A stretch of DNA of 64,000 nucleotides from Pseudomonas sp. Bc-h (GTDB lineage Bacteria; Pseudomonadota; Gammaproteobacteria; Pseudomonadales; Pseudomonadaceae), in the NCBI RefSeq assembly GCF_002080045.1, contig NZ_MUIN01000009.1:2342-66341 (forward strand). The letters are read 5' to 3'. The position numbers were made by a program, and so were the translations under genes. Below are positions 1 to 64,000 of this stretch, in pieces. The notes under the pieces were generated by a model. It ran no database searches, had not been told where the DNA came from, and saw only the letters and a list, made by a program, of their open reading frames with translations. Within the stretch, counting starts at the first letter, position 1. The number at the start of each line of letters is the position of its first letter.

Positions 1-347
1 AACACCACTTCATAACGCGCTTCGTCGCTGGAGCCGGACAGGCGCTTGAACGAGGTGATCACCCCGTGCAGCGTACGCAGCGGTTTGACCTCGGGCGTCG
101 GCAGGCTGCGGAACACCTTGGGCAATAAATGAGGCGCTGTGTGCAGGCTGAAATCGGCGGGTTTGCCGAGGATCTGCTCGGCGGCGATGTCCTGCTCGCT
201 GGAGGTGAATTCGAGGGTGTAGCGAAACGGCTGGCTGAGGGTTTCTTCGCCGATGAAGGTCAGGACGTCGAGCTGAGCCTTGAGGTCGTGGACGATGAGT
301 GTATGGCGGCTGTGGTCGAAGAACGTGGGGAATGTGTTCAACATCAT
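1..347 (-). CDS. vgrG: VgrG/TssI type VI spike protein, N-terminal part (cut by window edge)
   Basis: Only the first 115 or so codons are present and the gene runs off the left edge. The translation begins MMLNTFPTFFDHSRH and continues through a VgrG-type beta-rich start (FIGEETLSQPFRYTLEF, then a GKPADFSL stretch and LHGVITSFKRL). This is the usual VgrG N-terminus, equivalent to the phage gp27 domain. VgrG trimers tip the Hcp tube of the type VI secretion system and carry effectors. The ATG at 347 overlaps the clpV stop codon in an ATGA arrangement, so translation is probably coupled. The C-terminal part, and so any effector extension, cannot be judged here. Confidence 0.9.
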   Translation of the reverse strand, partial: MMLNTFPTFFDHSRHTLIVHDLKAQLDVLTFIGEETLSQPFRYTLEFTSSEQDIAAEQILGKPADFSLHTAPHLLPKVFRSLPTPEVKPLRTLHGVITSFKRLSGSSDEARYEVV

Positions 348-2980
348 TCCACCTCCGCGATTGCAACGGCGTCATCGAATTGCAGGGTGATGCCATCCGC
401 TTCGTTGTAGCCAAACGTCACGCTGCGGGTTTTCAGGCCCGCGGCCTGACGCTCCAGCAATTGCTGACTGAGCACCGGTAAAATCAGCTGACTGAGCACA
501 CTGTCGATCGCCCGCGCGCCGTTGTCGGGCTGGGTTTGAGCCGCAAACACCAGCGCGTCCTCGAGCTGCACGTCGATGTCGCACTGCAGCCCGTAATAGC
601 GCCTGAGCCGTTGAGCGACTTTGCCAAGCTTCAGCGAGACGATAGGCTTCAACGCCTCGGCTTGCAGCGGTCTGTAGATCAAGGTCTGGAAGCGGGCCAA
701 CAGCGCTGGCTGAAAGTGTTCGCGCAGAATCGGGCGCAGCAGCTCATGCATTGAGGCGTCCGGCGCCTCGGGGGTTTCCCTGAGGCAGGCGTGCAAAGGG
801 TCGCTGCCCAGATTGGAGGTCATGACAATGACGGTGTTGCGAAAGTCGATTTCCCGGCCCTCGCCATCGCGCATGAAACCGCGGTCGAATACCTGATAAA
901 AAAGGTTGAGAACGTCGCGATGGGCCTTCTCTACCTCATCGAGCAGCACGACGCTGTAGGGCCGTTGGCGCACCGCTTCGGTCAGCACCCCGCCCTGGCC
1001 GTAACCGACGTACCCCGGTGGTGAGCCCTTGAGCTGACTGACCGTGTGGGCTTCCTGATATTCCGAGAGATTGAGGGTGATCAGCGACTTTTCGCCGCCG
1101 AACAGGATGTCCGCCAGCGCCAGGGCCGTCTCGGTCTTGCCGACCCCACTGGTGCCGACCAGCAGGAACACGCCAAGCGGCGCGGCTTCTTCGGTGAGCC
1201 CGGTCTTGGCCGCTCGCAGACGTTTCGCCAGCGCGCCAAGCGCGTGATCCTGGCCCATGACACGCTCGCCCAGCTGCTGTTCCAGCGCCAGCAGACTCGC
1301 CTGTTCATCCTTGAGCAGACTGCCCAGCGGCACGCCGGTCCAGTCGGCAATGACCTCGGCGACACTGCGCGCGTTGACGTCCAGAGACAGCAGCGGCGTA
1401 TCGCCTTGGGCTGCGGCGATCTCTTGCTGCAACCGCATGCACACGTCGATCTGAGGATTGTTCGCCTCACGAGCGTCGAGCAGTTGCCGGGCAAGATCAC
1501 GCTCGCGCTGGTATTGCTGTTCCATTCGAGTCTGCTCGAGCGCGCGTTCGCGATACTGCTCGTCAATGATCGCCACTCGCTCATCCGCATCGCCGCCGGC
1601 AAATCGCGCATCCTCCTCAAGCGCCTGACGCTCCATTTCCAGCGCGGCCTGCCCTGCCTTGAGACGCACCAAAGCCTGAGGCTCACAGTCGAGGCTCATG
1701 CGCACGCGAGCGCTGGCGGTGTCCAGCAGATCTACCGCCTTGTCCGGCAATTGACGGCCAGGCAGATAACGACGTGACAGGGTGACCGCCGCCTGAACGG
1801 CCGAATCTTCAATGTGGACGCCGTGGTGACTGGCGTAACGGGCCTTGAGTCCCCGCAGCATGAGCATTGCGTTGCCGTCGTCAGGCTCCTCGACTTTGAC
1901 CATCTGAAAGCGCCTTTCAAGCGCCGCATCACGCTCGAAATACTGTTTGTATTCGCTCCAGGTGGTGGCGGCGATGGTGCGTAATTCGCCACGCGCCAGC
2001 GCAGGCTTGAGCAGATTGGCGGCATCGGCTCCCCCAGCCTGATTACCGGCGCCGATCAAGGTGTGAGCCTCGTCGATGAACAACAACACCGGATGCTCGG
2101 CGCGCTGGACCGCGTCGATCACGTTTTTCAAACGCTGTTCGAACTCGCCTTTGACCCCCGCTCCGGCTTGCAGCAATCCGAGATCAAGGGTGCGCACGCT
2201 GACCGGCTTGAGGCTTTCGGGCACGTTGCCCTGTGCAATGCGCAAGGCCAGACCTTCGACCAGCGCGGTCTTGCCGACGCCGGGCTCGCCGACAAGAATC
2301 GGGTTGTTCTTGCGCCTGCGGCTGAGGATGTCGATGACCTGGCGAATCTCGTCATCGCGACCGAGCACGGGGTCGATCTCTCCCTTTCGGGCCTGGGCGG
2401 TGAGGTCCTGGGTGAACCTGTCCAATACCGCATCCGGCTTGCTGCCGGCGGGTGCCTCCACCGGTTGCAAGTCGTCGGCGGTCGGGTCACTCGCGAGCTG
2501 TTGCGCTGTGCGCTCATCGGAGTGTTGTTCCAGCAACGGCAGCAACTGCTGCAATTGCGAGTCGCTGAGGCTCAGCAACGGCCACGTCGCATCGCACGCC
2601 AATAGCCCGGGGCTTTCCATCAAGGCACCGAGCACGTGGACAGAACGCAACTGTTCGTTAGGCTCGTCGAGGGACGCACGCAACCACGCGTTCTTGATCA
2701 ATTGCTGCAACCTGTTGCACAGCTGCGGCTTGCCCTGCACGGTGCAGGACAGGGTGTCCAGATGGTCGAGCAGCCCGCGCCAGAGGCTGTCGATGTCCCA
2801 CTCGTAACGACGTGCGATGAACACCAGATCACCCTCGCCTCGCTCCAGCAGTTTGAGCAACCAGTGCTCGATGCTGATCCGGGCGTGACCTCGGCTTTGA
2901 CACAGCGATGCTGCCGCGCTGAGCGCTTGTGCGCAAAAGGGATTGAGGCGGCGAAGCAAGCGAGTGGAACTCTGAGCCAT
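344..2980 (-). CDS. clpV: ClpV/TssH, AAA+ ATPase of the type VI secretion system
   Basis: This is an 878-residue ClpB-like double AAA+ ATPase, which disassembles the contracted TssB/TssC sheath so it can be reused. Walker A motifs are visible as GEPGVGKT near residue 230 and GTSGVGKTE near residue 610, with a Walker B stretch (LLFIDEAHT) near 300. The first 150 residues form the Clp N-domain that in ClpV binds the TssC N-terminal helix. Length is normal for ClpV (about 850-900). It lies between hcp and vgrG in the T6SS operon and overlaps vgrG by 4 bp. There is no strong ribosome site before the ATG at 2980. Confusion with housekeeping ClpB is unlikely given the neighbours. Confidence 0.96.
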   Translation of the reverse strand: MAQSSTRLLRRLNPFCAQALSAAASLCQSRGHARISIEHWLLKLLERGEGDLVFIARRYEWDIDSLWRGLLDHLDTLSCTVQGKPQLCNRLQQLIKNAWLRASLDEPNEQLRSVHVLGALMESPGLLACDATWPLLSLSDSQLQQLLPLLEQHSDERTAQQLASDPTADDLQPVEAPAGSKPDAVLDRFTQDLTAQARKGEIDPVLGRDDEIRQVIDILSRRRKNNPILVGEPGVGKTALVEGLALRIAQGNVPESLKPVSVRTLDLGLLQAGAGVKGEFEQRLKNVIDAVQRAEHPVLLFIDEAHTLIGAGNQAGGADAANLLKPALARGELRTIAATTWSEYKQYFERDAALERRFQMVKVEEPDDGNAMLMLRGLKARYASHHGVHIEDSAVQAAVTLSRRYLPGRQLPDKAVDLLDTASARVRMSLDCEPQALVRLKAGQAALEMERQALEEDARFAGGDADERVAIIDEQYRERALEQTRMEQQYQRERDLARQLLDAREANNPQIDVCMRLQQEIAAAQGDTPLLSLDVNARSVAEVIADWTGVPLGSLLKDEQASLLALEQQLGERVMGQDHALGALAKRLRAAKTGLTEEAAPLGVFLLVGTSGVGKTETALALADILFGGEKSLITLNLSEYQEAHTVSQLKGSPPGYVGYGQGGVLTEAVRQRPYSVVLLDEVEKAHRDVLNLFYQVFDRGFMRDGEGREIDFRNTVIVMTSNLGSDPLHACLRETPEAPDASMHELLRPILREHFQPALLARFQTLIYRPLQAEALKPIVSLKLGKVAQRLRRYYGLQCDIDVQLEDALVFAAQTQPDNGARAIDSVLSQLILPVLSQQLLERQAAGLKTRSVTFGYNEADGITLQFDDAVAIAEVE

Positions 2981-3089
2981 GAGCGATGCGTCCTTGTTCT
3001 GAAATCCGGTCGATGAATCGACAAATCCGGGGTAACGCAGGGTGCAGCGAGTCGAGCGCCCGACAACGAGCGCTCAACCCTGTGCGTCA

Positions 3090-3113
3090 CCGGCAAGCGC
3101 AACCGCTTGCCGG
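3090..3113 (-). terminator. Perfect 10-bp stem-loop between hcp and clpV
   Basis: CCGGCAAGCG (3090-3099) and CGCTTGCCGG (3104-3113) form a perfect 10-bp stem with a 4-nt loop. It lies 12 bp past the hcp stop in the direction of transcription. No T-run follows on the minus strand. It is therefore more likely a partial terminator or an mRNA-stabilising or processing hairpin than a full stop. It would let hcp accumulate relative to clpV and vgrG. Confidence 0.6.
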
Positions 3114-3125
3114 GGTTATTGCGGG

Positions 3126-3617
3126 TCAGGCGGTCTGGCGTTCATTCCACGAATCGGAGTGAATGATGTTGCCGTCCTTGTAGGTCCAGGTGACCTTCTC
3201 GTAGCGCAGTTCGATGGCCTCCAGATGGTTGTGTTTCTCTTTGTCGGGGTCCTTGACATCGTGCATTTTCGGCGCCACGCGCACGACCTTCACGTTCTCC
3301 AGCAGGGTGTTGAAGTACTCGACTTCCTGCCCGGCATCGTCGATGCGATACCACTTGAACTCCGCACTCTTGAGGGTCTGGCCAGTACCTACCGCCTTGT
3401 AGAGGTAGGGAGTGCTGGCGTCGACCTCCTTGGTGAACAGAAACGGGGTGTGAACACGGGCACCGGTCAGCTTGCCGGTGTTGTTGTCGGTGGGGATGTA
3501 GACGCTGTGGTCCTGAGCGACCACCTCAATGCTGCCCTCGCGGGACTGCACATTGACGGAACCCTTGATCTCTGCACCGCCGTCATCTTTCAGCCACAGG
3601 TAAACGGGAATTGCCAT
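3126..3617 (-). CDS. hcp: Hcp/TssD, type VI secretion tube protein
   Basis: This 163-residue protein matches the Hcp family in length and sequence: start MAIPVYLWLKDDGG, a central VHTPFLFTKEVDAS segment and an end of W-Y-KDGNIIHSDSW type. Hcp hexamers stack into the inner tube that is fired out of the cell and can carry effectors in the lumen. The start is set by a strong GAAGGAG site about 7 nt before the ATG at 3617. It lies 15 bp after tagL and before clpV. The long C-terminal loop (KMHDVKDPDKEKHNH) is typical of the Hcp type paired with TagL-bearing clusters. Confidence 0.96.
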   Translation of the reverse strand: MAIPVYLWLKDDGGAEIKGSVNVQSREGSIEVVAQDHSVYIPTDNNTGKLTGARVHTPFLFTKEVDASTPYLYKAVGTGQTLKSAEFKWYRIDDAGQEVEYFNTLLENVKVVRVAPKMHDVKDPDKEKHNHLEAIELRYEKVTWTYKDGNIIHSDSWNERQTA

Positions 3618-3632
3618 TTAAAGCTCCTTCTC

Positions 3633-5363
3633 TCACTTTTCGAATGTCGCGGATTGCGACTCAGGGTTTCTGCCCGGTGCGGCGACGGGCAGCAGACACG
3701 CGCCCTCCTCCGGCACCAGACGGATGTCGACGCGACGGTTGGCCGCGCGTCCTTGCTTGGTTTCATTGCTGGCAACGGGATGACTTGCGCCCAGGCCCTG
3801 AACGGCAAAACAGCTGTCGGGAATGCCTCCCATACGCTGCATCCAGTCCCGCACCGCTTCGGCCCGGGCGCGGGACAGGCTCAGGTTTTGCGCTGCACCG
3901 CCCGTGGCATCGGTGTGCCCGGTGATCACGATCAGCCAGCCCGAGCGAACTTTGATATCGACCAATGCCTCGATCAGCACTCTGGAAGCTTGCGCCCTGA
4001 AATCGGCGCGCCCAGGCATGAACAACGACAGGCTGTTCAGGCGTACTGGCGCGGAACGCTCCGGGACAGGCTCGACCTCCGGTGCGCGGTATCCGGTGAT
4101 GGCTTCCCAGAGCGGCGCCCGCAGACGCTCCCCCCGATACAGCCCCAGCGCCAGCGACAGTGGCTCGCCGCGGCGGTAGTGATCGTCCAGACGCTGGGCG
4201 TCACGGCGCAGGGCCAACAACGACTCTTCGAGCAGTACAAGTTGAGGGGTATCGCGATCGGCCAGAGCGCTCACCGATGAATAACGGCGCAAGTCGTCAC
4301 TGATTTCCCGCAGCAGCAGCGTGTTCTGCCAAGCGGAGTTGATGAGCGCGATGGCCCCGGCCGCCGCGAACATCCATACCGCGATGACGCTGGCGCGGCG
4401 TATCGCGGTGTCGCCCGAGTGACGCGGCAGCACAGCCAGCAATGGGTCCGGAAAGGGTATCGGGTGGCCAGCGGCGACGGTTGGCTCACAGGCATCCTGC
4501 AGACCGGTCTTGTCGATCAGCCACTGTTCCCACAGATTGCCACTCGCGGTTGCGCCGGCCGCAGGGACCATCGTCATGACCCAGGCGCATGGCATTTGCC
4601 CGCGCTGCCGGCCCTGTGGCGTCACGTGCGGCAAGACACACTCACCCAGCCAACTGACAAGGCTCCTCAGCTGAATCGTGATGAACACGCGCCGCTGCTG
4701 TTCGAGGCTGTCGGCCGCGTCGCATTGCCAATCCTCAAGGCCTGCGACCCCGCCATCGACACGCACGCGTATATCGAGCCTGCCCGCCTCGCAACTGAAC
4801 CACGCCCCGTGACTACCCTTACTTTGCAGGTAGCTGACCAACACCACCGGTAACATCGGCGAGCTCCGACGGGCCAGCGTCAGTTGATGACAGAGCGCGC
4901 GAACCTGCCCCGCCAGCACGGCTCCATCAGCATGTGCCTGCGGGTTGACGATGAACATGACGCTCAACTGCCTTCGCCAGTCCGGTCGAACGGTCAGCAG
5001 GCCGGCGACCATGTCAGGCAGGCGCTCCACATCGGGGACCCGGACATAGCAACCTCGATTCGTGATACGCAGCATCGACTCCGTCGTGGTGCTCGCGAAC
5101 AGCCCGTTCGGCGAGTCGCCACAGACCAGAATCACCGGTCGCCGATAGTTCCTGGCTGGCAACGCGTTGACATTGTCGAACGGCAGCGATTCACGAAACC
5201 GCGCGGCGCGTCGTTTGGTCCACCTCCATGCGAACCCAAGCACGATCAAAACCAGGACCATCGCGCCGATGCGCATCGCGGTAGTCAGCGCCAGCATGGA
5301 CAACAACGCAAACGCCAACGCGCCAGCCCAGAGTACGAGCCCGTAGATCATCTTGGGTGTCAT
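3633..5363 (-). CDS. tagL: TagL-like inner-membrane protein with C-terminal OmpA peptidoglycan-binding domain (T6SS anchor)
   Basis: The 576-residue protein (start MTPKMIYGLVLWAG at 5363, with an AGGGG site upstream; a longer in-frame opening is unlikely) has two membrane segments near residues 5-27 and 30-47. A third lies near 322-342 (IAVWMFAAAGAIALI). A periplasmic OmpA/MotB domain spans roughly 443-555, with ITGHTDATGG and an NRRVDIR end. This three-helix topology with a C-terminal peptidoglycan domain is that of TagL in enteroaggregative E. coli, which binds TssL and anchors the T6SS to the cell wall. It follows tssL with a 7-bp gap. An alternative name is simply T6SS OmpA-family protein. 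Confidence 0.85.
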   Translation of the reverse strand: MTPKMIYGLVLWAGALAFALLSMLALTTAMRIGAMVLVLIVLGFAWRWTKRRAARFRESLPFDNVNALPARNYRRPVILVCGDSPNGLFASTTTESMLRITNRGCYVRVPDVERLPDMVAGLLTVRPDWRRQLSVMFIVNPQAHADGAVLAGQVRALCHQLTLARRSSPMLPVVLVSYLQSKGSHGAWFSCEAGRLDIRVRVDGGVAGLEDWQCDAADSLEQQRRVFITIQLRSLVSWLGECVLPHVTPQGRQRGQMPCAWVMTMVPAAGATASGNLWEQWLIDKTGLQDACEPTVAAGHPIPFPDPLLAVLPRHSGDTAIRRASVIAVWMFAAAGAIALINSAWQNTLLLREISDDLRRYSSVSALADRDTPQLVLLEESLLALRRDAQRLDDHYRRGEPLSLALGLYRGERLRAPLWEAITGYRAPEVEPVPERSAPVRLNSLSLFMPGRADFRAQASRVLIEALVDIKVRSGWLIVITGHTDATGGAAQNLSLSRARAEAVRDWMQRMGGIPDSCFAVQGLGASHPVASNETKQGRAANRRVDIRLVPEEGACLLPVAAPGRNPESQSATFEK

Positions 5364-5370
5364 CGGCTCG

Positions 5371-6054
5371 TCACCCCTGATCCATGGCGAGGGAGGCGAT
5401 CTGCTGAGCCAGCAGGTAATCGAGCCCCCACCAGGTTGCCACCAGCAACAGCCCTGCGACGACGATATGCAGAAGGGGTGACCGCAGCCAGCCAAGCTGC
5501 AGTTTCGGCTGGCAAGCGCTGACCACCGTGGGCAGGCCTTGATCCAGACCCAACGGCGCCACTCGTTTCGCCATCTCTGCCACTAACAGCTGGCGCTCGG
5601 GATCGTCGAGTTGCGGGTAGCGGCCCAGAAAACCCAGCATCAGCACCCGGTGGTAAACCGTAAGCACGTGCGGATCCGGCGACGGCTGACGCAGGACATC
5701 GCGCATCTCCTCGTAGAGAAATTCGCCCGCCTGATGGCGGCTGAAGTACCGCGCCTGCATCGGTTCGCCTGCCCATTTGGCACGAGCCTCTGCATCGGCG
5801 TGGCCGAGTACGGTTTCATCGAGCAACGCGCAGTGCGCATAGCTGATCAGATCGACGCTGCGCTTGCTCAGGCCCGCAGTCTCCAGCTGCTGCCGCACCC
5901 GTTCGATCTGCACGGTGCACAGGCTCCAGAGATTGCGACTGCTCTTCGCCGCGCCGCCTTGCTTGAGCTCAACGACCAGCAGATAGCTGTCTTGCAGCAG
6001 CAGGTCCAGATCCGGAGCGGCGGGTTTCGAGTGTCGGGCATTCGACCGGCTCAT
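5371..6054 (-). CDS. tssL: TssL/DotU, type VI secretion membrane-complex protein
   Basis: This is a 227-residue DotU-family protein. It has a cytoplasmic helical domain with the family motif around LISYAHCALLDETVL and a single C-terminal membrane segment near residues 185-205 (LLHIVVAGLLLVATWWG). The architecture is that of a tail-anchored TssL lacking its own peptidoglycan-binding domain, which is supplied in trans by the next gene. TssL forms the inner-membrane complex with TssM and TssJ; neither of those is in this window. The ATG overlaps the tssK stop by 4 bp. Confidence 0.94.
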   Translation of the reverse strand: MSRSNARHSKPAAPDLDLLLQDSYLLVVELKQGGAAKSSRNLWSLCTVQIERVRQQLETAGLSKRSVDLISYAHCALLDETVLGHADAEARAKWAGEPMQARYFSRHQAGEFLYEEMRDVLRQPSPDPHVLTVYHRVLMLGFLGRYPQLDDPERQLLVAEMAKRVAPLGLDQGLPTVVSACQPKLQLGWLRSPLLHIVVAGLLLVATWWGLDYLLAQQIASLAMDQG

Positions 6055-7406
6055 GTGCGCAGCACCGCGAAGAGTTCAAGCTGGATCTGCGCCAGGGTGC
6101 CGGGGACGTAGAACGCACAGACGCCGTGAGCAAGAACCGCCTGGCCCTTGGGATGGGTGAAATCGAGGGCGAAGTACTGGTTTTCAAGGCGCAACGGGAT
6201 CGCCGCCGGGACGTGACCGAGTGGTTGAAGAGGCACACCGTCAAGCGCGGCATTGATCAGTTGATCGACATCGTCCGGCGTCCCGACCTTGCACAGGCGC
6301 GGAAACTGCGTCTGCAATTGCGCTGCCGAATCACGGCCGCGCACCGACAGATAGAAGTCGGCTGCATCGGCTTCACGCAGGCGCAGGTCATCCAGCGACA
6401 CCTGCCAGCGATTCGGACCGGTTTCCGTCAGCGCCAGTGCGACGACGCGCGACGGCAGGCTGGCCTCAAGCAAGCTGGAAATCAGCTTGAGCAAGGGGGG
6501 AAAAACGCCTTCCAGCTGATCGTGTCGGTACACGGGGATCATCTCGGCATCGTGATCCAGAGAAAATGTCAGCAGCGCTCCGGCGAACTTGACCATCTCC
6601 ACATAGGCCTGCTCGGGATGCCGAGCGCGATGCCGGATGAGATCGGCCAGCACCGGTTGATAGGTATTCAGGGCGTTGAGCAGCCAGAACAGCGACACAT
6701 CGGCCACGGCAAAGTCCGCCATGCGCTGGTTGCTTTCCCGGCGCATGCTCATCAGCCGCTGGCGCCGGGCCGTTAATTGCGTCAGCAGATTTTCAAGCTG
6801 CGTCACCAGCCCCGAATGACCGGAGACGCTCAGCAATGGGGGAATGAACGAGGCGTCCAGCACCCAGGCACCCTGTCCGTCGCGCATCAGCCGAGCAACC
6901 GGGCAAGTCACGTAATCAGCGTTGTCATCGGTGTCCAGACGCAGGCTGAGCACATGCTCCAGCACGCCTACCGATTGCTCCTCGTCTCCATGAACGTCTT
7001 GCACTGAACGCCAGTCCTGCCGGTAGCGCACAGGCCGTTCGCAGGCGACCCCATCGAACAGGCAGTTGTTGCCGTTGGCCTGCTCCAGTGGCAGCGCCAG
7101 CACAATCGTCGCGCTCGACCCCGCGTTTGCCAGCCATGCGCTCAACTCCAGCGCCGGAGGCAAGCGGTCGAAATGATCGGTATCGATCAGCGTCCCGTCC
7201 GGCAAACGTACCCGGACCAGCGCCGCTTTCAGTTTGCCCAGACTCAGCGCCTGGAGGTCGAAACCCACTGCCTGCACACCCCAGGGATGCACCAGCGAGA
7301 GATGCGCGATGCTGTCGTTGCTCCAGGCTTCCCAGCGCGCCTGCTGCTGAAATTGCTGCTGGGACAGCAAGGCCCCTGCAGCCCACAAAGGACGGTCGAT
7401 TTTCAT
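6051..7406 (-). CDS. tssK: TssK, type VI secretion baseplate protein
   Basis: The protein has 451 residues, close to the TssK norm of about 445. The start MKIDRPLWAAGALLSQQQFQQQ matches the TssK N-terminus (W-G-LL-PQHFQ type), which is related to phage receptor-binding shoulder domains. TssK trimers connect the baseplate to the TssL/TssM membrane complex. No membrane segments are seen, as expected. It sits between tssC (23 bp away) and tssL (4-bp overlap), so it is within one operon. Confidence 0.93.
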   Translation of the reverse strand: MKIDRPLWAAGALLSQQQFQQQARWEAWSNDSIAHLSLVHPWGVQAVGFDLQALSLGKLKAALVRVRLPDGTLIDTDHFDRLPPALELSAWLANAGSSATIVLALPLEQANGNNCLFDGVACERPVRYRQDWRSVQDVHGDEEQSVGVLEHVLSLRLDTDDNADYVTCPVARLMRDGQGAWVLDASFIPPLLSVSGHSGLVTQLENLLTQLTARRQRLMSMRRESNQRMADFAVADVSLFWLLNALNTYQPVLADLIRHRARHPEQAYVEMVKFAGALLTFSLDHDAEMIPVYRHDQLEGVFPPLLKLISSLLEASLPSRVVALALTETGPNRWQVSLDDLRLREADAADFYLSVRGRDSAAQLQTQFPRLCKVGTPDDVDQLINAALDGVPLQPLGHVPAAIPLRLENQYFALDFTHPKGQAVLAHGVCAFYVPGTLAQIQLELFAVLRT

Positions 7407-7429
7407 GATGGAAGCACCTATGGCCGACG

Positions 7430-8968
7430 TCAGGCTTTCGCCTTGGGCATTTGAGAAACCAGCGAAAGATTGACGTCCATGCCTTCCACCTGAAAATGCG
7501 GCACGGCATACAACGTGCTGCGGAAGAACCCGGGGTTGTCGTCAATGTCTTCCACCACCACCTTGCCGTCACGCAAGGGATGCGAGGCTTGCAGATCGTC
7601 CCCCGGATCCGTCATTTCGGTGACGAGCCCGCTGATCCACTTGTTCAACTCAAGCTCGAGCAACCGGCGGTCCTTGGTGGTGCCGATGTTTTCGCGCTGG
7701 ATCAGCTTCAGGTAATGCGCGATGCGCGACAGGAGAAAGATGTAGGGCAGACGCGAGTTGATCCGGCTGTTGGCGGTGGCTTCGGCGGTGTCATACAGCG
7801 CGGGTTTCTGCGCGGAGTTGGCGGAAAAGAAGCAGCCGTAGTCGCGGTTTTTGTAATACGAAAGAGGGATGAATCCGAGGTTGGCGAATTCGAATTCGCG
7901 GGTCTCGGAAATCAGCACCTCGGAGGGAATCTTCACCTGGTTGCCGGTGCCCAGGTCATACAGGTGAATCGGCAGATCGGTCACCGCCCCGCCTGACTGT
8001 GGCCCGCGAATCTGCACGCACCAGCCATTGGCGATGAAACTCTTGACCATATTCGCCGCGAAGGCGAAGGAAGCGTTGGTCCACAGGTATTTGCAGTGAT
8101 CGGGGCCCTTGACGCTCTCGACGTAATTGAAACTGCGCACGGGAATGGTGTCCGGCCCGTAGGGCAGCCGACCCAGAACGCGGGGCATGGTCAGGCCGAT
8201 ATAGCGCGCGTCGTCGGTCTCGCGGAAGGACTTCCACTTGAGGTATTCCGCCCGGTCGAAGTAGTTGCCGATGTCTTTGATGGCGGCGACCTCCTCCATC
8301 GTCTCCTTGCCAAAAAACGCTGGCCCCACCGCTCCAATGAACGGCATGTGCGCCGCGGCGGCGACCTTGGAGATGCTGCGCAGCAGCGCGATGTCCTGGG
8401 GACTGCGGTCGAATTCGTAATTGGAAATGGCCGCGGCGATGGGCTCGCCACCCGGCGTGTCGTATTCCTGGGTGTAGGTATGGATATAGAGACCGCTCTG
8501 GGAGATCTCGGGCGCGTCTTCGAAATCCTGAATCAGGTGATCCTTGCTGATGTCCAGCAATTCGATTCGCACGTTCTGACGAAAATCGGTCTGATCGATC
8601 AGCGACTTCACACCGCGCCAGGTCGACTCGACACGTTGAAAATCCGGATGATGCATGACCGCATCCAACTGACGGCTGATCTGCGCATCAATTGAAGCGA
8701 TGTGTTCGTCGAGCAATGTTTTATCCAGCCGATCGACGGTGCGCGAAGACGCTTTCAATAAATCGAGAAAAACACTGACCGCCGCCGTGACACGCTCATC
8801 AGCGGACGTATCGGACAGCACTTCGTTACTCTGAAACACTTCGATATCGCCAAGGGCGGAAACCGGACTCAGGTTTATTTTATTAAACAAAGCGTTGTAA
8901 ACACTTTGACGTTCTTCGGACAACACTTCGCCGCCGTCCGTCACTGCGGAACTTTGTTTCAAGGACAT
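7430..8968 (-). CDS. tssC: TssC/VipB, large subunit of the type VI contractile sheath
   Basis: This 512-residue protein is clearly TssC. It includes the family stretch HHPDFQRVESTWRGVKSLID near residues 105-125, the FIGAVGPAFFGK region, and the conserved C-terminal LSRIAHYLKLIQRENIG. TssC pairs with TssB to build the sheath whose contraction drives the Hcp tube. The N-terminal 30 residues would hold the ClpV-binding helix. The gene starts 31 bp after tssB. The ribosome site before 8968 is weak, so translation may depend partly on tssB. Confidence 0.96.
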   Translation of the reverse strand: MSLKQSSAVTDGGEVLSEERQSVYNALFNKINLSPVSALGDIEVFQSNEVLSDTSADERVTAAVSVFLDLLKASSRTVDRLDKTLLDEHIASIDAQISRQLDAVMHHPDFQRVESTWRGVKSLIDQTDFRQNVRIELLDISKDHLIQDFEDAPEISQSGLYIHTYTQEYDTPGGEPIAAAISNYEFDRSPQDIALLRSISKVAAAAHMPFIGAVGPAFFGKETMEEVAAIKDIGNYFDRAEYLKWKSFRETDDARYIGLTMPRVLGRLPYGPDTIPVRSFNYVESVKGPDHCKYLWTNASFAFAANMVKSFIANGWCVQIRGPQSGGAVTDLPIHLYDLGTGNQVKIPSEVLISETREFEFANLGFIPLSYYKNRDYGCFFSANSAQKPALYDTAEATANSRINSRLPYIFLLSRIAHYLKLIQRENIGTTKDRRLLELELNKWISGLVTEMTDPGDDLQASHPLRDGKVVVEDIDDNPGFFRSTLYAVPHFQVEGMDVNLSLVSQMPKAKA

Positions 8969-8999
8969 GTGAAAAGCCTGTTTTATATAAACGAGATGT

Positions 9000-9503
9000 T
9001 TAACTTTTTTCCCGGGAGGAAAGCCCTGTCAGTTCGTTGCGAAGTTCATTGCTGAGGGTTTCATCCTTGAGAATGCGCTCCAGTTCCTGTCGGAAGGTGG
9101 CGTTATCCAGCAGGTTGGATTTGAGATCGCGCAAGAGATTGCGGGTCGCCAGAAGGGCCCTGAGTTCGGGAATCTGCCGTGCTACCTGCTCGGGCTCGAA
9201 GTCCTTCATTTGCTGGAACCCAAGCTCCACGGCGGTATCGGAGCCGTCTGCGGCAAAGGTATTGGCCACCGTCAGTTTGAGGGAGGGCGAAAATTCGGAC
9301 AGGACGCTGTCGACATTATTCTTGTTGATATTGACCTTGCGGCGTTCGGACAAGGCGCGTTGTTCGCGGCCATTGCTGTAGTCACCCATGACCATCAGTT
9401 TCAAGGGGAGTTCGACCTGCTTCTGCGCACCGCCGGTGTGCAGATCGAGTTTTATATTGACGCGTGCCTTGGGCACTTCGTTTTGGAAACTGTTTGAAGT
9501 CAT
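9000..9503 (-). CDS. tssB: TssB/VipA, small subunit of the type VI contractile sheath
   Basis: This is a 167-residue TssB. It has SFQNEVPKARVNIKLDLHTGG at the N-terminus, the LMVMGDYSNG motif, and a helical C-terminus (LRALLATRNLLRDLKSNLLD). The ATG at 9503 is chosen over an in-frame ATG 27 bp upstream because a perfect GGAGG lies 5 nt before it. It is the first gene of the minus-strand T6SS operon, so the promoter should be in the 9504-9919 gap. No tssA lies directly upstream, unlike many clusters. Confidence 0.95.
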   Translation of the reverse strand: MTSNSFQNEVPKARVNIKLDLHTGGAQKQVELPLKLMVMGDYSNGREQRALSERRKVNINKNNVDSVLSEFSPSLKLTVANTFAADGSDTAVELGFQQMKDFEPEQVARQIPELRALLATRNLLRDLKSNLLDNATFRQELERILKDETLSNELRNELTGLSSREKS

Positions 9504-9919
9504 GACGCCTCCACGGACAGTGTTTGCCATAAGGTGGGTAAACGCTCTGAATAAACAGAGCCGATGAGCAGACCAGCGATATTGAATCAGGCAGTCAAAC
9601 GTTCAGATATATAAACGCAACGGGACGCATGAATAATCGGGCGACCATTCATCTGCGAAAGAGGTTAATCGTCCAGGAATAGAAATTCCAGCCAGCGCAT
9701 AACCAACAGGAAGTTTCTTACTTATTTGGGGAACATTCTTACAACACGAAATTTTCATGTTTTTTCGGAAAACACCGGAACACTACGAGATAGAGCGTTC
9801 CGGGGTTCTGATCGAGGATTCGGCCACTGACGGGCGCAGATCGCGGATCGAGCATGGCACGCTTCAGGCGCGCCCCATTCCTTCTGCCTACAGCCAAACA
9901 CCCCCTCGCTCAGCCCCCA
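9504..9919. other. 416-bp gap between tssB and the GH3 gene: T6SS promoter region and a 7-bp dyad
   Basis: No credible gene is present. The part nearest tssB (about 9590-9770) is clearly AT-richer than the surroundings and should carry the T6SS operon promoter. Read on the minus strand there is a TTTATATAT stretch near 9605-9615, but no convincing -35 or sigma-54 (GG-N10-GC type) match was found. CCGGAAC (9775-9781) and GTTCCGG (9797-9803) form a perfect 7-bp dyad with a 15-nt spacer. It could be an operator or the weak terminator of the GH3 gene. Confidence 0.4.
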
Positions 9920-11002
9920 TCAACGAGTGACCCGTCGCGTCAGGTGCCCACCGGGAATCGGATACGACACGTACAACCCCGACTCGACCTGCGCTCGCGA
10001 AGCCTGGGCCATACTGCGGACTTTCTTCGCGGCGTCGAGCACAAGATTACGATCAAGGCCCTTTGTTTCCACAGCGTCGACAATGGCGTGGGCAATGTCA
10101 TCCAGCCCCGCCTCGCTCGACACCAGCAGCAGATGCGCGCCGGCCCGCAGTGCGGCGATCGCGGTATCGGCAATGCTGTTATCACGCAGGATCGACACCG
10201 CATCCAGATCGTCGGAAACGATCAAACCATCAAATCCCAGGCTGTCTCGCAACAGACCGATGACCTTTTGCGAAGTGCTCGCCGAGTGCTCCGGATCGAG
10301 TGCCGGGAATACAGCAGGGCCAGGCATGATTGCCTGGACTCCGGCGGCGATGACCTGGCGAAAAACGTCGAGCCCGTCCTCCAGCGCCTCGAGTGGGCCG
10401 GGCACTCTGGCTTGCGCCACGGCTGGATCATGCTCGGTTTGATAATGCCCCGGAAAATGCTTGGCGGTGGCGATCACCCCCGCTCGCTGCACACCGCGAA
10501 TGAACGCGCAGGCGATGCGTGAAACCTCGGCAGGATCGGGCCCCAGATTGCGGTTGTGCAGCCACGGATTGGCCCCGGTGACCACATCGACAACGGGCGC
10601 CAGGAACAGATTCACGCCCATGACCCGCGCAGAACTGGCCATTTCGTAGCTGCGCGCTTCGATGTCCTCGGTGGTCATTTCCTTGAGCGCCTTGGCGGTC
10701 GGCATGCCCGGCACCAAATGGTGCAGACGCTGAATTCCGCCCAGCTCCTGATCTACGGCCACCAGTACCGGCGCCCCCGCGCAGGCCGACGCCTGCTCGG
10801 CGATGCCGATGAAGTGCGCGCTCGTCTCTGCGCGGCGTCGCTCGAAGCTCATGTTGCGGGCCAGGTATTCATCGCGGGTTTCGCCCAGCAGGATCGAAAC
10901 CCCGCCGCGACTCAGGTAGCGCCGCACATTGTCATCCAGCTCCAGTCCGGCAAAGGCCGGAAGGAGCACCGCGTAGGCGGCGCGTTGCAGTTCGTTCGAC
11001 AT
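9920..11002 (-). CDS. Glycoside hydrolase family 3 N-terminal domain protein, NagZ-like
   Basis: The 360-residue protein is a single GH3 barrel. It resembles the beta-N-acetylglucosaminidase NagZ, with VAVDQELGGIQRL near residue 80, AKHFPGH near 182 and IVSDDLDA near 265 (the Asp nucleophile region). In NagZ enzymes KHFPGH is followed by an Asp-Ser-His catalytic dyad. Here the aligned residues read Asp-Pro-Ala, so the usual acid/base His is absent. The start at 11002 is set by GAGGTGAGGGT just upstream; an in-frame ATG 54 bp earlier lacks a site. There is no signal peptide, so it is cytoplasmic. It is not the housekeeping NagZ and its substrate is unknown. Confidence 0.8.
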   Translation of the reverse strand: MSNELQRAAYAVLLPAFAGLELDDNVRRYLSRGGVSILLGETRDEYLARNMSFERRRAETSAHFIGIAEQASACAGAPVLVAVDQELGGIQRLHHLVPGMPTAKALKEMTTEDIEARSYEMASSARVMGVNLFLAPVVDVVTGANPWLHNRNLGPDPAEVSRIACAFIRGVQRAGVIATAKHFPGHYQTEHDPAVAQARVPGPLEALEDGLDVFRQVIAAGVQAIMPGPAVFPALDPEHSASTSQKVIGLLRDSLGFDGLIVSDDLDAVSILRDNSIADTAIAALRAGAHLLLVSSEAGLDDIAHAIVDAVETKGLDRNLVLDAAKKVRSMAQASRAQVESGLYVSYPIPGGHLTRRVTR

Positions 11003-11152
11003 ACCCTCACCTCGCATTCGGCTCGCTGCAATGCTCGATAGTGAAGTATCTAACATTACAAGTGCTCGTTCTTGCTCACTCTAAACCCAAAGCGAGCAAA
11101 GTCAATGCCCTCTTCGCGCGAGCATGGAGCACGATCAAGCCCCAAGACGGGG

Positions 11153-11183
11153 AAAAAAAAACGGCCACCATCGCTGGCAGCCG
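11153..11183 (-). terminator. Rho-independent terminator of the SCO1-cytochrome c / multicopper oxidase operon
   Basis: On the minus strand, a 9-bp stem (with two G-U pairs) closes a GCGA loop (11171-11174) and is followed at once by nine T residues (complement of 11153-11161). It lies 28 bp past the stop of the SCO1-cytochrome c gene. Confidence 0.85.
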
Positions 11184-11210
11184 CAAGGGGAAAACGTAAT
11201 TCGCTTGGGT

Positions 11211-12254
11211 TCACTGCATGTGATGTCCTTCATGACCGGCATGGCTCTCATGCCCCGCATGCATGTCATCGCCCGCCACAGGTGTGACCGGCTGCTGGCG
11301 ATCGGTCTCTTCCTGCAGATAACGCACGACTTCGGCGATGTCGTTGTCGGCCATGCGCAGGTTGGGCATCGCCACCTTGTTGTAGGCCTCGTACAGACTC
11401 ATTGCCAGCGGGTCCTTCTGCGCCAGCATCACGTCCGGTTCCTTGAGCCAGCGTCCGAGCCACATGCTGTCGCGTTGACGCGTTACGCCGAGCAGATCAG
11501 GTCCCACACCTCGCAACCCGGTCGCTTCTTCGCCTTCGTGGCCGAGGGTGTGACAGGCACTGCAACGGGTGCGGAAAATCTGCTCACCCAGGCCCGGCGC
11601 GCGAACTTCAGGGGCATTGGCGTAGCTGTCCTGATGGGCGCTGGCGACTTTCCAGTTCTGCAGGCTGTTGCCCAGTTGATCGGCCAGAATGTAGGGGTTC
11701 TCGAACGGCGAGGCCTTCATCCAGCGCCCGGTGGTCTGGTTGCCGACGATCAGGCTCAGGTTGTGGTCGGTGGTGCGGCCGTTGTCGACCCCTTCGATGA
11801 ACAACCCCAGCTTGCGCCGCAGTTCGATGATGTCGTCCTTGTTGCCGGTCAGGAACTGCCAGCCCGGCGCGACCTTGAACTTGGCAGCGTACTGCTTGAG
11901 CACCGCCGGGGTGTCGGTTTCCGGGTCGATGCTGATGGAGTAGAAAAACACGTCGCGCCCGACTCTATCCCCCAGCAATCGCTGAACCTGGCGCAAGCGT
12001 GCTGTCTCCAGCGGACATGAATCGGTGCAGGAGGTGAAGATGAAGTTGACCACCACCACCTTGCCCTTGATCAGATCGTCGTAGAAATGCACGGGCTGTT
12101 CGTCCTGATTGATCAGCACGGTATTGGGGAAGAATTCCTGCCCCCAGGGCGTGGCCGACTGAACCTCGGCGGCGACGCCCGGAAGGCTGCCCCAGCACAC
12201 GGCGATCACTGATACGGTCACTGCAATGGCCGCGTTGCGAAGCATCTGGAACAT
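11211..12254 (-). CDS. SCO1/SenC domain fused to cytochrome c, secreted; partner of the multicopper oxidase
   Basis: The 347-residue protein (ATG at 12254 with GGGGAGG upstream) has an N-terminal signal segment (AAIAVTVSVIAVCWG ... AAEV). A SCO1/SenC thioredoxin-fold domain follows, with the copper-binding CTDSC near residue 75. A class I cytochrome c domain has the heme motif CSACH near 231 and a likely axial Met in MPNLRM near 298. The tail is rich in His and Met (DDMHAGHESHAGHEGHHMQ) and could bind copper. SCO proteins deliver copper or reduce thiols, and the heme domain could pass electrons. It lies 29 bp after the multicopper oxidase, so it is probably its periplasmic maturation or electron-transfer partner. 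Confidence 0.9.
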   Translation of the reverse strand: MFQMLRNAAIAVTVSVIAVCWGSLPGVAAEVQSATPWGQEFFPNTVLINQDEQPVHFYDDLIKGKVVVVNFIFTSCTDSCPLETARLRQVQRLLGDRVGRDVFFYSISIDPETDTPAVLKQYAAKFKVAPGWQFLTGNKDDIIELRRKLGLFIEGVDNGRTTDHNLSLIVGNQTTGRWMKASPFENPYILADQLGNSLQNWKVASAHQDSYANAPEVRAPGLGEQIFRTRCSACHTLGHEGEEATGLRGVGPDLLGVTRQRDSMWLGRWLKEPDVMLAQKDPLAMSLYEAYNKVAMPNLRMADNDIAEVVRYLQEETDRQQPVTPVAGDDMHAGHESHAGHEGHHMQ

Positions 12255-12283
12255 GACTGCAACCTCCCCGATCCTGCGGATCG

Positions 12284-15217
12284 CTATTTGCCTTTGCCTG
12301 AGCCGGAGCCGCCGGAGCCGGATCCTGAACCGCCCGAACCCGAGCCACCGGAACCGGAGCCAGAACCACCGGAGCCTCCCGAACCGGAGCCTGATCCAGA
12401 GGCCGCAGCCGCGAGTTTGACCGTAGGGCCTACACCGTCGCCGTCGTGATAGGTGGGCAATGCGGCGGAGCTCACATACCCCACGCCGTCCCACGTTGGC
12501 ATTGGTGTCGGCATCAACTGGAATTGGCCAGGGTGCTCGATGTCCCAACGCAACAGCATCGAATTGTCTTCATGCTGGGTGTTGTGACAGTGCTCCATGT
12601 AGGTCCCGGCGAATTCGCGGAAATGGATCGCCATTTCGACGTTGTCGCCACTGTCGGTGCCGATGCGATAGACGTCTTTGCGTGCCCATTTTTCCCACTC
12701 AGGCGGAGCCTTGCCGCCGCGACTGAGGATGATCCCCTCCTCGAAATGCACGTGTACCGGGTGAGTCCAGCCGTTGCCGCCATTCTGGATTTTCCAGACC
12801 TCCAGCGTGCCGGTGCCTTGATAGCCAGACTGCGTCGGACCGTTGGACAACTGCATGGCGGTCGACAGTCTGCGCGGGTCCATCAGGAAGCCCAGGCCGC
12901 CATCGGTCTTGACCGTCCATGGCGTCGAGTCGGTGCCGTCGGAACGGCCGAAGATGAAGGTGCGATGACGGGCCTGATTGATCAGCGCGATATCGGCCGG
13001 ATTGTCGCGATGCAGGGTCAGCGGGACCATCACCTTGCCTTCAGCCTTGCCGGGTTTGGCCGGTTCGTACGCCACAGGATCCATGCTCAGGTCCTGACCG
13101 CTGTAAGGCTTGACGTTGATCTGCATGAACTTGCCGACCACGGGGTCGCCCTTGTCCCATTGCGGGCCTTTGCTGCCTTGCTTGATGACCGCCAGATACT
13201 TCTCGGACAACACATCAGCCAGCGGCACTTCACCCTTGGGTCCCTTGCCGGTGTCGTGCTCCATGACGTTGACGAAGAACAGTTTGTCCCCCGCCTTGAT
13301 GCCGTTTTTCGCAAAGTTGATGATGATGTCGTAGCGCTCGGCGATGCCCTGATTGGGCAGGATGCCAAAGTTGTTTTTCAGGTCGCCGTCGCCATCCAGG
13401 TCCATGCTGCCGTCGAACGGAACGGTGTGCTCCATGATGTTGCCGTCATTGCCGATCATGTGGAACGGCACGCGGGCGTAAGACACGCCGGAGTTCTTCG
13501 GCCCGGGAAACTCACCGCCATTGCCTTTGATTTCGCGGACCACGGCAATCTTGATGTAGCGCGATACCGAGCCATTGAGGATACGGAGACGATAACTGCG
13601 AGCCCGTACATCGAGGAACGGTTTGTAGCCCCAGTTAACGACCATCTCATCACCGAGAAAGCCATCGGTATTGAACGGGTTGAACCACAACTGGCCAGCC
13701 TGATCCCAGGCCTTGTCGGCGACGGTCAGGTTGACGTCGTAGTCGCGGTTGCCCCAGGCCAGCGTCGAGCCGCTGGGGAAACGCAGGTTGACGCCATCGT
13801 CGATGGCTTCATTGCCGCGATCCAGCGCGCTGTAGTAGTTCATCATCGCCGCGTTGCCCTTGTAGACGTTCTGGGCGGTGAAATCCATCATGTGGTCGTG
13901 GAACCAGTGGGTACTCATGGTCTCGCGCCAGTCGCCACGAATCTTGATCGTGCCGTGATCGCAGGTTTTCAGGCCCGGCGATTCATCGTTGACCCACAGG
14001 GTTTCACCCGGCGCACAGGGGAACGCTGCGCGGGGGTCCTGAGCCTTGGTGTTGATGGTGTCGTACCCGGCCAGTTGCATCGGCCAGCGATAGTCGTAGT
14101 ACTGCCCCGGAAAGAAGAATGCGTTGGCGTAACCATCGCTTTCGGCCGGGTTGTGGCCATTGTGTTCGTGGGTGGAAATGGTGTGCAGACCGAAGCCCTT
14201 GTTGGCGGACGGATCGATCGGCAGCCCGTTGTAGTGACGCATCAACACAGGCTGACCGTAACGCACCATCAGCAGTTTTGGCGGCAGCGTGCCATCGAAG
14301 GTCCACACCGAATTGTGTTCCTGAACCGGCATAAACGGGTGCAGGCGCACGCCGATGCCAGTGGCGGTGCCGCCGTGGTTGGTGCTGCCGTCAGGATAAT
14401 AATTCAGGCCGCCCGGGCCCCACTCCCCGCCTTTGTAATCGTGCAGTTGCAGGTGGTCACGAAAGCCGCTGTTGGCGTGCGCGCCGGTCTGCACGGTCTT
14501 GTAGGCGATCTGAGGGTAGAACTCGTTCCAGCGCTGATGGGACCAGCCTTTTCCGGGTGGACGCCCTTCGGCTGGCGCATCCACGCGACGGTTCAGGAAG
14601 TCCTGAATCTGCGCCTGCCACGGGTTGCGATCCAGCGAGTTGGCGAACTGGGTCGGAAATGGCGTCAGCCCCGGTTGCGCCAGAAAGGCCGCCAAGGCAT
14701 CAGGCGACGGACCGCTACGCGCAACATTGGTCGGGTCCTGCGCCGGGCCAGGGCCCAGGGTCGGCGCAGGGAACGGCAGCAGCGACGGCGACGCGGCCGG
14801 ATCGAGTCTGGTGGGCCCGAACTCTTCGAACAACAACACCGCCTGCGTGAATGGCTGAGCTCCGAACAGCGGGCTGGGCTTGCCATTGGTGGGGAAGTTG
14901 AAGCTGGTTTGTGCCGAGGGCGGCAGCACGTTTTCGATTCGCGTCGTGGCGCGAGTGCCCTTCTCATCGTTGGGTAAATCGATTGCCCCCTCGTTGGCCT
15001 CAGGCAGCGTCAGCAGATTGTTCAGCGCTGCGGCGGGGTCTGCGGGAGGGTCGTAGTAAGCGGAGGGATCGGTAGGCGGTGGTTGATCTTCGTTGTCGAT
15101 CGGCCCGGCATGGACGCCGGTCAAACCCATGCTTAGGGCCATCAATACCGCGGAAGATCCGCGCAAAAGCTGAAACCCGTGAATGGGGGGAAACTTTAAT
15201 CGCGCAGGTTGTTTCAT
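12284..15217 (-). CDS. Large secreted multicopper oxidase with Gly/Ser-rich tail (McoA-like Mn-oxidase candidate)
   Basis: The 977-residue protein has a signal peptide (ending near GVHAG) and all four copper-site motifs. These are THEHNGHN near 349, HWFHDH near 437, HPVHVHFEEG near 821, and HCHNTQHEDNSM near 876. Together they make the type 1 and trinuclear type 2/3 copper centres. It is far longer than CopA or CueO-type laccases (about 500-600). The last 40 residues are almost only Gly and Ser, ending in KGK. From memory, large multicopper oxidases followed by a SCO1/SenC gene include McoA of Mn(II)-oxidising P. putida GB-1. The Mn role here is an inference. The start has GAAGGTGAACC upstream. 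Confidence 0.88.
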   Translation of the reverse strand: MKQPARLKFPPIHGFQLLRGSSAVLMALSMGLTGVHAGPIDNEDQPPPTDPSAYYDPPADPAAALNNLLTLPEANEGAIDLPNDEKGTRATTRIENVLPPSAQTSFNFPTNGKPSPLFGAQPFTQAVLLFEEFGPTRLDPAASPSLLPFPAPTLGPGPAQDPTNVARSGPSPDALAAFLAQPGLTPFPTQFANSLDRNPWQAQIQDFLNRRVDAPAEGRPPGKGWSHQRWNEFYPQIAYKTVQTGAHANSGFRDHLQLHDYKGGEWGPGGLNYYPDGSTNHGGTATGIGVRLHPFMPVQEHNSVWTFDGTLPPKLLMVRYGQPVLMRHYNGLPIDPSANKGFGLHTISTHEHNGHNPAESDGYANAFFFPGQYYDYRWPMQLAGYDTINTKAQDPRAAFPCAPGETLWVNDESPGLKTCDHGTIKIRGDWRETMSTHWFHDHMMDFTAQNVYKGNAAMMNYYSALDRGNEAIDDGVNLRFPSGSTLAWGNRDYDVNLTVADKAWDQAGQLWFNPFNTDGFLGDEMVVNWGYKPFLDVRARSYRLRILNGSVSRYIKIAVVREIKGNGGEFPGPKNSGVSYARVPFHMIGNDGNIMEHTVPFDGSMDLDGDGDLKNNFGILPNQGIAERYDIIINFAKNGIKAGDKLFFVNVMEHDTGKGPKGEVPLADVLSEKYLAVIKQGSKGPQWDKGDPVVGKFMQINVKPYSGQDLSMDPVAYEPAKPGKAEGKVMVPLTLHRDNPADIALINQARHRTFIFGRSDGTDSTPWTVKTDGGLGFLMDPRRLSTAMQLSNGPTQSGYQGTGTLEVWKIQNGGNGWTHPVHVHFEEGIILSRGGKAPPEWEKWARKDVYRIGTDSGDNVEMAIHFREFAGTYMEHCHNTQHEDNSMLLRWDIEHPGQFQLMPTPMPTWDGVGYVSSAALPTYHDGDGVGPTVKLAAAASGSGSGSGGSGGSGSGSGGSGSGGSGSGSGGSGSGKGK

Positions 15218-15565
15218 GGTGGTTCACCTTCAACTCATGCACAGGGGCATTTGTGTTTCATCCGACTGCCCTGGTGGAGCGCCGAAGCGCCCGCAGGTAG
15301 TGGGTGAAGGGGCAAAACCCCTGCCAGAATTGAGGTGTCACAGGATAAAGGCAAAACAGTGGCCAGCCGACGCGGCTAACTTGCGGCTTTCATTGAAAAA
15401 TATCGTAACAATTTGATGAGCAGAGTTGGCACGGTAAATATGGGCTGCGGGGAAAAGGCCCCGCAGACATGGGGAAATTCACGAAGTATTGGGGACTTGA
15501 TTGGGGTTTTCGCCAAGCTAAGAAGCCGCTTCCTGCGGCTTCATCCGATGCTTTGAATGTTGCTG
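15218..15565. other. 348-bp gap: oxidase promoter region and two hairpins
   Basis: No gene is seen. Two perfect 8-bp hairpins are present: CTGCGGGG/CCCCGCAG (15445-15466, 6-nt loop) and GAAGCCGC/GCGGCTTC (15522-15542, 5-nt loop). The second lies 24 bp past the stop of the Gly-rich gene on the minus strand and is its likely terminator, although only a short T-poor tail follows. The AT-rich stretch around 15385-15440 (AAAAATATCGTAACAATTTGATG) is the best place for the multicopper oxidase promoter. Confidence 0.5.
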
Positions 15566-16138
15566 TCAGGCGCCGCCGCGATCGTCTCCAGGCTCGCCGT
15601 TCACATGATTGCCTCGGTCGTCACCGACTTCACCCAAGGCGTGATTGCCGCGATCATCACCAATCTCGCCGGCTCTGTGAACTCCGTGGTCGTCGCCGAT
15701 CTCGCCGGCTCTGTGCACGCCATGGTCGTCGCCCACCTCACCCGCCCTGTGATTGCCATGATCATCTCCCGCCTCGGCGTGATCGCCGCGATGGCCGCCG
15801 TCTGCGCGTCCGCCGCTGGCACTGCTGGAATGGCCGCCGTCATGATCGCCAGCGCTGTGACCGCTACCGCCGCCATTACCAGCGCTGCTGCCACCATGGC
15901 CACCGCCTGAACCGCCAGATCCACCTCCGCCGTTGCCGCCGCCACCACCAGAGCCGCCTCCGCCGTTGCCACCGTGGCCTCCGCCTCCACCGCCGCCGCC
16001 ACTCCCTCCTCCGCCACCACCACCCCCGCCATCTTTGGCGTACGCGCTGGAATGAGAGATCGGGTCAGGAATCAGGACTGTGGATGCCGACAGCACCCCA
16101 CCCACGGCGAGCGCCAAAATCGCTTGTTTGAATCGCAT
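15566..16138 (-). CDS. Secreted Gly-rich protein with 12-residue GDD-G-H repeats, function unknown
   Basis: The 190-residue product (ATG at 16138, GGAGG 5 nt upstream) starts with a signal peptide (MRFKQAILALAVGG, probable cut after AYA near residue 34). Residues 35-110 are mostly Gly with some Ser and His. Residues 124-183 are five 12-residue repeats of the form GDD(H/R)G(N/V)H-x-x-GE(V/I/P), followed by a sixth partial copy. Asp, Glu and His recur at fixed positions, which suggests metal binding or a structural or matrix role. It lies upstream of the multicopper oxidase in the same direction. The family is not recognised, and low complexity makes homology hard to judge. Its codons follow the same GC-rich pattern as its neighbours. 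Confidence 0.75.
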   Translation of the reverse strand: MRFKQAILALAVGGVLSASTVLIPDPISHSSAYAKDGGGGGGGGGSGGGGGGGGHGGNGGGGSGGGGGNGGGGSGGSGGGHGGSSAGNGGGSGHSAGDHDGGHSSSASGGRADGGHRGDHAEAGDDHGNHRAGEVGDDHGVHRAGEIGDDHGVHRAGEIGDDRGNHALGEVGDDRGNHVNGEPGDDRGGA

Positions 16139-16635
16139 AACTACCTCCACCTTCTTGTTCTGGTATCGAACCGCAAACAGAGCCGGTGCAAAACGAAGGC
16201 CATTGCCCCAAGGCAATCAAAGCTTCAGCACATCTCGCGACAGCACAGAAAACAGCGGGTGGCCCAAAGAGCCTTCTTCGCACATGTACCGTGAGACCCG
16301 ACACCCGGAGCACCCGGGTGCGGACGGTGTTCTTGGGGTGAACACGTCAAGGCTGGCGAATATTCGTTTTTCGGTACGAACGGTCACGCTGGAATTTTTT
16401 TATAAGCGCTCTTTTCATTTGCGACGTTGCTGGTCAACATATGCGCCAACTAATAGTGGGTACGCCCAGCATCAATGCAAATGGTTTTGTTTCTTAACTT
16501 CGCACGATATCTAATCGAGACAAAACAAGCACTTTGCCCGGCACTGTAAACATGGCGGACAGACAGCGCGTTGATGGGGTGTTGCCGTTCTTCACTTCTT
16601 AAAGTGTTTCAACTTCTGTTTTCAGGATGAAATAG
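16139..16635. other. 497-bp gap with divergent promoters; one GC-rich hairpin
   Basis: There is no supported gene; the open frames here have no ribosome site or family resemblance. CACCCGG (16302-16308) and CCGGGTG (16314-16320) form a perfect 7-bp hairpin with a 5-nt loop. From about 16370 to 16620 the sequence is AT-rich (for example TTTTTTTATAAG near 16395 and TTCTTAACTTCG near 16490). It probably contains the promoters of the Gly-rich gene (minus) and the lipoprotein gene (plus). Confidence 0.4.
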
Positions 16636-16971
16636 ATGCGTCTTTTTCTGCTCACCAGTGTGCTGGCTGTTGCCCTGACCGGCTGCAGCTCAACCCCGAA
16701 CAACCCTTCTGTCGACATGGAAACGCCCAAGCCGGCCGCGGACTACGCACAATGCGTTTTCGCCAAATGGCAACAGATCAAACCCGACGCCACCCTGACC
16801 GAAAGCAAAGGTCACTACAAACTGCTGGTCTCCGGCAAAGTGGCGCAGGACGATATTCTCGAAGTCTTCAAGGGCAACCCGAACACCCGCGTGTTCTTCT
16901 ACCAACGGGCTCCTCTGGCGTCGGCGTTCGGCAAAAGTGCGCTGGAGAAAGCGGCTCGCGATTGTCTGTGA
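16636..16971 (+). CDS. Small lipoprotein, function unknown
   Basis: A 111-residue protein with a clear lipoprotein signal: MRLFLLTSVLAVALTGC, with the lipobox LTGC placing the lipidated Cys at residue 17. The mature part is soluble, about 94 residues, with one further Cys pair (C40 region and C110). An AGGATG site precedes the ATG. The residue after the lipid Cys is Ser, so by the Lol rule it would go to the outer membrane. No known family is recognised. It stands alone between two intergenic regions, followed by the PfpI gene. Confidence 0.75.
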   Translation: MRLFLLTSVLAVALTGCSSTPNNPSVDMETPKPAADYAQCVFAKWQQIKPDATLTESKGHYKLLVSGKVAQDDILEVFKGNPNTRVFFYQRAPLASAFGKSALEKAARDCL

Positions 16972-17095
16972 AACTGTAGCGGCCCTGAAAGGCCGACGAC
17001 GCAATCAGGCTGAACTTCGCTTTTTCGATTCCCTCTCAGAGCCAATGGCACCCGTTTTTTTGCGGGTACAGCTCTCACCACAGAGGAATCACGTC

Positions 17096-17659
17096 ATGAG
17101 CAATGAACTGAACGGCAAAAAGGTCCTGATCATCACCTCCAATACCGGCATTGAGCGCGATGAGTTGCTCAAGCCACTGGAAGCGTTGAAAGGCATGGGC
17201 GCCGCCGTCACTCACGCGACAATCAAGGGCGGCGCTGCGCAGACCTTCCTGCACGACACCGACAAGGACACCAGCGTCACCTCCGACACCCGATTGACGG
17301 GCCTTTCGGCGGATCAGTTCGATGCACTTGTAATCCCCGGCGGCACGGTCAATGCCGACACCCTGCGCCAGGACGCCGATGCGCAACGTCTGGTCAATGA
17401 GTTCGCCAAGGCCGGAAAAACCGTCGCCGCGATCTGCCACGGGCCGTGGTTGCTGATCGACGCTGGTGTGATAACTGGCAAGACCCTGACTTCTTACCCG
17501 AGCGTGCGCATTGACCTGCTCAATGCCAAGGCTGCCGATTGGGTCGACGCCCAGGTCAAGGAATGCCCGGCCAATGGCTGGACGCTGATCACGTCGCGCA
17601 ATCCCGACGACCTGCCGGCGTTCAACGCCGCCATTGGCAAGTCGTTGCAAGCCGCGTAA
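17096..17659 (+). CDS. PfpI/DJ-1 family protein (YhbO-like putative deglycase or protease)
   Basis: The 187-residue protein is of the type 1 glutamine-amidotransferase-like fold. The nucleophile elbow AICHGPWLL places the catalytic Cys near residue 107, and the VIPGGTVNADTLR loop is also typical. Members such as E. coli YhbO and PfpI protect against stress, and are variously described as glyoxalase III, deglycase or protease. The ATG at 17096 is preceded by GAGGA; longer in-frame starts overlap the lipoprotein gene and lack sites. No signal peptide. It is followed by a strong terminator, so it is likely a single-gene unit. Confidence 0.9.
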   Translation: MSNELNGKKVLIITSNTGIERDELLKPLEALKGMGAAVTHATIKGGAAQTFLHDTDKDTSVTSDTRLTGLSADQFDALVIPGGTVNADTLRQDADAQRLVNEFAKAGKTVAAICHGPWLLIDAGVITGKTLTSYPSVRIDLLNAKAADWVDAQVKECPANGWTLITSRNPDDLPAFNAAIGKSLQAA

Positions 17660-17685
17660 CCCGAATAGATTAAAGCCCCCAATGA

Positions 17686-17726
17686 AAAACCCATCGACGC
17701 CGCTACTTGCGGCGTCGATGGGTTTT
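17686..17726 (+). terminator. Strong rho-independent terminator after the PfpI gene
   Basis: AAAACCCATCGACGCCGC (17686-17703) and its exact complement (17709-17726) form a perfect 18-bp stem with a 5-nt loop. The stem ends in TTTT on the plus strand and, by symmetry, on the minus strand. It lies 26 bp after the PfpI stop. Confidence 0.92.
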
Positions 17727-17739
17727 GGGTAAGTCATAA

Positions 17740-17775
17740 CCCCGGTGGAAGACAGCGACGTACAGACCACCGGGG
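17740..17775. repeat. 9-bp inverted repeat upstream of the glycosyltransferase gene
   Basis: CCCCGGTGG (17740-17748) and CCACCGGGG (17767-17775) are perfectly complementary across an 18-nt spacer. It lies in the 17727-17968 gap, which otherwise holds only the glycosyltransferase promoter region (AT-rich around 17815-17870). It may be an operator or a second hairpin. Confidence 0.4.
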
Positions 17776-17968
17776 GAGCTCTCGCACTCACAGGCTCTGA
17801 ACCGCTCTGGGCCAACTAATTCAATCTTTATCGTCTTTTTGCGTATCCCAGGCGATATAAGTGCAATCTGTCTTCGAAAGCGAAAATACTTGCAACCAAA
17901 TTTTCGCCAGCCCGGTCGACATCGAAAGGCTAACGCGATGACCGCGAGCGCCCACACGAGACTCGCCC

Positions 17969-18634
17969 ATGATTGGAATCATTGTCCCCGCGCACAACGA
18001 ACAGGACTTCCTTGATGATTGCATCAAGTCGTTGATCGCCGCCGCCAGCCACCAGGAGTTGAAAGGTGAAGTCGTAGAGATCCTGATCGTGCTCGACGAT
18101 TGCTCCGATGACTCGGCTCTGATTGCCCATGCCCACGGCGTCCTGACCCACAGTTGTCAGCATCGCAACGTCGGCATGACTCGCGCAGCAGGGGCCAAGC
18201 TGATGATCGAACGAGGTGCGCGCTGGCTGGCCTTCACCGATGCCGACAGCGTGGTGCCTTATGCATGGCTGGCCGACCAGGTGGCATTTGAGGCCGATGC
18301 GGTCTGCGGCATCGTTCACGTCAATGACTGGTCCGAACACCCTGAACAGGTGCGCACCCGCTACGACTCGCTGTATCGCCCGGTCGATGACCACCGGCAC
18401 ATCCATGGCGCCAACCTCGGCGTGTCGTCGATCGCCTACCAGCGCGCGGGCGGCTTCAAGGCACTGGCCGCTCACGAAGACGTGCATCTGGTCGAAGACC
18501 TGCAGCGCACCGGGGCTCGCATCGTCTGGACGGCGCGTAACAGCGTCAGCACCAGCGCCCGCAAACACTGCCGCTGCAAGGAAGGTTTCGGCGATTACCT
18601 GAATTCACTGGCGACTCATACGTTATTAGGCTAA
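17969..18634 (+). CDS. Family 2 glycosyltransferase, soluble
   Basis: The 221-residue protein is a GT2 (GT-A fold) enzyme. It has VPAHNEQDFL at residues 6-15, DDCSDDS near 43 for nucleotide binding, and TDADS near 90 as the metal-binding DxD-type motif. There is an acceptor-side region around HGANLGVSS and EDVHLVEDL near 170. No membrane segments are present. It transfers a sugar from an activated donor to an unknown acceptor. In my recollection of other Pseudomonas genomes, a close relative sits beside PIG-L deacetylase, methyltransferase and acyl-CoA-dehydrogenase genes. That trio lies about 10 kb away here (28353-30738). The ATG at 17969 has no strong ribosome site. Confidence 0.85.
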   Translation: MIGIIVPAHNEQDFLDDCIKSLIAAASHQELKGEVVEILIVLDDCSDDSALIAHAHGVLTHSCQHRNVGMTRAAGAKLMIERGARWLAFTDADSVVPYAWLADQVAFEADAVCGIVHVNDWSEHPEQVRTRYDSLYRPVDDHRHIHGANLGVSSIAYQRAGGFKALAAHEDVHLVEDLQRTGARIVWTARNSVSTSARKHCRCKEGFGDYLNSLATHTLLG

Positions 18635-18721
18635 CCCTAGCTACGCGTACAGCACTGAATGCTCCGTTCAGGACGTCAGTCTGCGCCCGTGGCGACCCTC
18701 ACCTGAGCGGGACAGCAACCG

Positions 18722-20050
18722 ATGCAACCGATTAAAAACCGGGCCAACCCCGGTGACGACACACTGGGCGGCGGCATGCCCAGCGCCAGTGTCGCCATGC
18801 CCAAGACCGGCAACTGGTTCAAGCGCCTGCTGGCGTTCACCGGCCCCGGTTACATGGTCGCCGTGGGCTACATGGACCCCGGCAACTGGGCGACCGATCT
18901 GGCTGGCGGCTCGCAGTTCGGCTATATGCTGCTCTCCGTGATTCTGCTTTCCAACCTGATGGCCATCGTGCTGCAGGCGTTGTCCGCCCGTTTGGGCATC
19001 GTCACCGGCTGGGATCTTGCGCGCGCCTGCCGCGAACGCTACAGCCGGCCGGTGTGCATCGCGCTGTGGATCGCCTGCGAGATTGCGATCATTGCCTGCG
19101 ATCTGGCTGAAGTGATCGGCACCGCTATTGCGCTGAACCTGTTGTTCGGCATCCCGCTGGTGTGGGGCGCGGTGATTTCGGCGGTTGACGTGTTCCTGAT
19201 TTTCCTGCTGATGGGCAAAGGTTTCCGGGCGCTGGAAGCATTCGTCATCGCCCTTCTGCTGATCATCTTCGGCTGCTTCGCGATCCAGATGGTGCTGGCG
19301 CGCCCGGACATGGCCGAACTGTTTGCAGGGTTCATTCCCAAGGCAGAGATCGTTACCAACCCGGCGGCGCTGTATCTGGCGATCGGAATCATTGGCGCGA
19401 CGGTCATGCCGCACAACCTGTACCTGCACTCTTCCATCGTCCAGACCCGCGCCTATCCGCGCACTGACGAAGGCCGCAGGATCGGCCTGCGCTGGGCCGT
19501 GACCGACAGCACCATTGCCCTGACCCTGGCGCTGTTCGTCAATGCCGCGATCCTCATCACCGCTGCCACGGTCTTTCACAAGGCAGGCAAGACCGACGTT
19601 GTGGAAATCGAGCAGGCCTATCACCTGTTGTCGCCGATGCTGGGGGTGGGGATCGCCTCGATGCTTTTTGCCATCGCCCTGCTGGCGTCCGGCATCAACT
19701 CCACGGTGACGGCAACATTGGCCGGGCAGATCGTCATGGAGGGCTTTTTGCGCCTGAAACTGCCGGGCTGGGTGCGGCGCTTGCTCACACGCGGGCTGGC
19801 AATCATTCCGGTGATCGTGGTGACCAGCCTCTATGGCGCCGAAGGCACCGCGAAACTGCTGGTGCTGAGCCAGGTCATCCTGTCGATGCAACTGCCGTTC
19901 GCCATCGTGCCGCTGGTGCGTTTCGTCTCGGACCGCAAACTGATGGGCAGCTTCGTCACCGGCCCGGTGCTGACCACACTGGCGTGGGGGATTGCCCTGC
20001 TGATCATCGGTTTGAACATGGTGCTGTTGCTGGGGATGTTCGGGGACTGA
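18722..20050 (+). CDS. mntH: MntH, NRAMP-type proton-coupled Mn(II)/divalent metal transporter
   Basis: A 442-residue membrane protein of the NRAMP family with the two metal-binding motifs: DPGNWATD in helix 1 near residue 51 and [10 protein letters not shown] in helix 6 near 236. There are about 11 hydrophobic segments. It imports Mn(II), and often Fe(II), using the proton gradient. The chosen start gives a 30-residue polar N-terminus; an in-frame ATG at 18776 is possible. It sits amid copper and multicopper-oxidase genes, which fits a role in Mn supply. No yybP-type Mn riboswitch was seen in the 87-bp upstream gap. Confidence 0.93.
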
Positions 20051-20053
20051 ACA

Positions 20054-20070
20054 CCGGTCATTGCGACCGG
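20054..20070. terminator. Short hairpin between convergent mntH and PCuAC genes
   Basis: CCGGTC (20054-20059) and GACCGG (20065-20070) form a perfect 6-bp stem with a 5-nt loop in the 34-bp gap between two convergent genes. It could serve both directions. The T-runs are poor, so the call is tentative. Confidence 0.45.
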
Positions 20071-20084
20071 CATTCCTCGTCATG

Positions 20085-20570
20085 TCAATGCATGGAGCCG
20101 TGATCGTGGCTCATGTCCATCGAGTCCATCATCGCCCGCGCCGGAGCTTTTACCTCGATGGTCTCGCGCACGCCCCTGGCGTCTTCGACGGTCAGGGTCA
20201 GCGGCACCTGGTCGCCTGCCTTGATCTGCCCGACCAGGCCCATGAGCATCACGTGATAGCCGTCAGGGTCCAGCGAAACAGTCTTTCCCGCAGGCAGTGG
20301 CACCGAATCCACCGGCCCCATCCGCATGACATCGTTGGTCATGCTCATCTCGTGAATCTGCACGTCCCTGGCCACCGGCGAGCTGACACTCAGCAGTTTG
20401 CTGTCGGTATCGGCAGTGATGCGCATGAAGGCGCCGGAGGAAGGTTGGCCGGGCACCGAGGTGCGCACCCAGGCGTCATCGACCCTGGTCTGCGCGAACG
20501 CTGACGCACTGGCAGCCGTCAGCAGCGACACCAGCAGAACCCGGGCAACGTTGAAAAACAGCGCGGTCAT
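20085..20570 (-). CDS. PCu(A)C periplasmic copper chaperone (DUF461)
   Basis: The 161-residue protein has a signal peptide (VARVLLVSLLTAASASAFAQ). It carries the PCuAC copper(I) motif, with His-Glu-Met near residue 78 and a later HVMLM near 109, followed by a His/Met-rich C-terminus (DSMDMSHDHGSMH). PCuAC proteins hand copper to SCO and to the CuA site of cytochrome oxidase. The ATG at 20570 overlaps the stop of the upstream SCO gene by one base (TGATG) and has GGAGG upstream, so the pair is translationally coupled. The two proteins most likely act in series in copper delivery. Confidence 0.92.
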   Translation of the reverse strand: MTALFFNVARVLLVSLLTAASASAFAQTRVDDAWVRTSVPGQPSSGAFMRITADTDSKLLSVSSPVARDVQIHEMSMTNDVMRMGPVDSVPLPAGKTVSLDPDGYHVMLMGLVGQIKAGDQVPLTLTVEDARGVRETIEVKAPARAMMDSMDMSHDHGSMH

Positions 20571-21178
20571 CAGCAGACCTCCATGACAGTGAGCAGATCT
20601 TCCGCGCATTGCTTGGCGGAAAGCGACGGCGACAGACCCAGGCGCAGGTTGCCGCGGGAGTCGAAGACGAAACTGGTGGCGGTATGGGACATGGTGTAAG
20701 TGTCACCGACCGGCACTTTTTCGTAGAACACACCAAATTCCTTGGCCACCGCCTGCGTCTGTTCCAGCGTGCCGCGCAGAGCGACGAAGCCCGGATCGAA
20801 CTGTTTGACGTAGGCGTCGAGGATTTCCGGGGTGTCGCGCTCGGGGTCGACGGTGATGAAAATCACCTGCATGGTCTTGCCGTCCTCACCCATGAGCTTT
20901 TTCGCCTGCACCGCCCGCGCCAATGCGGTGGGACAGACAGACGGGCATTGGGTGAAACCGAAGAACACCACCGGCATCAGGCCGCGATAGCTCGACAGCG
21001 TCTTGACCTCACCGGAGGTGTCGGTGAGCTTGAACGTACGGCCCATGATCTTGTTGCTCAGATCCTTGCCGTATTTGAAATCCAGCGCGGTGGTCGAACC
21101 ATCGCAGCCTGCAAGAAGGCCAAGACCCAACAGGCCCATGCCGGTGACCACCTGACGGCGGGTCAGTAAATCATTCAT
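20570..21178 (-). CDS. SCO1/SenC copper chaperone, lipoprotein
   Basis: A 202-residue protein with a lipoprotein signal (lipobox LLAGC, Cys25) and a thioredoxin-like SCO domain. C78 and C82 (QCPSVCP) with a later His near 164 make the copper site. SCO proteins insert copper into cytochrome c oxidase or related enzymes, or regulate their thiols. It differs from the SCO1-cytochrome c fusion at 11211-12254 in having no heme domain. It is the upstream partner of the PCuAC gene and lies 96 bp downstream of the DUF2946 gene. Confidence 0.93.
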   Translation of the reverse strand: MNDLLTRRQVVTGMGLLGLGLLAGCDGSTTALDFKYGKDLSNKIMGRTFKLTDTSGEVKTLSSYRGLMPVVFFGFTQCPSVCPTALARAVQAKKLMGEDGKTMQVIFITVDPERDTPEILDAYVKQFDPGFVALRGTLEQTQAVAKEFGVFYEKVPVGDTYTMSHTATSFVFDSRGNLRLGLSPSLSAKQCAEDLLTVMEVC

Positions 21179-21274
21179 GTGACGAACTCTCTGAAGCAGC
21201 GGCCGGTGTTGCGACCGACCCTGACTCGCCCGCGAGGGACGACGCTCAACAGCATCCTGATCTCGCCCGCGCGC

Positions 21275-21652
21275 TCAGGGCGCCTGGGGTGACCAGCCGG
21301 GGAAGGCGTGTCGCGGCGGTTTGCGCAACAGGTAGTCGGAGCGGGGAACGAGTTTGCGCTTGATCCGCGCCAGCCAGCCAAGGCCGATGAAGAACACCAG
21401 CGACAGCGCGAGGGTGCCGGCAAAGGCGCAATCGGTCATGGCGAGTTTCATCAACTGGGCATGATCGCCCATCTGCGCCATGTCCATCTGGCCGGTCATG
21501 CCGTGATGATCGTTGCAGACCACCGATTCGCCGGACTGATTGAACGCCCGCAGCATCTGCCCATGGCTGAGGCTGCACACCAGCCCACTGAACAGCACGA
21601 TGCCGTACAGCATCCAGGCGATCAGCGATTGGTGGGTTCGGACGAATTTCAT
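21275..21652 (-). CDS. DUF2946 family membrane protein, probably copper-related
   Basis: The 125-residue protein has one membrane segment near residues 10-32 (LIAWMLYGIVLFSGLVCSLSHG). A His/Met-rich middle follows (NDHHGMTGQMDMAQMGDHAQLM), then a second hydrophobic stretch near 83-103. DUF2946 proteins are commonly found beside copper genes; the Met/His cluster would face the periplasm and bind metal. The start at 21652 is the end of an 11-bp dyad. A longer start at 21682 would include the dyad in the coding region. It is the first gene ahead of SCO and PCuAC. Confidence 0.8.
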   Translation of the reverse strand: MKFVRTHQSLIAWMLYGIVLFSGLVCSLSHGQMLRAFNQSGESVVCNDHHGMTGQMDMAQMGDHAQLMKLAMTDCAFAGTLALSLVFFIGLGWLARIKRKLVPRSDYLLRKPPRHAFPGWSPQAP

Positions 21653-21682
21653 GGGGCGCAATTCTACATCGTTGCGCCCCAT
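21651..21682 (-). promoter_or_regulatory. Perfect 11-bp dyad overlapping the start of the DUF2946 gene
   Basis: ATGGGGCGCAA (21651-21661) and TTGCGCCCCAT (21672-21682) are exact inverted copies with a 10-bp spacer. One arm contains the proposed start codon. It could be an operator for a metal-responsive regulator of the DUF2946-SCO-PCuAC genes, or an mRNA hairpin that hides the start. No Zur-type or Fur-type consensus is visible. Confidence 0.5.
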
Positions 21683-21772
21683 GACAGGTTTCAGCGCCGG
21701 ACTGCCGGGTGCGACAAAACCGCGCAGGGTGTTCGAGCGCCGGACACCAATGGCACCGGCGACCCGAATGAT

Positions 21773-21797
21773 TGTGGGAGGAAGCTTGCTCGCGAAA
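21773..21797. repeat. Single Pseudomonas REP element
   Basis: The sequence TGTGGGAGGAAGCTTGCTCG followed by CGAA matches the REP core common in fluorescent pseudomonads. It lies between the DUF2946 gene and the MFS operon end at 21835. Such elements sit in intergenic regions and can stabilise or terminate transcripts. Confidence 0.7.
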
Positions 21798-21834
21798 GCG
21801 GCGGTGCGGTTACCACCGCCAAGTCATCCCGACC

Positions 21835-23178
21835 TCAGCCCGAAATCTGCCGCGCCCCCTTGATCGGCTCTTGCGGTAAGACCCGCTCATGGCCCTGACG
21901 CAAACGCAGCGCTGCAATCGCCGCCACCACCAGCACCACGGCAATCACCTTCATGCCGTTCATGGCATTGCCGGTGCTCTGTTCGATCAACCCCATGACC
22001 GACGGCCCGACGAAACCGCCCAGCAGCCCCAGACAGTTGACGAACCCCAACCCGCCAGCCAGCGCCGCGCCTTTGAGGCGTGAGGCCGGGTAGAGAAAGA
22101 TGATCGACTGCACGACGAAGAACATCACCGCCGAAATGCAGAACCCCAGCAGACTGATCACTGGCCCGGCCAGCGACGCGATTGCCAGCCCGATGGCCAT
22201 GGTCAGCAGGCCGGTGACGAGCATCCGCCGGGAACGCTGCGGGGTGTTGGCGAATCGTGGCAAGGCGACCGCCCCCACGGCTGCGGCGATCCACGGCAAC
22301 GAGGTCAGCAGACCGACCTGCACCGTGCTCAGATCGCCGTATTCGCCGATGATCCCCGGCAGAAAGAAGATCACGGTGTAGATGGTGATCTGGTGGCAGA
22401 AGTACACGAAGATCGCCAACAGGATCTGCGGCGTCAGGCACTGCTTCAGTGAGTGCCCGCCGTGCCCGGCCCCCTCCTCGGCTTCGCTCGCCAGTTGCCG
22501 CTCGATCTGTTGCGCTTCGGCAGGGCTCAGCCAGGTCGCCTTGCTCGGACGATCGGGCAGCTTCTTCCACACCACAATGGCGAAGAACACCGCCGGAAGG
22601 CCTTCGAGCATGAACATCCACTGCCAGCCGCGCCAGCCGAACAGGCCATCCAGTTGCATCAGCGCCGCACCCAGTGGCCCACCGATGATGTTTGCCAGGC
22701 ACACACCGAGCAGGAAATACCCGGTGGCGCGAGCGCGTTGTTCGCGGCCGAACCAGTAGGTCAGGTACAGCATTACGCCAGGAAACAGACCGGCTTCGGC
22801 AATGCCCAGCAAGAGACGCAAGACGTAAAACGAGGTCTCGCCCTGGACGAAGGCCATGGCCGCGGAAATCAGGCCCCAGGTAACCATGATCCGGGCAATC
22901 CAGAACCGCGCGCCGACCTTGTGCATGATCAGGTTGCTCGGCACTTCCGACAACGCGTAAGTCAGAAAGAAAAGCCCCGCGCCCAACCCGTACGCGGCGG
23001 CGGAAATCCCCAGATCCACGTCCAGATGATGCTTGGCCAGGGCGATGTTGGTGCGGTCAAGAAAGCTTAAAACGTAAGCCGCGATCAGCAGCGGCATCAG
23101 CTTGACGAACAGCAGCTTGTTCAGCGTGGCGGCGTCGCGGGGTGAAGAAGGCGCTTCGGGCGTTTTTGTAATTGTCAT
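21835..23178 (-). CDS. MFS transporter, anion:cation symporter (ACS) type
   Basis: This 447-residue, 12-helix major facilitator has the ACS-family start (VLSFLDRTNIALAKHHL near residue 40). The LLGIAEAGLFPGVMLYLTYWF motif lies near 122. ACS members import organic anions such as tartrate, phthalate, glucarate or similar sugar acids. It is the last gene of the minus-strand gntR-SDR-BKACE-SMP30-MFS-MFS unit, 63 bp after another MFS gene. It has its own AGAGG site. It probably brings in the acid or lactone consumed by this operon; the substrate cannot be read from sequence. Confidence 0.88.
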   Translation of the reverse strand: MTITKTPEAPSSPRDAATLNKLLFVKLMPLLIAAYVLSFLDRTNIALAKHHLDVDLGISAAAYGLGAGLFFLTYALSEVPSNLIMHKVGARFWIARIMVTWGLISAAMAFVQGETSFYVLRLLLGIAEAGLFPGVMLYLTYWFGREQRARATGYFLLGVCLANIIGGPLGAALMQLDGLFGWRGWQWMFMLEGLPAVFFAIVVWKKLPDRPSKATWLSPAEAQQIERQLASEAEEGAGHGGHSLKQCLTPQILLAIFVYFCHQITIYTVIFFLPGIIGEYGDLSTVQVGLLTSLPWIAAAVGAVALPRFANTPQRSRRMLVTGLLTMAIGLAIASLAGPVISLLGFCISAVMFFVVQSIIFLYPASRLKGAALAGGLGFVNCLGLLGGFVGPSVMGLIEQSTGNAMNGMKVIAVVLVVAAIAALRLRQGHERVLPQEPIKGARQISG

Positions 23179-23241
23179 TGTGCGAACCTCTTTTCAACTC
23201 ATGTAACGGAACGGGCCGGCCAGTTGCGCCGGCGACAGGAT

Positions 23242-24564
23242 TCAGACTTGCGGTTCGATGACCAGCACTTCGGGACGATGGGAAAACAACTGCAGAAAAG
23301 CACCGCCCAACGCGCAACCGGCCATGACGAAGAAGCACACGGTGTAACCCCCAAGGCTCGTCCAGCCGCCACCGGCGCTGATCAAACTGCCCATCAAGAC
23401 CGGTGCGATGCCGCCACCGATGAACATCGCGGTGGTAATGATGCCGTTGGCGGTTGAGGTGGCCGAGGGTTGCGCCGAGTCGGACGCCACCGCGTAGTAG
23501 ATCGGCCACACCGCGTTGGCCACCAGACCGAACAGCAGTTGCACGACGATGATGATCAGCATGGTGTTGGCGAAGTAGAACGCGCCGACACTGGCCGCCA
23601 TCCAGAGGCCGCAGATGATCAGCGTGATTCGACGGCCGATGATGTCCGACAGCGATGGCCAGACCAGTTGGCCGACAATGCCGGTCAGGGTGAATACCAC
23701 GCTCATTCCCGCCGACTCGGCCAGCGACAGGTTGAGAATGTTGTACAGGTAGGCCGGTAGAACGATGTTCACGCCCATGTACACCACCTGCGTCAGCATG
23801 GTGTTGCCAGCCGTGAGTGCGATGTTGCGGTTGGCGATCGCCGCCTTGAAGGTCGCCCAGGCCTGGCCCTTGACGTTCGGCGACGGCGTGCTGTCCGGCG
23901 CGGTCATGCCTTTGGCGGCGATGTCGACGTACAGCTGAGTGATACGTTCGGCCGTCGAGTAGCGCGACCAGAAAATCATCAACGGCAACGCCACGACGAA
24001 GGCAAAGAAGAACACGTAGCGCCAGTTTTCCTCGCCAAAGGTGGCGATCACGAAACTGGCGACAATGCCGCTGAGCATCGCGCCAATCGGGTAGCCGGTG
24101 TGGTGCGCCCCAAGTGCAAAACCACGGCGTTCAACCGGCCACCACTCGGCCGTGTTGCTGACCCCTACCGGTTCGCCCCAGCCCGCGCCGAGGTTCACGC
24201 CCACGCGCAGCGCGATGAAAGACGCCAGGTGGCCGCTGAGAAACTTGAAGCCCGAGAGAAACGAGAGGGCGGTGTATCCCAGAACCAGCGGCACTTGAAA
24301 GCGCGCACGCTTCCAGCCGCCGCCGTACCGGTCGCTCCACACCGAGCCCGGGATATCGAGCACCGCCAGCGCCAGCATGACCACCGTGGCCACGGTGCCC
24401 CATTGATCCGCCGACAGGTCGAAATGCCTGGAAATGGTCGGCCCCAGTCGCAGCACGATTTCGCGGTCGTAAGCGTTGAGAATCCAGATCATCCAGCAGA
24501 CCAGCAACGAAACCCACGAATAGCGATGAATCTTGCCCAACGATGCTTTCTTGTTGTTTTGCAT
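23242..24564 (-). CDS. MFS transporter, second permease of the BKACE operon
   Basis: The 440-residue, 12-helix MFS protein begins MQNNKKASLGKIHRYSWVSLL (ATG 24564, GGAG upstream); a longer frame opening is a poor start. Typical features are the NAYDREIVLRLGPTIS stretch in helix 1 and the SDRYGGGWKR loop between helices 2 and 3. There is also an unusually charged helix-4 region (GWGEPVGVSNTAEWWPVERRG). It is not closely related to the ACS transporter beside it, so the operon may take up two compounds or export one. The substrate is unknown. Confidence 0.87.
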   Translation of the reverse strand: MQNNKKASLGKIHRYSWVSLLVCWMIWILNAYDREIVLRLGPTISRHFDLSADQWGTVATVVMLALAVLDIPGSVWSDRYGGGWKRARFQVPLVLGYTALSFLSGFKFLSGHLASFIALRVGVNLGAGWGEPVGVSNTAEWWPVERRGFALGAHHTGYPIGAMLSGIVASFVIATFGEENWRYVFFFAFVVALPLMIFWSRYSTAERITQLYVDIAAKGMTAPDSTPSPNVKGQAWATFKAAIANRNIALTAGNTMLTQVVYMGVNIVLPAYLYNILNLSLAESAGMSVVFTLTGIVGQLVWPSLSDIIGRRITLIICGLWMAASVGAFYFANTMLIIIVVQLLFGLVANAVWPIYYAVASDSAQPSATSTANGIITTAMFIGGGIAPVLMGSLISAGGGWTSLGGYTVCFFVMAGCALGGAFLQLFSHRPEVLVIEPQV

Positions 24565-24646
24565 GAGGGTCTCCAGGCGTGCCGCACACGCCTTGTCGAG
24601 AGAAGTGTTCCTGTGATCCTTGTGTGTCGATTCGGTCGGTCGTTGC

Positions 24647-25525
24647 TCAGCCGGCAAAGCGCTGTTCAGCGATGCCGCGCACGCCCAGGCCGGTGATGGC
24701 GAACAGTGCGCCGCGTTGCTGGCCGTCTTCCGGGAAGCGCGGCAGCGGCGGTCTGGCCATGGAGGTGGCGAACAGCGTGTCGAGATCCGGGCCACCGAAC
24801 GTCAGGCTGGTAACCTTCTTCACTGGCATCTCGATCATCCGGTCGACCTGGCCGTCCGGGGTGTAGCGCACCAGTTTTCCGGCATACACCAGCGCCTGCC
24901 AGAGGCAGCCTTCGGCGTCCACGGTGCAGCCGTCTGCCGCGCCACCGCCTGAGGTGTCGACCTTGGCGAACGTGCGTCGATTGCGGGTGGCGCCTGTGGA
25001 GTTGTCGTAGTCATAGGCCCAGATTTCGCCCGACCAGGTATCGGCGAAATAGAACGTCTCGCCATTCGGACTCCAGCACGGGCCGTTGGACACGATGATG
25101 CCTTCATCCAGGGTGTGCAGACTCATGTCGGGATCGAGGCGATACAGCTTGGCGCTGGCCTGATCCTCCTGGGTATCCATGGAGCCAAAAATGAAACGGC
25201 CACGGCGGTCGACCTTGCCGTCGTTGAGGCGATTGTGCGGATGGCCGGGTTCCGGATCGACGATCAACTCCAGTTTGCCCGTCGGCAGGTCAAGGCTGTG
25301 CAGGCCGTTCTGCAGGGCAACGATGGCGGCGTCGCCGTTCTTGCGCAGCGCCATGGAGCCAATCTTCTGGCCGACGTCCCAGGCGCGTAGTTCACGCCCG
25401 TCATCGGTGCAGCGCAGAATCCGGCCGTCGAAGCTGTCGATCCAGTAAAGCCGCTGTTGCTCCACGTCCCAGACCGGGCCTTCGCCCAGCGTGGTCTTCA
25501 CATCGACGACGATTTCGATACGCAT
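24647..25525 (-). CDS. SMP-30/gluconolactonase/LRE family sugar lactonase
   Basis: A 292-residue six-bladed beta-propeller. Family landmarks are LGEGPVWD near residue 13 (metal-binding Glu), HNRLNDGKVDRRGRFIFGSMD near 97-117 (Asn-Asp metal ligands) and SNGPCWSPNGETFYFADT near 145. These enzymes hydrolyse sugar lactones to aldonic acids with a divalent metal in the cytoplasm. The site AGGAG precedes the ATG. It lies 94 bp after BKACE and would feed a sugar acid to the SDR and BKACE. Gluconate, arabinonate or galactonate-type lactones are all possible. Confidence 0.92.
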   Translation of the reverse strand: MRIEIVVDVKTTLGEGPVWDVEQQRLYWIDSFDGRILRCTDDGRELRAWDVGQKIGSMALRKNGDAAIVALQNGLHSLDLPTGKLELIVDPEPGHPHNRLNDGKVDRRGRFIFGSMDTQEDQASAKLYRLDPDMSLHTLDEGIIVSNGPCWSPNGETFYFADTWSGEIWAYDYDNSTGATRNRRTFAKVDTSGGGAADGCTVDAEGCLWQALVYAGKLVRYTPDGQVDRMIEMPVKKVTSLTFGGPDLDTLFATSMARPPLPRFPEDGQQRGALFAITGLGVRGIAEQRFAG

Positions 25526-25619
25526 GATTCACTCCTGTCTTGTTCTTATGGGAGGTGATTGCCCTTGTGAGGCGCGCACACCGGGTGCGCGCCTCGTCAC
25601 GTCGAACAGGCTGCGGGCC

Positions 25620-26552
25620 TTAGAAATCCACTTCGTTCTTGCCCTTGAGGGCGAGCATTTCCCGCGCCTCGTCCGGGGTCGCGACACGGCCACCCAGCGC
25701 TTCGATCACGGTGCGAATGCGCTTGACCTGATCGGCGTTGGACGCCGCGAGTTTGCCCGGGCCGTCCCACAGCGAATCTTCAAGACCGACACGCACGTTG
25801 CTGCCCATCGCCAGGCCCATGGTGCCCAGCGGGATCTGATTGCGGCCGGCGCCCAGGATCGACCATTCGTAGGCGTCGCCAAACAGGCGGTCGGCGGTGC
25901 GACGCATGTGGGCCAGGTCTTCCGGGTGGCCGCCGATGCCGCCGCGCAGGCCGAACACCGACTGAATGAAGATCGGCGCCTTGAGCAAGCCGCGTTGCAG
26001 GAAGTGCGCAGCGGTGTAGAGGTGGCCGATGTCGTAGCACTCGATTTCGAAGCGGGTGCGGTTTTCGGCGCAGGCATTGAGAATGTGGGCGATGTCGCGG
26101 AAGGTGTTGCGGAAGATACGGTCGTCGCTTTCTTCCAGGTATGGCCGTTCCCAGTCGTGCTTGAACTCGGTGAAGCGGTCGAGCATTTCGTACAGGCCGA
26201 AGTTCATCGAGCCCATGTTCAGCGAGGCCAGCTCGGGCTTGAGTTGGGCCACCGGTTGCAGGCGTTCTTCGACGCCCATCGTGGGCGCACCGCCGGTGGT
26301 GATGTTGATCACCACATCGCTCTGAGCCTTGATCTGCGGCAGAAACTGCCGGAACAGATCGACGTCCTGGCTCGGGCGACCGTCGAAAGGATCACGGGCG
26401 TGCAAGTGAACGATGGCCGCGCCCGCCTCTGCCGCACCGATGGCAGCCTCGGCGATTTCCTGCGGCGTGATCGGCAGGTGCGGCGACATGGATGGCGTGT
26501 GAATCGCACCGGTGACGGCACAGGTGATGATGACTGGACGTTTTTTCGACAT
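25620..26552 (-). CDS. BKACE (DUF849), 3-keto acid cleavage enzyme
   Basis: The 310-residue TIM-barrel belongs to the beta-keto acid cleavage family, whose founder Kce cleaves 3-keto-5-aminohexanoate. Members condense a beta-keto acid with acetyl-CoA to give acetoacetate and a new CoA ester, using zinc. The VHLHARDP motif near residue 48 supplies zinc-binding His residues; NMGSMNFG near 111 and VGLEDSLW near 255 also fit the family. AAGGGAG lies before the ATG. With an SDR upstream and a lactonase downstream, the likely substrate is a 3-keto sugar acid, which would be an unusual use for the family. Confidence 0.9.
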   Translation of the reverse strand: MSKKRPVIITCAVTGAIHTPSMSPHLPITPQEIAEAAIGAAEAGAAIVHLHARDPFDGRPSQDVDLFRQFLPQIKAQSDVVINITTGGAPTMGVEERLQPVAQLKPELASLNMGSMNFGLYEMLDRFTEFKHDWERPYLEESDDRIFRNTFRDIAHILNACAENRTRFEIECYDIGHLYTAAHFLQRGLLKAPIFIQSVFGLRGGIGGHPEDLAHMRRTADRLFGDAYEWSILGAGRNQIPLGTMGLAMGSNVRVGLEDSLWDGPGKLAASNADQVKRIRTVIEALGGRVATPDEAREMLALKGKNEVDF

Positions 26553-26653
26553 GACTGTTCTCCCTTCTTGTTGTTGGTGAGAGCTGTTCCGGGTATGAAG
26601 CTTTTATGCGTCGCAGCGCGCAGGTTCAGCGACCGGCGTTGCAATGGTCGCGG

Positions 26654-27442
26654 TCAGAGATACTCGACATTGCCGTCGACACTGATGGCCTGCCCGGTGA
26701 CGTTGCGCGCCGCTGGCGAGCAGAGAAACAGCGCCATGGCAGCGACGTCCTCGGCGGTGACCATGCGTTTCAGGGAAATCTTGTTCAGGTACTCCTGACG
26801 CATCTCGGATTCCGGCACATTCAGTTGCTCGGCGCGGGCACGAATCACGCCGTCCATGCGCGGCCCTTCGACGATGCCCGGCAGCAGTGCGTTGACCCGG
26901 ATGTCGCTCTCGCCCAGTTCCGACGCCAGGGACTTCATCAGGCCGACGATGGCCCATTTGGTCGCCGCGTAAGGGGTGCGCCAGGCATAGCCCAAACGCC
27001 CCGCCACCGAGGCGATGTGCAGCAGATGCGCGTTCGGCGACTCTTTGAGCAACGGAACCGCGTGATGCGCGAAGCGGTATTGCGCAGTGAGGTTGATGTC
27101 GATGGTGCGCTGCCAGTCTTCATCGGTGACGGCGTCGATTCCGGCGGTAGGCCCGGCGATGCCAGCGTTGTTGATCAACACATCGAGGCCACCGAACTGT
27201 TCGCGCTGGACCTTGAACACCGCTTCGATCTGCGCGGCATCGCCGACATCGGCGCGGGTCGCCACACTGCCCGGATAACGATCACGAAACGCCGCCAGCG
27301 CCGACTCGCTGACATCACACACATGCACCTTGGCGCCCGCTTCGATGTAGGCCGCGGCCAGCACTTCGCCGATCCCGGCGGCACCGCCGGAAATCAGCAC
27401 CCGCAGGCCGCTGTAGGGAATCAACCGATTGAGAACGCTCAT
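26654..27442 (-). CDS. Short-chain dehydrogenase/reductase, NAD-dependent
   Basis: A 262-residue classical SDR. It has the cofactor motif GGAAGIGE near residue 19, an acidic residue at the end of strand 2 (HVCDVSES) favouring NAD, NNAG near 90, and catalytic Ser with YAATK near 157. The end ISVDGNVEYL is typical of family members acting on hydroxy acids or sugars. It overlaps the gntR stop by 4 bp (ATGA), with GGAG inside gntR. In this operon it would oxidise a hydroxy acid to the beta-keto acid cut by BKACE. Confidence 0.92.
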   Translation of the reverse strand: MSVLNRLIPYSGLRVLISGGAAGIGEVLAAAYIEAGAKVHVCDVSESALAAFRDRYPGSVATRADVGDAAQIEAVFKVQREQFGGLDVLINNAGIAGPTAGIDAVTDEDWQRTIDINLTAQYRFAHHAVPLLKESPNAHLLHIASVAGRLGYAWRTPYAATKWAIVGLMKSLASELGESDIRVNALLPGIVEGPRMDGVIRARAEQLNVPESEMRQEYLNKISLKRMVTAEDVAAMALFLCSPAARNVTGQAISVDGNVEYL

Positions 27443-28161
27443 GCTTTTTTCACTCCTGAGGCAGACGACCGCGCACGGTCGTTATTGACGAGCAGGCGCG
27501 CCAGCGAATCGGCGGCCTGCATGATGTCGTCGGTGACCGCAGCCCGTGCCCCGGCACCATCGCGGGCGGCCAGCGCCTCGACGATGCGGTCGTGGGCTTC
27601 CATCGAGCGCTGCAAGTGCGCCTTGTCCGGCGCGACCAGGGCGAAACATGGCCCCATGTGCAGCCAGAAGTTCTCCACGGCGGCGATGGTCAACTCGGCC
27701 TGGGCCACGGCGTAGATGCGTCGGTGAAAGGCAAAGTTGGTCCACAGATAGCGCGACACGTCGACCTTGTCGGCGGCTTGCTGCATCTGCCGGCAGAGTT
27801 CGCTGATGTCCGCCAGATCGGCATCGGTGAGCAGCGCCACTGCCCTTTCGGCCAGCAGGCCCTCAAGGGCGACGCGGGCATCACGAATTTCGCGCAGACG
27901 TTCAGGCGTCATGATGCGAACGCGCAGCCGCGCGGTTTCAGTCACTTCGAAGGCGTTTTCTGCGCTCAGGCGATGCAGCGCTTCGCGGACCGGCATGGGG
28001 CTTGAGCCCAGCGCGTCGGCGAGGCCGCGGATAGTGAGTTTCTGACCGGGTTGAAAACGCCCGCTCATCAACGCTTCGCGGATCTGCCGGTAAACCTGGT
28101 CCTGCAACGTGTCGCGGGATACCTGGCGCATGGACGGCAAAGGAATGGGGCGATCTGTCAT
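27439..28161 (-). CDS. GntR/FadR-type transcription regulator of the BKACE operon
   Basis: The 240-residue protein has an N-terminal winged helix-turn-helix (residues 10-75, with PVREALHRL in the recognition region). A C-terminal all-helical FCD ligand domain carries the Asp and His positions typical of metal-binding FCD regulators (RDARVALEG, FHRRIYAVA). These proteins usually repress catabolic operons until an organic acid binds. The start at 28161 is preferred because the longer frame runs into the promoter. It is the first gene of the operon, so it probably controls itself; see the operator at 28201-28210. Confidence 0.92.
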   Translation of the reverse strand: MTDRPIPLPSMRQVSRDTLQDQVYRQIREALMSGRFQPGQKLTIRGLADALGSSPMPVREALHRLSAENAFEVTETARLRVRIMTPERLREIRDARVALEGLLAERAVALLTDADLADISELCRQMQQAADKVDVSRYLWTNFAFHRRIYAVAQAELTIAAVENFWLHMGPCFALVAPDKAHLQRSMEAHDRIVEALAARDGAGARAAVTDDIMQAADSLARLLVNNDRARSSASGVKKA

Positions 28162-28196
28162 GGGAGAGAAGCCTGTGTTGTCGTTCTTGTGGCTGA

Positions 28197-28225
28197 AATA
28201 TGTGATCACAAATCAAATAAGTCAA
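28197..28225 (-). promoter_or_regulatory. Sigma-70 promoter with palindromic operator for the gntR operon
   Basis: On the minus strand, TTGACT (28225-28220, 5/6 to consensus) is separated by exactly 17 bp from CATATT (28202-28197, 4/6). The -10 lies 35 bp upstream of the gntR ATG. The perfect 10-bp palindrome TGTGATCACA (28201-28210) lies at the end of the spacer and touches the -10. GntR/FadR proteins bind short palindromes in such positions, so autorepression is likely. A CRP/Vfr site would need a longer spacing between half sites. Confidence 0.65.
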
Positions 28226-28352
28226 ATAGTTTCAGCAGACGACTGTGCGACGGCGGCGCAGATTGTTTGAACCCCCACGCGCGCCAGATGCCGAATTTCA
28301 TGGGCAACGCACGCATCTCGCGACAGCGTTGAAGGATTGGAGAGGCCCGTTC

Positions 28353-29384
28353 ATGCAAGACGACGCACAAGGGATCGAATCAGTTCTGGCTGATTTAGCG
28401 CACCGACCCAACCCGCCAAGGACCGACGAAAGGTTGCGTGAGGCGATGCGCCTGTGCGTCGAACGGGGGCTGGACCGCCTGCCACTGCCCGGCAGCGGCC
28501 AGACCTTGGCGCGCTGGCAGCAACTGGCAGCGGTGGCAGGGCTCGATCTGGCGCTTCTCAAACTTTACGAAGGCCATACCGATGCGCAGGCCATCCTTGA
28601 AGAACTGGGTTGCCAACCCTTCACCGAACCTGGGATCTGGGGTGTATGGGCGGCCGAACCGCCCACGGCACGGGTGGTTGTCAGTGGTCGCAAAGGCGAT
28701 CAAGTCCGCCTCGATGGCCTCAAGGCCTGGTGCTCCGGCGCGCAACAGATCGACTACGCGCTGATCACCGCCTGGACCGAACAGGACCAGCCGCAGTTGA
28801 TTGCCGTGCGTCTGGATCAACCCGGAATCGGCATTGATGCTCAAGGCTGGCAAGCAGTGGGCATGGCCACCACTGCCAGTGTCGATGTGCATTTCGACCA
28901 AGCGGTCGGACATTGCGTGGGTGACCACGGCGCTTACCTGTCGCGGCCCGGATTCTGGCATGGCGGCGCGGGCATCGCGGCATCCTGGTACGGCGCGGCG
29001 GTTGCACTGGCGCGGGTCCTCCATCAACAACGCCAGAAAGGCCGACCCGACCCTCATGCCGACGCCCATCTGGGTGCTGTGGACGCCGCGCTGTATGGTG
29101 CCGCTGCGGCACTGCGCGCCTGCGCGGCGTGGATCGATCAACATCCGCAGGACGACGCTCGGCTGCCGGTGCAACGGGTGCGCGCTCAGGTGGAAATGGC
29201 CGTCGAACAGGTCTGTCGGCATGTGGGCCGCGCCTTGGGCGCCACGCCATTTTGTCGTGATCCGCACTTCGCTCGCCTTGCCGTGGATCTGCCGGTGTTC
29301 ATCCGCCAAAGCCATGCGGAGCGGGACCTGGAACAGTTCGGCCAGTTGCTCGCCAGCCATTCAACGCAGGAGTGGGCACTATGA
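28353..29384 (+). CDS. Acyl-CoA dehydrogenase-like protein, first gene of the PIG-L/methyltransferase trio
   Basis: The 343-residue protein (ATG 28353 with GGATTGGAGAGG upstream) has the flavin-dependent acyl-CoA dehydrogenase outline. The middle beta domain has VVVSGRKGDQVRLDGLKAWCSGAQQIDY near 115-142, and a helical C-terminal half follows. It is shorter than catabolic members (about 380), and I could not place a catalytic Glu. Its neighbours are a deacetylase and a methyltransferase with 4-bp overlaps at both junctions, so it probably acts in a biosynthetic pathway rather than in fatty acid breakdown. The substrate is unknown. Confidence 0.8.
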   Translation: MQDDAQGIESVLADLAHRPNPPRTDERLREAMRLCVERGLDRLPLPGSGQTLARWQQLAAVAGLDLALLKLYEGHTDAQAILEELGCQPFTEPGIWGVWAAEPPTARVVVSGRKGDQVRLDGLKAWCSGAQQIDYALITAWTEQDQPQLIAVRLDQPGIGIDAQGWQAVGMATTASVDVHFDQAVGHCVGDHGAYLSRPGFWHGGAGIAASWYGAAVALARVLHQQRQKGRPDPHADAHLGAVDAALYGAAAALRACAAWIDQHPQDDARLPVQRVRAQVEMAVEQVCRHVGRALGATPFCRDPHFARLAVDLPVFIRQSHAERDLEQFGQLLASHSTQEWAL

Positions 29385-30142
29385 ATGCGCAGCGACCTTT
29401 CGGTGTCAGCGGCACGCCCTTGAGTGAATGGCAGAACAGCACTGCCCTGCGCGGGGCGCTGTCGATCTCCCTTGAGGAACTGGTGCCGTTGGGGGCCAGA
29501 CTGGTGGTTCTTGCTCCGCATCCGGACGATGAAATCCTCGCTTGCGGCGGGCTGTTGGCGGGAATGTTCCCGAGACAGGAAGACGTGCAGTTGATCTCGG
29601 TAACCGATGGCGAAGGCAGTCATCCCGGATCGACACAATGGCCGCAGTCGCGCTTGCGGGCTGCGCGCCAACAGGAAAGCCAGTGCGCCATGGCCAGCCT
29701 GGGGTTCGACATCGACCGGGTGGCTTGGCAGCGTCTGGGAATTGCCGACGGGCATGTGGCTGAGCAGGCGGAATCGCTCATCGCGCTGCTCAGTGAAGAC
29801 CTGCGTTCCACCGACGTGCTGCTCACCACCTGGCGCCACGACGGCCATTGTGACCATGAAGCGGTGGGCCATTGCGCAGCGCAGGCTGCGGCCAATTCCG
29901 GAGCGACACTGGTGGAGGTACCGATCTGGGCCTGGCACTGGGCCGAACCCAACGACCCGCGGATTCCATGGGGCCAGGCGCGCAAGCTGTTGCTCACTGA
30001 TGAACAGCAGATGCGTAAGCGCCGCGCCATTCATGCTCATTTCAGCCAGTTGCAACCTGACAGCAGCACCGGCGCTGCGCCTGTGCTGGACCCCATCACG
30101 CTGGAGCGCCTGCTGCAGCCCTTCGAACTGGTGTTTCTGTGA
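29381..30142 (+). CDS. PIG-L/LmbE family deacetylase
   Basis: The 253-residue protein is a zinc-dependent N-deacetylase of the PIG-L family, with the zinc motif HPDDE at residues 47-51 and a later HDGHCDH near 152 supplying the third ligand. Members remove acetyl groups from GlcNAc-linked compounds, as in GPI anchors, mycothiol and bacillithiol synthesis. The ATG at 29381 overlaps the upstream stop (ATGA), and its own stop overlaps the next gene's GTG, so all three are made together. No signal peptide is present. A GlcNAc-type glycoside substrate is an inference. Confidence 0.92.
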   Translation: MNAQRPFGVSGTPLSEWQNSTALRGALSISLEELVPLGARLVVLAPHPDDEILACGGLLAGMFPRQEDVQLISVTDGEGSHPGSTQWPQSRLRAARQQESQCAMASLGFDIDRVAWQRLGIADGHVAEQAESLIALLSEDLRSTDVLLTTWRHDGHCDHEAVGHCAAQAAANSGATLVEVPIWAWHWAEPNDPRIPWGQARKLLLTDEQQMRKRRAIHAHFSQLQPDSSTGAAPVLDPITLERLLQPFELVFL

Positions 30143-30738
30143 GCCTGCCTGCCGATTATTTCGATGAACTGTTTGCCGACAGCGATGACCCTTGGGCCTT
30201 TCGCACACGCTGGTATGAACAGCGCAAGCGCGACCTGACCCTCGCAGCCCTGCCCCGTCAACGTTATGCCCGCGTGTTCGAACCGGGCTGCGCCAACGGC
30301 GAACTGAGCCTGCGCCTGGCGCAGCGGTGCGACGCATTGCTGTGCATGGACATGAGCGCCAGAGCCGTCGAACTGGCACGCGGCAGGCTGAGCCAATACC
30401 CCCGAGCAGAGGTCATCGAGGGTCGCTTGCCGCAAGACTGGCCGGAGGAGAAATTCGATCTGATCGTGATCAGCGAGTGGGCCTACTATCTGGAGCCTGC
30501 GTTGTTCATTGAAGTGATCGAACGGATTGCCTCCAGCCTGACGCCGGAGGGTGCGGTACTGGCCTGCCACTGGCTGCACCCTATCGAAGGCTGCCCGATG
30601 CTGGGCCGAGAGGCACATGCGCTGCTCGATGCACACCTTTCGATGCGACGCACGGTAAGGCATGAGGAAACCGATTTTCTATTGGAGATGTGGAGCAACA
30701 AGCCGGGCGGGATCGACCTGGATGAACAGGCTGATTGA
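30139..30738 (+). CDS. Class I SAM-dependent methyltransferase, NodS-like
   Basis: A 199-residue Rossmann-fold methyltransferase. Motif I is VFEPGCANGELS near residues 46-57, an acidic end to strand 2 is MDMSAR near 70, and FDLIVISEWAYYL near 108 is motif IV/post. The overall order resembles NodS, an N-methyltransferase acting on chitooligosaccharides after deacetylation. Such a role would fit the deacetylase upstream. It starts with GTG at 30139, overlapping the PIG-L stop by 4 bp (GTGA). It is the last gene of the trio. Confidence 0.9.
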   Translation: MSLPADYFDELFADSDDPWAFRTRWYEQRKRDLTLAALPRQRYARVFEPGCANGELSLRLAQRCDALLCMDMSARAVELARGRLSQYPRAEVIEGRLPQDWPEEKFDLIVISEWAYYLEPALFIEVIERIASSLTPEGAVLACHWLHPIEGCPMLGREAHALLDAHLSMRRTVRHEETDFLLEMWSNKPGGIDLDEQAD

Positions 30739-30865
30739 TACAATCTCGGGCCCGCAGCAAGTCTCGCAGGAGGGAGCTTGCGCCCTTCCACAGAGTTCAG
30801 CGTCAAACCGATGATCCCGTACCGACGCTTCATCTGCGCAACGCAATGTACTCGTAGCAGCACGG

Positions 30866-31552
30866 CTACAGGTTCTGCATCCGCTCCTGCACGAACACCC
30901 GCGCCTGGCGGGTCATCTGGTCAAGGTGGCGATCGCGCTGTTTTTCGGCGTCAGTCATGGCCCGTTTGCCGTTCTGCTTGAGCAGGTAGGCGTGGATCTG
31001 CCGCACTTCCACGGAGTTATAGATCGGCGCTACATCCAGCACCGCCAGCAAACCATCGGTCTGGTGATCGCGGGTGTTCATCAGCACTTGCGGGCCGCGC
31101 GCGCTCAGCACCTGAAAGCCCATCGCCTCGAAATACGGCACCTTGCCAACGAAGCACGCCAGTTCGGCATGGGGATAGCGCTCGGTCATCTTTTGCAGCA
31201 TCGCTCGGGCAATGCCACGTCGACGCTGACTCGCCTGTACCGCCATATACGCCACCGCGCACGCCTCGGGATCGTCCTGCACCGGCAGGTACAAGAGAAA
31301 ACCAGACACCACAGACGGGTCTTCATCGTCCAGCGCGACGATCAGCTCCACCGGAAAACCTCTGGAGCCGTTCATCGCCTGCAAGTACTGATGCACTTCA
31401 TGCCCGACCCCGTATTGATACAACGGATACAGCGGGTTGCTCGGCGCGATGCCGACCATGCTGATATCGCTCACGTAGTCGACGACCATCTGCATGATCT
31501 GACTGTCGACGGATTCCGGGGGCGTGCTTTCAAGGCGAGTGATGATAGGCAT
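30866..31552 (-). CDS. GNAT family N-acetyltransferase
   Basis: The 228-residue protein has a GNAT core in its middle. Motif A reads AVQASQRRRGIARAML near residues 124-139 (acetyl-CoA pyrophosphate loop), preceded by VSGFLLYLPVQ. A C-terminal helical extension is rich in Arg, Lys and Gln. The ATG at 31552 is taken because AGGA lies upstream and the first 22 residues of the longer frame look non-coding. It is convergent with the methyltransferase gene and divergent from a LysR gene. The acceptor molecule is unknown. Confidence 0.75.
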   Translation of the reverse strand: MPIITRLESTPPESVDSQIMQMVVDYVSDISMVGIAPSNPLYPLYQYGVGHEVHQYLQAMNGSRGFPVELIVALDDEDPSVVSGFLLYLPVQDDPEACAVAYMAVQASQRRRGIARAMLQKMTERYPHAELACFVGKVPYFEAMGFQVLSARGPQVLMNTRDHQTDGLLAVLDVAPIYNSVEVRQIHAYLLKQNGKRAMTDAEKQRDRHLDQMTRQARVFVQERMQNL

Positions 31553-31724
31553 GAAGGTCCTGACTGGGATAAAGACGGTGCGGCGATGGCGTTGCAGGAA
31601 GCTGAATGCGCGCATCATACCGCGTTTCTCGGCCAGGCCTGCCAGGCTCCACGCCAGCGCCGGTTCATTTCGAGTAAGGTAATCCCCAGCCCCACATCGC
31701 TTTCAACGGGAACCCGAGCCAACC

Positions 31725-32582
31725 ATGTTCGACTGGGACGATCTGCGTTTTTTCTCCACCTTCGTACGCGAAGGCAGCCTCGCCGCCGCGGCGCGCGCAC
31801 TGGGCGTCGAACATGCGACCGTGGCCCGACGCATCGCCTCGCTCGAAGCCTCTCTGAACCTCAAACTGGTGGATCGGCGCGGGCGCATCTACGAACTCAC
31901 CGCCGATGGCATCAGGGTCGGTGAGTTCGCCGAGCAGATGTCCAGCACCTCGTTCGCCTTGCAACGCTTCGTCGGTGGCGAGCACGATCGTATCGAAGGC
32001 GAAGTGGTGATCTCCTGCCCTCCCGCATTTCTCGCGACCTTGATCGCGCCCAACATCGGCAAGCTGCGCGAACGTTATCCGGGCCTGCACATTCGCATGG
32101 TGGGGGCCAAATCCACCGCCTCGCTGGCGCGCAAGGAAACCGACGTCGCGGTGCTCTATGCGCGGCCGGAAGAAGCCCAGGTGGTGGCCAGACATCTTGC
32201 CGATCTGCCCTTCGCTCTCTATGCCAGCGAGCGTTATCTGGCCAACCACGACAGCCAGGATTTCGTGTTCATCGGCTACGACCAGAGCATGGAGCACTCG
32301 CAGCAACAGCAATGGTTGCGGTCGCACCTGGCCGGTCGCGCATTGGTGATTTCCAGCAATGACCTGCGAGTACAGGCACAGGCTGCGGCGGGCGACGGCG
32401 GGCTGGTATTGCTGCCGGCGTTTCTCGCCCGCGAATATCGACTCAGACGTGCGCCCACTGGCGATACAGCGTTGAGCTTGCCGGTCTGGCTGGCGTATCA
32501 CGAAGACCTGCGCAGCGCCGGCAAGATCCGCGCGGTACTGGATTTCCTCATCCAATGCCTGGAGTCCCCCGACGAGCTGTGA
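31725..32582 (+). CDS. LysR-family transcription regulator, likely controls the adjacent MFS gene
   Basis: A 285-residue LysR regulator with an N-terminal helix-turn-helix (GSLAAAARALGVEHATVARRI at about 17-37) and a periplasmic-binding-like effector domain (EGEVVISCPPAFLATLIAP onward). The His in the recognition helix (VEHATV) marks a subgroup often placed beside exporters. The MFS gene starts 98 bp downstream in the same direction, so regulator and transporter may be co-transcribed, which is less usual than divergence. Confidence 0.9.
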   Translation: MFDWDDLRFFSTFVREGSLAAAARALGVEHATVARRIASLEASLNLKLVDRRGRIYELTADGIRVGEFAEQMSSTSFALQRFVGGEHDRIEGEVVISCPPAFLATLIAPNIGKLRERYPGLHIRMVGAKSTASLARKETDVAVLYARPEEAQVVARHLADLPFALYASERYLANHDSQDFVFIGYDQSMEHSQQQQWLRSHLAGRALVISSNDLRVQAQAAAGDGGLVLLPAFLAREYRLRRAPTGDTALSLPVWLAYHEDLRSAGKIRAVLDFLIQCLESPDEL

Positions 32583-32680
32583 ATTTTTTCACATGCCGTA
32601 TGCGCAGCCAGCCAATTCTCGGCCCCCTCCTCGCCCTCTATCCTCGCTGGCAATAGAGAAATCGATGAGAGGGTTCAACC

Positions 32681-33886
32681 ATGAACAACCATCCACAACC
32701 TTGCGGCACGTTGCCAATCTTCAAGGCGGCCTGGATCGTCACCGCTGTATTTATCCTGTCCAACGCGGCCACGCCGCTGTACACCCATTGGCAGCAGAAT
32801 CTGGGCTTTGCCTCGGGAACGCTGACGCTGATTTTCGGCTGCTACATCCTCGGCCTGCTGCTGACACTCGCTGTCGCCGGGCAACTGGCCGACCACTTCG
32901 GGCGCAAGGCTTTGCTGCTTCCCGGCATCGGCATCGCGATCATCTCGGCGCTGCTGTTCGAACAGGCCAACAGCGTCGCCCTGCTGATGCTCGCCCGTCT
33001 GCTCAGCGGCATCTCGGTGGGCATCGTGGTGTCCGCAGGGATGGCCAATGTGGTCGAGCATGCCAGCGAATCTCGCAAACCCTTTGCTTCGCTGATCGCT
33101 TCGGTGTCGATGGTGTTGGGCGCCGGGACCGGACCGCTGCTGGCCGGGCTCATCGCGCAATTCATGCCGGACCCGGTGTCCATGGTGTTCAACGTCGAAA
33201 TCGCCTTGCTGGTGCTGGCCTTGGTGGTGGTGCTGTGCCAGCCCAACCGCAAGCTGGGCAGCGGCCGTTTTCGTCCGCACCTGCCATCGGTTGCCAGAAA
33301 ACATCTGGGCGTCGTGGCGCAGGGTGTGTCGTTCTTCGGCCCCGGCCTTACCGCCACCTGCTTCGTGCTGGCGCTGGGTCCGAAACTGCTGGCAAATCTG
33401 CTTCAGGCCAACAGCCCGTTGATCGCCGGCGCCATGGCGTTCGTGATGTTCCTGACGGCCGTCGGCGTGCAGTTTGCGGCGAAAAAACGCGGCATGAAGC
33501 TGATCTTCGTGCTAAGCGGGCTGTCCACCATCGCTGCCATGGCCAGCCTGTGGGGCGCGCTGCAATCTGGTTGCGCTGCGTTGCTGGTGATCTCGGCGAT
33601 GCTCGCCGGTGCCGGCCAGGGCCTGGGCCAACTGGGCGGGCTGACCCTGATCGCCAACAACATCGCGCCCCAGCGTCGCGCCGAAGCCAACGCGATCTTC
33701 AACATGGGCGGCTACATTGCGGCGGGGATCATCCCGGTGGTCACCGGTTACCTGATCGACCTGTTCGGCATTCATGTGGCGATCAGCGTGCTGGCTGCGG
33801 TCATCGCGATCCTGGCGCTGCTGGCATTGTCCGTGTTGCTGCGCAACCACAGGGCGCATTCATGCGATGCGGGACAACCTGCCTGA
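32681..33886 (+). CDS. MFS transporter, drug/metabolite efflux type
   Basis: A 401-residue, 12-helix major facilitator. The A motif between helices 2 and 3 reads GQLADHFGRKALLL near residues 66-79, and the helix-5 region SVSMVLGAGTGPLLAGL resembles motif C of 12-helix antiporters. This favours export rather than uptake. GAGAGGG lies before the ATG. It follows a LysR gene, which probably senses the exported compound. The substrate cannot be inferred. Confidence 0.87.
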   Translation: MNNHPQPCGTLPIFKAAWIVTAVFILSNAATPLYTHWQQNLGFASGTLTLIFGCYILGLLLTLAVAGQLADHFGRKALLLPGIGIAIISALLFEQANSVALLMLARLLSGISVGIVVSAGMANVVEHASESRKPFASLIASVSMVLGAGTGPLLAGLIAQFMPDPVSMVFNVEIALLVLALVVVLCQPNRKLGSGRFRPHLPSVARKHLGVVAQGVSFFGPGLTATCFVLALGPKLLANLLQANSPLIAGAMAFVMFLTAVGVQFAAKKRGMKLIFVLSGLSTIAAMASLWGALQSGCAALLVISAMLAGAGQGLGQLGGLTLIANNIAPQRRAEANAIFNMGGYIAAGIIPVVTGYLIDLFGIHVAISVLAAVIAILALLALSVLLRNHRAHSCDAGQPA

Positions 33887-34103
33887 TCGAAACAGGATGA
33901 GCCTCACCTGCCGTAGCAGTCTGGCTTGCCGGCGTTGCGACTGTAAAACCGTCACCGCCAGCAAGCGCGACGGCTAGAGAGCAACCGGGGAAGCGCCCAA
34001 GCGGCCAATCGACATCACGGATCGTTTGCGCAAAGAGACCAAGAGTGCGATATTCGCAACCGCGAATTATTCTCATCAAGCCGTCTCATTAAAGCATTTA
34101 CCC

Positions 34104-34795
<692 letters not shown>

Positions 34796-34796
<1 letters not shown>

Positions 34797-36139
34797 TGCG
34801 GCGCCATCCCTTGCTGTGGAAGCTTGCGCTTCTGCAGATTTCCTTCTGCCTGCTGCTGACCTGGATCATCTGGACCTGGGGGCTTTCGGCTGAGCGCAGC
34901 ACCTACTTTCTGGATCAGGCTGATCAACTGTATCTGGCCCGCTATGCGCAGCAGGCCGAGGACGTCTGGCACAACGAAGGCAGCGTGGGCGTTGAGCGTT
35001 TTCGTCAGCAGTTGTCTCGCGACGAGAACACGTGGGTGGCGGTGATCGGGCCGCATCTCGAAAGTCTGGGCACCACGCCACTGACCGCGCTGGAAGCCAG
35101 TCATCTGACCTTCATGCGCATGCTGCACTGGCCGATGAGTCGGCGTCTGCAGGATGAGCTGCCCTTCGTCAGCATCGAGTTTCCCGATGCGCCGCAACAG
35201 GGTCGGCTGGTCATGCAACTGCCCGAGCGTCTGCTGCCCGGCGGCCTGACGCCCTGGACCCACGTGCTCAGCCACGGTGTCGTCCCGACCTTGCTGGCGG
35301 CGCTGCTGGGGCTGTTGATCTACCGCAATCTGGTGGTGCCGCTCAATCTTCTGCGCGACCGCGCCGACAGTTTGCGCGCGGACGATCTGGACAGCGAAGG
35401 GCCGGGCGTGCCGTTGATGGGCCGCCGCGATGAACTGGGGGAACTGGCCGGCGCGTTCGAACACATGGCCAATCGTCTGCGCCAGAGCCTGAACCAACAA
35501 CGCCTGTTGTTGCGCACCCTGTCCCATGAATTGCGCACGCCCCTGGCGCGCCTGCGGATCGCTCATGACAGCCAGCTACCGCCCGAACAACTGCGTGAGC
35601 GACTGGACCGGGAAATCGGCGACATGCAGCGCTTGCTCGAAGACACCCTGGACCTGGCGTGGCTCGACACCGAACGGCCGCAGTTGCCGACCGAACCGGT
35701 GCTGATGCTGTCGATCTGGGAAGCGCTGTGCGAGGACGCCTGCTTTGAAAGTGGCTGGCCTGCGCACCGTCTGATAGGCCTGGTGGACATCGACTGCCTG
35801 CTGCAGGTGCACCTGGACAGCGTCGCTCAGGCGCTGGAAAACCTGCTGCGCAACGCGATTCGCTTCTCGCCCCCGCAGGGCAAGATCACCCTCACCGGCT
35901 GGCGCGAGGATGAGCATTGGCACCTGTGTCTGCAGGACGAAGGACCGGGGGTGGCCGAACAGGATCTGGAGCGGATCTTCGTGCCCTATCAACGACTGGA
36001 CAACAGCACCGAAGGTTTCGGCCTGGGCCTGGCGATCGCCCGCCGCGCCGTGGAATTGCAAGGCGGCAGGTTATGGGCGAGCAACGGCAGCCCGGGCTTG
36101 ATCATGCACATGACGTTGCCGGCCGCCGCGGCGGGCTGA
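34796..36139 (+). CDS. pfeS: PfeS-like sensor histidine kinase
   Basis: The 447-residue kinase has two membrane segments (about 8-30 and 162-178) flanking a periplasmic sensor. HAMP follows (178-230), then HisKA with LLRTLSHELRTPLARLR (His near 244) and a HATPase domain with DEGPGV and FGLGLAIA near 405. It is the partner of PfeR and senses catecholate siderophore or its receptor in the periplasm. The start codon overlaps the regulator stop (TGATG). Confidence 0.88.
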
Positions 36140-36170
36140 TCCCGATGATCGTTCACACGATCACGGACAG

Positions 36171-36290
36171 ATGATGGTTCCCACGCTCCGCGTGGGAATC
36201 TATCCCCTGACGCTCCGCGTCATCCCCTGGCAGACGCAGAGCGTCTGGAACGGCGTTACCACGCTGAGCGTGGGAACGATCATGGACAGA
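36171..36290. repeat. Four-hairpin repeat cassette (single copy) upstream of pfeA
   Basis: Four short hairpins with 3-nt loops follow one another: TTCCCACGC/GCGTGGGAA (36178-36198), GACGC/GCGTC, CAGACGC/GCGTCTG and CCACGC/GCGTGG. The outer parts (GTTCCCACGC at the left, GCGTGGGAAC at the right) also pair, so the whole 120 bp can fold as one structure. It is related to the tandem copies at 59043-59278. Confidence 0.7.
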
Positions 36291-36354
36291 TGGTTCGCGC
36301 AGACCTGGGTGAGGCCTGACAAAGCCGCTTCAAGTGTTTAGAAAGTTAATGCGC

Positions 36355-36386
36355 TTTACTCGCAAAAAGCAGTCATTATCATTCGT
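36355..36386 (+). promoter_or_regulatory. Candidate pfeA promoter with overlapping Fur-like box
   Basis: TTTACT (36355-36360) and TATCAT (36377-36382, 5/6 to the -10 consensus) are 16 bp apart, and the ATG of pfeA is 40 bp downstream. The sequence 36368-36386, centred on CATTATCATT, matches 10 of 19 positions of the Fur consensus and covers the -10. Iron repression of pfeA is expected from the family, so the position makes sense, but the match is modest. Confidence 0.45.
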
Positions 36387-36422
36387 GATCTTCTGCGTCA
36401 TGTCGTTCCTCGGAGATCATCG

Positions 36423-38663
36423 ATGTCGTTTCGTCCCCTGCCCTCATTCACGCCCTTCATGCTGCTGTCCAGCTGCCTGCTGGCGACCGCCGTTCACGCC
36501 GCGACCCAGCCGCAAAACCCGGCGGCCATTCAGTTGCCAGACCAGAACGTCGTCGCCACCGCCGAGGAAGAAATCAAGCAGGCACCCGGCGTGTCGGTGA
36601 TCACCGCCGAGGACCTGAAGAAGCGGCCTCCGGCCAACGACCTGTCGCAGATCATCCGCACCATGCCCGGCGTCAACCTGACCGGTAACTCCAGCAGTGG
36701 TCAGCGCGGCAACAATCGGCAGATCGACATCCGTGGCATGGGCCCGGAAAACACCCTGATTCTGGTGGACGGCAAACCGGTGGGCAGCCGCAATTCGGTA
36801 CGGTACGGCTGGCGTGGCGAGCGTGACAGCCGTGGCGACACCAACTGGGTCCCGGCCGATCAGGTCGAGCGCATCGAAGTCATCCGTGGCCCGGCAGCAG
36901 CGCGTTATGGCAACGGCGCGGCGGGCGGCGTGGTCAACATCATCACCAAACAGCCAGGCACCGAAACCCACGGCAACGCTACCGTTTACACCTCGTTCCC
37001 GAGCCACAGCGACGAAGGCGCCACCCAGCGCATGAACTTCGGCCTCAACGGCCCGCTGACCGACAACCTGAGTTATCGCGTCTACGGCAACGTCGCCAAG
37101 ACCGATTCCGACGACGCCGACATCAACCAAGGCCACGAATCGCTGCGCGCCGGTAATCAGATCGGTACCCTGCCCGCGGGTCGTGAAGGCGTGCGCAACA
37201 AGGACGTCAACGGCCTGCTCAGCTGGCACCTGACGCCGGAGCAGACCCTGGATTTCGAAGCCGGATTCAGCCGTCAGGGCAACATCTACACCGGCGACAC
37301 CCAGAACACCAACAGCAACGCCAACGTGAAAAGCCTGCTGGGCCACGAGACCAACCGCACCTACCGTGAGACCTATTCGGTGACCCATCGCGGCGACTGG
37401 GATTTGGGCAGCACCCTGGCCTATCTGCAATACGAAAAAACCCGTAACCGGCGAATCAACGAAGGCTTGGCGGGCGGCACGGAAGGCATCTTCAGCAACA
37501 GCGATTTCTACACCGCGACCCTGCGTGACCTGACCGCCCACGGCGAGGTCAACCTGCCGTTGCACGCAGGCTTCGACCAGACCCTGACCCTGGGCAGCGA
37601 ATGGGTCGAGCAGAAACTCGACGACCCCAGCGCCAACACCCAGTCCACCAGCGAAGGCGGCGCCGTCAGCGGCCTGAGCAGTACCGGGCGTGACACCGAC
37701 TCCTCGGCGCGTATCTTCTCGCTGTTCGCCGAAGACAACATCGAGCTGTTCCCCGGCACCATGCTCACGCCGGGCCTGCGCTTCGATCATCACGACATCG
37801 TCGGGGACAACTGGAGCCCGTCGCTGAACCTGTCGCATCGGCTCACCGACACCTTGACGCTCAAGGCCGGTATTGCCCGTGCCTACAAGGCGCCGAACCT
37901 CTATCAACTCAACTCCAACTACCTGTTGTACAGCCGAGGTCAAGGTTGCTACGGCCAGACCACCAGTTGCTATCTGCAAGGCAACGACAACCTCAAGGCC
38001 GAGAACAGCATCAACAAGGAACTGGGGATCGAGTACAAGTCCGATGGCTGGGTGGCCGGGCTGACATACTTCCGCAACGACTACAAGAACAAGATCGAGT
38101 CAGGCCTGTCGCCCGTCAGCAGCGCCACGGGCGGCACTGGCGCCTACGCCAATGCCGCGGTGTATCAGTGGGAAAACGTGCCCAAGGCCCTGGTCGAAGG
38201 GCTTGAAGGTACGCTGACCGTTCCGTTGGCCGAATCACTGACCTGGAACAACAACTTCACCTACATGCTGCAATCGAAGAACAAGCAAACCGGCGACGTG
38301 TTGTCGGTGACCCCGGAATACACCCTCAATTCGATGCTCGACTGGCAGGCCACCCATGACCTGTCGTTCTCCACGAGCGTGGCCTGGTATGGCAAGCAGA
38401 CACCGAAAAAGTACGACTACCACGGCGACAGGGTGACCGGAACCTCCAACAACCAACTGTCGCCTTACGCCATCGTCGGGGTCAGCGGCACCTACGCCAT
38501 CACCCGCAACCTGAGCCTGACCACGGGCATCGACAACCTGTTCGACAAGCGCCTGTTCCGCGAAGGCAATGCTCAGGGTGTGGCCAATATCGAAGGCGCG
38601 GGCGCGGCGACGTACAACGAGCCGGGCCGCACGCTCTACACCAGCCTGACCGCGTCGTTCTGA
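36423..38663 (+). CDS. pfeA: PfeA/FepA-type TonB-dependent receptor for enterobactin
   Basis: The 746-residue outer-membrane receptor has a signal peptide (residues 1-25, ending VHAA) and a plug domain. The plug includes APGVSVITAEDLKKRPP, DIRGMGPENTLILVDGKPV and VERIEVIRGPAAARYGNGAAGG. A C-terminal 22-strand barrel ends in Phe (TSLTASF). The plug sequence with SRNSVRYGWRGERDSRGDTNWV is characteristic of FepA, PfeA and PirA. It imports ferric enterobactin or related catecholates with TonB energy. GGAG precedes the ATG. Regulators lie upstream and the esterase downstream, as in the P. aeruginosa pfe locus. Confidence 0.92.
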   Translation: MSFRPLPSFTPFMLLSSCLLATAVHAATQPQNPAAIQLPDQNVVATAEEEIKQAPGVSVITAEDLKKRPPANDLSQIIRTMPGVNLTGNSSSGQRGNNRQIDIRGMGPENTLILVDGKPVGSRNSVRYGWRGERDSRGDTNWVPADQVERIEVIRGPAAARYGNGAAGGVVNIITKQPGTETHGNATVYTSFPSHSDEGATQRMNFGLNGPLTDNLSYRVYGNVAKTDSDDADINQGHESLRAGNQIGTLPAGREGVRNKDVNGLLSWHLTPEQTLDFEAGFSRQGNIYTGDTQNTNSNANVKSLLGHETNRTYRETYSVTHRGDWDLGSTLAYLQYEKTRNRRINEGLAGGTEGIFSNSDFYTATLRDLTAHGEVNLPLHAGFDQTLTLGSEWVEQKLDDPSANTQSTSEGGAVSGLSSTGRDTDSSARIFSLFAEDNIELFPGTMLTPGLRFDHHDIVGDNWSPSLNLSHRLTDTLTLKAGIARAYKAPNLYQLNSNYLLYSRGQGCYGQTTSCYLQGNDNLKAENSINKELGIEYKSDGWVAGLTYFRNDYKNKIESGLSPVSSATGGTGAYANAAVYQWENVPKALVEGLEGTLTVPLAESLTWNNNFTYMLQSKNKQTGDVLSVTPEYTLNSMLDWQATHDLSFSTSVAWYGKQTPKKYDYHGDRVTGTSNNQLSPYAIVGVSGTYAITRNLSLTTGIDNLFDKRLFREGNAQGVANIEGAGAATYNEPGRTLYTSLTASF

Positions 38664-38669
38664 CCCTGA

Positions 38670-39569
<900 letters not shown>

Positions 39570-39610
39570 TTCGGGGCTGTCGCAGATTCTGCAATCACGC
39601 AAACTCATGT

Positions 39611-39695
39611 GGGAGGGCGCTTGCTCGCGAAGACTGAGGTTAAGCCGACACATGAGTGGCGACTGAACTACCGCTTCGCGAGCAAGCTCCCTCCC
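39611..39695. repeat. Inverted pair of Pseudomonas REP elements (REPIN-like)
   Basis: A 22-bp REP (39611-39632, starting GGGAGGGCGCTTGCTCGCGA) faces an inverted copy (39674-39695) that matches at 21 of 22 positions, with a 41-bp spacer. It lies between the convergent pfeE and aldo/keto reductase genes, where a REP doublet can act as a bidirectional transcript end. Confidence 0.85.
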
Positions 39696-39753
39696 CCGCC
39701 TGGTCCTGGTAACGGCAGAACATGGGGCATGTGCCTCTTCCTTCGTACAGGGT

Positions 39754-40773
39754 TTACACCACCCGACGCCCCTCGATCGGATAACCCGGATCGGTATACC
39801 CCGGTGTCGATGCATGCCCCGGCACCACCAGGCTGTCGACCAGCTTCTCGTCCTCCGGACCGAGTTCCAGGGTCAGCGCGTCAAGATAGCTGTCCCACTG
39901 CGCCTCTGTCCGGGGCCCGGCAATGGCCGAGCTTATCAGCTGGTTTTTCAACACCCACGCCAAGGCAAACGCAATGGACGTCGTGCCGCGCTCGGCTGCA
40001 TGGTGAGCGATGGTCTGGGCGATTTTCAGCGATTCTGGCCGCCATTCTGTCTGCTGTAGACGCTTGTCCCCGCGCCCGGCACGGCTGTCGGCGGCAGGCG
40101 CTGCATCGACCGCGTATTTGCCGCTGAGTACGCCTCGGGCCAGCGGACTGTACGGCACCACGCCCAGACCATAATTCGCCGCTGCCGGCAGTTGCTCGAC
40201 CTCGGCAGTGCGGTCGACGATGTTGTACAGCGGCTCGCTGACCACCGGACGCTCGATGCCCAGTTGATCGGCAATGCGCACGACTTCGGCGATGCGCCAG
40301 CCGCGGAAGTTGGACACGCCGTAGTAGCGGATCTTGCCCTGACGAATCAGATCGCCAATGGTTCGCATCGCTTCTTCCAGTGGCGCGTCGGCCAGAGCGC
40401 GGTGGAAATACAGCACGTCGATGTAATCGGTGCCCAGATTCCTCAAACTGTTCTCGACCGTCTGCATGATCCACTTGCGCGACTGGCCCTGCTCGTTCGG
40501 GCGTTGCTGCATCGTCGCTGGATGGGTCGGATAACCAAATTTGGTGGCGACGACCCAGCTGTCCCGCTGCGGGGCGATCGCGCGACCCACGACCAGCTCG
40601 GAACGCCCGCCATGGTAGGCATCAGCGGTGTCGATGAAGTTGACGCCCTGTTCAAAGGCTTTGTCGATGATGCGTGTGGACGTCGCCTCGTCGGCTTCGC
40701 CGCCAAACATCATGGCGCCCAGGCAAAGAGGCGAGACTTTCAAGGCGCTGCGGCCCAGATAACGGTAATCCAT
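39754..40773 (-). CDS. Aldo/keto reductase
   Basis: A 339-residue NADPH-dependent TIM-barrel reductase: DYRYLGRSALKVSPLCLG start, FIDTADAYHGG near residue 46 (catalytic Asp and Tyr), ATKFGYP with the catalytic Lys near 77, and FHRALAD near 123 (His). The family reduces aldehydes and ketones; many members accept xenobiotics, and the true substrate is unknown. The ATG has GAGA upstream. It is convergent with pfeE and lies 162 bp downstream of a LysR gene, which may or may not control it. Confidence 0.9.
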   Translation of the reverse strand: MDYRYLGRSALKVSPLCLGAMMFGGEADEATSTRIIDKAFEQGVNFIDTADAYHGGRSELVVGRAIAPQRDSWVVATKFGYPTHPATMQQRPNEQGQSRKWIMQTVENSLRNLGTDYIDVLYFHRALADAPLEEAMRTIGDLIRQGKIRYYGVSNFRGWRIAEVVRIADQLGIERPVVSEPLYNIVDRTAEVEQLPAAANYGLGVVPYSPLARGVLSGKYAVDAAPAADSRAGRGDKRLQQTEWRPESLKIAQTIAHHAAERGTTSIAFALAWVLKNQLISSAIAGPRTEAQWDSYLDALTLELGPEDEKLVDSLVVPGHASTPGYTDPGYPIEGRRVV

Positions 40774-40935
40774 GGAAGGTCTCTCAGTGTTTGGAATCGG
40801 TCGTCGGCGGACACCTTTGCTGCTCTACCGCTGACTGTTGATACCATCCTATCGGCCGACATTCCTGCGATTAAGACCCGATAAAAGGATGCAGCTATGA
40901 ATGCACCTCATGAATGATGGGGATTCAGATGCTGG

Positions 40936-41835
40936 TCAAGGGTTCTGTGAATAGCGCAACGCATCGACCACCAGGCTCAGCGCGCGCGAAGACTGGCGAC
41001 GGCTCGGGTAGTAGATGTGAAACCCGGGAAAGGTCGGAAACCACTCTTCGAGCACCCACTGCAAGCGGCCGGACGCGACGTAGGGGCGCGCCAGGTCTTC
41101 CGGGATGTAGGCCAGCCCGAAGCCCGCCAATGCTGCCTCAAGCATTTGATACGCACCGTTGAACGTCAGTTGTCCTTCGACACGCACCTGAAGCTCGGTT
41201 TCGCCATTGCTCAGCTCCCACGCGTAACACCCACCATGGGTCGGCAGGCGCAGGTTGATGCAGTTGTGCCGAGTCAGTTCCTGAGGCGTGGTCGGGGCCG
41301 AATGCTGGTTCAGGTAGGTCGGTGAGCCCACGATGGCCATCCGCATGTCCGGCGCAATTCGCAGGGCAATCATGTCCTTGGCCACTTGATCGCCCAATCG
41401 CACACCGATGTCATAGCGCTCGGCGACGATATCGGTCAGGCCATAGTCGGTCATGATCTCGACCTTGATTTCCGGGTACTGCGGCAGAAACTTCAACAGC
41501 CGTGGCCAGAGAATGGTGTTGGCCGCATAGTCCGTGGCGGTGATGCGGATCGTCCCGCGCGGCTTGTCGCGCAGTTCGAGGATGGCGGCCAGGTCGGCGT
41601 CGATTTCTTCGAAGCGCGGGGCCAGGCTGTTGAACAGGCTCTCTCCCGCTTCGGTCGGCGCAACGCTGCGCGTGGTGCGGGTCAGCAAGCGTACGCCCAG
41701 CCGCGTTTCCAGCGCACGAATGGTGTGGCTCAACGCCGACTGCGAAACCCCGAGCTGAGCTGCCGCACGGGTGAAACTGCGCTCCCGCGCCACGGCGAGA
41801 AAGGCCAGAAGGTCGTTGTAACTGTCGCGGGACAT
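40936..41835 (-). CDS. LysR-family regulator
   Basis: A 299-residue LysR protein with the helix-turn-helix RSFTRAAAQLGVSQSALSHTIRALE near residues 17-41 and an effector domain of the CrgA/DsdC-like group (RGTIRITATDYAANTILWPRL). The ATG at 41835, with GAGGAA upstream, is preferred to a longer frame. It is the downstream member of two tandem LysR genes, 44 bp after the first. The two share sequence along their length (LSHTIRALETRLGVRLLTRTTRSV versus LSHSMRNLEARLEMRLFNRTTRSV), so they are probably ancient duplicates. Confidence 0.92.
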   Translation of the reverse strand: MSRDSYNDLLAFLAVARERSFTRAAAQLGVSQSALSHTIRALETRLGVRLLTRTTRSVAPTEAGESLFNSLAPRFEEIDADLAAILELRDKPRGTIRITATDYAANTILWPRLLKFLPQYPEIKVEIMTDYGLTDIVAERYDIGVRLGDQVAKDMIALRIAPDMRMAIVGSPTYLNQHSAPTTPQELTRHNCINLRLPTHGGCYAWELSNGETELQVRVEGQLTFNGAYQMLEAALAGFGLAYIPEDLARPYVASGRLQWVLEEWFPTFPGFHIYYPSRRQSSRALSLVVDALRYSQNP

Positions 41836-41879
41836 TCGTGTTCCTCGTTGGTAAGCGTTCACTGCAACCTGGTACGCGC

Positions 41880-42794
41880 TCAATGGGTATCAGTTGCCGA
41901 CACCGCTGCCCACTCCCGGACCGCATCGGCAAACAACTTCAACGCCAGCGGCGGATGGCGGTTCGCAGGGTAGTACAGGCAGACGCCAGGGTAAGTCGGG
42001 CCCCATTCCGGCAGCAGATGCACCAACCGCCCTTCGCGCAGATCCTCTTCGACCTGGGTCAGCGGCGCCCAGGCAATGCCGATGCCATTCAGCGCCGCGT
42101 CGATCATCATGTTGATGTTGTCCAGGGTCATCGGCCCGTCGACGTCGATACTGGTGCTCTGCCCCATGTATTCGAAATCCCAGCGAAACAGCGCACCACT
42201 GGCGAACTTGAAGCGAATGCAACGATGCTCCTTGAGGTCGTGAGGCAATTGCGGCGGCGCATGGCGCGACAGGTATTCGGGAGAGGCCACCGCACCAAAG
42301 CGAATGTCCTCACCGAAGCGCACGGCGATCATATCCTTTGGCACGTCATCGAAAATCCGGACCCCGGCGTCGAAACCTTCCCCGACGACGTCCACCAACC
42401 GGCTGTCGGCGATCAGCTCGATATGGATCTGCGGATAGGTCTGGAGAAACTTCGGCACTACGTTATGGATCAGGGTTTTTATTGACGATTCGGAGGCACT
42501 GATCCGGATCGAACCCGACGGGGTGTTGCGCGCAGAAGTGACTTCATTGACTACATTGGTGAGGTCAGTGAGCAAAGGTCGCACGCCTTGCAGAAGTTGC
42601 TCCCCTGCCTCGGTCAGCGCCACCGAACGCGTGGTGCGGTTGAACAGACGCATCTCCAGTCGCGCTTCCAGATTGCGCATCGAATGGCTCAGTGCCGATG
42701 GCGAGACCCCGAGCACGCGCGCCGCGCCGCTGAAGCTCTGGTGCTCGGCGATGGCAATGAAGGCCGTCAGTTCTGGCAGATCGGCACGAATCAT
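41880..42794 (-). CDS. LysR-family regulator, divergent from an aldo/keto reductase
   Basis: A 304-residue LysR protein with the helix-turn-helix QSFSGAARVLGVSPSALSHSM near residues 19-39 and a CrgA-type effector domain. GAGGAGA precedes the ATG. The gene is divergent from the aldo/keto reductase at 42893 with a 98-bp gap, the standard arrangement for a LysR regulator and its target. A paralogous LysR gene follows on the same strand. Confidence 0.93.
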   Translation of the reverse strand: MIRADLPELTAFIAIAEHQSFSGAARVLGVSPSALSHSMRNLEARLEMRLFNRTTRSVALTEAGEQLLQGVRPLLTDLTNVVNEVTSARNTPSGSIRISASESSIKTLIHNVVPKFLQTYPQIHIELIADSRLVDVVGEGFDAGVRIFDDVPKDMIAVRFGEDIRFGAVASPEYLSRHAPPQLPHDLKEHRCIRFKFASGALFRWDFEYMGQSTSIDVDGPMTLDNINMMIDAALNGIGIAWAPLTQVEEDLREGRLVHLLPEWGPTYPGVCLYYPANRHPPLALKLFADAVREWAAVSATDTH

Positions 42795-42841
42795 TTATGA
42801 ATTCTCCTCATGTAGCCATGCAATGCCGGGCGGATTGTTGA

Positions 42842-43876
<1,035 letters not shown>

Positions 43877-43959
43877 TCCTTCCCACCGCCTGCGCCAGCC
43901 CTGCGATCGAGCACGGCTGGCGTGCGCCCCACCCTTTGCGTCATGAAGCGTGAGCCAAC

Positions 43960-44019
43960 ACTTGTCCAGGCCCTGATTCACCACGGTGAATAGGTCGGCC
44001 GTGAGCAGGACAAGTTTTG
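43960..44019 (+). terminator. Branched terminator-like structure after the aldo/keto reductase
   Basis: ACTTGTCC (43960-43967) pairs with GGACAAGT (44008-44015), which is followed by TTTGC. Inside lies a second dyad, ATTCACC (43976-43982) and GGTGAAT (43985-43991), with only a 2-nt centre. The outer stem with its short T-run would act as a terminator. The inner dyad could instead be a protein site. Confidence 0.5.
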
Positions 44020-44116
44020 CATTGATGAACGGCGCTCATGAGTGCATCCCGTTCAACCCTCTTAATCATCACGTCATGGTTGCCTACCATGGGGGTTCTG
44101 TCTCAGGAGTCGAACC

Positions 44117-44893
44117 ATGAAACTGATCGCGACCACCCTCGCCAGCGTGTTCTTTTCCGCGCTGGTGGGCGCTGAGGAAAGCAAGCCCCGGCCGGACCCG
44201 AAACCTTCGCCGGACGTGCTGGAAGTCACGCCTCAGCTGTACGCGTACACCACCGAATTGCTGTTTGGCGAAGTCTGGAAACGCCCTGATCTGGTCCCCC
44301 GTGATCGCAGCCTGATCACCCTCGCCGCGCTGCTCGCCAGCGGCCAGACCGCGCAAATGACCGGGCACATCAAGCTGGCGTTGGACAATGGGGTGAAACC
44401 GAGTGAAATCACTGCGCTGATCACCCATCTGGCGTTTTACAGTGGCTGGCCCAACGCGATGTCTGCAGTGGGCGTGGCAAAACAGGTGTTCGCCGAACGA
44501 GGGCTTGACCCCGAGCAAATTACCCCACCGCCAGGCGAACCGCTGAAGCTGGATGCAGACAGCGAGACCAAACGCCGCGCCGCGGTTCAGGCATCGGTGG
44601 GCGCCACGGCGCCGGAACTGGCCCGTTACACCAACGATGTACTGTTCGGTGATCTGTGGCGACGCACCGATCTGACGCCGCGAGATCGCAGCCTGATCAC
44701 GGTCGCGGCGCTGATCGCGCAGAACCAGTCGGCGCAACTGACATTCCACCTCAATCGAGCGATGGACAACGGTTTGACCCGGGAACAGGCCGCCGAGGTG
44801 GTCACCCATCTGGCGTTCTACGTCGGCTGGCCCAAGGCGATGTCGGCGGTCCCAGTGCTCAAGGACGTGTTCGCCTCGCGTAACGCTGGCTGA
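44117..44893 (+). CDS. Tandem carboxymuconolactone-decarboxylase-like (CMD) protein with signal peptide
   Basis: The 258-residue protein is a duplication of one CMD/AhpD-type unit. Residues about 40-132 (YTTELLFGEVWKRPDLVPRD...) and 172-257 (YTNDVLFGDLWRRTDLTPRD...) are closely similar. Each has RDRSLIT-AALI and THLAFY-GWP-AMSAV. AhpD-type redox CxxC cysteines are absent in both halves, so it is more like a decarboxylase or a non-redox member. A short signal peptide (MKLIATTLASVFFSALVGAEE) suggests export. AGGAG precedes the ATG. Such proteins often sit near aldo/keto reductases and LysR genes, as here; the reaction is unknown. Confidence 0.85.
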   Translation: MKLIATTLASVFFSALVGAEESKPRPDPKPSPDVLEVTPQLYAYTTELLFGEVWKRPDLVPRDRSLITLAALLASGQTAQMTGHIKLALDNGVKPSEITALITHLAFYSGWPNAMSAVGVAKQVFAERGLDPEQITPPPGEPLKLDADSETKRRAAVQASVGATAPELARYTNDVLFGDLWRRTDLTPRDRSLITVAALIAQNQSAQLTFHLNRAMDNGLTREQAAEVVTHLAFYVGWPKAMSAVPVLKDVFASRNAG

Positions 44894-45059
44894 GCATCCG
44901 CTACAGCGCCCGGTGTTGAATGCCGCTGGACACCCGGATCATGACCGCCATCACTGCGATGCCGATTTGAACGGGTGTCCTGCTGCGCGGATTCAGGCCG
45001 GTGAGGCAGGGATTCCATAGAGCACGGTGGTGTTCGGCCCACTGACAGGCAAGAACCAC

Positions 45060-46406
45060 TCAGCGCAACTCGACCCGCTCAAAACGCCCCGCCAGCACCC
45101 CGTAGGCAAATACACCCAACAACCCATGAGCCGCCACGAACCACAAGGCGATATTGAAAGAACCCGTGGTGGCCACGATATAACCGATTACCACTGGGGT
45201 GATGATCCCGGCGATGTTGCCGATGCCGTTGAACACCCCGCCGCTGAGGCCCACCATGTTTTTCGGTGCAGTGTCAGAAAGCACCGCCCAGCCCACGGCA
45301 GCCAGTCCCTTGCCGAAGAAGGCGATGGCCATCAGCGCAATGACCACCCAGTTGGCATCGACGAAGTTGGCCACCACCAGCACTGTGGACATGACCATGC
45401 CGATCAGAAACGGCGTCTTGCGGGCAATCGAAGGATGCACGCCACGTCGGATCAACAGGTCTGAGAACATCCCGCCCAGCACCCCTCCCGAGAACCCGCA
45501 GATCGCTGGCAATGCCGCCACCCAGCCGGCTTCCATGATGGTCATGCCACGGCCCTTGATCAGGTAGATCGGGAACCAGGTGATGAAGAAATACGTCAGC
45601 GCGGTGATGCAGTACTGCCCCAGGTAGATCGCCCACAGCGTGCGACTGGTGAACAGTTGCTTGATCTCCTTGAAGGTGGCTTTGCTTTTCTGTTCCTTGC
45701 GGTTGAGCTCCAGATCCACCAGCGCGCCGCCTTCACGCATGTATTCCAGCTCCTTGCTGCTCAGGCGAGTGTCGCTGTGGGGTTCGCGATAGAGGGCGAA
45801 CCAGAAGACGCTCAGCACAAGGCCCAGCGCGCCCATCCACAGGAACACATGTTCCCAGCCTAGCGCGTGGGTCAGCCAGGCCATGAGCGGGGTGAACAAT
45901 ACCACAGCCATGTACTGGGCCGAATTGAACAGCGCCGATGCGGTGCCGCGCTCGCTGGTCGGGAACCAGCAGGAAACGATGCGGTTGTTGGCCGGAAACG
46001 CCGGGGATTCCACCAACCCCAGCATGAAGCGCATGGCGAACAGGCTCATGGCGGCGGACGCCCCCATCAGGCCGAACCAGCCGACCGTGCCCTGAAGCAT
46101 GGTGAACACTGACCACAAGACCAGACTTGCACCGTAGACCCTGCGTGCGCCGAAGCGGTCGAGCAGCCAACCGCCAGGAATCTGTCCCAGTGCATAGGCC
46201 CAGGCGAACGCTGAAAAGATCATGCCTAGCATCATCGGGTCCAGCCCCAGGTCCTTGACCACGCCGGTGCCGGCGATGGACATGGTTGCCCGGTCGGCAT
46301 AGTTGACCACGGTGACGATGAAAATCATCGAGAGAATCAGGAAACGGTGGCGGCCGACCTTCGCTTGCGCGTCGGCGTAATCCGCGGGAAGGGATTTGCT
46401 GAGCAT
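45060..46406 (-). CDS. MFS transporter of the glucarate/galactonate (ACS) type
   Basis: A 448-residue, 12-helix symporter. The helix-1 motif VTVVNYADRATMSIAG near 37 and the LVESPAFPANNRIVSCWFPTSERGTA stretch near 130 are typical of D-glucarate, galactarate, galactonate and hexuronate transporters such as GudP and ExuT. GGGAGA precedes the ATG. It is divergent from the LysR gene at 46528 (121-bp gap), which probably regulates it, and an OprB-type porin lies beyond. A sugar-acid substrate is probable, but no enzyme of glucarate breakdown is adjacent. Confidence 0.9.
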   Translation of the reverse strand: MLSKSLPADYADAQAKVGRHRFLILSMIFIVTVVNYADRATMSIAGTGVVKDLGLDPMMLGMIFSAFAWAYALGQIPGGWLLDRFGARRVYGASLVLWSVFTMLQGTVGWFGLMGASAAMSLFAMRFMLGLVESPAFPANNRIVSCWFPTSERGTASALFNSAQYMAVVLFTPLMAWLTHALGWEHVFLWMGALGLVLSVFWFALYREPHSDTRLSSKELEYMREGGALVDLELNRKEQKSKATFKEIKQLFTSRTLWAIYLGQYCITALTYFFITWFPIYLIKGRGMTIMEAGWVAALPAICGFSGGVLGGMFSDLLIRRGVHPSIARKTPFLIGMVMSTVLVVANFVDANWVVIALMAIAFFGKGLAAVGWAVLSDTAPKNMVGLSGGVFNGIGNIAGIITPVVIGYIVATTGSFNIALWFVAAHGLLGVFAYGVLAGRFERVELR

Positions 46407-46527
46407 GGTATGTCTCCCATAAGGGCGTTTTATTGTTGTTGTCGTACAACTCTCGCCGCGATGATAGGAGCAGGTATCGATTCAGGTCTAACATAGAGAC
46501 TGTATGGATTGATGCGGATATTGAATC

Positions 46528-47412
46528 GTGGAATTACACCAGTTGCGTTGTTTTGTCGCCGTGGCCGAAGAGCTTCACTTCGGCCGTGCCGCCATCCGGA
46601 TGCACATGACTCAACCGCCCTTGAGTCGACAGGTGCAACTGCTTGAACGCGGGTTGGGAATCCAGTTGCTGGAGCGCAATAACCGCTCGGTGAAACTGAC
46701 GGCGGCCGGTCAGGGATTCCTGCGCGATGCACGGCACATCCTGGCGTTCTCCGATCAGGCAGCGGACGGAGCACGGCGTCTGGCGCGGGGTGAGGCAGGT
46801 AGCCTGACGCTCGGATTCACGGCGGTCAGTGCCTATCAGATGATCCCGCAACTGTTGGCTCGCGCGGCGCAGGACCTGCCCGGCCTGCAGTTCACCCTCA
46901 AGGAAATGGTCTCCAGTGCGCAGCTTGAAGCGTTGGCCGCTCACCGCATCGATGTGGGATTCGTTCGCCAGGTCAATGATTACGCCACCCTGGATGCCCA
47001 ATTGATCAGTCGCGAGCCGCTGTTGGTGGCCGTGCCGGACAATCATCCGCTTGCTCGACAGCCAGCCATCGCCGTGCGCGACCTCGACCAGCAGGCTTTC
47101 GTGATGTATGCCGCCGATGAAGGGCGGTATTTCTACGACTGCATCGCAGGCCTGTTCGCCATGACCGGCATTACCCCCCGCTACGTCTATCACCTCGGTC
47201 AGACCCATACCGTGGTGAGCATGGTCAAGGCGGGGCTGGGTGTGGCCATCGTCCCCGCCTCCGCGATGCAATTGCACAGCGACAAGCTGGTGTTTCGCCC
47301 GCTCAAGGACGCGGAGTTGCACGCCGAGCTGTACATGGTTTCGCGCCAGGACAATGACAATCCGGCGTTGCCGGCTTTCAAGGGCCTGGTGGACGTACTT
47401 CGCCCTGATTGA
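46528..47412 (+). CDS. LysR-family regulator, BenM/CatM-like
   Basis: A 294-residue LysR protein beginning with GTG at 46528 (MELHQLRCFVAVAEELHFGRAA). The FGRAAIRMHMTQPPLSRQVQLLE helix-turn-helix and the following LQLLERNNRSVKLTAAG are typical of the CatM/BenM/CbnR branch, which senses aromatic or dicarboxylic acids. It is divergent from the glucarate-type MFS gene, and its promoter probably overlaps that of the transporter. The porin gene follows 195 bp downstream. Confidence 0.92.
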   Translation: MELHQLRCFVAVAEELHFGRAAIRMHMTQPPLSRQVQLLERGLGIQLLERNNRSVKLTAAGQGFLRDARHILAFSDQAADGARRLARGEAGSLTLGFTAVSAYQMIPQLLARAAQDLPGLQFTLKEMVSSAQLEALAAHRIDVGFVRQVNDYATLDAQLISREPLLVAVPDNHPLARQPAIAVRDLDQQAFVMYAADEGRYFYDCIAGLFAMTGITPRYVYHLGQTHTVVSMVKAGLGVAIVPASAMQLHSDKLVFRPLKDAELHAELYMVSRQDNDNPALPAFKGLVDVLRPD

Positions 47413-47607
47413 GACATGCCGCCGCTCAGGTGATCGATCACGCTGAAAAGACAACTATGGAGACTGACGATACCCGTCATCCAATAAATGGATTAACCAG
47501 TTGGTCCATTATGTGTTTTCATTGCGCCCGCTTGTGAGCGCCCTCGCGTGCCGCCCTTTTCCTCTGCCTTCGTCCCTGCGACGACTCTGTGTATTTCAGG
47601 TTGATCA

Positions 47608-48918
47608 ATGAGCATTTCTTTGCAGTATTCCGCTGATTCCGGCTCGCGCCGTGGATTCTCGATGGCCCTGGTTGTCGGTTCGATGATGGCGATGGCGACC
47701 TCCTCGCCTGTCATGGCTGACGACTGGATGGACCGTTCGACCATGACCGGGGACTGGGAAGGCAGCCGCAGCCGGCTGGCCGCGCAAGGCGTGAAGATCA
47801 CCGGCGATTACAGCGGCGAAACCGTCTACAACGCTCACGGCGGCAAGCAGCGTGGCACCCGCTATTCGCAGAACATCAAACTCGGTGCGCAGTTCGATCT
47901 GGGTAAATTGCTCGAGCTGGAAAGCGGCGGCAAGATCCAGCTGACCATCAACGACCGACGCGGCAACGACGGTTCGGGCGATCTGGTGGGCAACCGCCTG
48001 CCGGTGCAGGAGAACTACGGCGGGCTGTACACGCGCCTCACCGAACTGAGCTACGAGAACACCCTATTCACCCCGGCGCTCAACGTCAAACTGGGCTACA
48101 TGGCGATGGGCAACGATCTCGGCGGGTTGAGCAGCGGCATCCTGTGCAACTTCATGAACGCCGGTTTCTGCGGCCACCCGTTGGCGATGTCCGGTGGCAG
48201 CGGCTGGAGCAACTACCCCAACGCGCATCTGGGGGCGATGGCCAAATACCGCTTCACGCCGAACTTCGCGCTGCAGGTGGCAGCATTCAAGGTCGACGCC
48301 GCAAGCAATGGTGAGTCGAGCCGCGCCTGGGACATGGCGCCCAAGGACAGCACTGGCAACATCCTGCCCATCGAAGCGATCTACAACGTGCTCGGCGACA
48401 TGCCCGGCGAGTATCGCGTCGGCTACTACTACGACACGTCAGATGCTTCGCGCATCGGCACCAACCGGGAAGTCGCCGGCCGTGAAGGCTCCTACTTCCT
48501 GATGGATCAGGCGATCTGGAATTCCAGCGAGGTCAGCGGTCGCAATGTGCACATGTTCGGGCAGTTCTCCAATGCCAGCGCTGCGGCCTCGCCGTTCCGC
48601 CGCTGGTACTCCACCGGTTTCGCCCTGAAAAAGCCGTTCGTGTCCCGCCCCAACGACACCGTGGCCATCGGGTATGGCCGCGCGGTGTTCAACTCGCGAA
48701 GCCGTGAGGTGCAGGAAACCGCCGCACTGGCCAACGGTCAGGATTTTCCCGATCTGGCCAGTGGCGAAGGTCTGGTGGAGATGACCTACGGCGCGCAAGT
48801 GGCACCGTGGCTGACGCTACGGCCTTCGATTCAGTACATCATCGAACCGGGCGCGTTCTACGGCGAGGACATCGACAACACACTCATCGTTGGATTGCAG
48901 GTCAAAGCGACGCTATAA
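47608..48918 (+). CDS. OprB-family carbohydrate porin
   Basis: A 436-residue outer-membrane barrel. It has a signal peptide (cut near VMADD, residue 37), then the OprB start DRSTMTGDWEGSRSRLAAQGVKITGDY. Alternating strands follow to the C-terminal DNTLIVGLQVKATL. OprB-type porins pass sugars and, in several clusters, sugar acids or small organic acids. It lies between a sugar-acid MFS/LysR pair and the 2-hydroxycarboxylate transporter, so it could serve either. It is convergent with the latter (24-bp gap). Confidence 0.92.
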   Translation: MSISLQYSADSGSRRGFSMALVVGSMMAMATSSPVMADDWMDRSTMTGDWEGSRSRLAAQGVKITGDYSGETVYNAHGGKQRGTRYSQNIKLGAQFDLGKLLELESGGKIQLTINDRRGNDGSGDLVGNRLPVQENYGGLYTRLTELSYENTLFTPALNVKLGYMAMGNDLGGLSSGILCNFMNAGFCGHPLAMSGGSGWSNYPNAHLGAMAKYRFTPNFALQVAAFKVDAASNGESSRAWDMAPKDSTGNILPIEAIYNVLGDMPGEYRVGYYYDTSDASRIGTNREVAGREGSYFLMDQAIWNSSEVSGRNVHMFGQFSNASAAASPFRRWYSTGFALKKPFVSRPNDTVAIGYGRAVFNSRSREVQETAALANGQDFPDLASGEGLVEMTYGAQVAPWLTLRPSIQYIIEPGAFYGEDIDNTLIVGLQVKATL

Positions 48919-48942
48919 GGCGCCGCTTCAGCGTCTGCCGCC

Positions 48943-50304
48943 TCAAACCGGCGGCAGATTCGCCAGAATCAACAACGCGCCCATCACCGTGATCGCCCCG
49001 CCGATGCGGGTCGATATCTGCGCGAACGGCAACAGCTGCATGCGGTTCGCTGCGGTCAGAATCGCAATGTCGCCAGTGCCGCCCAAGCCACTGTGGCAAC
49101 CGTTGACGATGGCGGTTTCAATCGGATACATGCCCATCTTGCGGGCGATCACCAGCCCCGTGAGCACCAGCGTCAGCACCGTCGTGGTGATGGTCAGCAC
49201 GTTGCCTATATGGAACGCCGCCGTCAGTTCACTCCAGTGGGTCACCGCGATGGAGTTGGCGAACAGCAGCGGATAGGTCACGCAGGTCGTGAAGAACTTG
49301 AACAGCACCTGCGCACCGACTTCCAGCCGCTGCGGAATGGCGTTGCACAGTTTCAACAGCACCGCGAGAAACAGCATGCACACCGGCCCCGGCAAACCGA
49401 ACAGCGAATGCAGCAGCACGCCCGCCAGATACAGGGTGATTGCACACATGCCCGCCGCGATCACCTGATTGACGGTCTGACCGTCGAATCGGGTTTCCTT
49501 TTCCACGTCTGGCACTACTTCATCCTGGGGCAGTTCCAGCATCTGTAGACGACCGTTGCCGGTCAGATGCGGGAAGCGTTTGCCCAACAGATCCAGCGCC
49601 CCGCAGGCGAGAATCGCACAGAGGTTGCCCAGCAGAATGATCGGCAGCAATTGCGCGAGGATCTTGCCTGAGTCCAGGCCGAGGATTTCGCCGTAACCGA
49701 CCGACAACGGAATCGCGCCCTCGCCCAGCCCGCCACCCATCACCGGCACGATGACGAAGAACAACACCTGACGCAGCTCCAGACCACAGAGCATCCCGAC
49801 CGCGATGCCGGCAATCAGCGCCAGCACCGAACCCAGCAACAACGGCACGAAGATCTTGGCGAAGCCCTTGATGATCAGGTTGCGGTCCATGGTGAAAATG
49901 CTGCCCACCACCACCGATGAAACGAACAGGTAAATGAAGTTGCTCGACTTGGTAAAGGTGGTCACCGGCACGATGATGTCCTGCGGGACCCAGCCAAGGC
50001 TGACCAGATACGACGGCAGAAACGCCGAAACAATGGCCGCGCCGCCGATCTTGCCGAAAAACGGCAGACGCTTGCCGATCTCACCGCAGGTGGCGCCGCC
50101 CAGGCCGATGATCGCGACCATGGTGGGCAGGTCCGGCTTGAGTTCCTTGCACACCAGCAGCCCGGCGATCAGCGCCGCCAGCAGCAGGTAAACGGGTAAG
50201 GGAATGAAACTGATGCGGATGTCCATCAGGCGCCAGAACAGTCTGTTGCCTCCGGCCTCGGGCGCAGCCACGGCGGGCTTGGCCAACGAATCGGCGTTGT
50301 GCAT
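48943..50304 (-). CDS. 2-hydroxycarboxylate transporter (CitS/CimH/MaeN family)
   Basis: A 453-residue membrane protein of the 2HCT family with the two signature GG loops: PVMGGGLGEGAIPLS near residue 190 and HSGLGGTGDIAIL near 410. There are about eleven hydrophobic helices and an inverted two-domain layout. Members move citrate, malate, citramalate or similar 2-hydroxy acids with Na+ or H+. GAGG precedes the ATG. It lies 55 bp downstream of a CitE-like lyase gene on the same strand, so uptake and cleavage of a hydroxy-acid are probably linked. Confidence 0.92.
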   Translation of the reverse strand: MHNADSLAKPAVAAPEAGGNRLFWRLMDIRISFIPLPVYLLLAALIAGLLVCKELKPDLPTMVAIIGLGGATCGEIGKRLPFFGKIGGAAIVSAFLPSYLVSLGWVPQDIIVPVTTFTKSSNFIYLFVSSVVVGSIFTMDRNLIIKGFAKIFVPLLLGSVLALIAGIAVGMLCGLELRQVLFFVIVPVMGGGLGEGAIPLSVGYGEILGLDSGKILAQLLPIILLGNLCAILACGALDLLGKRFPHLTGNGRLQMLELPQDEVVPDVEKETRFDGQTVNQVIAAGMCAITLYLAGVLLHSLFGLPGPVCMLFLAVLLKLCNAIPQRLEVGAQVLFKFFTTCVTYPLLFANSIAVTHWSELTAAFHIGNVLTITTTVLTLVLTGLVIARKMGMYPIETAIVNGCHSGLGGTGDIAILTAANRMQLLPFAQISTRIGGAITVMGALLILANLPPV

Positions 50305-50359
50305 GGGAACCTCGTCTTGTCTTGTTGTTGTAGATCGGGGTGTAACTCGGTGCCGGGGA

Positions 50360-51223
50360 TCAGTGCGTCAGCAAACCGGCCTGGCGGGCTTGGTCGAGGA
50401 TCATTCGAGCTCGCACCACAAAAGGCGCGTCGACCATCTGCCCGTCGACCTGGTACGCCCCGACGCCAGCCGCCTCGGCCTCATCGGCGGCAGCGACAAA
50501 GCGCTGGGCGCGATCGATTTCTTCGGCAGACGGCATGAAGGCTTCGTTGGCCATGTCGATCTGGGTCGGGTGAATGCAGGATTTACCGGTAAAGCCCAGG
50601 CCTCGGGCATAACGCGCTTCTTCGTGGTAGGCCTGCGGGTCCTTGATGGCCGCGAATGCGGCGTCGTAGGCGGCGATGTTGGCTTCACCGGCAGCCATGC
50701 GCACGCTCAGTTGAATCTGGCGGATCACAGTGGCTTCGCGTCGATTGATGCCCAGCGGTTCGAGCAGGTCGGCAAAACCCAGTTGCAGGCCCATGACCCG
50801 CGGGTGAGCGCAGGCAATGTCGGCGGCAAGACGCAAGCCGCGAGGCGATTCGATATTGGCGAGAATCCGGATATTGGCCGCTGAAGGTGCCATGCGCTCA
50901 ATACGCTCGAGGTCCGCCACCAGCTGCAAAATCTGCGCGGCGCTTTCGACCTTGGGCAAGTTGACGATGTCGACCCGGGTACCGGCAAGCGCTTCGAGAT
51001 CAGCCAGGTAATGCGCTGAATCGAGACCATTGATGCGTACGACAAGGGTTTTCTCGGTGTGCGGCAACTGGCCGAGGAAGGTCGCCAACTGATGGCGGGC
51101 GGCGGATTTGGCGCTTTCGGCGACTGCATCCTCCAGATCGAAACTGACGCCATCGGCGCGGGACGCCAGGGCTTTTTCGAAGAGTTCGGGACGGGATCCG
51201 GGAACGAACAGTTTGCTGCGCAT
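50360..51223 (-). CDS. CitE-like CoA-ester lyase (malyl/citramalyl-CoA lyase type)
   Basis: The 287-residue TIM-barrel belongs to the HpcH/CitE family: RSKLFVPGSRPELFEKAL at the N-terminus, SFDLEDAV near 29-36 (Mg-binding Asp/Glu), ILANIESPRGL near 130 and GKSCIHPTQI near 226. No CitD or CitF subunits are nearby, so it is a stand-alone lyase rather than part of citrate lyase. It would split a 2-hydroxyacyl-CoA such as malyl-, methylmalyl- or citramalyl-CoA into acetyl-CoA (or propionyl-CoA) and a keto acid. The start at 51223 is preferred, as upstream residues look non-coding. It is divergent from a LysR gene. Confidence 0.9.
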   Translation of the reverse strand: MRSKLFVPGSRPELFEKALASRADGVSFDLEDAVAESAKSAARHQLATFLGQLPHTEKTLVVRINGLDSAHYLADLEALAGTRVDIVNLPKVESAAQILQLVADLERIERMAPSAANIRILANIESPRGLRLAADIACAHPRVMGLQLGFADLLEPLGINRREATVIRQIQLSVRMAAGEANIAAYDAAFAAIKDPQAYHEEARYARGLGFTGKSCIHPTQIDMANEAFMPSAEEIDRAQRFVAAADEAEAAGVGAYQVDGQMVDAPFVVRARMILDQARQAGLLTH

Positions 51224-51374
51224 GGGCGACTCACTGGATGACGACGCAGGCCCAGAGGCGTGAATGCGTCGCGCCGGATGACAGGTTCGAACCCATACCC
51301 GGCATTGTTGTTGGTGGCCGGGTGCGTGGGCCCGGCAGTGTGGCGTAAAGCCGAGCCCATATTGCAAAAGTGCA

Positions 51375-51423
51375 AAAGCTAACTAAAGTGCGTATTTCTA
51401 CGTTTAGAATCCAGAATTTTTAG
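51375..51423. promoter_or_regulatory. AT-rich candidate LysR operator, left copy
   Basis: In the gap between the CitE-like gene and the LysR gene, AAAGCTAACTAAAGTGCGTA (51375-51394) is followed by TTTAGAATCCA (51403-51413). Both parts recur, one inverted, at 52315-52344. The stretch sits where a divergent LysR promoter-operator would be expected. Confidence 0.55.
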
Positions 51424-51426
51424 ACT

Positions 51427-52302
51427 ATGGACACTCGCTACCTCGACAGCTTTTTGCAAGTCGCCGAACTGGGCTCAACCGCCGCTGCCGCGCGCAAGCT
51501 CAACCTCACCCCCACGGCGGTGGCACAACGGATCAAGGCGCTGGAGCACGAAATCGGCCAGCCGCTGCTCAGCCGGGCCGGACGCAACATGCAACTGACG
51601 GCTGCTGGTTCGGCACTGCTGGGGCCTGCCACCGAACTGTTGGTGCGCACCCGGGAACTGCGCGCCATCGCCGCACTGGACGCTGTGGCCGGGGAGCTGC
51701 GCATCGGTTGCATCACCACCGCGATGGCGTATCTGGTGCCTGATGTGCTGGCGACACTGATCGCCAATTACGAACACCTGCGCCCCCATGTCGAACCGGC
51801 ATTCTCGACTGACCTCTATCGCAAGGTGCTGTCCGGCGAGACCGATATCGCGATGATGGTGGCCCCGCAATTCGAGCTGCCCAAGGAGTTCGTCTGGCGC
51901 CCGGTGCGTGACGAACCCTTCGTGGTTCTGGCGCCTCGGCATCTGGCCGATCAAGACCCGCACCAAGTACTGCGCAGCCAGCCGTTCATTCGTTACCACC
52001 GCCGCTCCTGGGGTGGCGTACTCGCCGACCGCTACCTGCTACAGGCCGGCATTCAGCCAGAGGAACGCTTCGAGATGGACGCACTGGACGCCATCGCGGC
52101 GATGGTCAAAGGTAATCTGGGTGTGTCGCTCGTACCGCAATGGCGACCGATGCACGCGCAGCTTGGCGAACTGGCGCAAATCCCGTTGCCGGGCGCAGGG
52201 CTGTATCGACCGATCGGATTGTTATGGAAACGCAATTCGGCCAAAGAACGGCTGATCGATGTGTTCTGCAAAGTCCTGTTCGAACAGCTCAGCGCCCAAT
52301 GA
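51427..52302 (+). CDS. LysR-family regulator of the CoA-transferase/lyase cluster
   Basis: A 291-residue LysR protein with helix-turn-helix GSTAAAARKLNLTPTAVAQRIKALE near residues 16-40 and an effector domain starting GELRIGCITTAMAYLVPDVLA. It sits between the divergent CitE-like/2HCT genes and the co-directional CaiB-AtoE-amidohydrolase genes. The same AT-rich motif flanks it on both sides, so it probably controls both units. There is no clear ribosome site before 51427. Confidence 0.92.
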   Translation: MDTRYLDSFLQVAELGSTAAAARKLNLTPTAVAQRIKALEHEIGQPLLSRAGRNMQLTAAGSALLGPATELLVRTRELRAIAALDAVAGELRIGCITTAMAYLVPDVLATLIANYEHLRPHVEPAFSTDLYRKVLSGETDIAMMVAPQFELPKEFVWRPVRDEPFVVLAPRHLADQDPHQVLRSQPFIRYHRRSWGGVLADRYLLQAGIQPEERFEMDALDAIAAMVKGNLGVSLVPQWRPMHAQLGELAQIPLPGAGLYRPIGLLWKRNSAKERLIDVFCKVLFEQLSAQ

Positions 52303-52314
52303 ATCCACTATTTA

Positions 52315-52344
52315 TGGATTCTAAAGCTAGCTAAAACGCATTTT
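52315..52344. promoter_or_regulatory. AT-rich candidate LysR operator, right copy
   Basis: TGGATTCTAAA (52315-52325) is the exact reverse complement of 51403-51413. It overlaps AAAGCTAGCTAAAACGCATT (52323-52342), which matches the left copy at 17 of 22 positions over 52323-52344. It lies 97 bp upstream of the CoA-transferase start. Confidence 0.55.
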
Positions 52345-52440
52345 ATTTCTCGATCCCGCTCACCAGAATGGCGCCATGTGCTGCAATGGAGCCCTCATCG
52401 TTCTGCTCCGTTCGGCGATAACAAGATCGGAGAAATATTC

Positions 52441-53646
52441 ATGTCCCATCCCGCCTCGCCAGCGTCGGCCAACGCCACCGGCCCGCTTTCCGGCATCACA
52501 GTCCTCGATCTCAGCGCCTACATTGCCGGCCCCTACGGTTGCTCGCTGCTGGCCGATCAAGGCGCCACGGTGATCAAGATCGAACCGCCGACAGGCGACA
52601 ATCTGCGCAAATACCCGTCGACCCTGGCCTCTGAAAGCCGTGCATTTCTGGGCGTCAACCGCAGCAAATCCGGCGTGGTGCTGGACCTCAAGGCCGCCGG
52701 GGGACTTGACGCGCTGCTGACGCTGGTGCGCGAGGCCGACGTGCTGGTGCACAACTTTCGTCCCGGCGTGCCTGCGCGTCTGGGCATCAGTTACGAACAG
52801 TTGAGCAAGGTCAATGCGCGCCTGATCTATTGCGCGGTCACCGGTTACGGCGAGCAAGGCCCGCTGAAGGCCAAGGCGGGCTACGACCAGGTGCTGCAAA
52901 CCATGACCGGCATGTGCGCGGCCCAGAGCAAGCCCGACGGCCCGCCGGAAATCCTTTACGGCTCGGTGGTCGACTACTACGCCGCCTCCCTGGTGGCGGG
53001 CGGTGTGTCCTCGGCACTGTTTGAGCGCGAGCGCACCGGGCACGGCCAGGAAGTGGGGGTGTCGCTGCTGCGCAGTGCGCTGGCAATGCAATCGGCTCGG
53101 CTGGTCTGGGCCGACAGCGAGCCGCGCTCGCTGGATCGCGACATGCGTTCGGGCGGCATCACCGGGATTCATCCGACGCGCGAAGGTCATCTGTATCTGT
53201 CCGCCAACACCCCGCATTTCTGGCAGGCGTTGTGCGAAAAGGTCGGGCTGCCACATTTGGCGGCTGACGAGCGCTTCGACAGCGTGCGTAAACGCGCCAT
53301 CCACCACGAAATCATCGTTCCGCAACTGCATGAGGCCTTGCAGCAACACAGTGCGCTGGAGTGGGAAGCGATCTTTGGCGAGGCTGTGCCGTGCGCCGCT
53401 GCGCGTCGGGTCGAGGACATGTTCGATCATCCGCAGTGTCAGGCCGAATCGCTGATCGCCGAGTTCGAACATCCGGTAGTGGGCCGTTATCAGGGCTTCA
53501 CCCGCGCCATCGCTTTTGGCCGAACCCCAGGGCCGGAGCCGTTTGCGGCGCCCGTGTTCGGCGCCGATTCGGACCGGGTGATGACCGAGCATGGCTTCAC
53601 CGAACAACAGATCGGCGAATTGCGCGCCAGCGGAGCCTTGATCTGA
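52441..53646 (+). CDS. Family III (CaiB/BaiF) CoA-transferase
   Basis: The 401-residue protein begins MSHPASPASA; GGAGA lies upstream of the ATG at 52441. It has the family opening GITVLDLSAYIAGPYGCSLLADQGATVIKIE, the SKSGVVLDLK segment, and GSVVDYYAASLVAGG placing the likely catalytic Asp at residue 178. Family III enzymes move CoA between acids, for example succinyl-CoA to itaconate, citramalate or mesaconate. With a CitE-like lyase in the same regulon, it would activate the hydroxy acid that the lyase then splits. Formyl-CoA or carnitine-type activity is less likely from context. Confidence 0.92.
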   Translation: MSHPASPASANATGPLSGITVLDLSAYIAGPYGCSLLADQGATVIKIEPPTGDNLRKYPSTLASESRAFLGVNRSKSGVVLDLKAAGGLDALLTLVREADVLVHNFRPGVPARLGISYEQLSKVNARLIYCAVTGYGEQGPLKAKAGYDQVLQTMTGMCAAQSKPDGPPEILYGSVVDYYAASLVAGGVSSALFERERTGHGQEVGVSLLRSALAMQSARLVWADSEPRSLDRDMRSGGITGIHPTREGHLYLSANTPHFWQALCEKVGLPHLAADERFDSVRKRAIHHEIIVPQLHEALQQHSALEWEAIFGEAVPCAAARRVEDMFDHPQCQAESLIAEFEHPVVGRYQGFTRAIAFGRTPGPEPFAAPVFGADSDRVMTEHGFTEQQIGELRASGALI

Positions 53647-53717
53647 CGCGAGTACGTTAAAATCCGCGCCGACCTGATCGGCAGCATTCCCACAAACACA
53701 ATAAAAGGGATAACCCG

Positions 53718-53765
53718 ATGCACAACACCACAACGCTCTCCCTGCGCGGAGGGTTGCGGGCATGA
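53718..53765 (+). CDS. 15-codon leader reading frame coupled to the AtoE-type gene
   Basis: A short frame, MHNTTTLSLRGGLRA, has its own AAAAGGGAT site and ends in an ATGA overlap with the start of the AtoE-type transporter gene. The transporter's own GGAGG lies inside it. The layout suggests translational coupling or a leader peptide. It may be fortuitous, since so short a frame cannot be proved by sequence alone. Confidence 0.4.
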   Translation: MHNTTTLSLRGGLRA

Positions 53766-55126
53766 ATACCTCCGTTGCCGTCTCGAGATCCCTGCGCACC
53801 CGCTTCACCGACAGCACCATCAGGCTGTTCGAAAGGACCATTCCCGATCCGTTCGTGCTGGCGATTTTCATCACCGTCGTGGTGGCCGCCGCCTCCTGGT
53901 TCGTTGCGCCCAATGCCTCGCTCGATGCGCTGCTCAGCGGCTGGTACAAAGGCTTCTGCAACATCTTCACCTTCGCACTGCAGATCACTCTGGTGCTGGT
54001 CCTCGGGCATGCCCTGGCCCATGCACCGGTGGTGCAGCGGTTCTTCACCCGGCTGGTAGCCCTGGCGCGCACGCCGGCCCAGGCCGGGGCGATGATCTTC
54101 CTGTGTGTGGCGATCACCTCGTTCTTCAACTGGGGGTTCGGCCTGGTGCTCAGTGCCCTGCTCGCCCGGGAAATCGCCAAGCGCATGCGCGTCGATTTTG
54201 CCTGGATCGTCGCCGCAGGCTTCTCCGGCTGGGTGGTCTGGGCGGGTGGCCTGTCCAGTTCCATCGTGCTGGCGCAGACCACGCCGGGCAACCCCATGAA
54301 TGTGGTGCAGAAACTCACCGGCCAAGTGCTCAGCGTCGGTGACATGGTCTTCGTGCCCTACAACATGGTGCCGACCATTGCGCTGCTGGTGATCATGCCT
54401 TTCGTGCTGGCCGCCCTGCGCCCCAAGGACGAAGACGCAGTGTGCCTGGATATCAGCAAGTACCCCGATCCGGAGCCAGCCAAGCGCCCTCAAGGCAAAC
54501 GCAGCTTTGCTCAGTTCCTTGAATACTCGCCTCTGGGCAGCGTGATCATGGGCGCCCTGGGTGTCGCGATCGTCGCCTACTCATTCACCGGCAAGCTGCA
54601 ATTGTCCGGGGTCAACGGCGTGATCGTGATCATGTTCACTGCCGGCATCATCCTCCACGGCTACCCGCTGGCGTATGCCAATGCGGTGAAGGGGGCTGCC
54701 AAACAGAGTGGCTCGATGATCCTGCAATATCCGCTGTACGGCGGAATCATGGGCATGATGGAAGCCACCGGGCTGCCGGGTGTGATCGCCAAGGTGTTCG
54801 TGGCGATTTCCACCACCCACACCCTGCCGTTCTGGAGCTACGTGTGCTCGCTGCTGGTGACCTTCCTGATCCCGAGCGGTGGCGGCCATTGGGCGGTGCA
54901 AGGCCCGTTCGCGATCCCTGCGGCGGTGGAACTGCATGCGTCGTTGTCGGCCACCACCATGGCCGTGGCGATGGGTGAACAGGTGTCGAACATGATGCAG
55001 CCGTTCTGGGCCGCTCCGGTCGTTGCCATGGCCGGCGTCGGCGTGCAGCGAGTGCTGGGCTTTACCTTCGTGACCTTTCTGGTGGCTGCGGTGGCTTACG
55101 GTGCGGCGCTGTTGCTGCTGGTGTGA
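53762..55126 (+). CDS. AtoE-family short-chain fatty acid transporter
   Basis: A 454-residue membrane protein of the AtoE/short-chain fatty acid permease family, with about eleven hydrophobic segments. Conserved stretches are RTIPDPFVLAIFIT near 26, FFNWGFGLVLSALLAREIAK near 123 and FLIPSGGGHWAVQGPF near 375. AtoE imports acetoacetate and short acids. It starts 115 bp after the CoA-transferase, with GGAGG upstream, and ends 85 bp before the amidohydrolase. It is a second candidate uptake system in the regulon besides the 2HCT transporter. Confidence 0.9.
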   Translation: MNTSVAVSRSLRTRFTDSTIRLFERTIPDPFVLAIFITVVVAAASWFVAPNASLDALLSGWYKGFCNIFTFALQITLVLVLGHALAHAPVVQRFFTRLVALARTPAQAGAMIFLCVAITSFFNWGFGLVLSALLAREIAKRMRVDFAWIVAAGFSGWVVWAGGLSSSIVLAQTTPGNPMNVVQKLTGQVLSVGDMVFVPYNMVPTIALLVIMPFVLAALRPKDEDAVCLDISKYPDPEPAKRPQGKRSFAQFLEYSPLGSVIMGALGVAIVAYSFTGKLQLSGVNGVIVIMFTAGIILHGYPLAYANAVKGAAKQSGSMILQYPLYGGIMGMMEATGLPGVIAKVFVAISTTHTLPFWSYVCSLLVTFLIPSGGGHWAVQGPFAIPAAVELHASLSATTMAVAMGEQVSNMMQPFWAAPVVAMAGVGVQRVLGFTFVTFLVAAVAYGAALLLLV

Positions 55127-55136
55127 ACACTATTGT

Positions 55137-55162
55137 CATGGCTGGCGAGGCTCCCTCCCACA
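55137..55162. repeat. Partial REP element between the AtoE-type and amidohydrolase genes
   Basis: GGCGAGGCTCCCTCCCACA is one degenerate REP arm in the inverted orientation. It lies in an 85-bp gap inside an apparent operon, so it may lower or stabilise expression of the upstream message. Confidence 0.5.
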
Positions 55163-55211
55163 AGGCAGCGCGACTCTGCGCAATACCCGGTCAAACGAAC
55201 AAGGTGAAGTG

Positions 55212-56045
55212 ATGAAGCAACCTACGCTGAAAACCCCGGCCAACGCCTGCGACGCGCATATCCACATCATCGACCCGCGCTTCGCCCCGGCAGATCCGGC
55301 AACCCCGGCGGCGCAGGGCCAGTCCCTGGCCGATTACCGCACGGTCCAGACACAACTGGGCCTGCGCCGGGCGGTGATCGTGCAGGCCAAGTATTACGCC
55401 ACCGACAACCGGTGCACGCTGGACGCCATCGCGCAGATGCAAGGCCAGGCCCGGGGCATTGCGGTGGTCGACACCCGCGTGACCGACAAGGAACTGGTGC
55501 GCTTGCATGAAGGTGGCATTCGCGGTTTGCGCTTCAGCCTGTGGAACGCGGGCAATCAGGTGGTCAGTGTCGACATGATCAGGCCGCTCGCCGAGCGCAT
55601 TGCCGAACTGGGCTGGCACGCGCAGATTCACATGGCGGCCGAGCAGATCCTCGAGCAGCAGAGCCTGTTGGCAACGCTGCCGGTTCCGGTGGTGTTCGAT
55701 CACATGGGACGACTGCCTGCGGGCGCCAATGCCAGCCATCCGGCGTTCCGCTTCATTGCGCGCCTGATCGATGCTGACAAGGCCTGGGTCAAGCTCAGCG
55801 GCCCTTATCTGAACACCATTGAAGGCGGCCCCCGCTTTAGCGATGTCCGCACCCTCGCCAGGGACTTCGCGACACTTGCGCCGCAACGGATGGTCTGGGG
55901 CAGCGACTGGCCCCACGTCACCGAGCAGCACAAGCCCGACGATGGCGAGCTGCTGGGCCTGTTGCTGGAGTGGACCGGCAGCGACGCCGCACGGCAGGCG
56001 ATACTGGTGGATAACCCGGCGCAGCTTTATGGGTTTGATGGCTAG
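55212..56045 (+). CDS. Amidohydrolase-2 family lactonase (LigI / galactarolactone isomerase-like)
   Basis: The 277-residue TIM-barrel (ATG 55212, AAGGTGA upstream) has DAHIHIIDPRF near residue 13 (metal or substrate His pair), FDHMGRLP near 165 and WGSDWPHV near 235 (catalytic Asp). This group includes 2-pyrone-4,6-dicarboxylate lactonase (LigI) and D-galactarolactone isomerase, which act on lactones of di-acids, often without a metal. It closes the CaiB-AtoE unit and may open or make a lactone that yields the hydroxy acid used by the CoA-transferase and CitE-like lyase. Confidence 0.85.
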   Translation: MKQPTLKTPANACDAHIHIIDPRFAPADPATPAAQGQSLADYRTVQTQLGLRRAVIVQAKYYATDNRCTLDAIAQMQGQARGIAVVDTRVTDKELVRLHEGGIRGLRFSLWNAGNQVVSVDMIRPLAERIAELGWHAQIHMAAEQILEQQSLLATLPVPVVFDHMGRLPAGANASHPAFRFIARLIDADKAWVKLSGPYLNTIEGGPRFSDVRTLARDFATLAPQRMVWGSDWPHVTEQHKPDDGELLGLLLEWTGSDAARQAILVDNPAQLYGFDG

Positions 56046-56125
56046 AGGACCTTGATTCAATGTGCAGACCCTGCACCTCCCACAGGTCTCTGTGATGACC
56101 CAGCCATTCCTTTGAAATCACGCAG

Positions 56126-57010
56126 TCAACCGCCCAGCAACGCCGCCACATAATCGACGAACACCCGGGCCTTGGCGCTGGTCATGCGCCCGGCCGGGAA
56201 CACTGCCCACACATCAATTGGCGGCAACGTCCAGTCGTCCAGCACTGTGACCACTTCGCCGCTGGCCAGCTCCGGGGCGAACATCCATTCCGAGGCCATC
56301 GCCAGCCCCAGATTCGCCCGCACGGCAGCCCTGACACCCTCCGCCGCCGACACCCGCAACCGCCCACCGACGGTGGCGCTGTAGGTCACGTCATCGCGGC
56401 GCATGGGCCAGGTATCGCCACCGCCCGCGCGGTTGTAGATCACGGCCTGATGCGCCTCAAGGTCTCGAGGGTGCTCGGGAACGCCGTAGCATTGGAAATA
56501 GGCAGGCGTAGCGATGATCCGGCGACGTCCCTGGGCGATTTTCCTGGCCGTCATCGATGAGTCTTCCAGCACGCCCATGCGCAAGGAAACGTCGATCCCC
56601 TCCTCCACCAGATCGACGCTGCGGTCATCGAGAATCACCTCGACGTTCAATTCAGGATGTTGCTTCAGCAATGGCCCAAGATAAGGAATCACATGCAGGC
56701 TGGCGAAGGTCGTGGCGGCGCTGATCCGCAATCGTCCGGTGAATCCCGAGCCAGCGCCGCGCACTGCCGCATCGGCTTCGTTGGCCTGGTCGAGGGTGCG
56801 CCTGGCTGCGTCGTAATAGGTCTGCCCGGCCTCGGTGGGCGTCAGTCCGCGGGTGGTGCGCAACAGCAGGCGCGTGCCGAGGCTTTCTTCCAGCGCAGCA
56901 ATGGTTTTCGACACCGCAGGTTGTCCCACTCGCAAGAGCTTGGCGGCGGCTGAAAACGAACCCGTCTCCACGGCGCAGATAAAGGTTTCCATGGCGGCCA
57001 GCCGATCCAT
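56126..57010 (-). CDS. LysR-family regulator, orphan
   Basis: A 294-residue LysR protein of the AaeR/DmlR-like group: MDRLAAMETFICAVETGSFSAAAKLL, helix-turn-helix VGQPAVSKTIAALEE, then TGRLRISAATTFASLHVIPYLGP. GAGGAT precedes the ATG. It is convergent with the amidohydrolase gene, and its upstream side faces a terminator and a peroxiredoxin-like gene on the same strand. No divergent target is present, so its role is unclear. Confidence 0.92.
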   Translation of the reverse strand: MDRLAAMETFICAVETGSFSAAAKLLRVGQPAVSKTIAALEESLGTRLLLRTTRGLTPTEAGQTYYDAARRTLDQANEADAAVRGAGSGFTGRLRISAATTFASLHVIPYLGPLLKQHPELNVEVILDDRSVDLVEEGIDVSLRMGVLEDSSMTARKIAQGRRRIIATPAYFQCYGVPEHPRDLEAHQAVIYNRAGGGDTWPMRRDDVTYSATVGGRLRVSAAEGVRAAVRANLGLAMASEWMFAPELASGEVVTVLDDWTLPPIDVWAVFPAGRMTSAKARVFVDYVAALLGG

Positions 57011-57085
57011 TACACATCCTCAGTCATCTTCATCGAGCACGCAGCATCGCCCATAGTCGGCCCGCCTGCAAAAGCCCGAGAACGC

Positions 57086-57114
57086 AAAAAGGCCGCCACA
57101 CTTCGTGACGGCCT
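57086..57114 (-). terminator. Rho-independent terminator of the peroxiredoxin-like gene
   Basis: A 10-bp stem with one mismatch (57090-57099 and 57105-57114) and a 5-nt loop is followed on the minus strand by five T residues (57090-57086). It lies 16 bp after the stop of the peroxiredoxin-like gene. Confidence 0.85.
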
Positions 57115-57130
57115 AGATTCAGCTCACTGT

Positions 57131-57787
57131 TTACCCTCGCAAGGCTGGCAACAGATCGGTCGGCTCAGGACGCTGGGTGTAATCGGGGTTGACCTCGGCG
57201 TACTTGATCAGCCCATCCTGACCGATGACGAAACGCCCTGGCATGGGCAGTACCCAGCTTGGGTCATCGTTGAAGGTTGGCAGATCGTTGCCAAAACCCT
57301 TGTAAAGATCCACCAGGTAATCCGGCAGTTTGAAGCGCAGCCCGAAGGCCTCGGCCACCTGACTTTTCGCATCGCTGAGGATCGGGAAGCTCAGGTGATT
57401 CTGGCGCACCGATTTGCGGCTGTTGGCCTGAATCTGCGGCGAGATGGCGACCAGACTGGCGCCCAGGTCCAGATACTGCGGCAGCGCGGCCTCCAGTGCT
57501 TGCAGCTCCATGTTGCAGTACGGGCACCAGACACCCCGGTAGAAGCTGATCACCAACGGCCCTTTACTCAACAGTTCGGCCGAAGACACCGGGTTGCCCT
57601 CCGGATCGTTGAGGGTGAAGACCGGCGCCTTGTCGCCGACTTTCAGCGTGCGTCCGGCCTGCCCGGAGGCGATAAGTTCGTCGGTGGCGCGCTTCATGAC
57701 CACGTGCACTTGCGCAGGGGCGTTGTAGGGAGGCTTGCCGGCAACGAAGTCGGCTTTGAAGGCGTCGAGTCTGGCTTGCAGCGTCAT
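57131..57787 (-). CDS. Peroxiredoxin-like (AhpC/TSA) protein
   Basis: A 218-residue thioredoxin-fold protein with GDKAPVFTLNDPEGNPVSS near residue 51, FYRGVWCPYCNMELQAL near 82 and the SDAKSQVAEAFGLRF segment. The WCPYC motif makes it a CxxC-type peroxiredoxin-like enzyme, distinct from classical AhpC (VCPTE). It probably reduces peroxides or acts as a thiol oxidoreductase in the cytoplasm. The ATG at 57787 with AAGGAA is preferred over an in-frame ATG 42 bp upstream. It is a single-gene unit with its own terminator. Confidence 0.88.
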   Translation of the reverse strand: MTLQARLDAFKADFVAGKPPYNAPAQVHVVMKRATDELIASGQAGRTLKVGDKAPVFTLNDPEGNPVSSAELLSKGPLVISFYRGVWCPYCNMELQALEAALPQYLDLGASLVAISPQIQANSRKSVRQNHLSFPILSDAKSQVAEAFGLRFKLPDYLVDLYKGFGNDLPTFNDDPSWVLPMPGRFVIGQDGLIKYAEVNPDYTQRPEPTDLLPALRG

Positions 57788-58147
57788 GGCGGTATTCCTT
57801 GCGAGAGATGAGTGAAGCGACGGGCTCATCCTCTCAATCCGCGCTGCGCCCCAGTAGACAGGCCCGGGTGATAACAGTCATGCCGTCGGGGAATAACGAG
57901 CGCAGCTGCATTAGATCCGGCGCTAAAAAAATAGTCTCAAACAGGAACAATGTCCGGCACAACGCAGAATATCGGGGAAATGGCGCACAATCGCCAAGGC
58001 GATGTACGGTCAGCCGGTCAGCTTTTTGCGGTTGTCACTGCAAAAAGCTGCCATCGGACTGCAACCTCCGGGGATTGTATGGTTCAGACTATTTCGATAG
58101 AGGCAAAATCGCGCATCATGGCAGCGGTCAGCTCAAGGGAGATTTTC
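57788..58147. other. 360-bp divergent gap with two perfect dyads
   Basis: No gene is seen. AGCTTTTTGC (58020-58029) and GCAAAAAGCT (58040-58049) form a perfect 10-bp dyad with a 10-bp spacer, 98 bp before the CAP gene. ATCGCC-AA-GGCGAT (57990-58003) is a second, compact palindrome. The region must hold the promoters of the peroxiredoxin-like gene (minus) and the CAP gene (plus). The stretch near 57920-57950 (GCTAAAAAAATAGTCTC) is the most AT-rich. Confidence 0.45.
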
Positions 58148-59002
58148 ATGCGCTTCACTTTTTCCACCACGGGTCTGGCAGCCTTTTCCTGCCTGCTGAT
58201 GCTGACCGGCGCGGCGCAGGCCAGCGAAGAAACGCAATTGGTGCAGTCGATCAACAGCTTTCGCAGTCAGGCGCAGCCGTGCGCCAACGTGGTCTCTCAG
58301 GAACTCCCTCCCCTGACCGCCGACTCACGCCTGAACCTGCCAGCGACCGGTAGCGTCGATCTGCAACAAGTGCTGGCGCGGGCGTCCTACCCGATGGTGA
58401 CCGTGCAGGCGATCTCGCTGTCCGGCCCGCGCGACGCGCAATCGGCGATGAAAGCCATTCAGGAGAGCTTCTGTCAGGTGGTGCTGGACCCGCAATTCGT
58501 CGACGTCGGCGTCAGCCGCAATGATCGGGACTGGCGCATCGTCCTGGCGCGGCCGCTGCTGGCCGGTGGGCTGGGCAACGCTCAGGCCGAAGGGCAGAAG
58601 ATGCTCGGGCTGATCAACGCCGCCCGCAGCGTGCCCCATCAATGTGGCGGCCAACCCTTCTCCGCCGCAGCGCCACTGGCCTGGAACGACACGCTGGCCT
58701 CTGCCGCCGAAGGGCATACACGCTCCATGGCCAACAACAATTACTTCGACCACAAGGGCCGTAATGGCGGCACCCCGGGCGACCGGGCGGAACTGGCGGG
58801 CTACATCGGCCAGCAGATCGGCGAGAACATTGCCGCAGGCCAGGACAGCGCGCGCAAGGTGGTGGAAGGCTGGCTGGCCAGCCCCGGCCACTGCGCCAAC
58901 CTGATGAACCCGGCCTTCCATGACCTCGGCGCGGCGTACGCGACCGACCCGAAAAGCGACGCAGGGATTTACTGGACGGCGATGTTCGGGGTGAAGCAGT
59001 AA
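58148..59002 (+). CDS. Secreted CAP-domain (SCP/PR-1) protein
   Basis: The 284-residue protein (ATG 58148 after AAGGGAGA) has a signal peptide ending near AQA. A divergent N-terminal segment (residues 25-140) follows, then a C-terminal CAP domain from about 150. The CAP domain has ALAWNDTLASAAEGHTRSMANNNYFDHKG, GENIAAGQ and SPGHCANLMNPAFHDLG, with the conserved His and Glu residues of the CAP cavity. Bacterial CAP proteins are exported, and their biochemical role is mostly unsettled. It lies next to envelope hydrolase genes. Confidence 0.9.
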   Translation: MRFTFSTTGLAAFSCLLMLTGAAQASEETQLVQSINSFRSQAQPCANVVSQELPPLTADSRLNLPATGSVDLQQVLARASYPMVTVQAISLSGPRDAQSAMKAIQESFCQVVLDPQFVDVGVSRNDRDWRIVLARPLLAGGLGNAQAEGQKMLGLINAARSVPHQCGGQPFSAAAPLAWNDTLASAAEGHTRSMANNNYFDHKGRNGGTPGDRAELAGYIGQQIGENIAAGQDSARKVVEGWLASPGHCANLMNPAFHDLGAAYATDPKSDAGIYWTAMFGVKQ

Positions 59003-59042
59003 CCCGGCCCGTCTGTCGATGCCCGTTTACCCCAGGCTCACC

Positions 59043-59278
59043 TGATGATCGTTCCCCCGCTCCGCGTGGGAATGCATTGCAGGGCGCTCTGCGTCCAAGG
59101 TGACGCAGAGCGTCGATCGCTGTGTTACCACGCGGAGCGTGGGAACAATCGGCAAGCCGTTGATGATCGTTCCCCCGCTCCGCGTGGGAATGCATTGCAG
59201 GACGCTCTGCGTCCAAGGCGACGCAGAGCGTCGTTCACTGTGTTACCACGCGGAGCGTGGGAACAATCGGCAAGCCGT
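59043..59278. repeat. Two tandem 118-bp repeats, each a four-hairpin cassette
   Basis: Copies at 59043-59160 and 59161-59278 differ at about four positions. Each contains CGCTCCGCGTGGG, GACGC-TCT-GCGTC, GACGC-AGA-GCGTC and CCACGC-GGA-GCGTGG, and the outer arms also pair (GTTCCC with GGGAAC). A related single copy is at 36171-36290. No coding role is seen. It lies between convergent genes (CAP, plus; SleB-type, minus). Confidence 0.9.
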
Positions 59279-59307
59279 TGCTACAGGTCTTCGGCTCACA
59301 AGGCCGA

Positions 59308-59931
59308 TTACTTCGCCTTGCCGTCCCGGGGTTTGTAGAACAGAAACTTACCGGTCTCGGCTGTCTTGATGTACTCGCCTGCCCAGGCCGGTCTGACGTT
59401 GCGGTCGTGGAAATACATCGCGCCTTTGGTATGGTCGGTGAGTTGCTGATTGAGCGCCTTGCGGGCGATTTCCTTGGACGCCGCGTAGCGGTCGTCCTCC
59501 TTCACCTGATCCGAGCGGCCATCGCACCACCACGAGAACTGGCACGCCTTCTTCTCCACCCCCTGCTTGACCACGCCACAAATGGTGTCGGGGTAGCCCT
59601 CGTGGCCCAGACGGTTGAGCACCACATTGGCCACCGCCTCCATGTCCGCATCGGTGCCGCCCTTGGCCTCCCAATAGATGGTCCGCGACAGGCAGACAAT
59701 GGCATCGTCCACCGATGCAGCACCTGCCGGGTCCACGGCTTGGGCTTCGGATTTGGTGATGATCTCGCTCTTCGGTACGGCGGGGGTGGGGCCGTCTTTC
59801 TCGGCGGCCTTTTCTTCCAGTACCTGAGCCTTGCTGACCACGGCTTCGGGCGCCGGTGTGGCATCGGCGGCAAACGTCTGGCCGACGGACAGCGCCGCCA
59901 GCAAGCAGATAAAAGGGTAAATGAGGCGCAT
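59308..59931 (-). CDS. SleB-type cell wall hydrolase, exported
   Basis: The 207-residue protein has a signal peptide (MRLIYPFICLLAALSVGQTFA). A 45-residue charged linker (AEKDGPTPAVPKSEII) follows, then a Hydrolase_2 (SleB/CwlJ-like) domain. That domain has CLSRTIYWEAKG (catalytic Glu near residue 89), ANVVLNRL and CQFSWWCDG. SleB-type enzymes are lytic transglycosylases or amidases acting on peptidoglycan; in Pseudomonas they occur without sporulation. The ATG at 59931 starts the signal peptide. It is convergent with the CAP gene and divergent from the L,D-transpeptidase-like gene. Confidence 0.9.
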   Translation of the reverse strand: MRLIYPFICLLAALSVGQTFAADATPAPEAVVSKAQVLEEKAAEKDGPTPAVPKSEIITKSEAQAVDPAGAASVDDAIVCLSRTIYWEAKGGTDADMEAVANVVLNRLGHEGYPDTICGVVKQGVEKKACQFSWWCDGRSDQVKEDDRYAASKEIARKALNQQLTDHTKGAMYFHDRNVRPAWAGEYIKTAETGKFLFYKPRDGKAK

Positions 59932-60229
59932 CGTCGAACCTTCTGCGTAAGGCCGATCGGTCCTGCACCGGGTCACTGCTGCGCGGTGGCTGCCAAGGGC
60001 GCCAGCCAGTAATGAAGCCGAACATCGCAAGCTGTCGTCGACAAATGATGGGTTATTTTTGGGAGACGCCGAAGCACAACAGCGATCTGAAAATAGCTCG
60101 CTGGGAGCAGCATAGTGGCGTTTTAACTTTGTGCAATGGGCGAATGCACTGTGATGAGCGGCGCTTGCCAACCCGCCGCGCAGTTGACGATATTGGCGGC
60201 CATTGACGCCCTTTATTCGAGACCCGCAG

Positions 60230-60898
60230 ATGGCCCCTCGACAACTGATCCTGATGCTCGCATTGATGCTCTCGATTCAGGCTTACGCCGACAACGGGCA
60301 ACCTCTGAAAGATGCACTGACACGCGCAGCGCCGGACGCCAACCCCAGGGTCATCGAACTGGCAGTGCAATCGGCGCAGTGCCGGATTGCCCAGTCAAAA
60401 CCCCAACCGACGAAACTGGCGGTCATCGACTATTCGTTGCCCTCGACCGAACGGCGCCTGTGGGTGTTCGACCTCGCGCAACGCGCCCTGCTCTTCCACG
60501 AGCTGGTCGCCCACGGCCGGAGCAGCGGAGAAGACAGGGCGACCTATTTTTCCAATGAACCCGACAGCCTCGCGTCGAGCATCGGCCTCTACAGCACCCG
60601 CGAATCCTACGTCGGGCGCAACGGTTATTCGTTGCGCATGGACGGTCTGGAGCCGGGCTTCAATGACAAGGCGTTCGACAGAGACGTGGTGATTCATGGC
60701 GCCGACTATGTCAGCAACGACTTCGCCCGCGTAAACGGGCGAATCGGCAGAAGCCATGGCTGCCCTGCGGTGCCGACGGCCATGGCGCGGCCTGTCATCG
60801 ACACGCTGAAAGACGGCCAGCTGCTGTTCATCTACTACCCTGACCCGCAGTGGCTGAAGACGTCGTCCTTCATCCACTGCGAACCTGGCACAGATTAA
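60230..60898 (+). CDS. L,D-transpeptidase-like (YkuD-related) catalytic domain protein, exported
   Basis: A 222-residue protein starting [20 protein letters not shown], a signal peptide. The catalytic part has [27 protein letters not shown] near residues 155-182, where HG and SHGC match the His/Cys active site of L,D-transpeptidases. The family (murein L,D-transpeptidase catalytic domain protein) is about this length. It probably cross-links or trims peptidoglycan. The ribosome site is weak, and a longer frame has no better start. Its stop overlaps that of dctA on the other strand by 2 bp. Confidence 0.85.
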
Positions 60899-62247
60899 CC
60901 CTGCGACAGGCGACTGAGCGCCGGCAGCATCCCGGCGGCGGGCGACGGGCTGGGCGGTGATTTATCCGTTGCCGGCGCCTCGACCTTTTCCGGCTCAGGC
61001 TCGCCGTTGAGCGCCCGGTTCATCTTCTCGGTGTCCAGCGCCCCCACCCATTTGGCAATGGCCATGGTGCCGACGCCATTGCCGATGGTGTTGGTGATCG
61101 CCCGTGCCTCGGACATGAAGCGGTCGACGCCCAGCAGCAAGACCATCCCGGCCACCGGAATCGTCCCCAGCGAAGCCAGGGTGGCGGCGAGGATGATGAA
61201 GCCCGAGCCGGTCACCCCCGCAGAGCCCTTGGAGGTGAACATCAGCACCGCCAGCACGATCAACTGATCGGTCAGGGTCAGCGGCGTGTTGGTGGCCTGA
61301 GCGATGAAAATCGCGGCGATGGTGTAGTAGATCGCCTGGCCGTCCGGGTTGAAGGTCAGCCCCGAAGGAATGATCATCCCGGCCACCGGTTTCGACACAC
61401 CGGCCTTTTCCATCTTGGAAATCATCTGCGGCAGCACAGATTCCGATGAACTGGTGCCCAACACGGTGAACAGCTCTTCCTTGATGAAACGCAGGAACTT
61501 CCACAGGCTGAAACCGCTGTAACGGCAGATCGGCCCCAGCACGAAAATCACGAATACCGCGCAGGTCAGGTACACGCAGGCCATCAACTTGCCGAGAGAG
61601 AACAGCGAGCCGAAACCGTATTTGCCAATGGTGAAGGCAATGGCCCCGAACGCACCGATGGGCGCCAGACGCATGACCATATTGACGATGCGAAACATGC
61701 CCTGCATCAGGCTGTCCAGCGCATCGACGAACACCTTGCCGCGAGGCCCGACCTGCGCCAGGGCGACACCCAGCAGAATCGAGAACAGCAGAATCTGCAG
61801 CACATTGCCCTTGGCGAATGCATCGACGATGGTGTCGGGAATGATGTTCATGATGAAGTCCATGAACGAGGCATGTTTGGCCGCCGTGGTGTAGGTCGCC
61901 AGACTTGCGGTGTCGAGCGTCGCGACATCGATGTTCATACCTGCGCCTGGCTTGAACACATCGACCACGATCAGCCCGACCACCAGCGCCAGGGTCGACA
62001 CCACTTCGAAATACAGCAGCGCGCGAAAACCGACGCGGCCCAGCTCCTTCATGCTTTCCATGCGCGCGATGCCGGACACGACGGTGAGGAAAATCACCGG
62101 CGCCAGGAGCATCTTGATCAGTTTGATGAACGCGTCGCCCAAGGGTTTGAGCGCGGTGCCGGTTTCCGGAACGAACACGCCGACGATGGCGCCGAGAATC
62201 ACCGCGATAAGGACTTGCACGTATAACTTGCCAAGTATTCTTTTCAT
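60895..62247 (-). CDS. dctA: DctA, C4-dicarboxylate transporter (DAACS family)
   Basis: The 450-residue protein follows the glutamate-type symporter fold. Landmarks are [23 protein letters not shown], the serine-rich [21 protein letters not shown] hairpin near residue 270, [15 protein letters not shown] near 300, and [18 protein letters not shown] near 355. DctA imports succinate, fumarate and malate with protons. AGGGCC precedes the ATG. It lies 102 bp after the tartrate/D-malate dehydrogenase gene on the same strand, so uptake of tartrate or malate may be coupled to oxidation. Confidence 0.93.
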
Positions 62248-62283
62248 GACAGGGCCCTGATTTTTTATTGTTGTCAGGAAATA

Positions 62284-62315
62284 CCGAAGGGGTCAGGGAA
62301 TGCCCTGCCCCTCGG
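62284..62315 (-). terminator. GC-rich hairpin between the dehydrogenase and dctA genes
   Basis: CAGGG/CCCTG with an AATG loop extends outwards through GGGG/CCCC and CCG/CGG with two single-base bulges. There is no T-run, so it could be a partial terminator or an mRNA processing site between the two genes. Confidence 0.45.
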
Positions 62316-62349
62316 CGATAACTGCATTACTTTGAATCGATGCACCGGC

Positions 62350-63405
62350 TCAGCGGTTGATCAGCGCCAGCACTGCATCGGTGATCTGCCGCGTGGTGGC
62401 CGTGCCGCCCAGATCCGGGGTGTGCAGGCCGCTCTCGGTGACGGCCTCGATGGCCGACATCAGTTGCTTGGCGGCGGCCGCTTCGCCCAGGTGCTCGAGC
62501 ATCATCGCGGCGGTCCAGAAGGTCGCCACCGGGTTGGCCACGCCTTTGCCGGTGATGTCGAAGGCCGAGCCGTGAATCGGTTCGAACATCGACGGGAATT
62601 TGCGCGACGGGTTGAGGTTGGCGGTGGGCGCGATGCCCAGGCTGCCGGACAGCGCGGCCGCCAGGTCAGAAAGGATATCGGCATGCAGGTTGGTGGCGAC
62701 GATCACGTCCAGCGTTCCGGGCTTGAGCACCATGCGCGTGGTCACGGCGTCGACCAGTTCCTTGTCGATCTTCACATCGGGGAAATCCTTGGCGACTTCA
62801 TAGAAAATTTCGTCCCACAGGACCATGCCGTGACGCTGGGCGTTGGACTTGGTGACCATAGTTAGATGTTTGCGTGGGCGGCTTTGCGCCAGTTCAAAGG
62901 CAAAGCGATGGATGCGCTCGACACCGGCGCGGGTGAAAACCGACACCTCGGTCGCGACTTCCTCCGGCAAGCCGCGATGCACGCGGCCACCGTTGCCGGA
63001 ATACTCCCCTTCAGAGTTTTCGCGCACTACTACCCAGTCGATCTGCTCGCCGTTGTGCAGCGGGCTTTTCACACCTGGCAATACGCGAGCCGGACGGACA
63101 TTGGCGTATTGGTCGAAACCCTGGCAGATCGGCAGCCGCAGGCCCCACAGCGAGATGTGATCCGGCACGTTGAGCGCGCCGACAGCACCGAAGAAGATGG
63201 CGTCGAATGTCTTGAGTTCAGACAGGCCACCCTCGGGAATGTAGTAGCCGTTTTTCAGGTAATTGTCCGAGTTCCAGTCGAAGTGTTTGAAGTCCAGTTC
63301 GAAGCCGGATTTCTTCGACAAGGCCTGCAGCACTTCAACGCCGGCCGCGATGACTTCGACGCCGATGCCGTCGCCTGGGATCGCTGCAATTCTGTATGCG
63401 CTCAT
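62350..63405 (-). CDS. ttuC: Tartrate dehydrogenase / D-malate dehydrogenase (decarboxylating)
   Basis: A 351-residue beta-decarboxylating dehydrogenase of the isocitrate/isopropylmalate family: YRIAAIPGDGIGVEV start, SLWGLRLPICQGFDQYANVRP near 105 (substrate Arg residues), VTKSNAQRHG near 180 (Lys), and DILSDLAAALSGSLGIAPTANLNP near 245. The LRLPICQ signature separates TtuC/DmlA from LeuB. It oxidises tartrate or D-malate with NAD. The ATG at 63405 has GAGTGGAG upstream. It is divergent from a LysR gene, as in ttu and dml loci, and precedes dctA. Confidence 0.88.
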   Translation of the reverse strand: MSAYRIAAIPGDGIGVEVIAAGVEVLQALSKKSGFELDFKHFDWNSDNYLKNGYYIPEGGLSELKTFDAIFFGAVGALNVPDHISLWGLRLPICQGFDQYANVRPARVLPGVKSPLHNGEQIDWVVVRENSEGEYSGNGGRVHRGLPEEVATEVSVFTRAGVERIHRFAFELAQSRPRKHLTMVTKSNAQRHGMVLWDEIFYEVAKDFPDVKIDKELVDAVTTRMVLKPGTLDVIVATNLHADILSDLAAALSGSLGIAPTANLNPSRKFPSMFEPIHGSAFDITGKGVANPVATFWTAAMMLEHLGEAAAAKQLMSAIEAVTESGLHTPDLGGTATTRQITDAVLALINR

Positions 63406-63544
63406 GATCAACTCCACTCTCGTAACGTTTTTGTTTTTGCCTCTTGAACCGGACTGTTCAAGCAGGGTGTGAGCGGAGTATATGTAGTGAGCGCAACGCA
63501 GTGAGTGACTCCAAATCACTACATCCATAACTTTGGGTTACGAA

Positions 63545-64000
63545 ATGAATCAGTCCCTGGATCTGCAGTTTTTCTACCTCTTGGCCAAGCAAGGCAGCCT
63601 CGCCTCGACCGCCCGAGAGCTGGGCGTGACACCCCCTGCGGTCAGCAAGCGCCTGAGCGCGCTGGAGGCTCGGCTGGGTATTCGTCTGGTCAATCGCACC
63701 ACCCGCTCGATGAGCCTGACCGCCGAGGGCGAGCTGTATATTTCCCACGCTGCGCGCATCCTCACTCAGATCGAGGAAGTCGAGCAGTTGGTCAGCAGCA
63801 GCCGCGCGACGCCCAAGGGACTGATTCGGGTCAATGCGTCGCTGGGGTTCGGCCGGCGTTACATCGGCCCGGCACTGGCGGCGTTTTTCGCGCGTTATCC
63901 GGAGGTGGAAATCCAGCTGGAGATCAGCGATCACCCACTGGACCTGACCGCCCATGGTTTCGATCTGGGCATCCGATTCGGCACCCTGCCTGACGCTGCG
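63545..64000 (+). CDS. LysR-family regulator (DmlR/TtuA-like), cut by window end
   Basis: The first 152 codons of a LysR gene: MNQSLDLQFFYLLAKQGSLASTARELGV, helix-turn-helix ELGVTPPAVSKRLSALEARLG, then TTRSMSLTAEGELY and the start of the effector domain (PKGLIRVNASLGFGRRYIGP). It runs off the right edge. It is divergent from the tartrate/D-malate dehydrogenase gene with a 139-bp gap, so it most likely regulates that gene and perhaps dctA. Confidence 0.9.
   Translation, partial: MNQSLDLQFFYLLAKQGSLASTARELGVTPPAVSKRLSALEARLGIRLVNRTTRSMSLTAEGELYISHAARILTQIEEVEQLVSSSRATPKGLIRVNASLGFGRRYIGPALAAFFARYPEVEIQLEISDHPLDLTAHGFDLGIRFGTLPDAA

Follow-up and report, generated by a model that had tools for sequence, protein, structure and literature searches.

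The gene set and its counterpart in Pseudomonas simiae

A run of six genes in Pseudomonas sp. Bc-h, found in a 64,000-nucleotide stretch of genomic DNA (hereafter the window), raises the question of whether a beta-keto acid cleavage enzyme (BKACE) has been recruited there into a new route of sugar-acid degradation. The original prediction held that it had, with a lactonase, an SDR dehydrogenase forming a 3-keto acid and a BKACE using acetyl-CoA acting in succession, served by two MFS transporters and a GntR repressor. We find that the operon is real and that its pathway is not new, having been described in 2019: the same succession of steps, with two MFS carriers and a GntR protein, was proposed by Price et al. 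2019 (PMC6365646) for an orthologous cluster. The seemingly new BKACE pathway is thus one in which the use of a BKACE on a sugar acid had already been published, and Pseudomonas sp. Bc-h is thereby given a testable phenotype, namely growth on deoxyribonate.

All six genes were recovered as open, collinear reading frames on the minus strand at 21835-28225, each with an ATG start and a stop codon, and the Pfam profile scores of all six proteins exceed the curated cut-offs (Table 1). From GntR to MFS B the intergenic gaps are -4, 101, 94, 82 and 63 nt. The genes therefore stand as first delineated, with two starts corrected: that of GntR to the ATG at 28161 (240 aa) and that of the first MFS gene to the ATG at 24564 (440 aa). 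The end coordinate given earlier, 28225, includes the operator.

Table 1. Features of the six-gene locus in window coordinates, with their Pseudomonas simiae counterparts
Feature	Length (aa)	Coordinates	Strand	Pfam match (bits)	WCS417 counterpart	Identity to CCUG 50988 (%)	Remark
Operator palindrome GTGATCAC		28202..28209	-				-48 to -41 of GntR start; inside longer ATTTGTGATCACATAT (28198-28213)
GntR/FCD-family transcription regulator	240	27439..28161	-	GntR 58.6; FCD 87.3	PS417_07240	88	
SDR dehydrogenase	262	26654..27442	-	adh_short_C2 185.1	PS417_07245	90	Counterpart is deoxyribonate dehydrogenase
BKACE beta-keto acid cleavage enzyme	310	25620..26552	-	PF05853 375	PS417_07250	90	
SMP-30/gluconolactonase-family lactonase	292	24647..25525	-	SGL 272.6	PS417_07255	86	
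MFS transporter A	440	23242..24564	-	MFS_1 (MFS pair: 147.6, 149.8)	First of PS417_07260/07265	89	
MFS transporter B	447	21835..23178	-	MFS_1	Second of PS417_07260/07265	82	

In the account of Price et al. 2019 (PMC6365646), genes PS417_07240-07265 of P. simiae WCS417 encode, in order, GntR, SDR, BKACE, lactonase and two MFS proteins, and are linked to the catabolism of deoxyribose and deoxyribonate by mutant fitness and in part by biochemistry. The six gene families, their order, and the operator with its position all match those observed here, and no difference from the P. simiae cluster was seen in the six genes; identities were computed against the locus of another strain, P. simiae CCUG 50988 (Table 1). 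The flanks differ, in that acyl-CoA dehydrogenase-like and PIG-L genes lie divergently upstream in Pseudomonas sp. Bc-h and neither was found at the P. simiae locus. By orthology, the six genes very probably constitute the Pseudomonas deoxyribonate oxidation operon. Among the papers listed by a literature search, Price et al. 2019 alone has a title or abstract that deals with this cluster.

Conservation of the gene order and related clusters

The order GntR-SDR-BKACE recurs in 33 of 43 loci compared, a set made up of 30 Pseudomonas loci picked for a BKACE of at least 89% identity, the window's own locus, P. simiae CCUG 50988, Solimonas marina and 10 loci with a more distant BKACE. The arrangement is absent from all 10 of the last group (BKACE identity 57-76%). 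In a separate set, the best 80 of 516 loci, GntR and SDR genes of at least 70% identity each lie directly upstream of BKACE in 25. So recurrent an order argues that the gene set is not a chance assemblage.

A sister cluster occurs in other Pseudomonas (loci L173-L176), sharing with the operon the SDR (75%), BKACE (71-72%), MFS B (61-62%) and GTGATCAC sites. It differs in that the SMP-30 lactonase was not found there, in its additional genes for a GarD-family dehydratase and a 3-hydroxyacyl-CoA-dehydrogenase-family protein, and in its regulator, which is just 38-39% identical to the operon GntR. According to PMC6365646, the deoxyribonate clusters of Paraburkholderia bryophila and Burkholderia phytofirmans also contain the SDR and BKACE, 50-60% identical to those of P. 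simiae, and are described there as lacking a close lactonase homolog.

The predicted pathway

Deoxyribonate is an oxidation product of the DNA sugar. On the reading transferred from P. simiae, the MFS carriers would import 2-deoxy-D-ribonate, its lactone or both, and the SMP-30 lactonase would open 2-deoxy-D-ribonate lactone. The SDR, with NAD, would then oxidise 2-deoxy-D-ribonate at C3 to 2-deoxy-3-keto-D-ribonate, from which BKACE, with acetyl-CoA, is predicted to remove C1-C2 within acetoacetate and leave D-glyceryl-CoA. Glycerate would finally enter glycolysis through a glycerate kinase whose gene lies outside the operon, and the GntR/FCD protein would regulate transcription of the six genes through GTGATCAC. 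For the P. simiae cluster, PMC6365646 reports the requirement for the genes in growth and the oxidation of deoxyribonate in vitro; the choice of C3 as the oxidised carbon and the BKACE step are the authors' own inference, and they state that the cleavage lacks direct support and that the carbon oxidised could not be assigned.

The genome outside the operon supplies candidates for the adjoining steps. Its one Gly_kinase match is a glycerate kinase, 68% identical to the sole one of P. simiae, and adjoins an SdaR-like gene (58% to P. simiae; the name SdaR is taken from the paper and from position). GapMind enters the glyceryl-CoA hydrolase as unknown. Homologs of the periplasmic molybdenum deoxyribose dehydrogenase with its cytochrome c are also present (89, 86 and 83% identical to the P. 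simiae set, which carries the RRRFLA signal named in PMC6365646); this enzyme is reported in that paper to be needed for deoxyribose only.

The nature of the substrate separates this pathway from that originally envisaged, in which BKACE would cleave an ordinary 3-keto aldonate. Lactonase and MFS families are indeed usual in sugar-acid use. A 2-hydroxyl would, on chemical grounds, yield 2-hydroxyacetoacetate, not acetoacetate; the release of acetoacetate should require a C2 without a hydroxyl, and the substrate would therefore be a 2-deoxy acid such as 2-deoxyribonate. With the orthology to a cluster of known role also against it, we regard a new pathway for ordinary aldonates as very improbable.

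Family, residues and substrate label of the BKACE

The BKACE matches the PF05853 profile over its entire length (1-274 of 274; 375 bits, above the cut-off), and has the PDB relatives 3e49 and 8rio/8rip. His49 and His51 (His-x-His) and Glu258, which we take to be the zinc ligands, are invariant across six BKACEs in our alignment (A1).

At the subfamily level, the protein reaches 539.5 bits with NCBIfam NF053538 (equivalog cut-off 430), named 3,5-dioxohexanoate:acetyl-CoA acetone transferase. Taken literally, this label would make the operon one for degrading 3,5-dioxohexanoate (triacetate), derived for instance from phloroglucinol, and a fairly close relative, Paracoccus BKACE15 (8rio/8rip), is reported to accept this compound among other substrates. 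However, the same model is passed by BKACEs in quite different surroundings, namely those of L174 (535.2 bits) and L172 (537.3 bits); with two other kinds of cluster represented, the label does not discriminate, and the named substrate does not follow from it. At least three kinds of gene cluster supply BKACEs that carry the NF053538 label, which is not to be taken as an indication of substrate. Moreover, the six genes include a sugar-type lactonase and neither a phloroglucinol reductase nor a cyclohydrolase, and a deoxyribonate phenotype is on record for the orthologous cluster (PMC6365646). Degradation of 3,5-dioxohexanoate is accordingly an explanation to which we attach scarcely any credence.

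The original prediction had itself named active-site residues like those of carnitine- or lysine-type BKACEs as part of what would count against it, a possibility for which family membership is the one point in favour. In the lysine-type enzyme Kce, contact with the 5-amino group is made by Glu14 (PMC10470551). A two-step alignment places Ile17 at this position in the operon BKACE, whose score with the lysine-type model NF052387, 253 bits, falls short of the cut-off of 382. The genome does encode a carnitine-type BKACE, but as a different gene: this paralog (G000:C4; 36% identity) adjoins an L-carnitine dehydrogenase that scores 663.4 bits where the cut-off is 414, an enzyme that a Pfam search detected in none of the six operon genes. 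Given Ile17 at the place of Glu14 and a separate carnitine-type gene, the operon is of neither type, and the probability that we leave to this alternative is negligible.

The lactonase, MFS A and the two-transporter question

In its treatment of the transporters, PMC6365646 leaves open why two are needed. Across 31 Pseudomonas genomes the lactonase and MFS A are both present in 24 and both absent from 7. MFS B varies separately, being missing from 6 other genomes of the 31, and no genome is without both carriers. For the MFS B of the operon, the closest NCBIfam subfamily is a D-galactonate transporter, at a score under the cut-off.

One tentative reading, which we think rather doubtful, is that of a separable lactone module, with MFS A carrying the lactone, the lactonase opening it and MFS B carrying the free acid. 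If true, it would explain the need of P. simiae for two carriers, and the question raised in PMC6365646 can be tested concretely through the joint presence or absence of lactonase and MFS A. Against it, both carriers are reported there to be important on deoxyribonate and on deoxyribose alike. Also against it, the MFS A gene contains a stop or is split in 3 of the 24 genomes (G193, G180 and G213), and of the 25 genomes with MFS B one (G133) gives only a partial match. When relationships are taken into account on a tree, four of four independent pairs are concordant (p 0.125), a test that cannot reach significance with only four pairs.

A tie between the two genes and deoxyribose dehydrogenase, from which the lactone would be expected to come, was not borne out. 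The large subunit of this enzyme (at least 83% identity) is encoded by 16 of the 24 genomes that have the module and by 2 of the 7 that lack it (Fisher p 0.099, kinship ignored), so that 8 of the 24 have the module without the enzyme. A class-wide search for MFS A retrieved 1 of 369 genomes, the source genome itself, at an E-value of 1e-60 or better; since at most four candidates were scored per genome and close homologs are reported in Klebsiella michiganensis (PMC6365646), this sparse result is not evidence of absence.

The operator and the regulator

For the P. simiae cluster, PMC6365646 gives the operator GTGATCAC, which lies at -47 to -40 of the GntR start in CCUG 50988, as in that paper, versus -48 to -41 here. 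The longer ATTTGTGATCACATAT (28198-28213) is invariant in 33 of 33 loci, and when the whole genome was scanned for this 16-mer, allowing up to two mismatches, the operon site was the only match. GTGATCAC itself occurs four times in the window against 1.08 expected by chance; we place weight on the position and conservation of the operator and not on this count. A promoter scan gave, on the operon strand, a single promoter-like site at 28225-28197, which overlaps the operator; as 1.4 such sites are expected by chance, we give it no weight.

Calling the GntR protein a repressor, as had been done at the outset, is an assumption. Its P. simiae ortholog is listed in PMC6365646 among the genes needed on deoxyribose, and by analogy this requirement leans towards an activator, unless the insertions were polar.

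Identity of the operon

The coordinates and Pfam matches of the six-gene operon, which lies on contig C9 of a 7.04 Mb genome, probably of a Pseudomonas since its nearest loci belong to that genus, agree with the original prediction. The GntR and SDR genes overlap by 4 nt and gaps of 63-101 nt separate the remaining genes.

Genes of the operon in order of transcription
Gene	Position	Strand	Pfam match
GntR/FCD regulator	28161-27439	-	above cut-off
SDR	27442-26654	-	above cut-off
BKACE	26552-25620	-	above cut-off
SMP-30 lactonase	25525-24647	-	above cut-off
MFS A	24564-23242	-	above cut-off
MFS B	23178-21835	-	above cut-off

In Pseudomonas simiae WCS417, Price et al. 2019 (PMC6365646) described a deoxyribonate cluster comprising PS417_07240 (GntR), 07245 (SDR), 07250 (BKACE), 07255 (lactonase) and the MFS genes PS417_07260 and 07265. 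Our sequence comparison used another strain, P. simiae CCUG 50988 (L021), in which all six genes recur in the order seen in the window, with identities of 88% (GntR), 90% (SDR), 90% (BKACE), 86% (lactonase), 89% (MFS A) and 82% (MFS B). The window operon is very probably the deoxyribonate cluster already known from P. simiae, and this published orthologous cluster removes the novelty that had been claimed for the pathway; the mechanism first proposed, in which lactonase, SDR and BKACE act in succession, is broadly right. According to Price et al., the product of the purified P. simiae SDR is a ketodeoxyribonate, with the oxidised position not determined, and the glyceryl-CoA cleavage step was inferred.

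Other parts of the route are found elsewhere in the genome. A three-gene set on contig C2 is 89% (small subunit), 86% (large subunit) and 83% (cytochrome c) identical to the deoxyribose dehydrogenase genes of P. simiae, and the P. simiae large subunit used for this comparison carries the RRRFLA signal named in PMC6365646. GapMind (PMC9007349) gives the hydrolysis of glyceryl-CoA as an unknown step. Only one glycerate kinase was detected in the genome; it lies on contig C9, shares 68% identity with that of P. simiae and adjoins an SdaR-like gene with 58% identity to its counterpart there. Divergent neighbours of the operon (28245-30738) encode an acyl-CoA dehydrogenase-like protein (a weak match, below the Pfam cut-off), a PIG-L deacetylase and a methyltransferase; homologs of the first two also adjoin the operon at locus L142 and were not found in the 41 other loci compared.

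Substrate of the BKACE

BKACE enzymes transfer C1-C2 of a keto acid onto acetyl-CoA to give acetoacetate. By this established chemistry the substrate would have to possess an unsubstituted C2, as in 2-deoxy-3-ketoribonate, and from a 3-keto aldonate that bears a 2-hydroxyl the product would be hydroxylated; on these grounds the substrate class originally predicted, a 3-keto aldonate, should probably be corrected to a 2-deoxy acid. In the lysine-type enzyme, Glu14 touches the 5-amino group, as stated in a paper on phloroglucinol degradation (PMC10470551). The lysine-type match raised at the outset as a counter-indication is apparently missing at this place: by way of two successive alignments, the window BKACE has Ile17 where the lysine-type enzyme has Glu14. 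Two BKACEs from other clusters share an isoleucine at the equivalent place, and Ile17 thus argues against the lysine type and is not specific to deoxyribonate. Contig C4 carries a second BKACE (G000:C4:167805-168665; L110:6794-8772), 36% identical to that of the window; it is likely the carnitine breakdown gene of this genome, because the protein encoded next to it reaches 663.4 bits with the model for L-carnitine dehydrogenase (cut-off 414).

The NCBIfam model for 3,5-dioxohexanoate:acetyl-CoA acetone transferase (NF053538) gives 539.5 bits for the window BKACE (cut-off 430), 535.2 bits for that of L174, a cluster with GarD and 3HCDH genes, and 537.3 bits for that of L172, a cluster with a LigB-type dioxygenase. 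Judged by these scores, the label does not separate the three enzymes. Paracoccus BKACE15 (8rio/8rip) is described as using several beta-keto acids, including 3,5-dioxohexanoate (PMC11961710).

Distribution of the lactonase and the two carriers

Counting our own, 31 of 298 genomes of the genus hold a BKACE at least 89% identical to that of the window (next best 76%). The lactonase is present in 24 of these at 83% identity or more (next best at most 41%), as is MFS A at 84% or more (in one genome in two pieces); both are missing from the same seven genomes, and therefore come and go together. MFS B (at least 80%) occurs in 25 of the 31, once as a partial gene, and the six genomes missing it all have lactonase and MFS A. 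With kinship among the 31 genomes ignored, Fisher's p is 3.8e-7 for lactonase with MFS A and 0.29 for lactonase with MFS B. On a tree of 33 loci built from GntR, SDR and BKACE, a minimum of six changes is needed for the lactonase/MFS A state, of which at least four are forced by well-supported branches, and a minimum of four for the MFS B state, Solimonas being scored as MFS B-less from its locus alone; independent pairs on the tree agree in 4/4 cases (p 0.125). L142, the nearest relative of the window on this tree (97% over GntR, SDR and BKACE), is without lactonase and MFS A.

That the pair constitutes a lactone-handling module is a tentative and rather doubtful proposal: it fits the need for two carriers, which Price et al. 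2019 (PMC6365646) leave unexplained, but the same source has both carriers important on deoxyribonate too in P. simiae, and the pair does not track deoxyribose dehydrogenase well, this enzyme being present in 16/24 genomes with lactonase and MFS A versus 2/7 without. The accessory part (MFS A, deoxyribose dehydrogenase) seems to be decaying in places; MFS A is split or has a stop in 3 of the 24 genomes (G193, G180 and G213), and in G253 the dehydrogenase large subunit is found only as fragments (78-80%), one with a stop.

Operator and regulator

The motif GTGATCAC, reported at -47 to -40 of PS417_07240 (PMC6365646), lies at -48 to -41 in the window versus -47 to -40 in L021. In all 33 loci it stands no more than 120 nt upstream of the regulator gene, the distance in Solimonas marina (L025) being rough as the regulator start is not pinned down there. 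Operator rows were aligned on the 8 bases of GTGATCAC, where agreement is by construction; the four flanking bases on each side are also constant in 33/33 loci, giving ATTTGTGATCACATAT. In a whole-genome scan this site is the sole match at up to 2 mismatches; up to 3 mismatches give 9 matches in all versus 8 for a reversed control pattern. The 8-mer alone is not rare, with 4 occurrences in the window versus 1.08 expected.

Price et al. 2019 (PMC6365646) report a specific deoxyribose phenotype for the P. simiae GntR gene and compare it with the activator AkgR. The loss of fitness of the mutants on deoxyribose suggests that GntR is an activator, rather than the repressor first proposed, provided that the phenotype does not come from polar effects of insertions in the leading gene of the operon.

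Related BKACE clusters

Sister clusters (L173-L176), drawn from four of the five genomes holding a 71-72% BKACE, have an SDR (75%), a BKACE (71-72%) and a GntR (38-39%) related to those of the window, and an MFS B-like gene. It is this cluster, rather than the window, that may represent an undescribed sugar-acid BKACE pathway. All four carry a GarD-family dehydratase (PF20629, 339 bits; TIGR03248 below cut-off) and a 3-hydroxyacyl-CoA-dehydrogenase-family protein, L173-L175 further hold an alpha/beta hydrolase and a gene resembling MFS A, and several genes of these clusters have GTGATCAC sites nearby. At L172:8290-10364, a BKACE 76% identical to that of the window likely belongs to an aromatic pathway, since its neighbours are a ring-opening dioxygenase of the LigB type and a protein of the aminomethyltransferase family.
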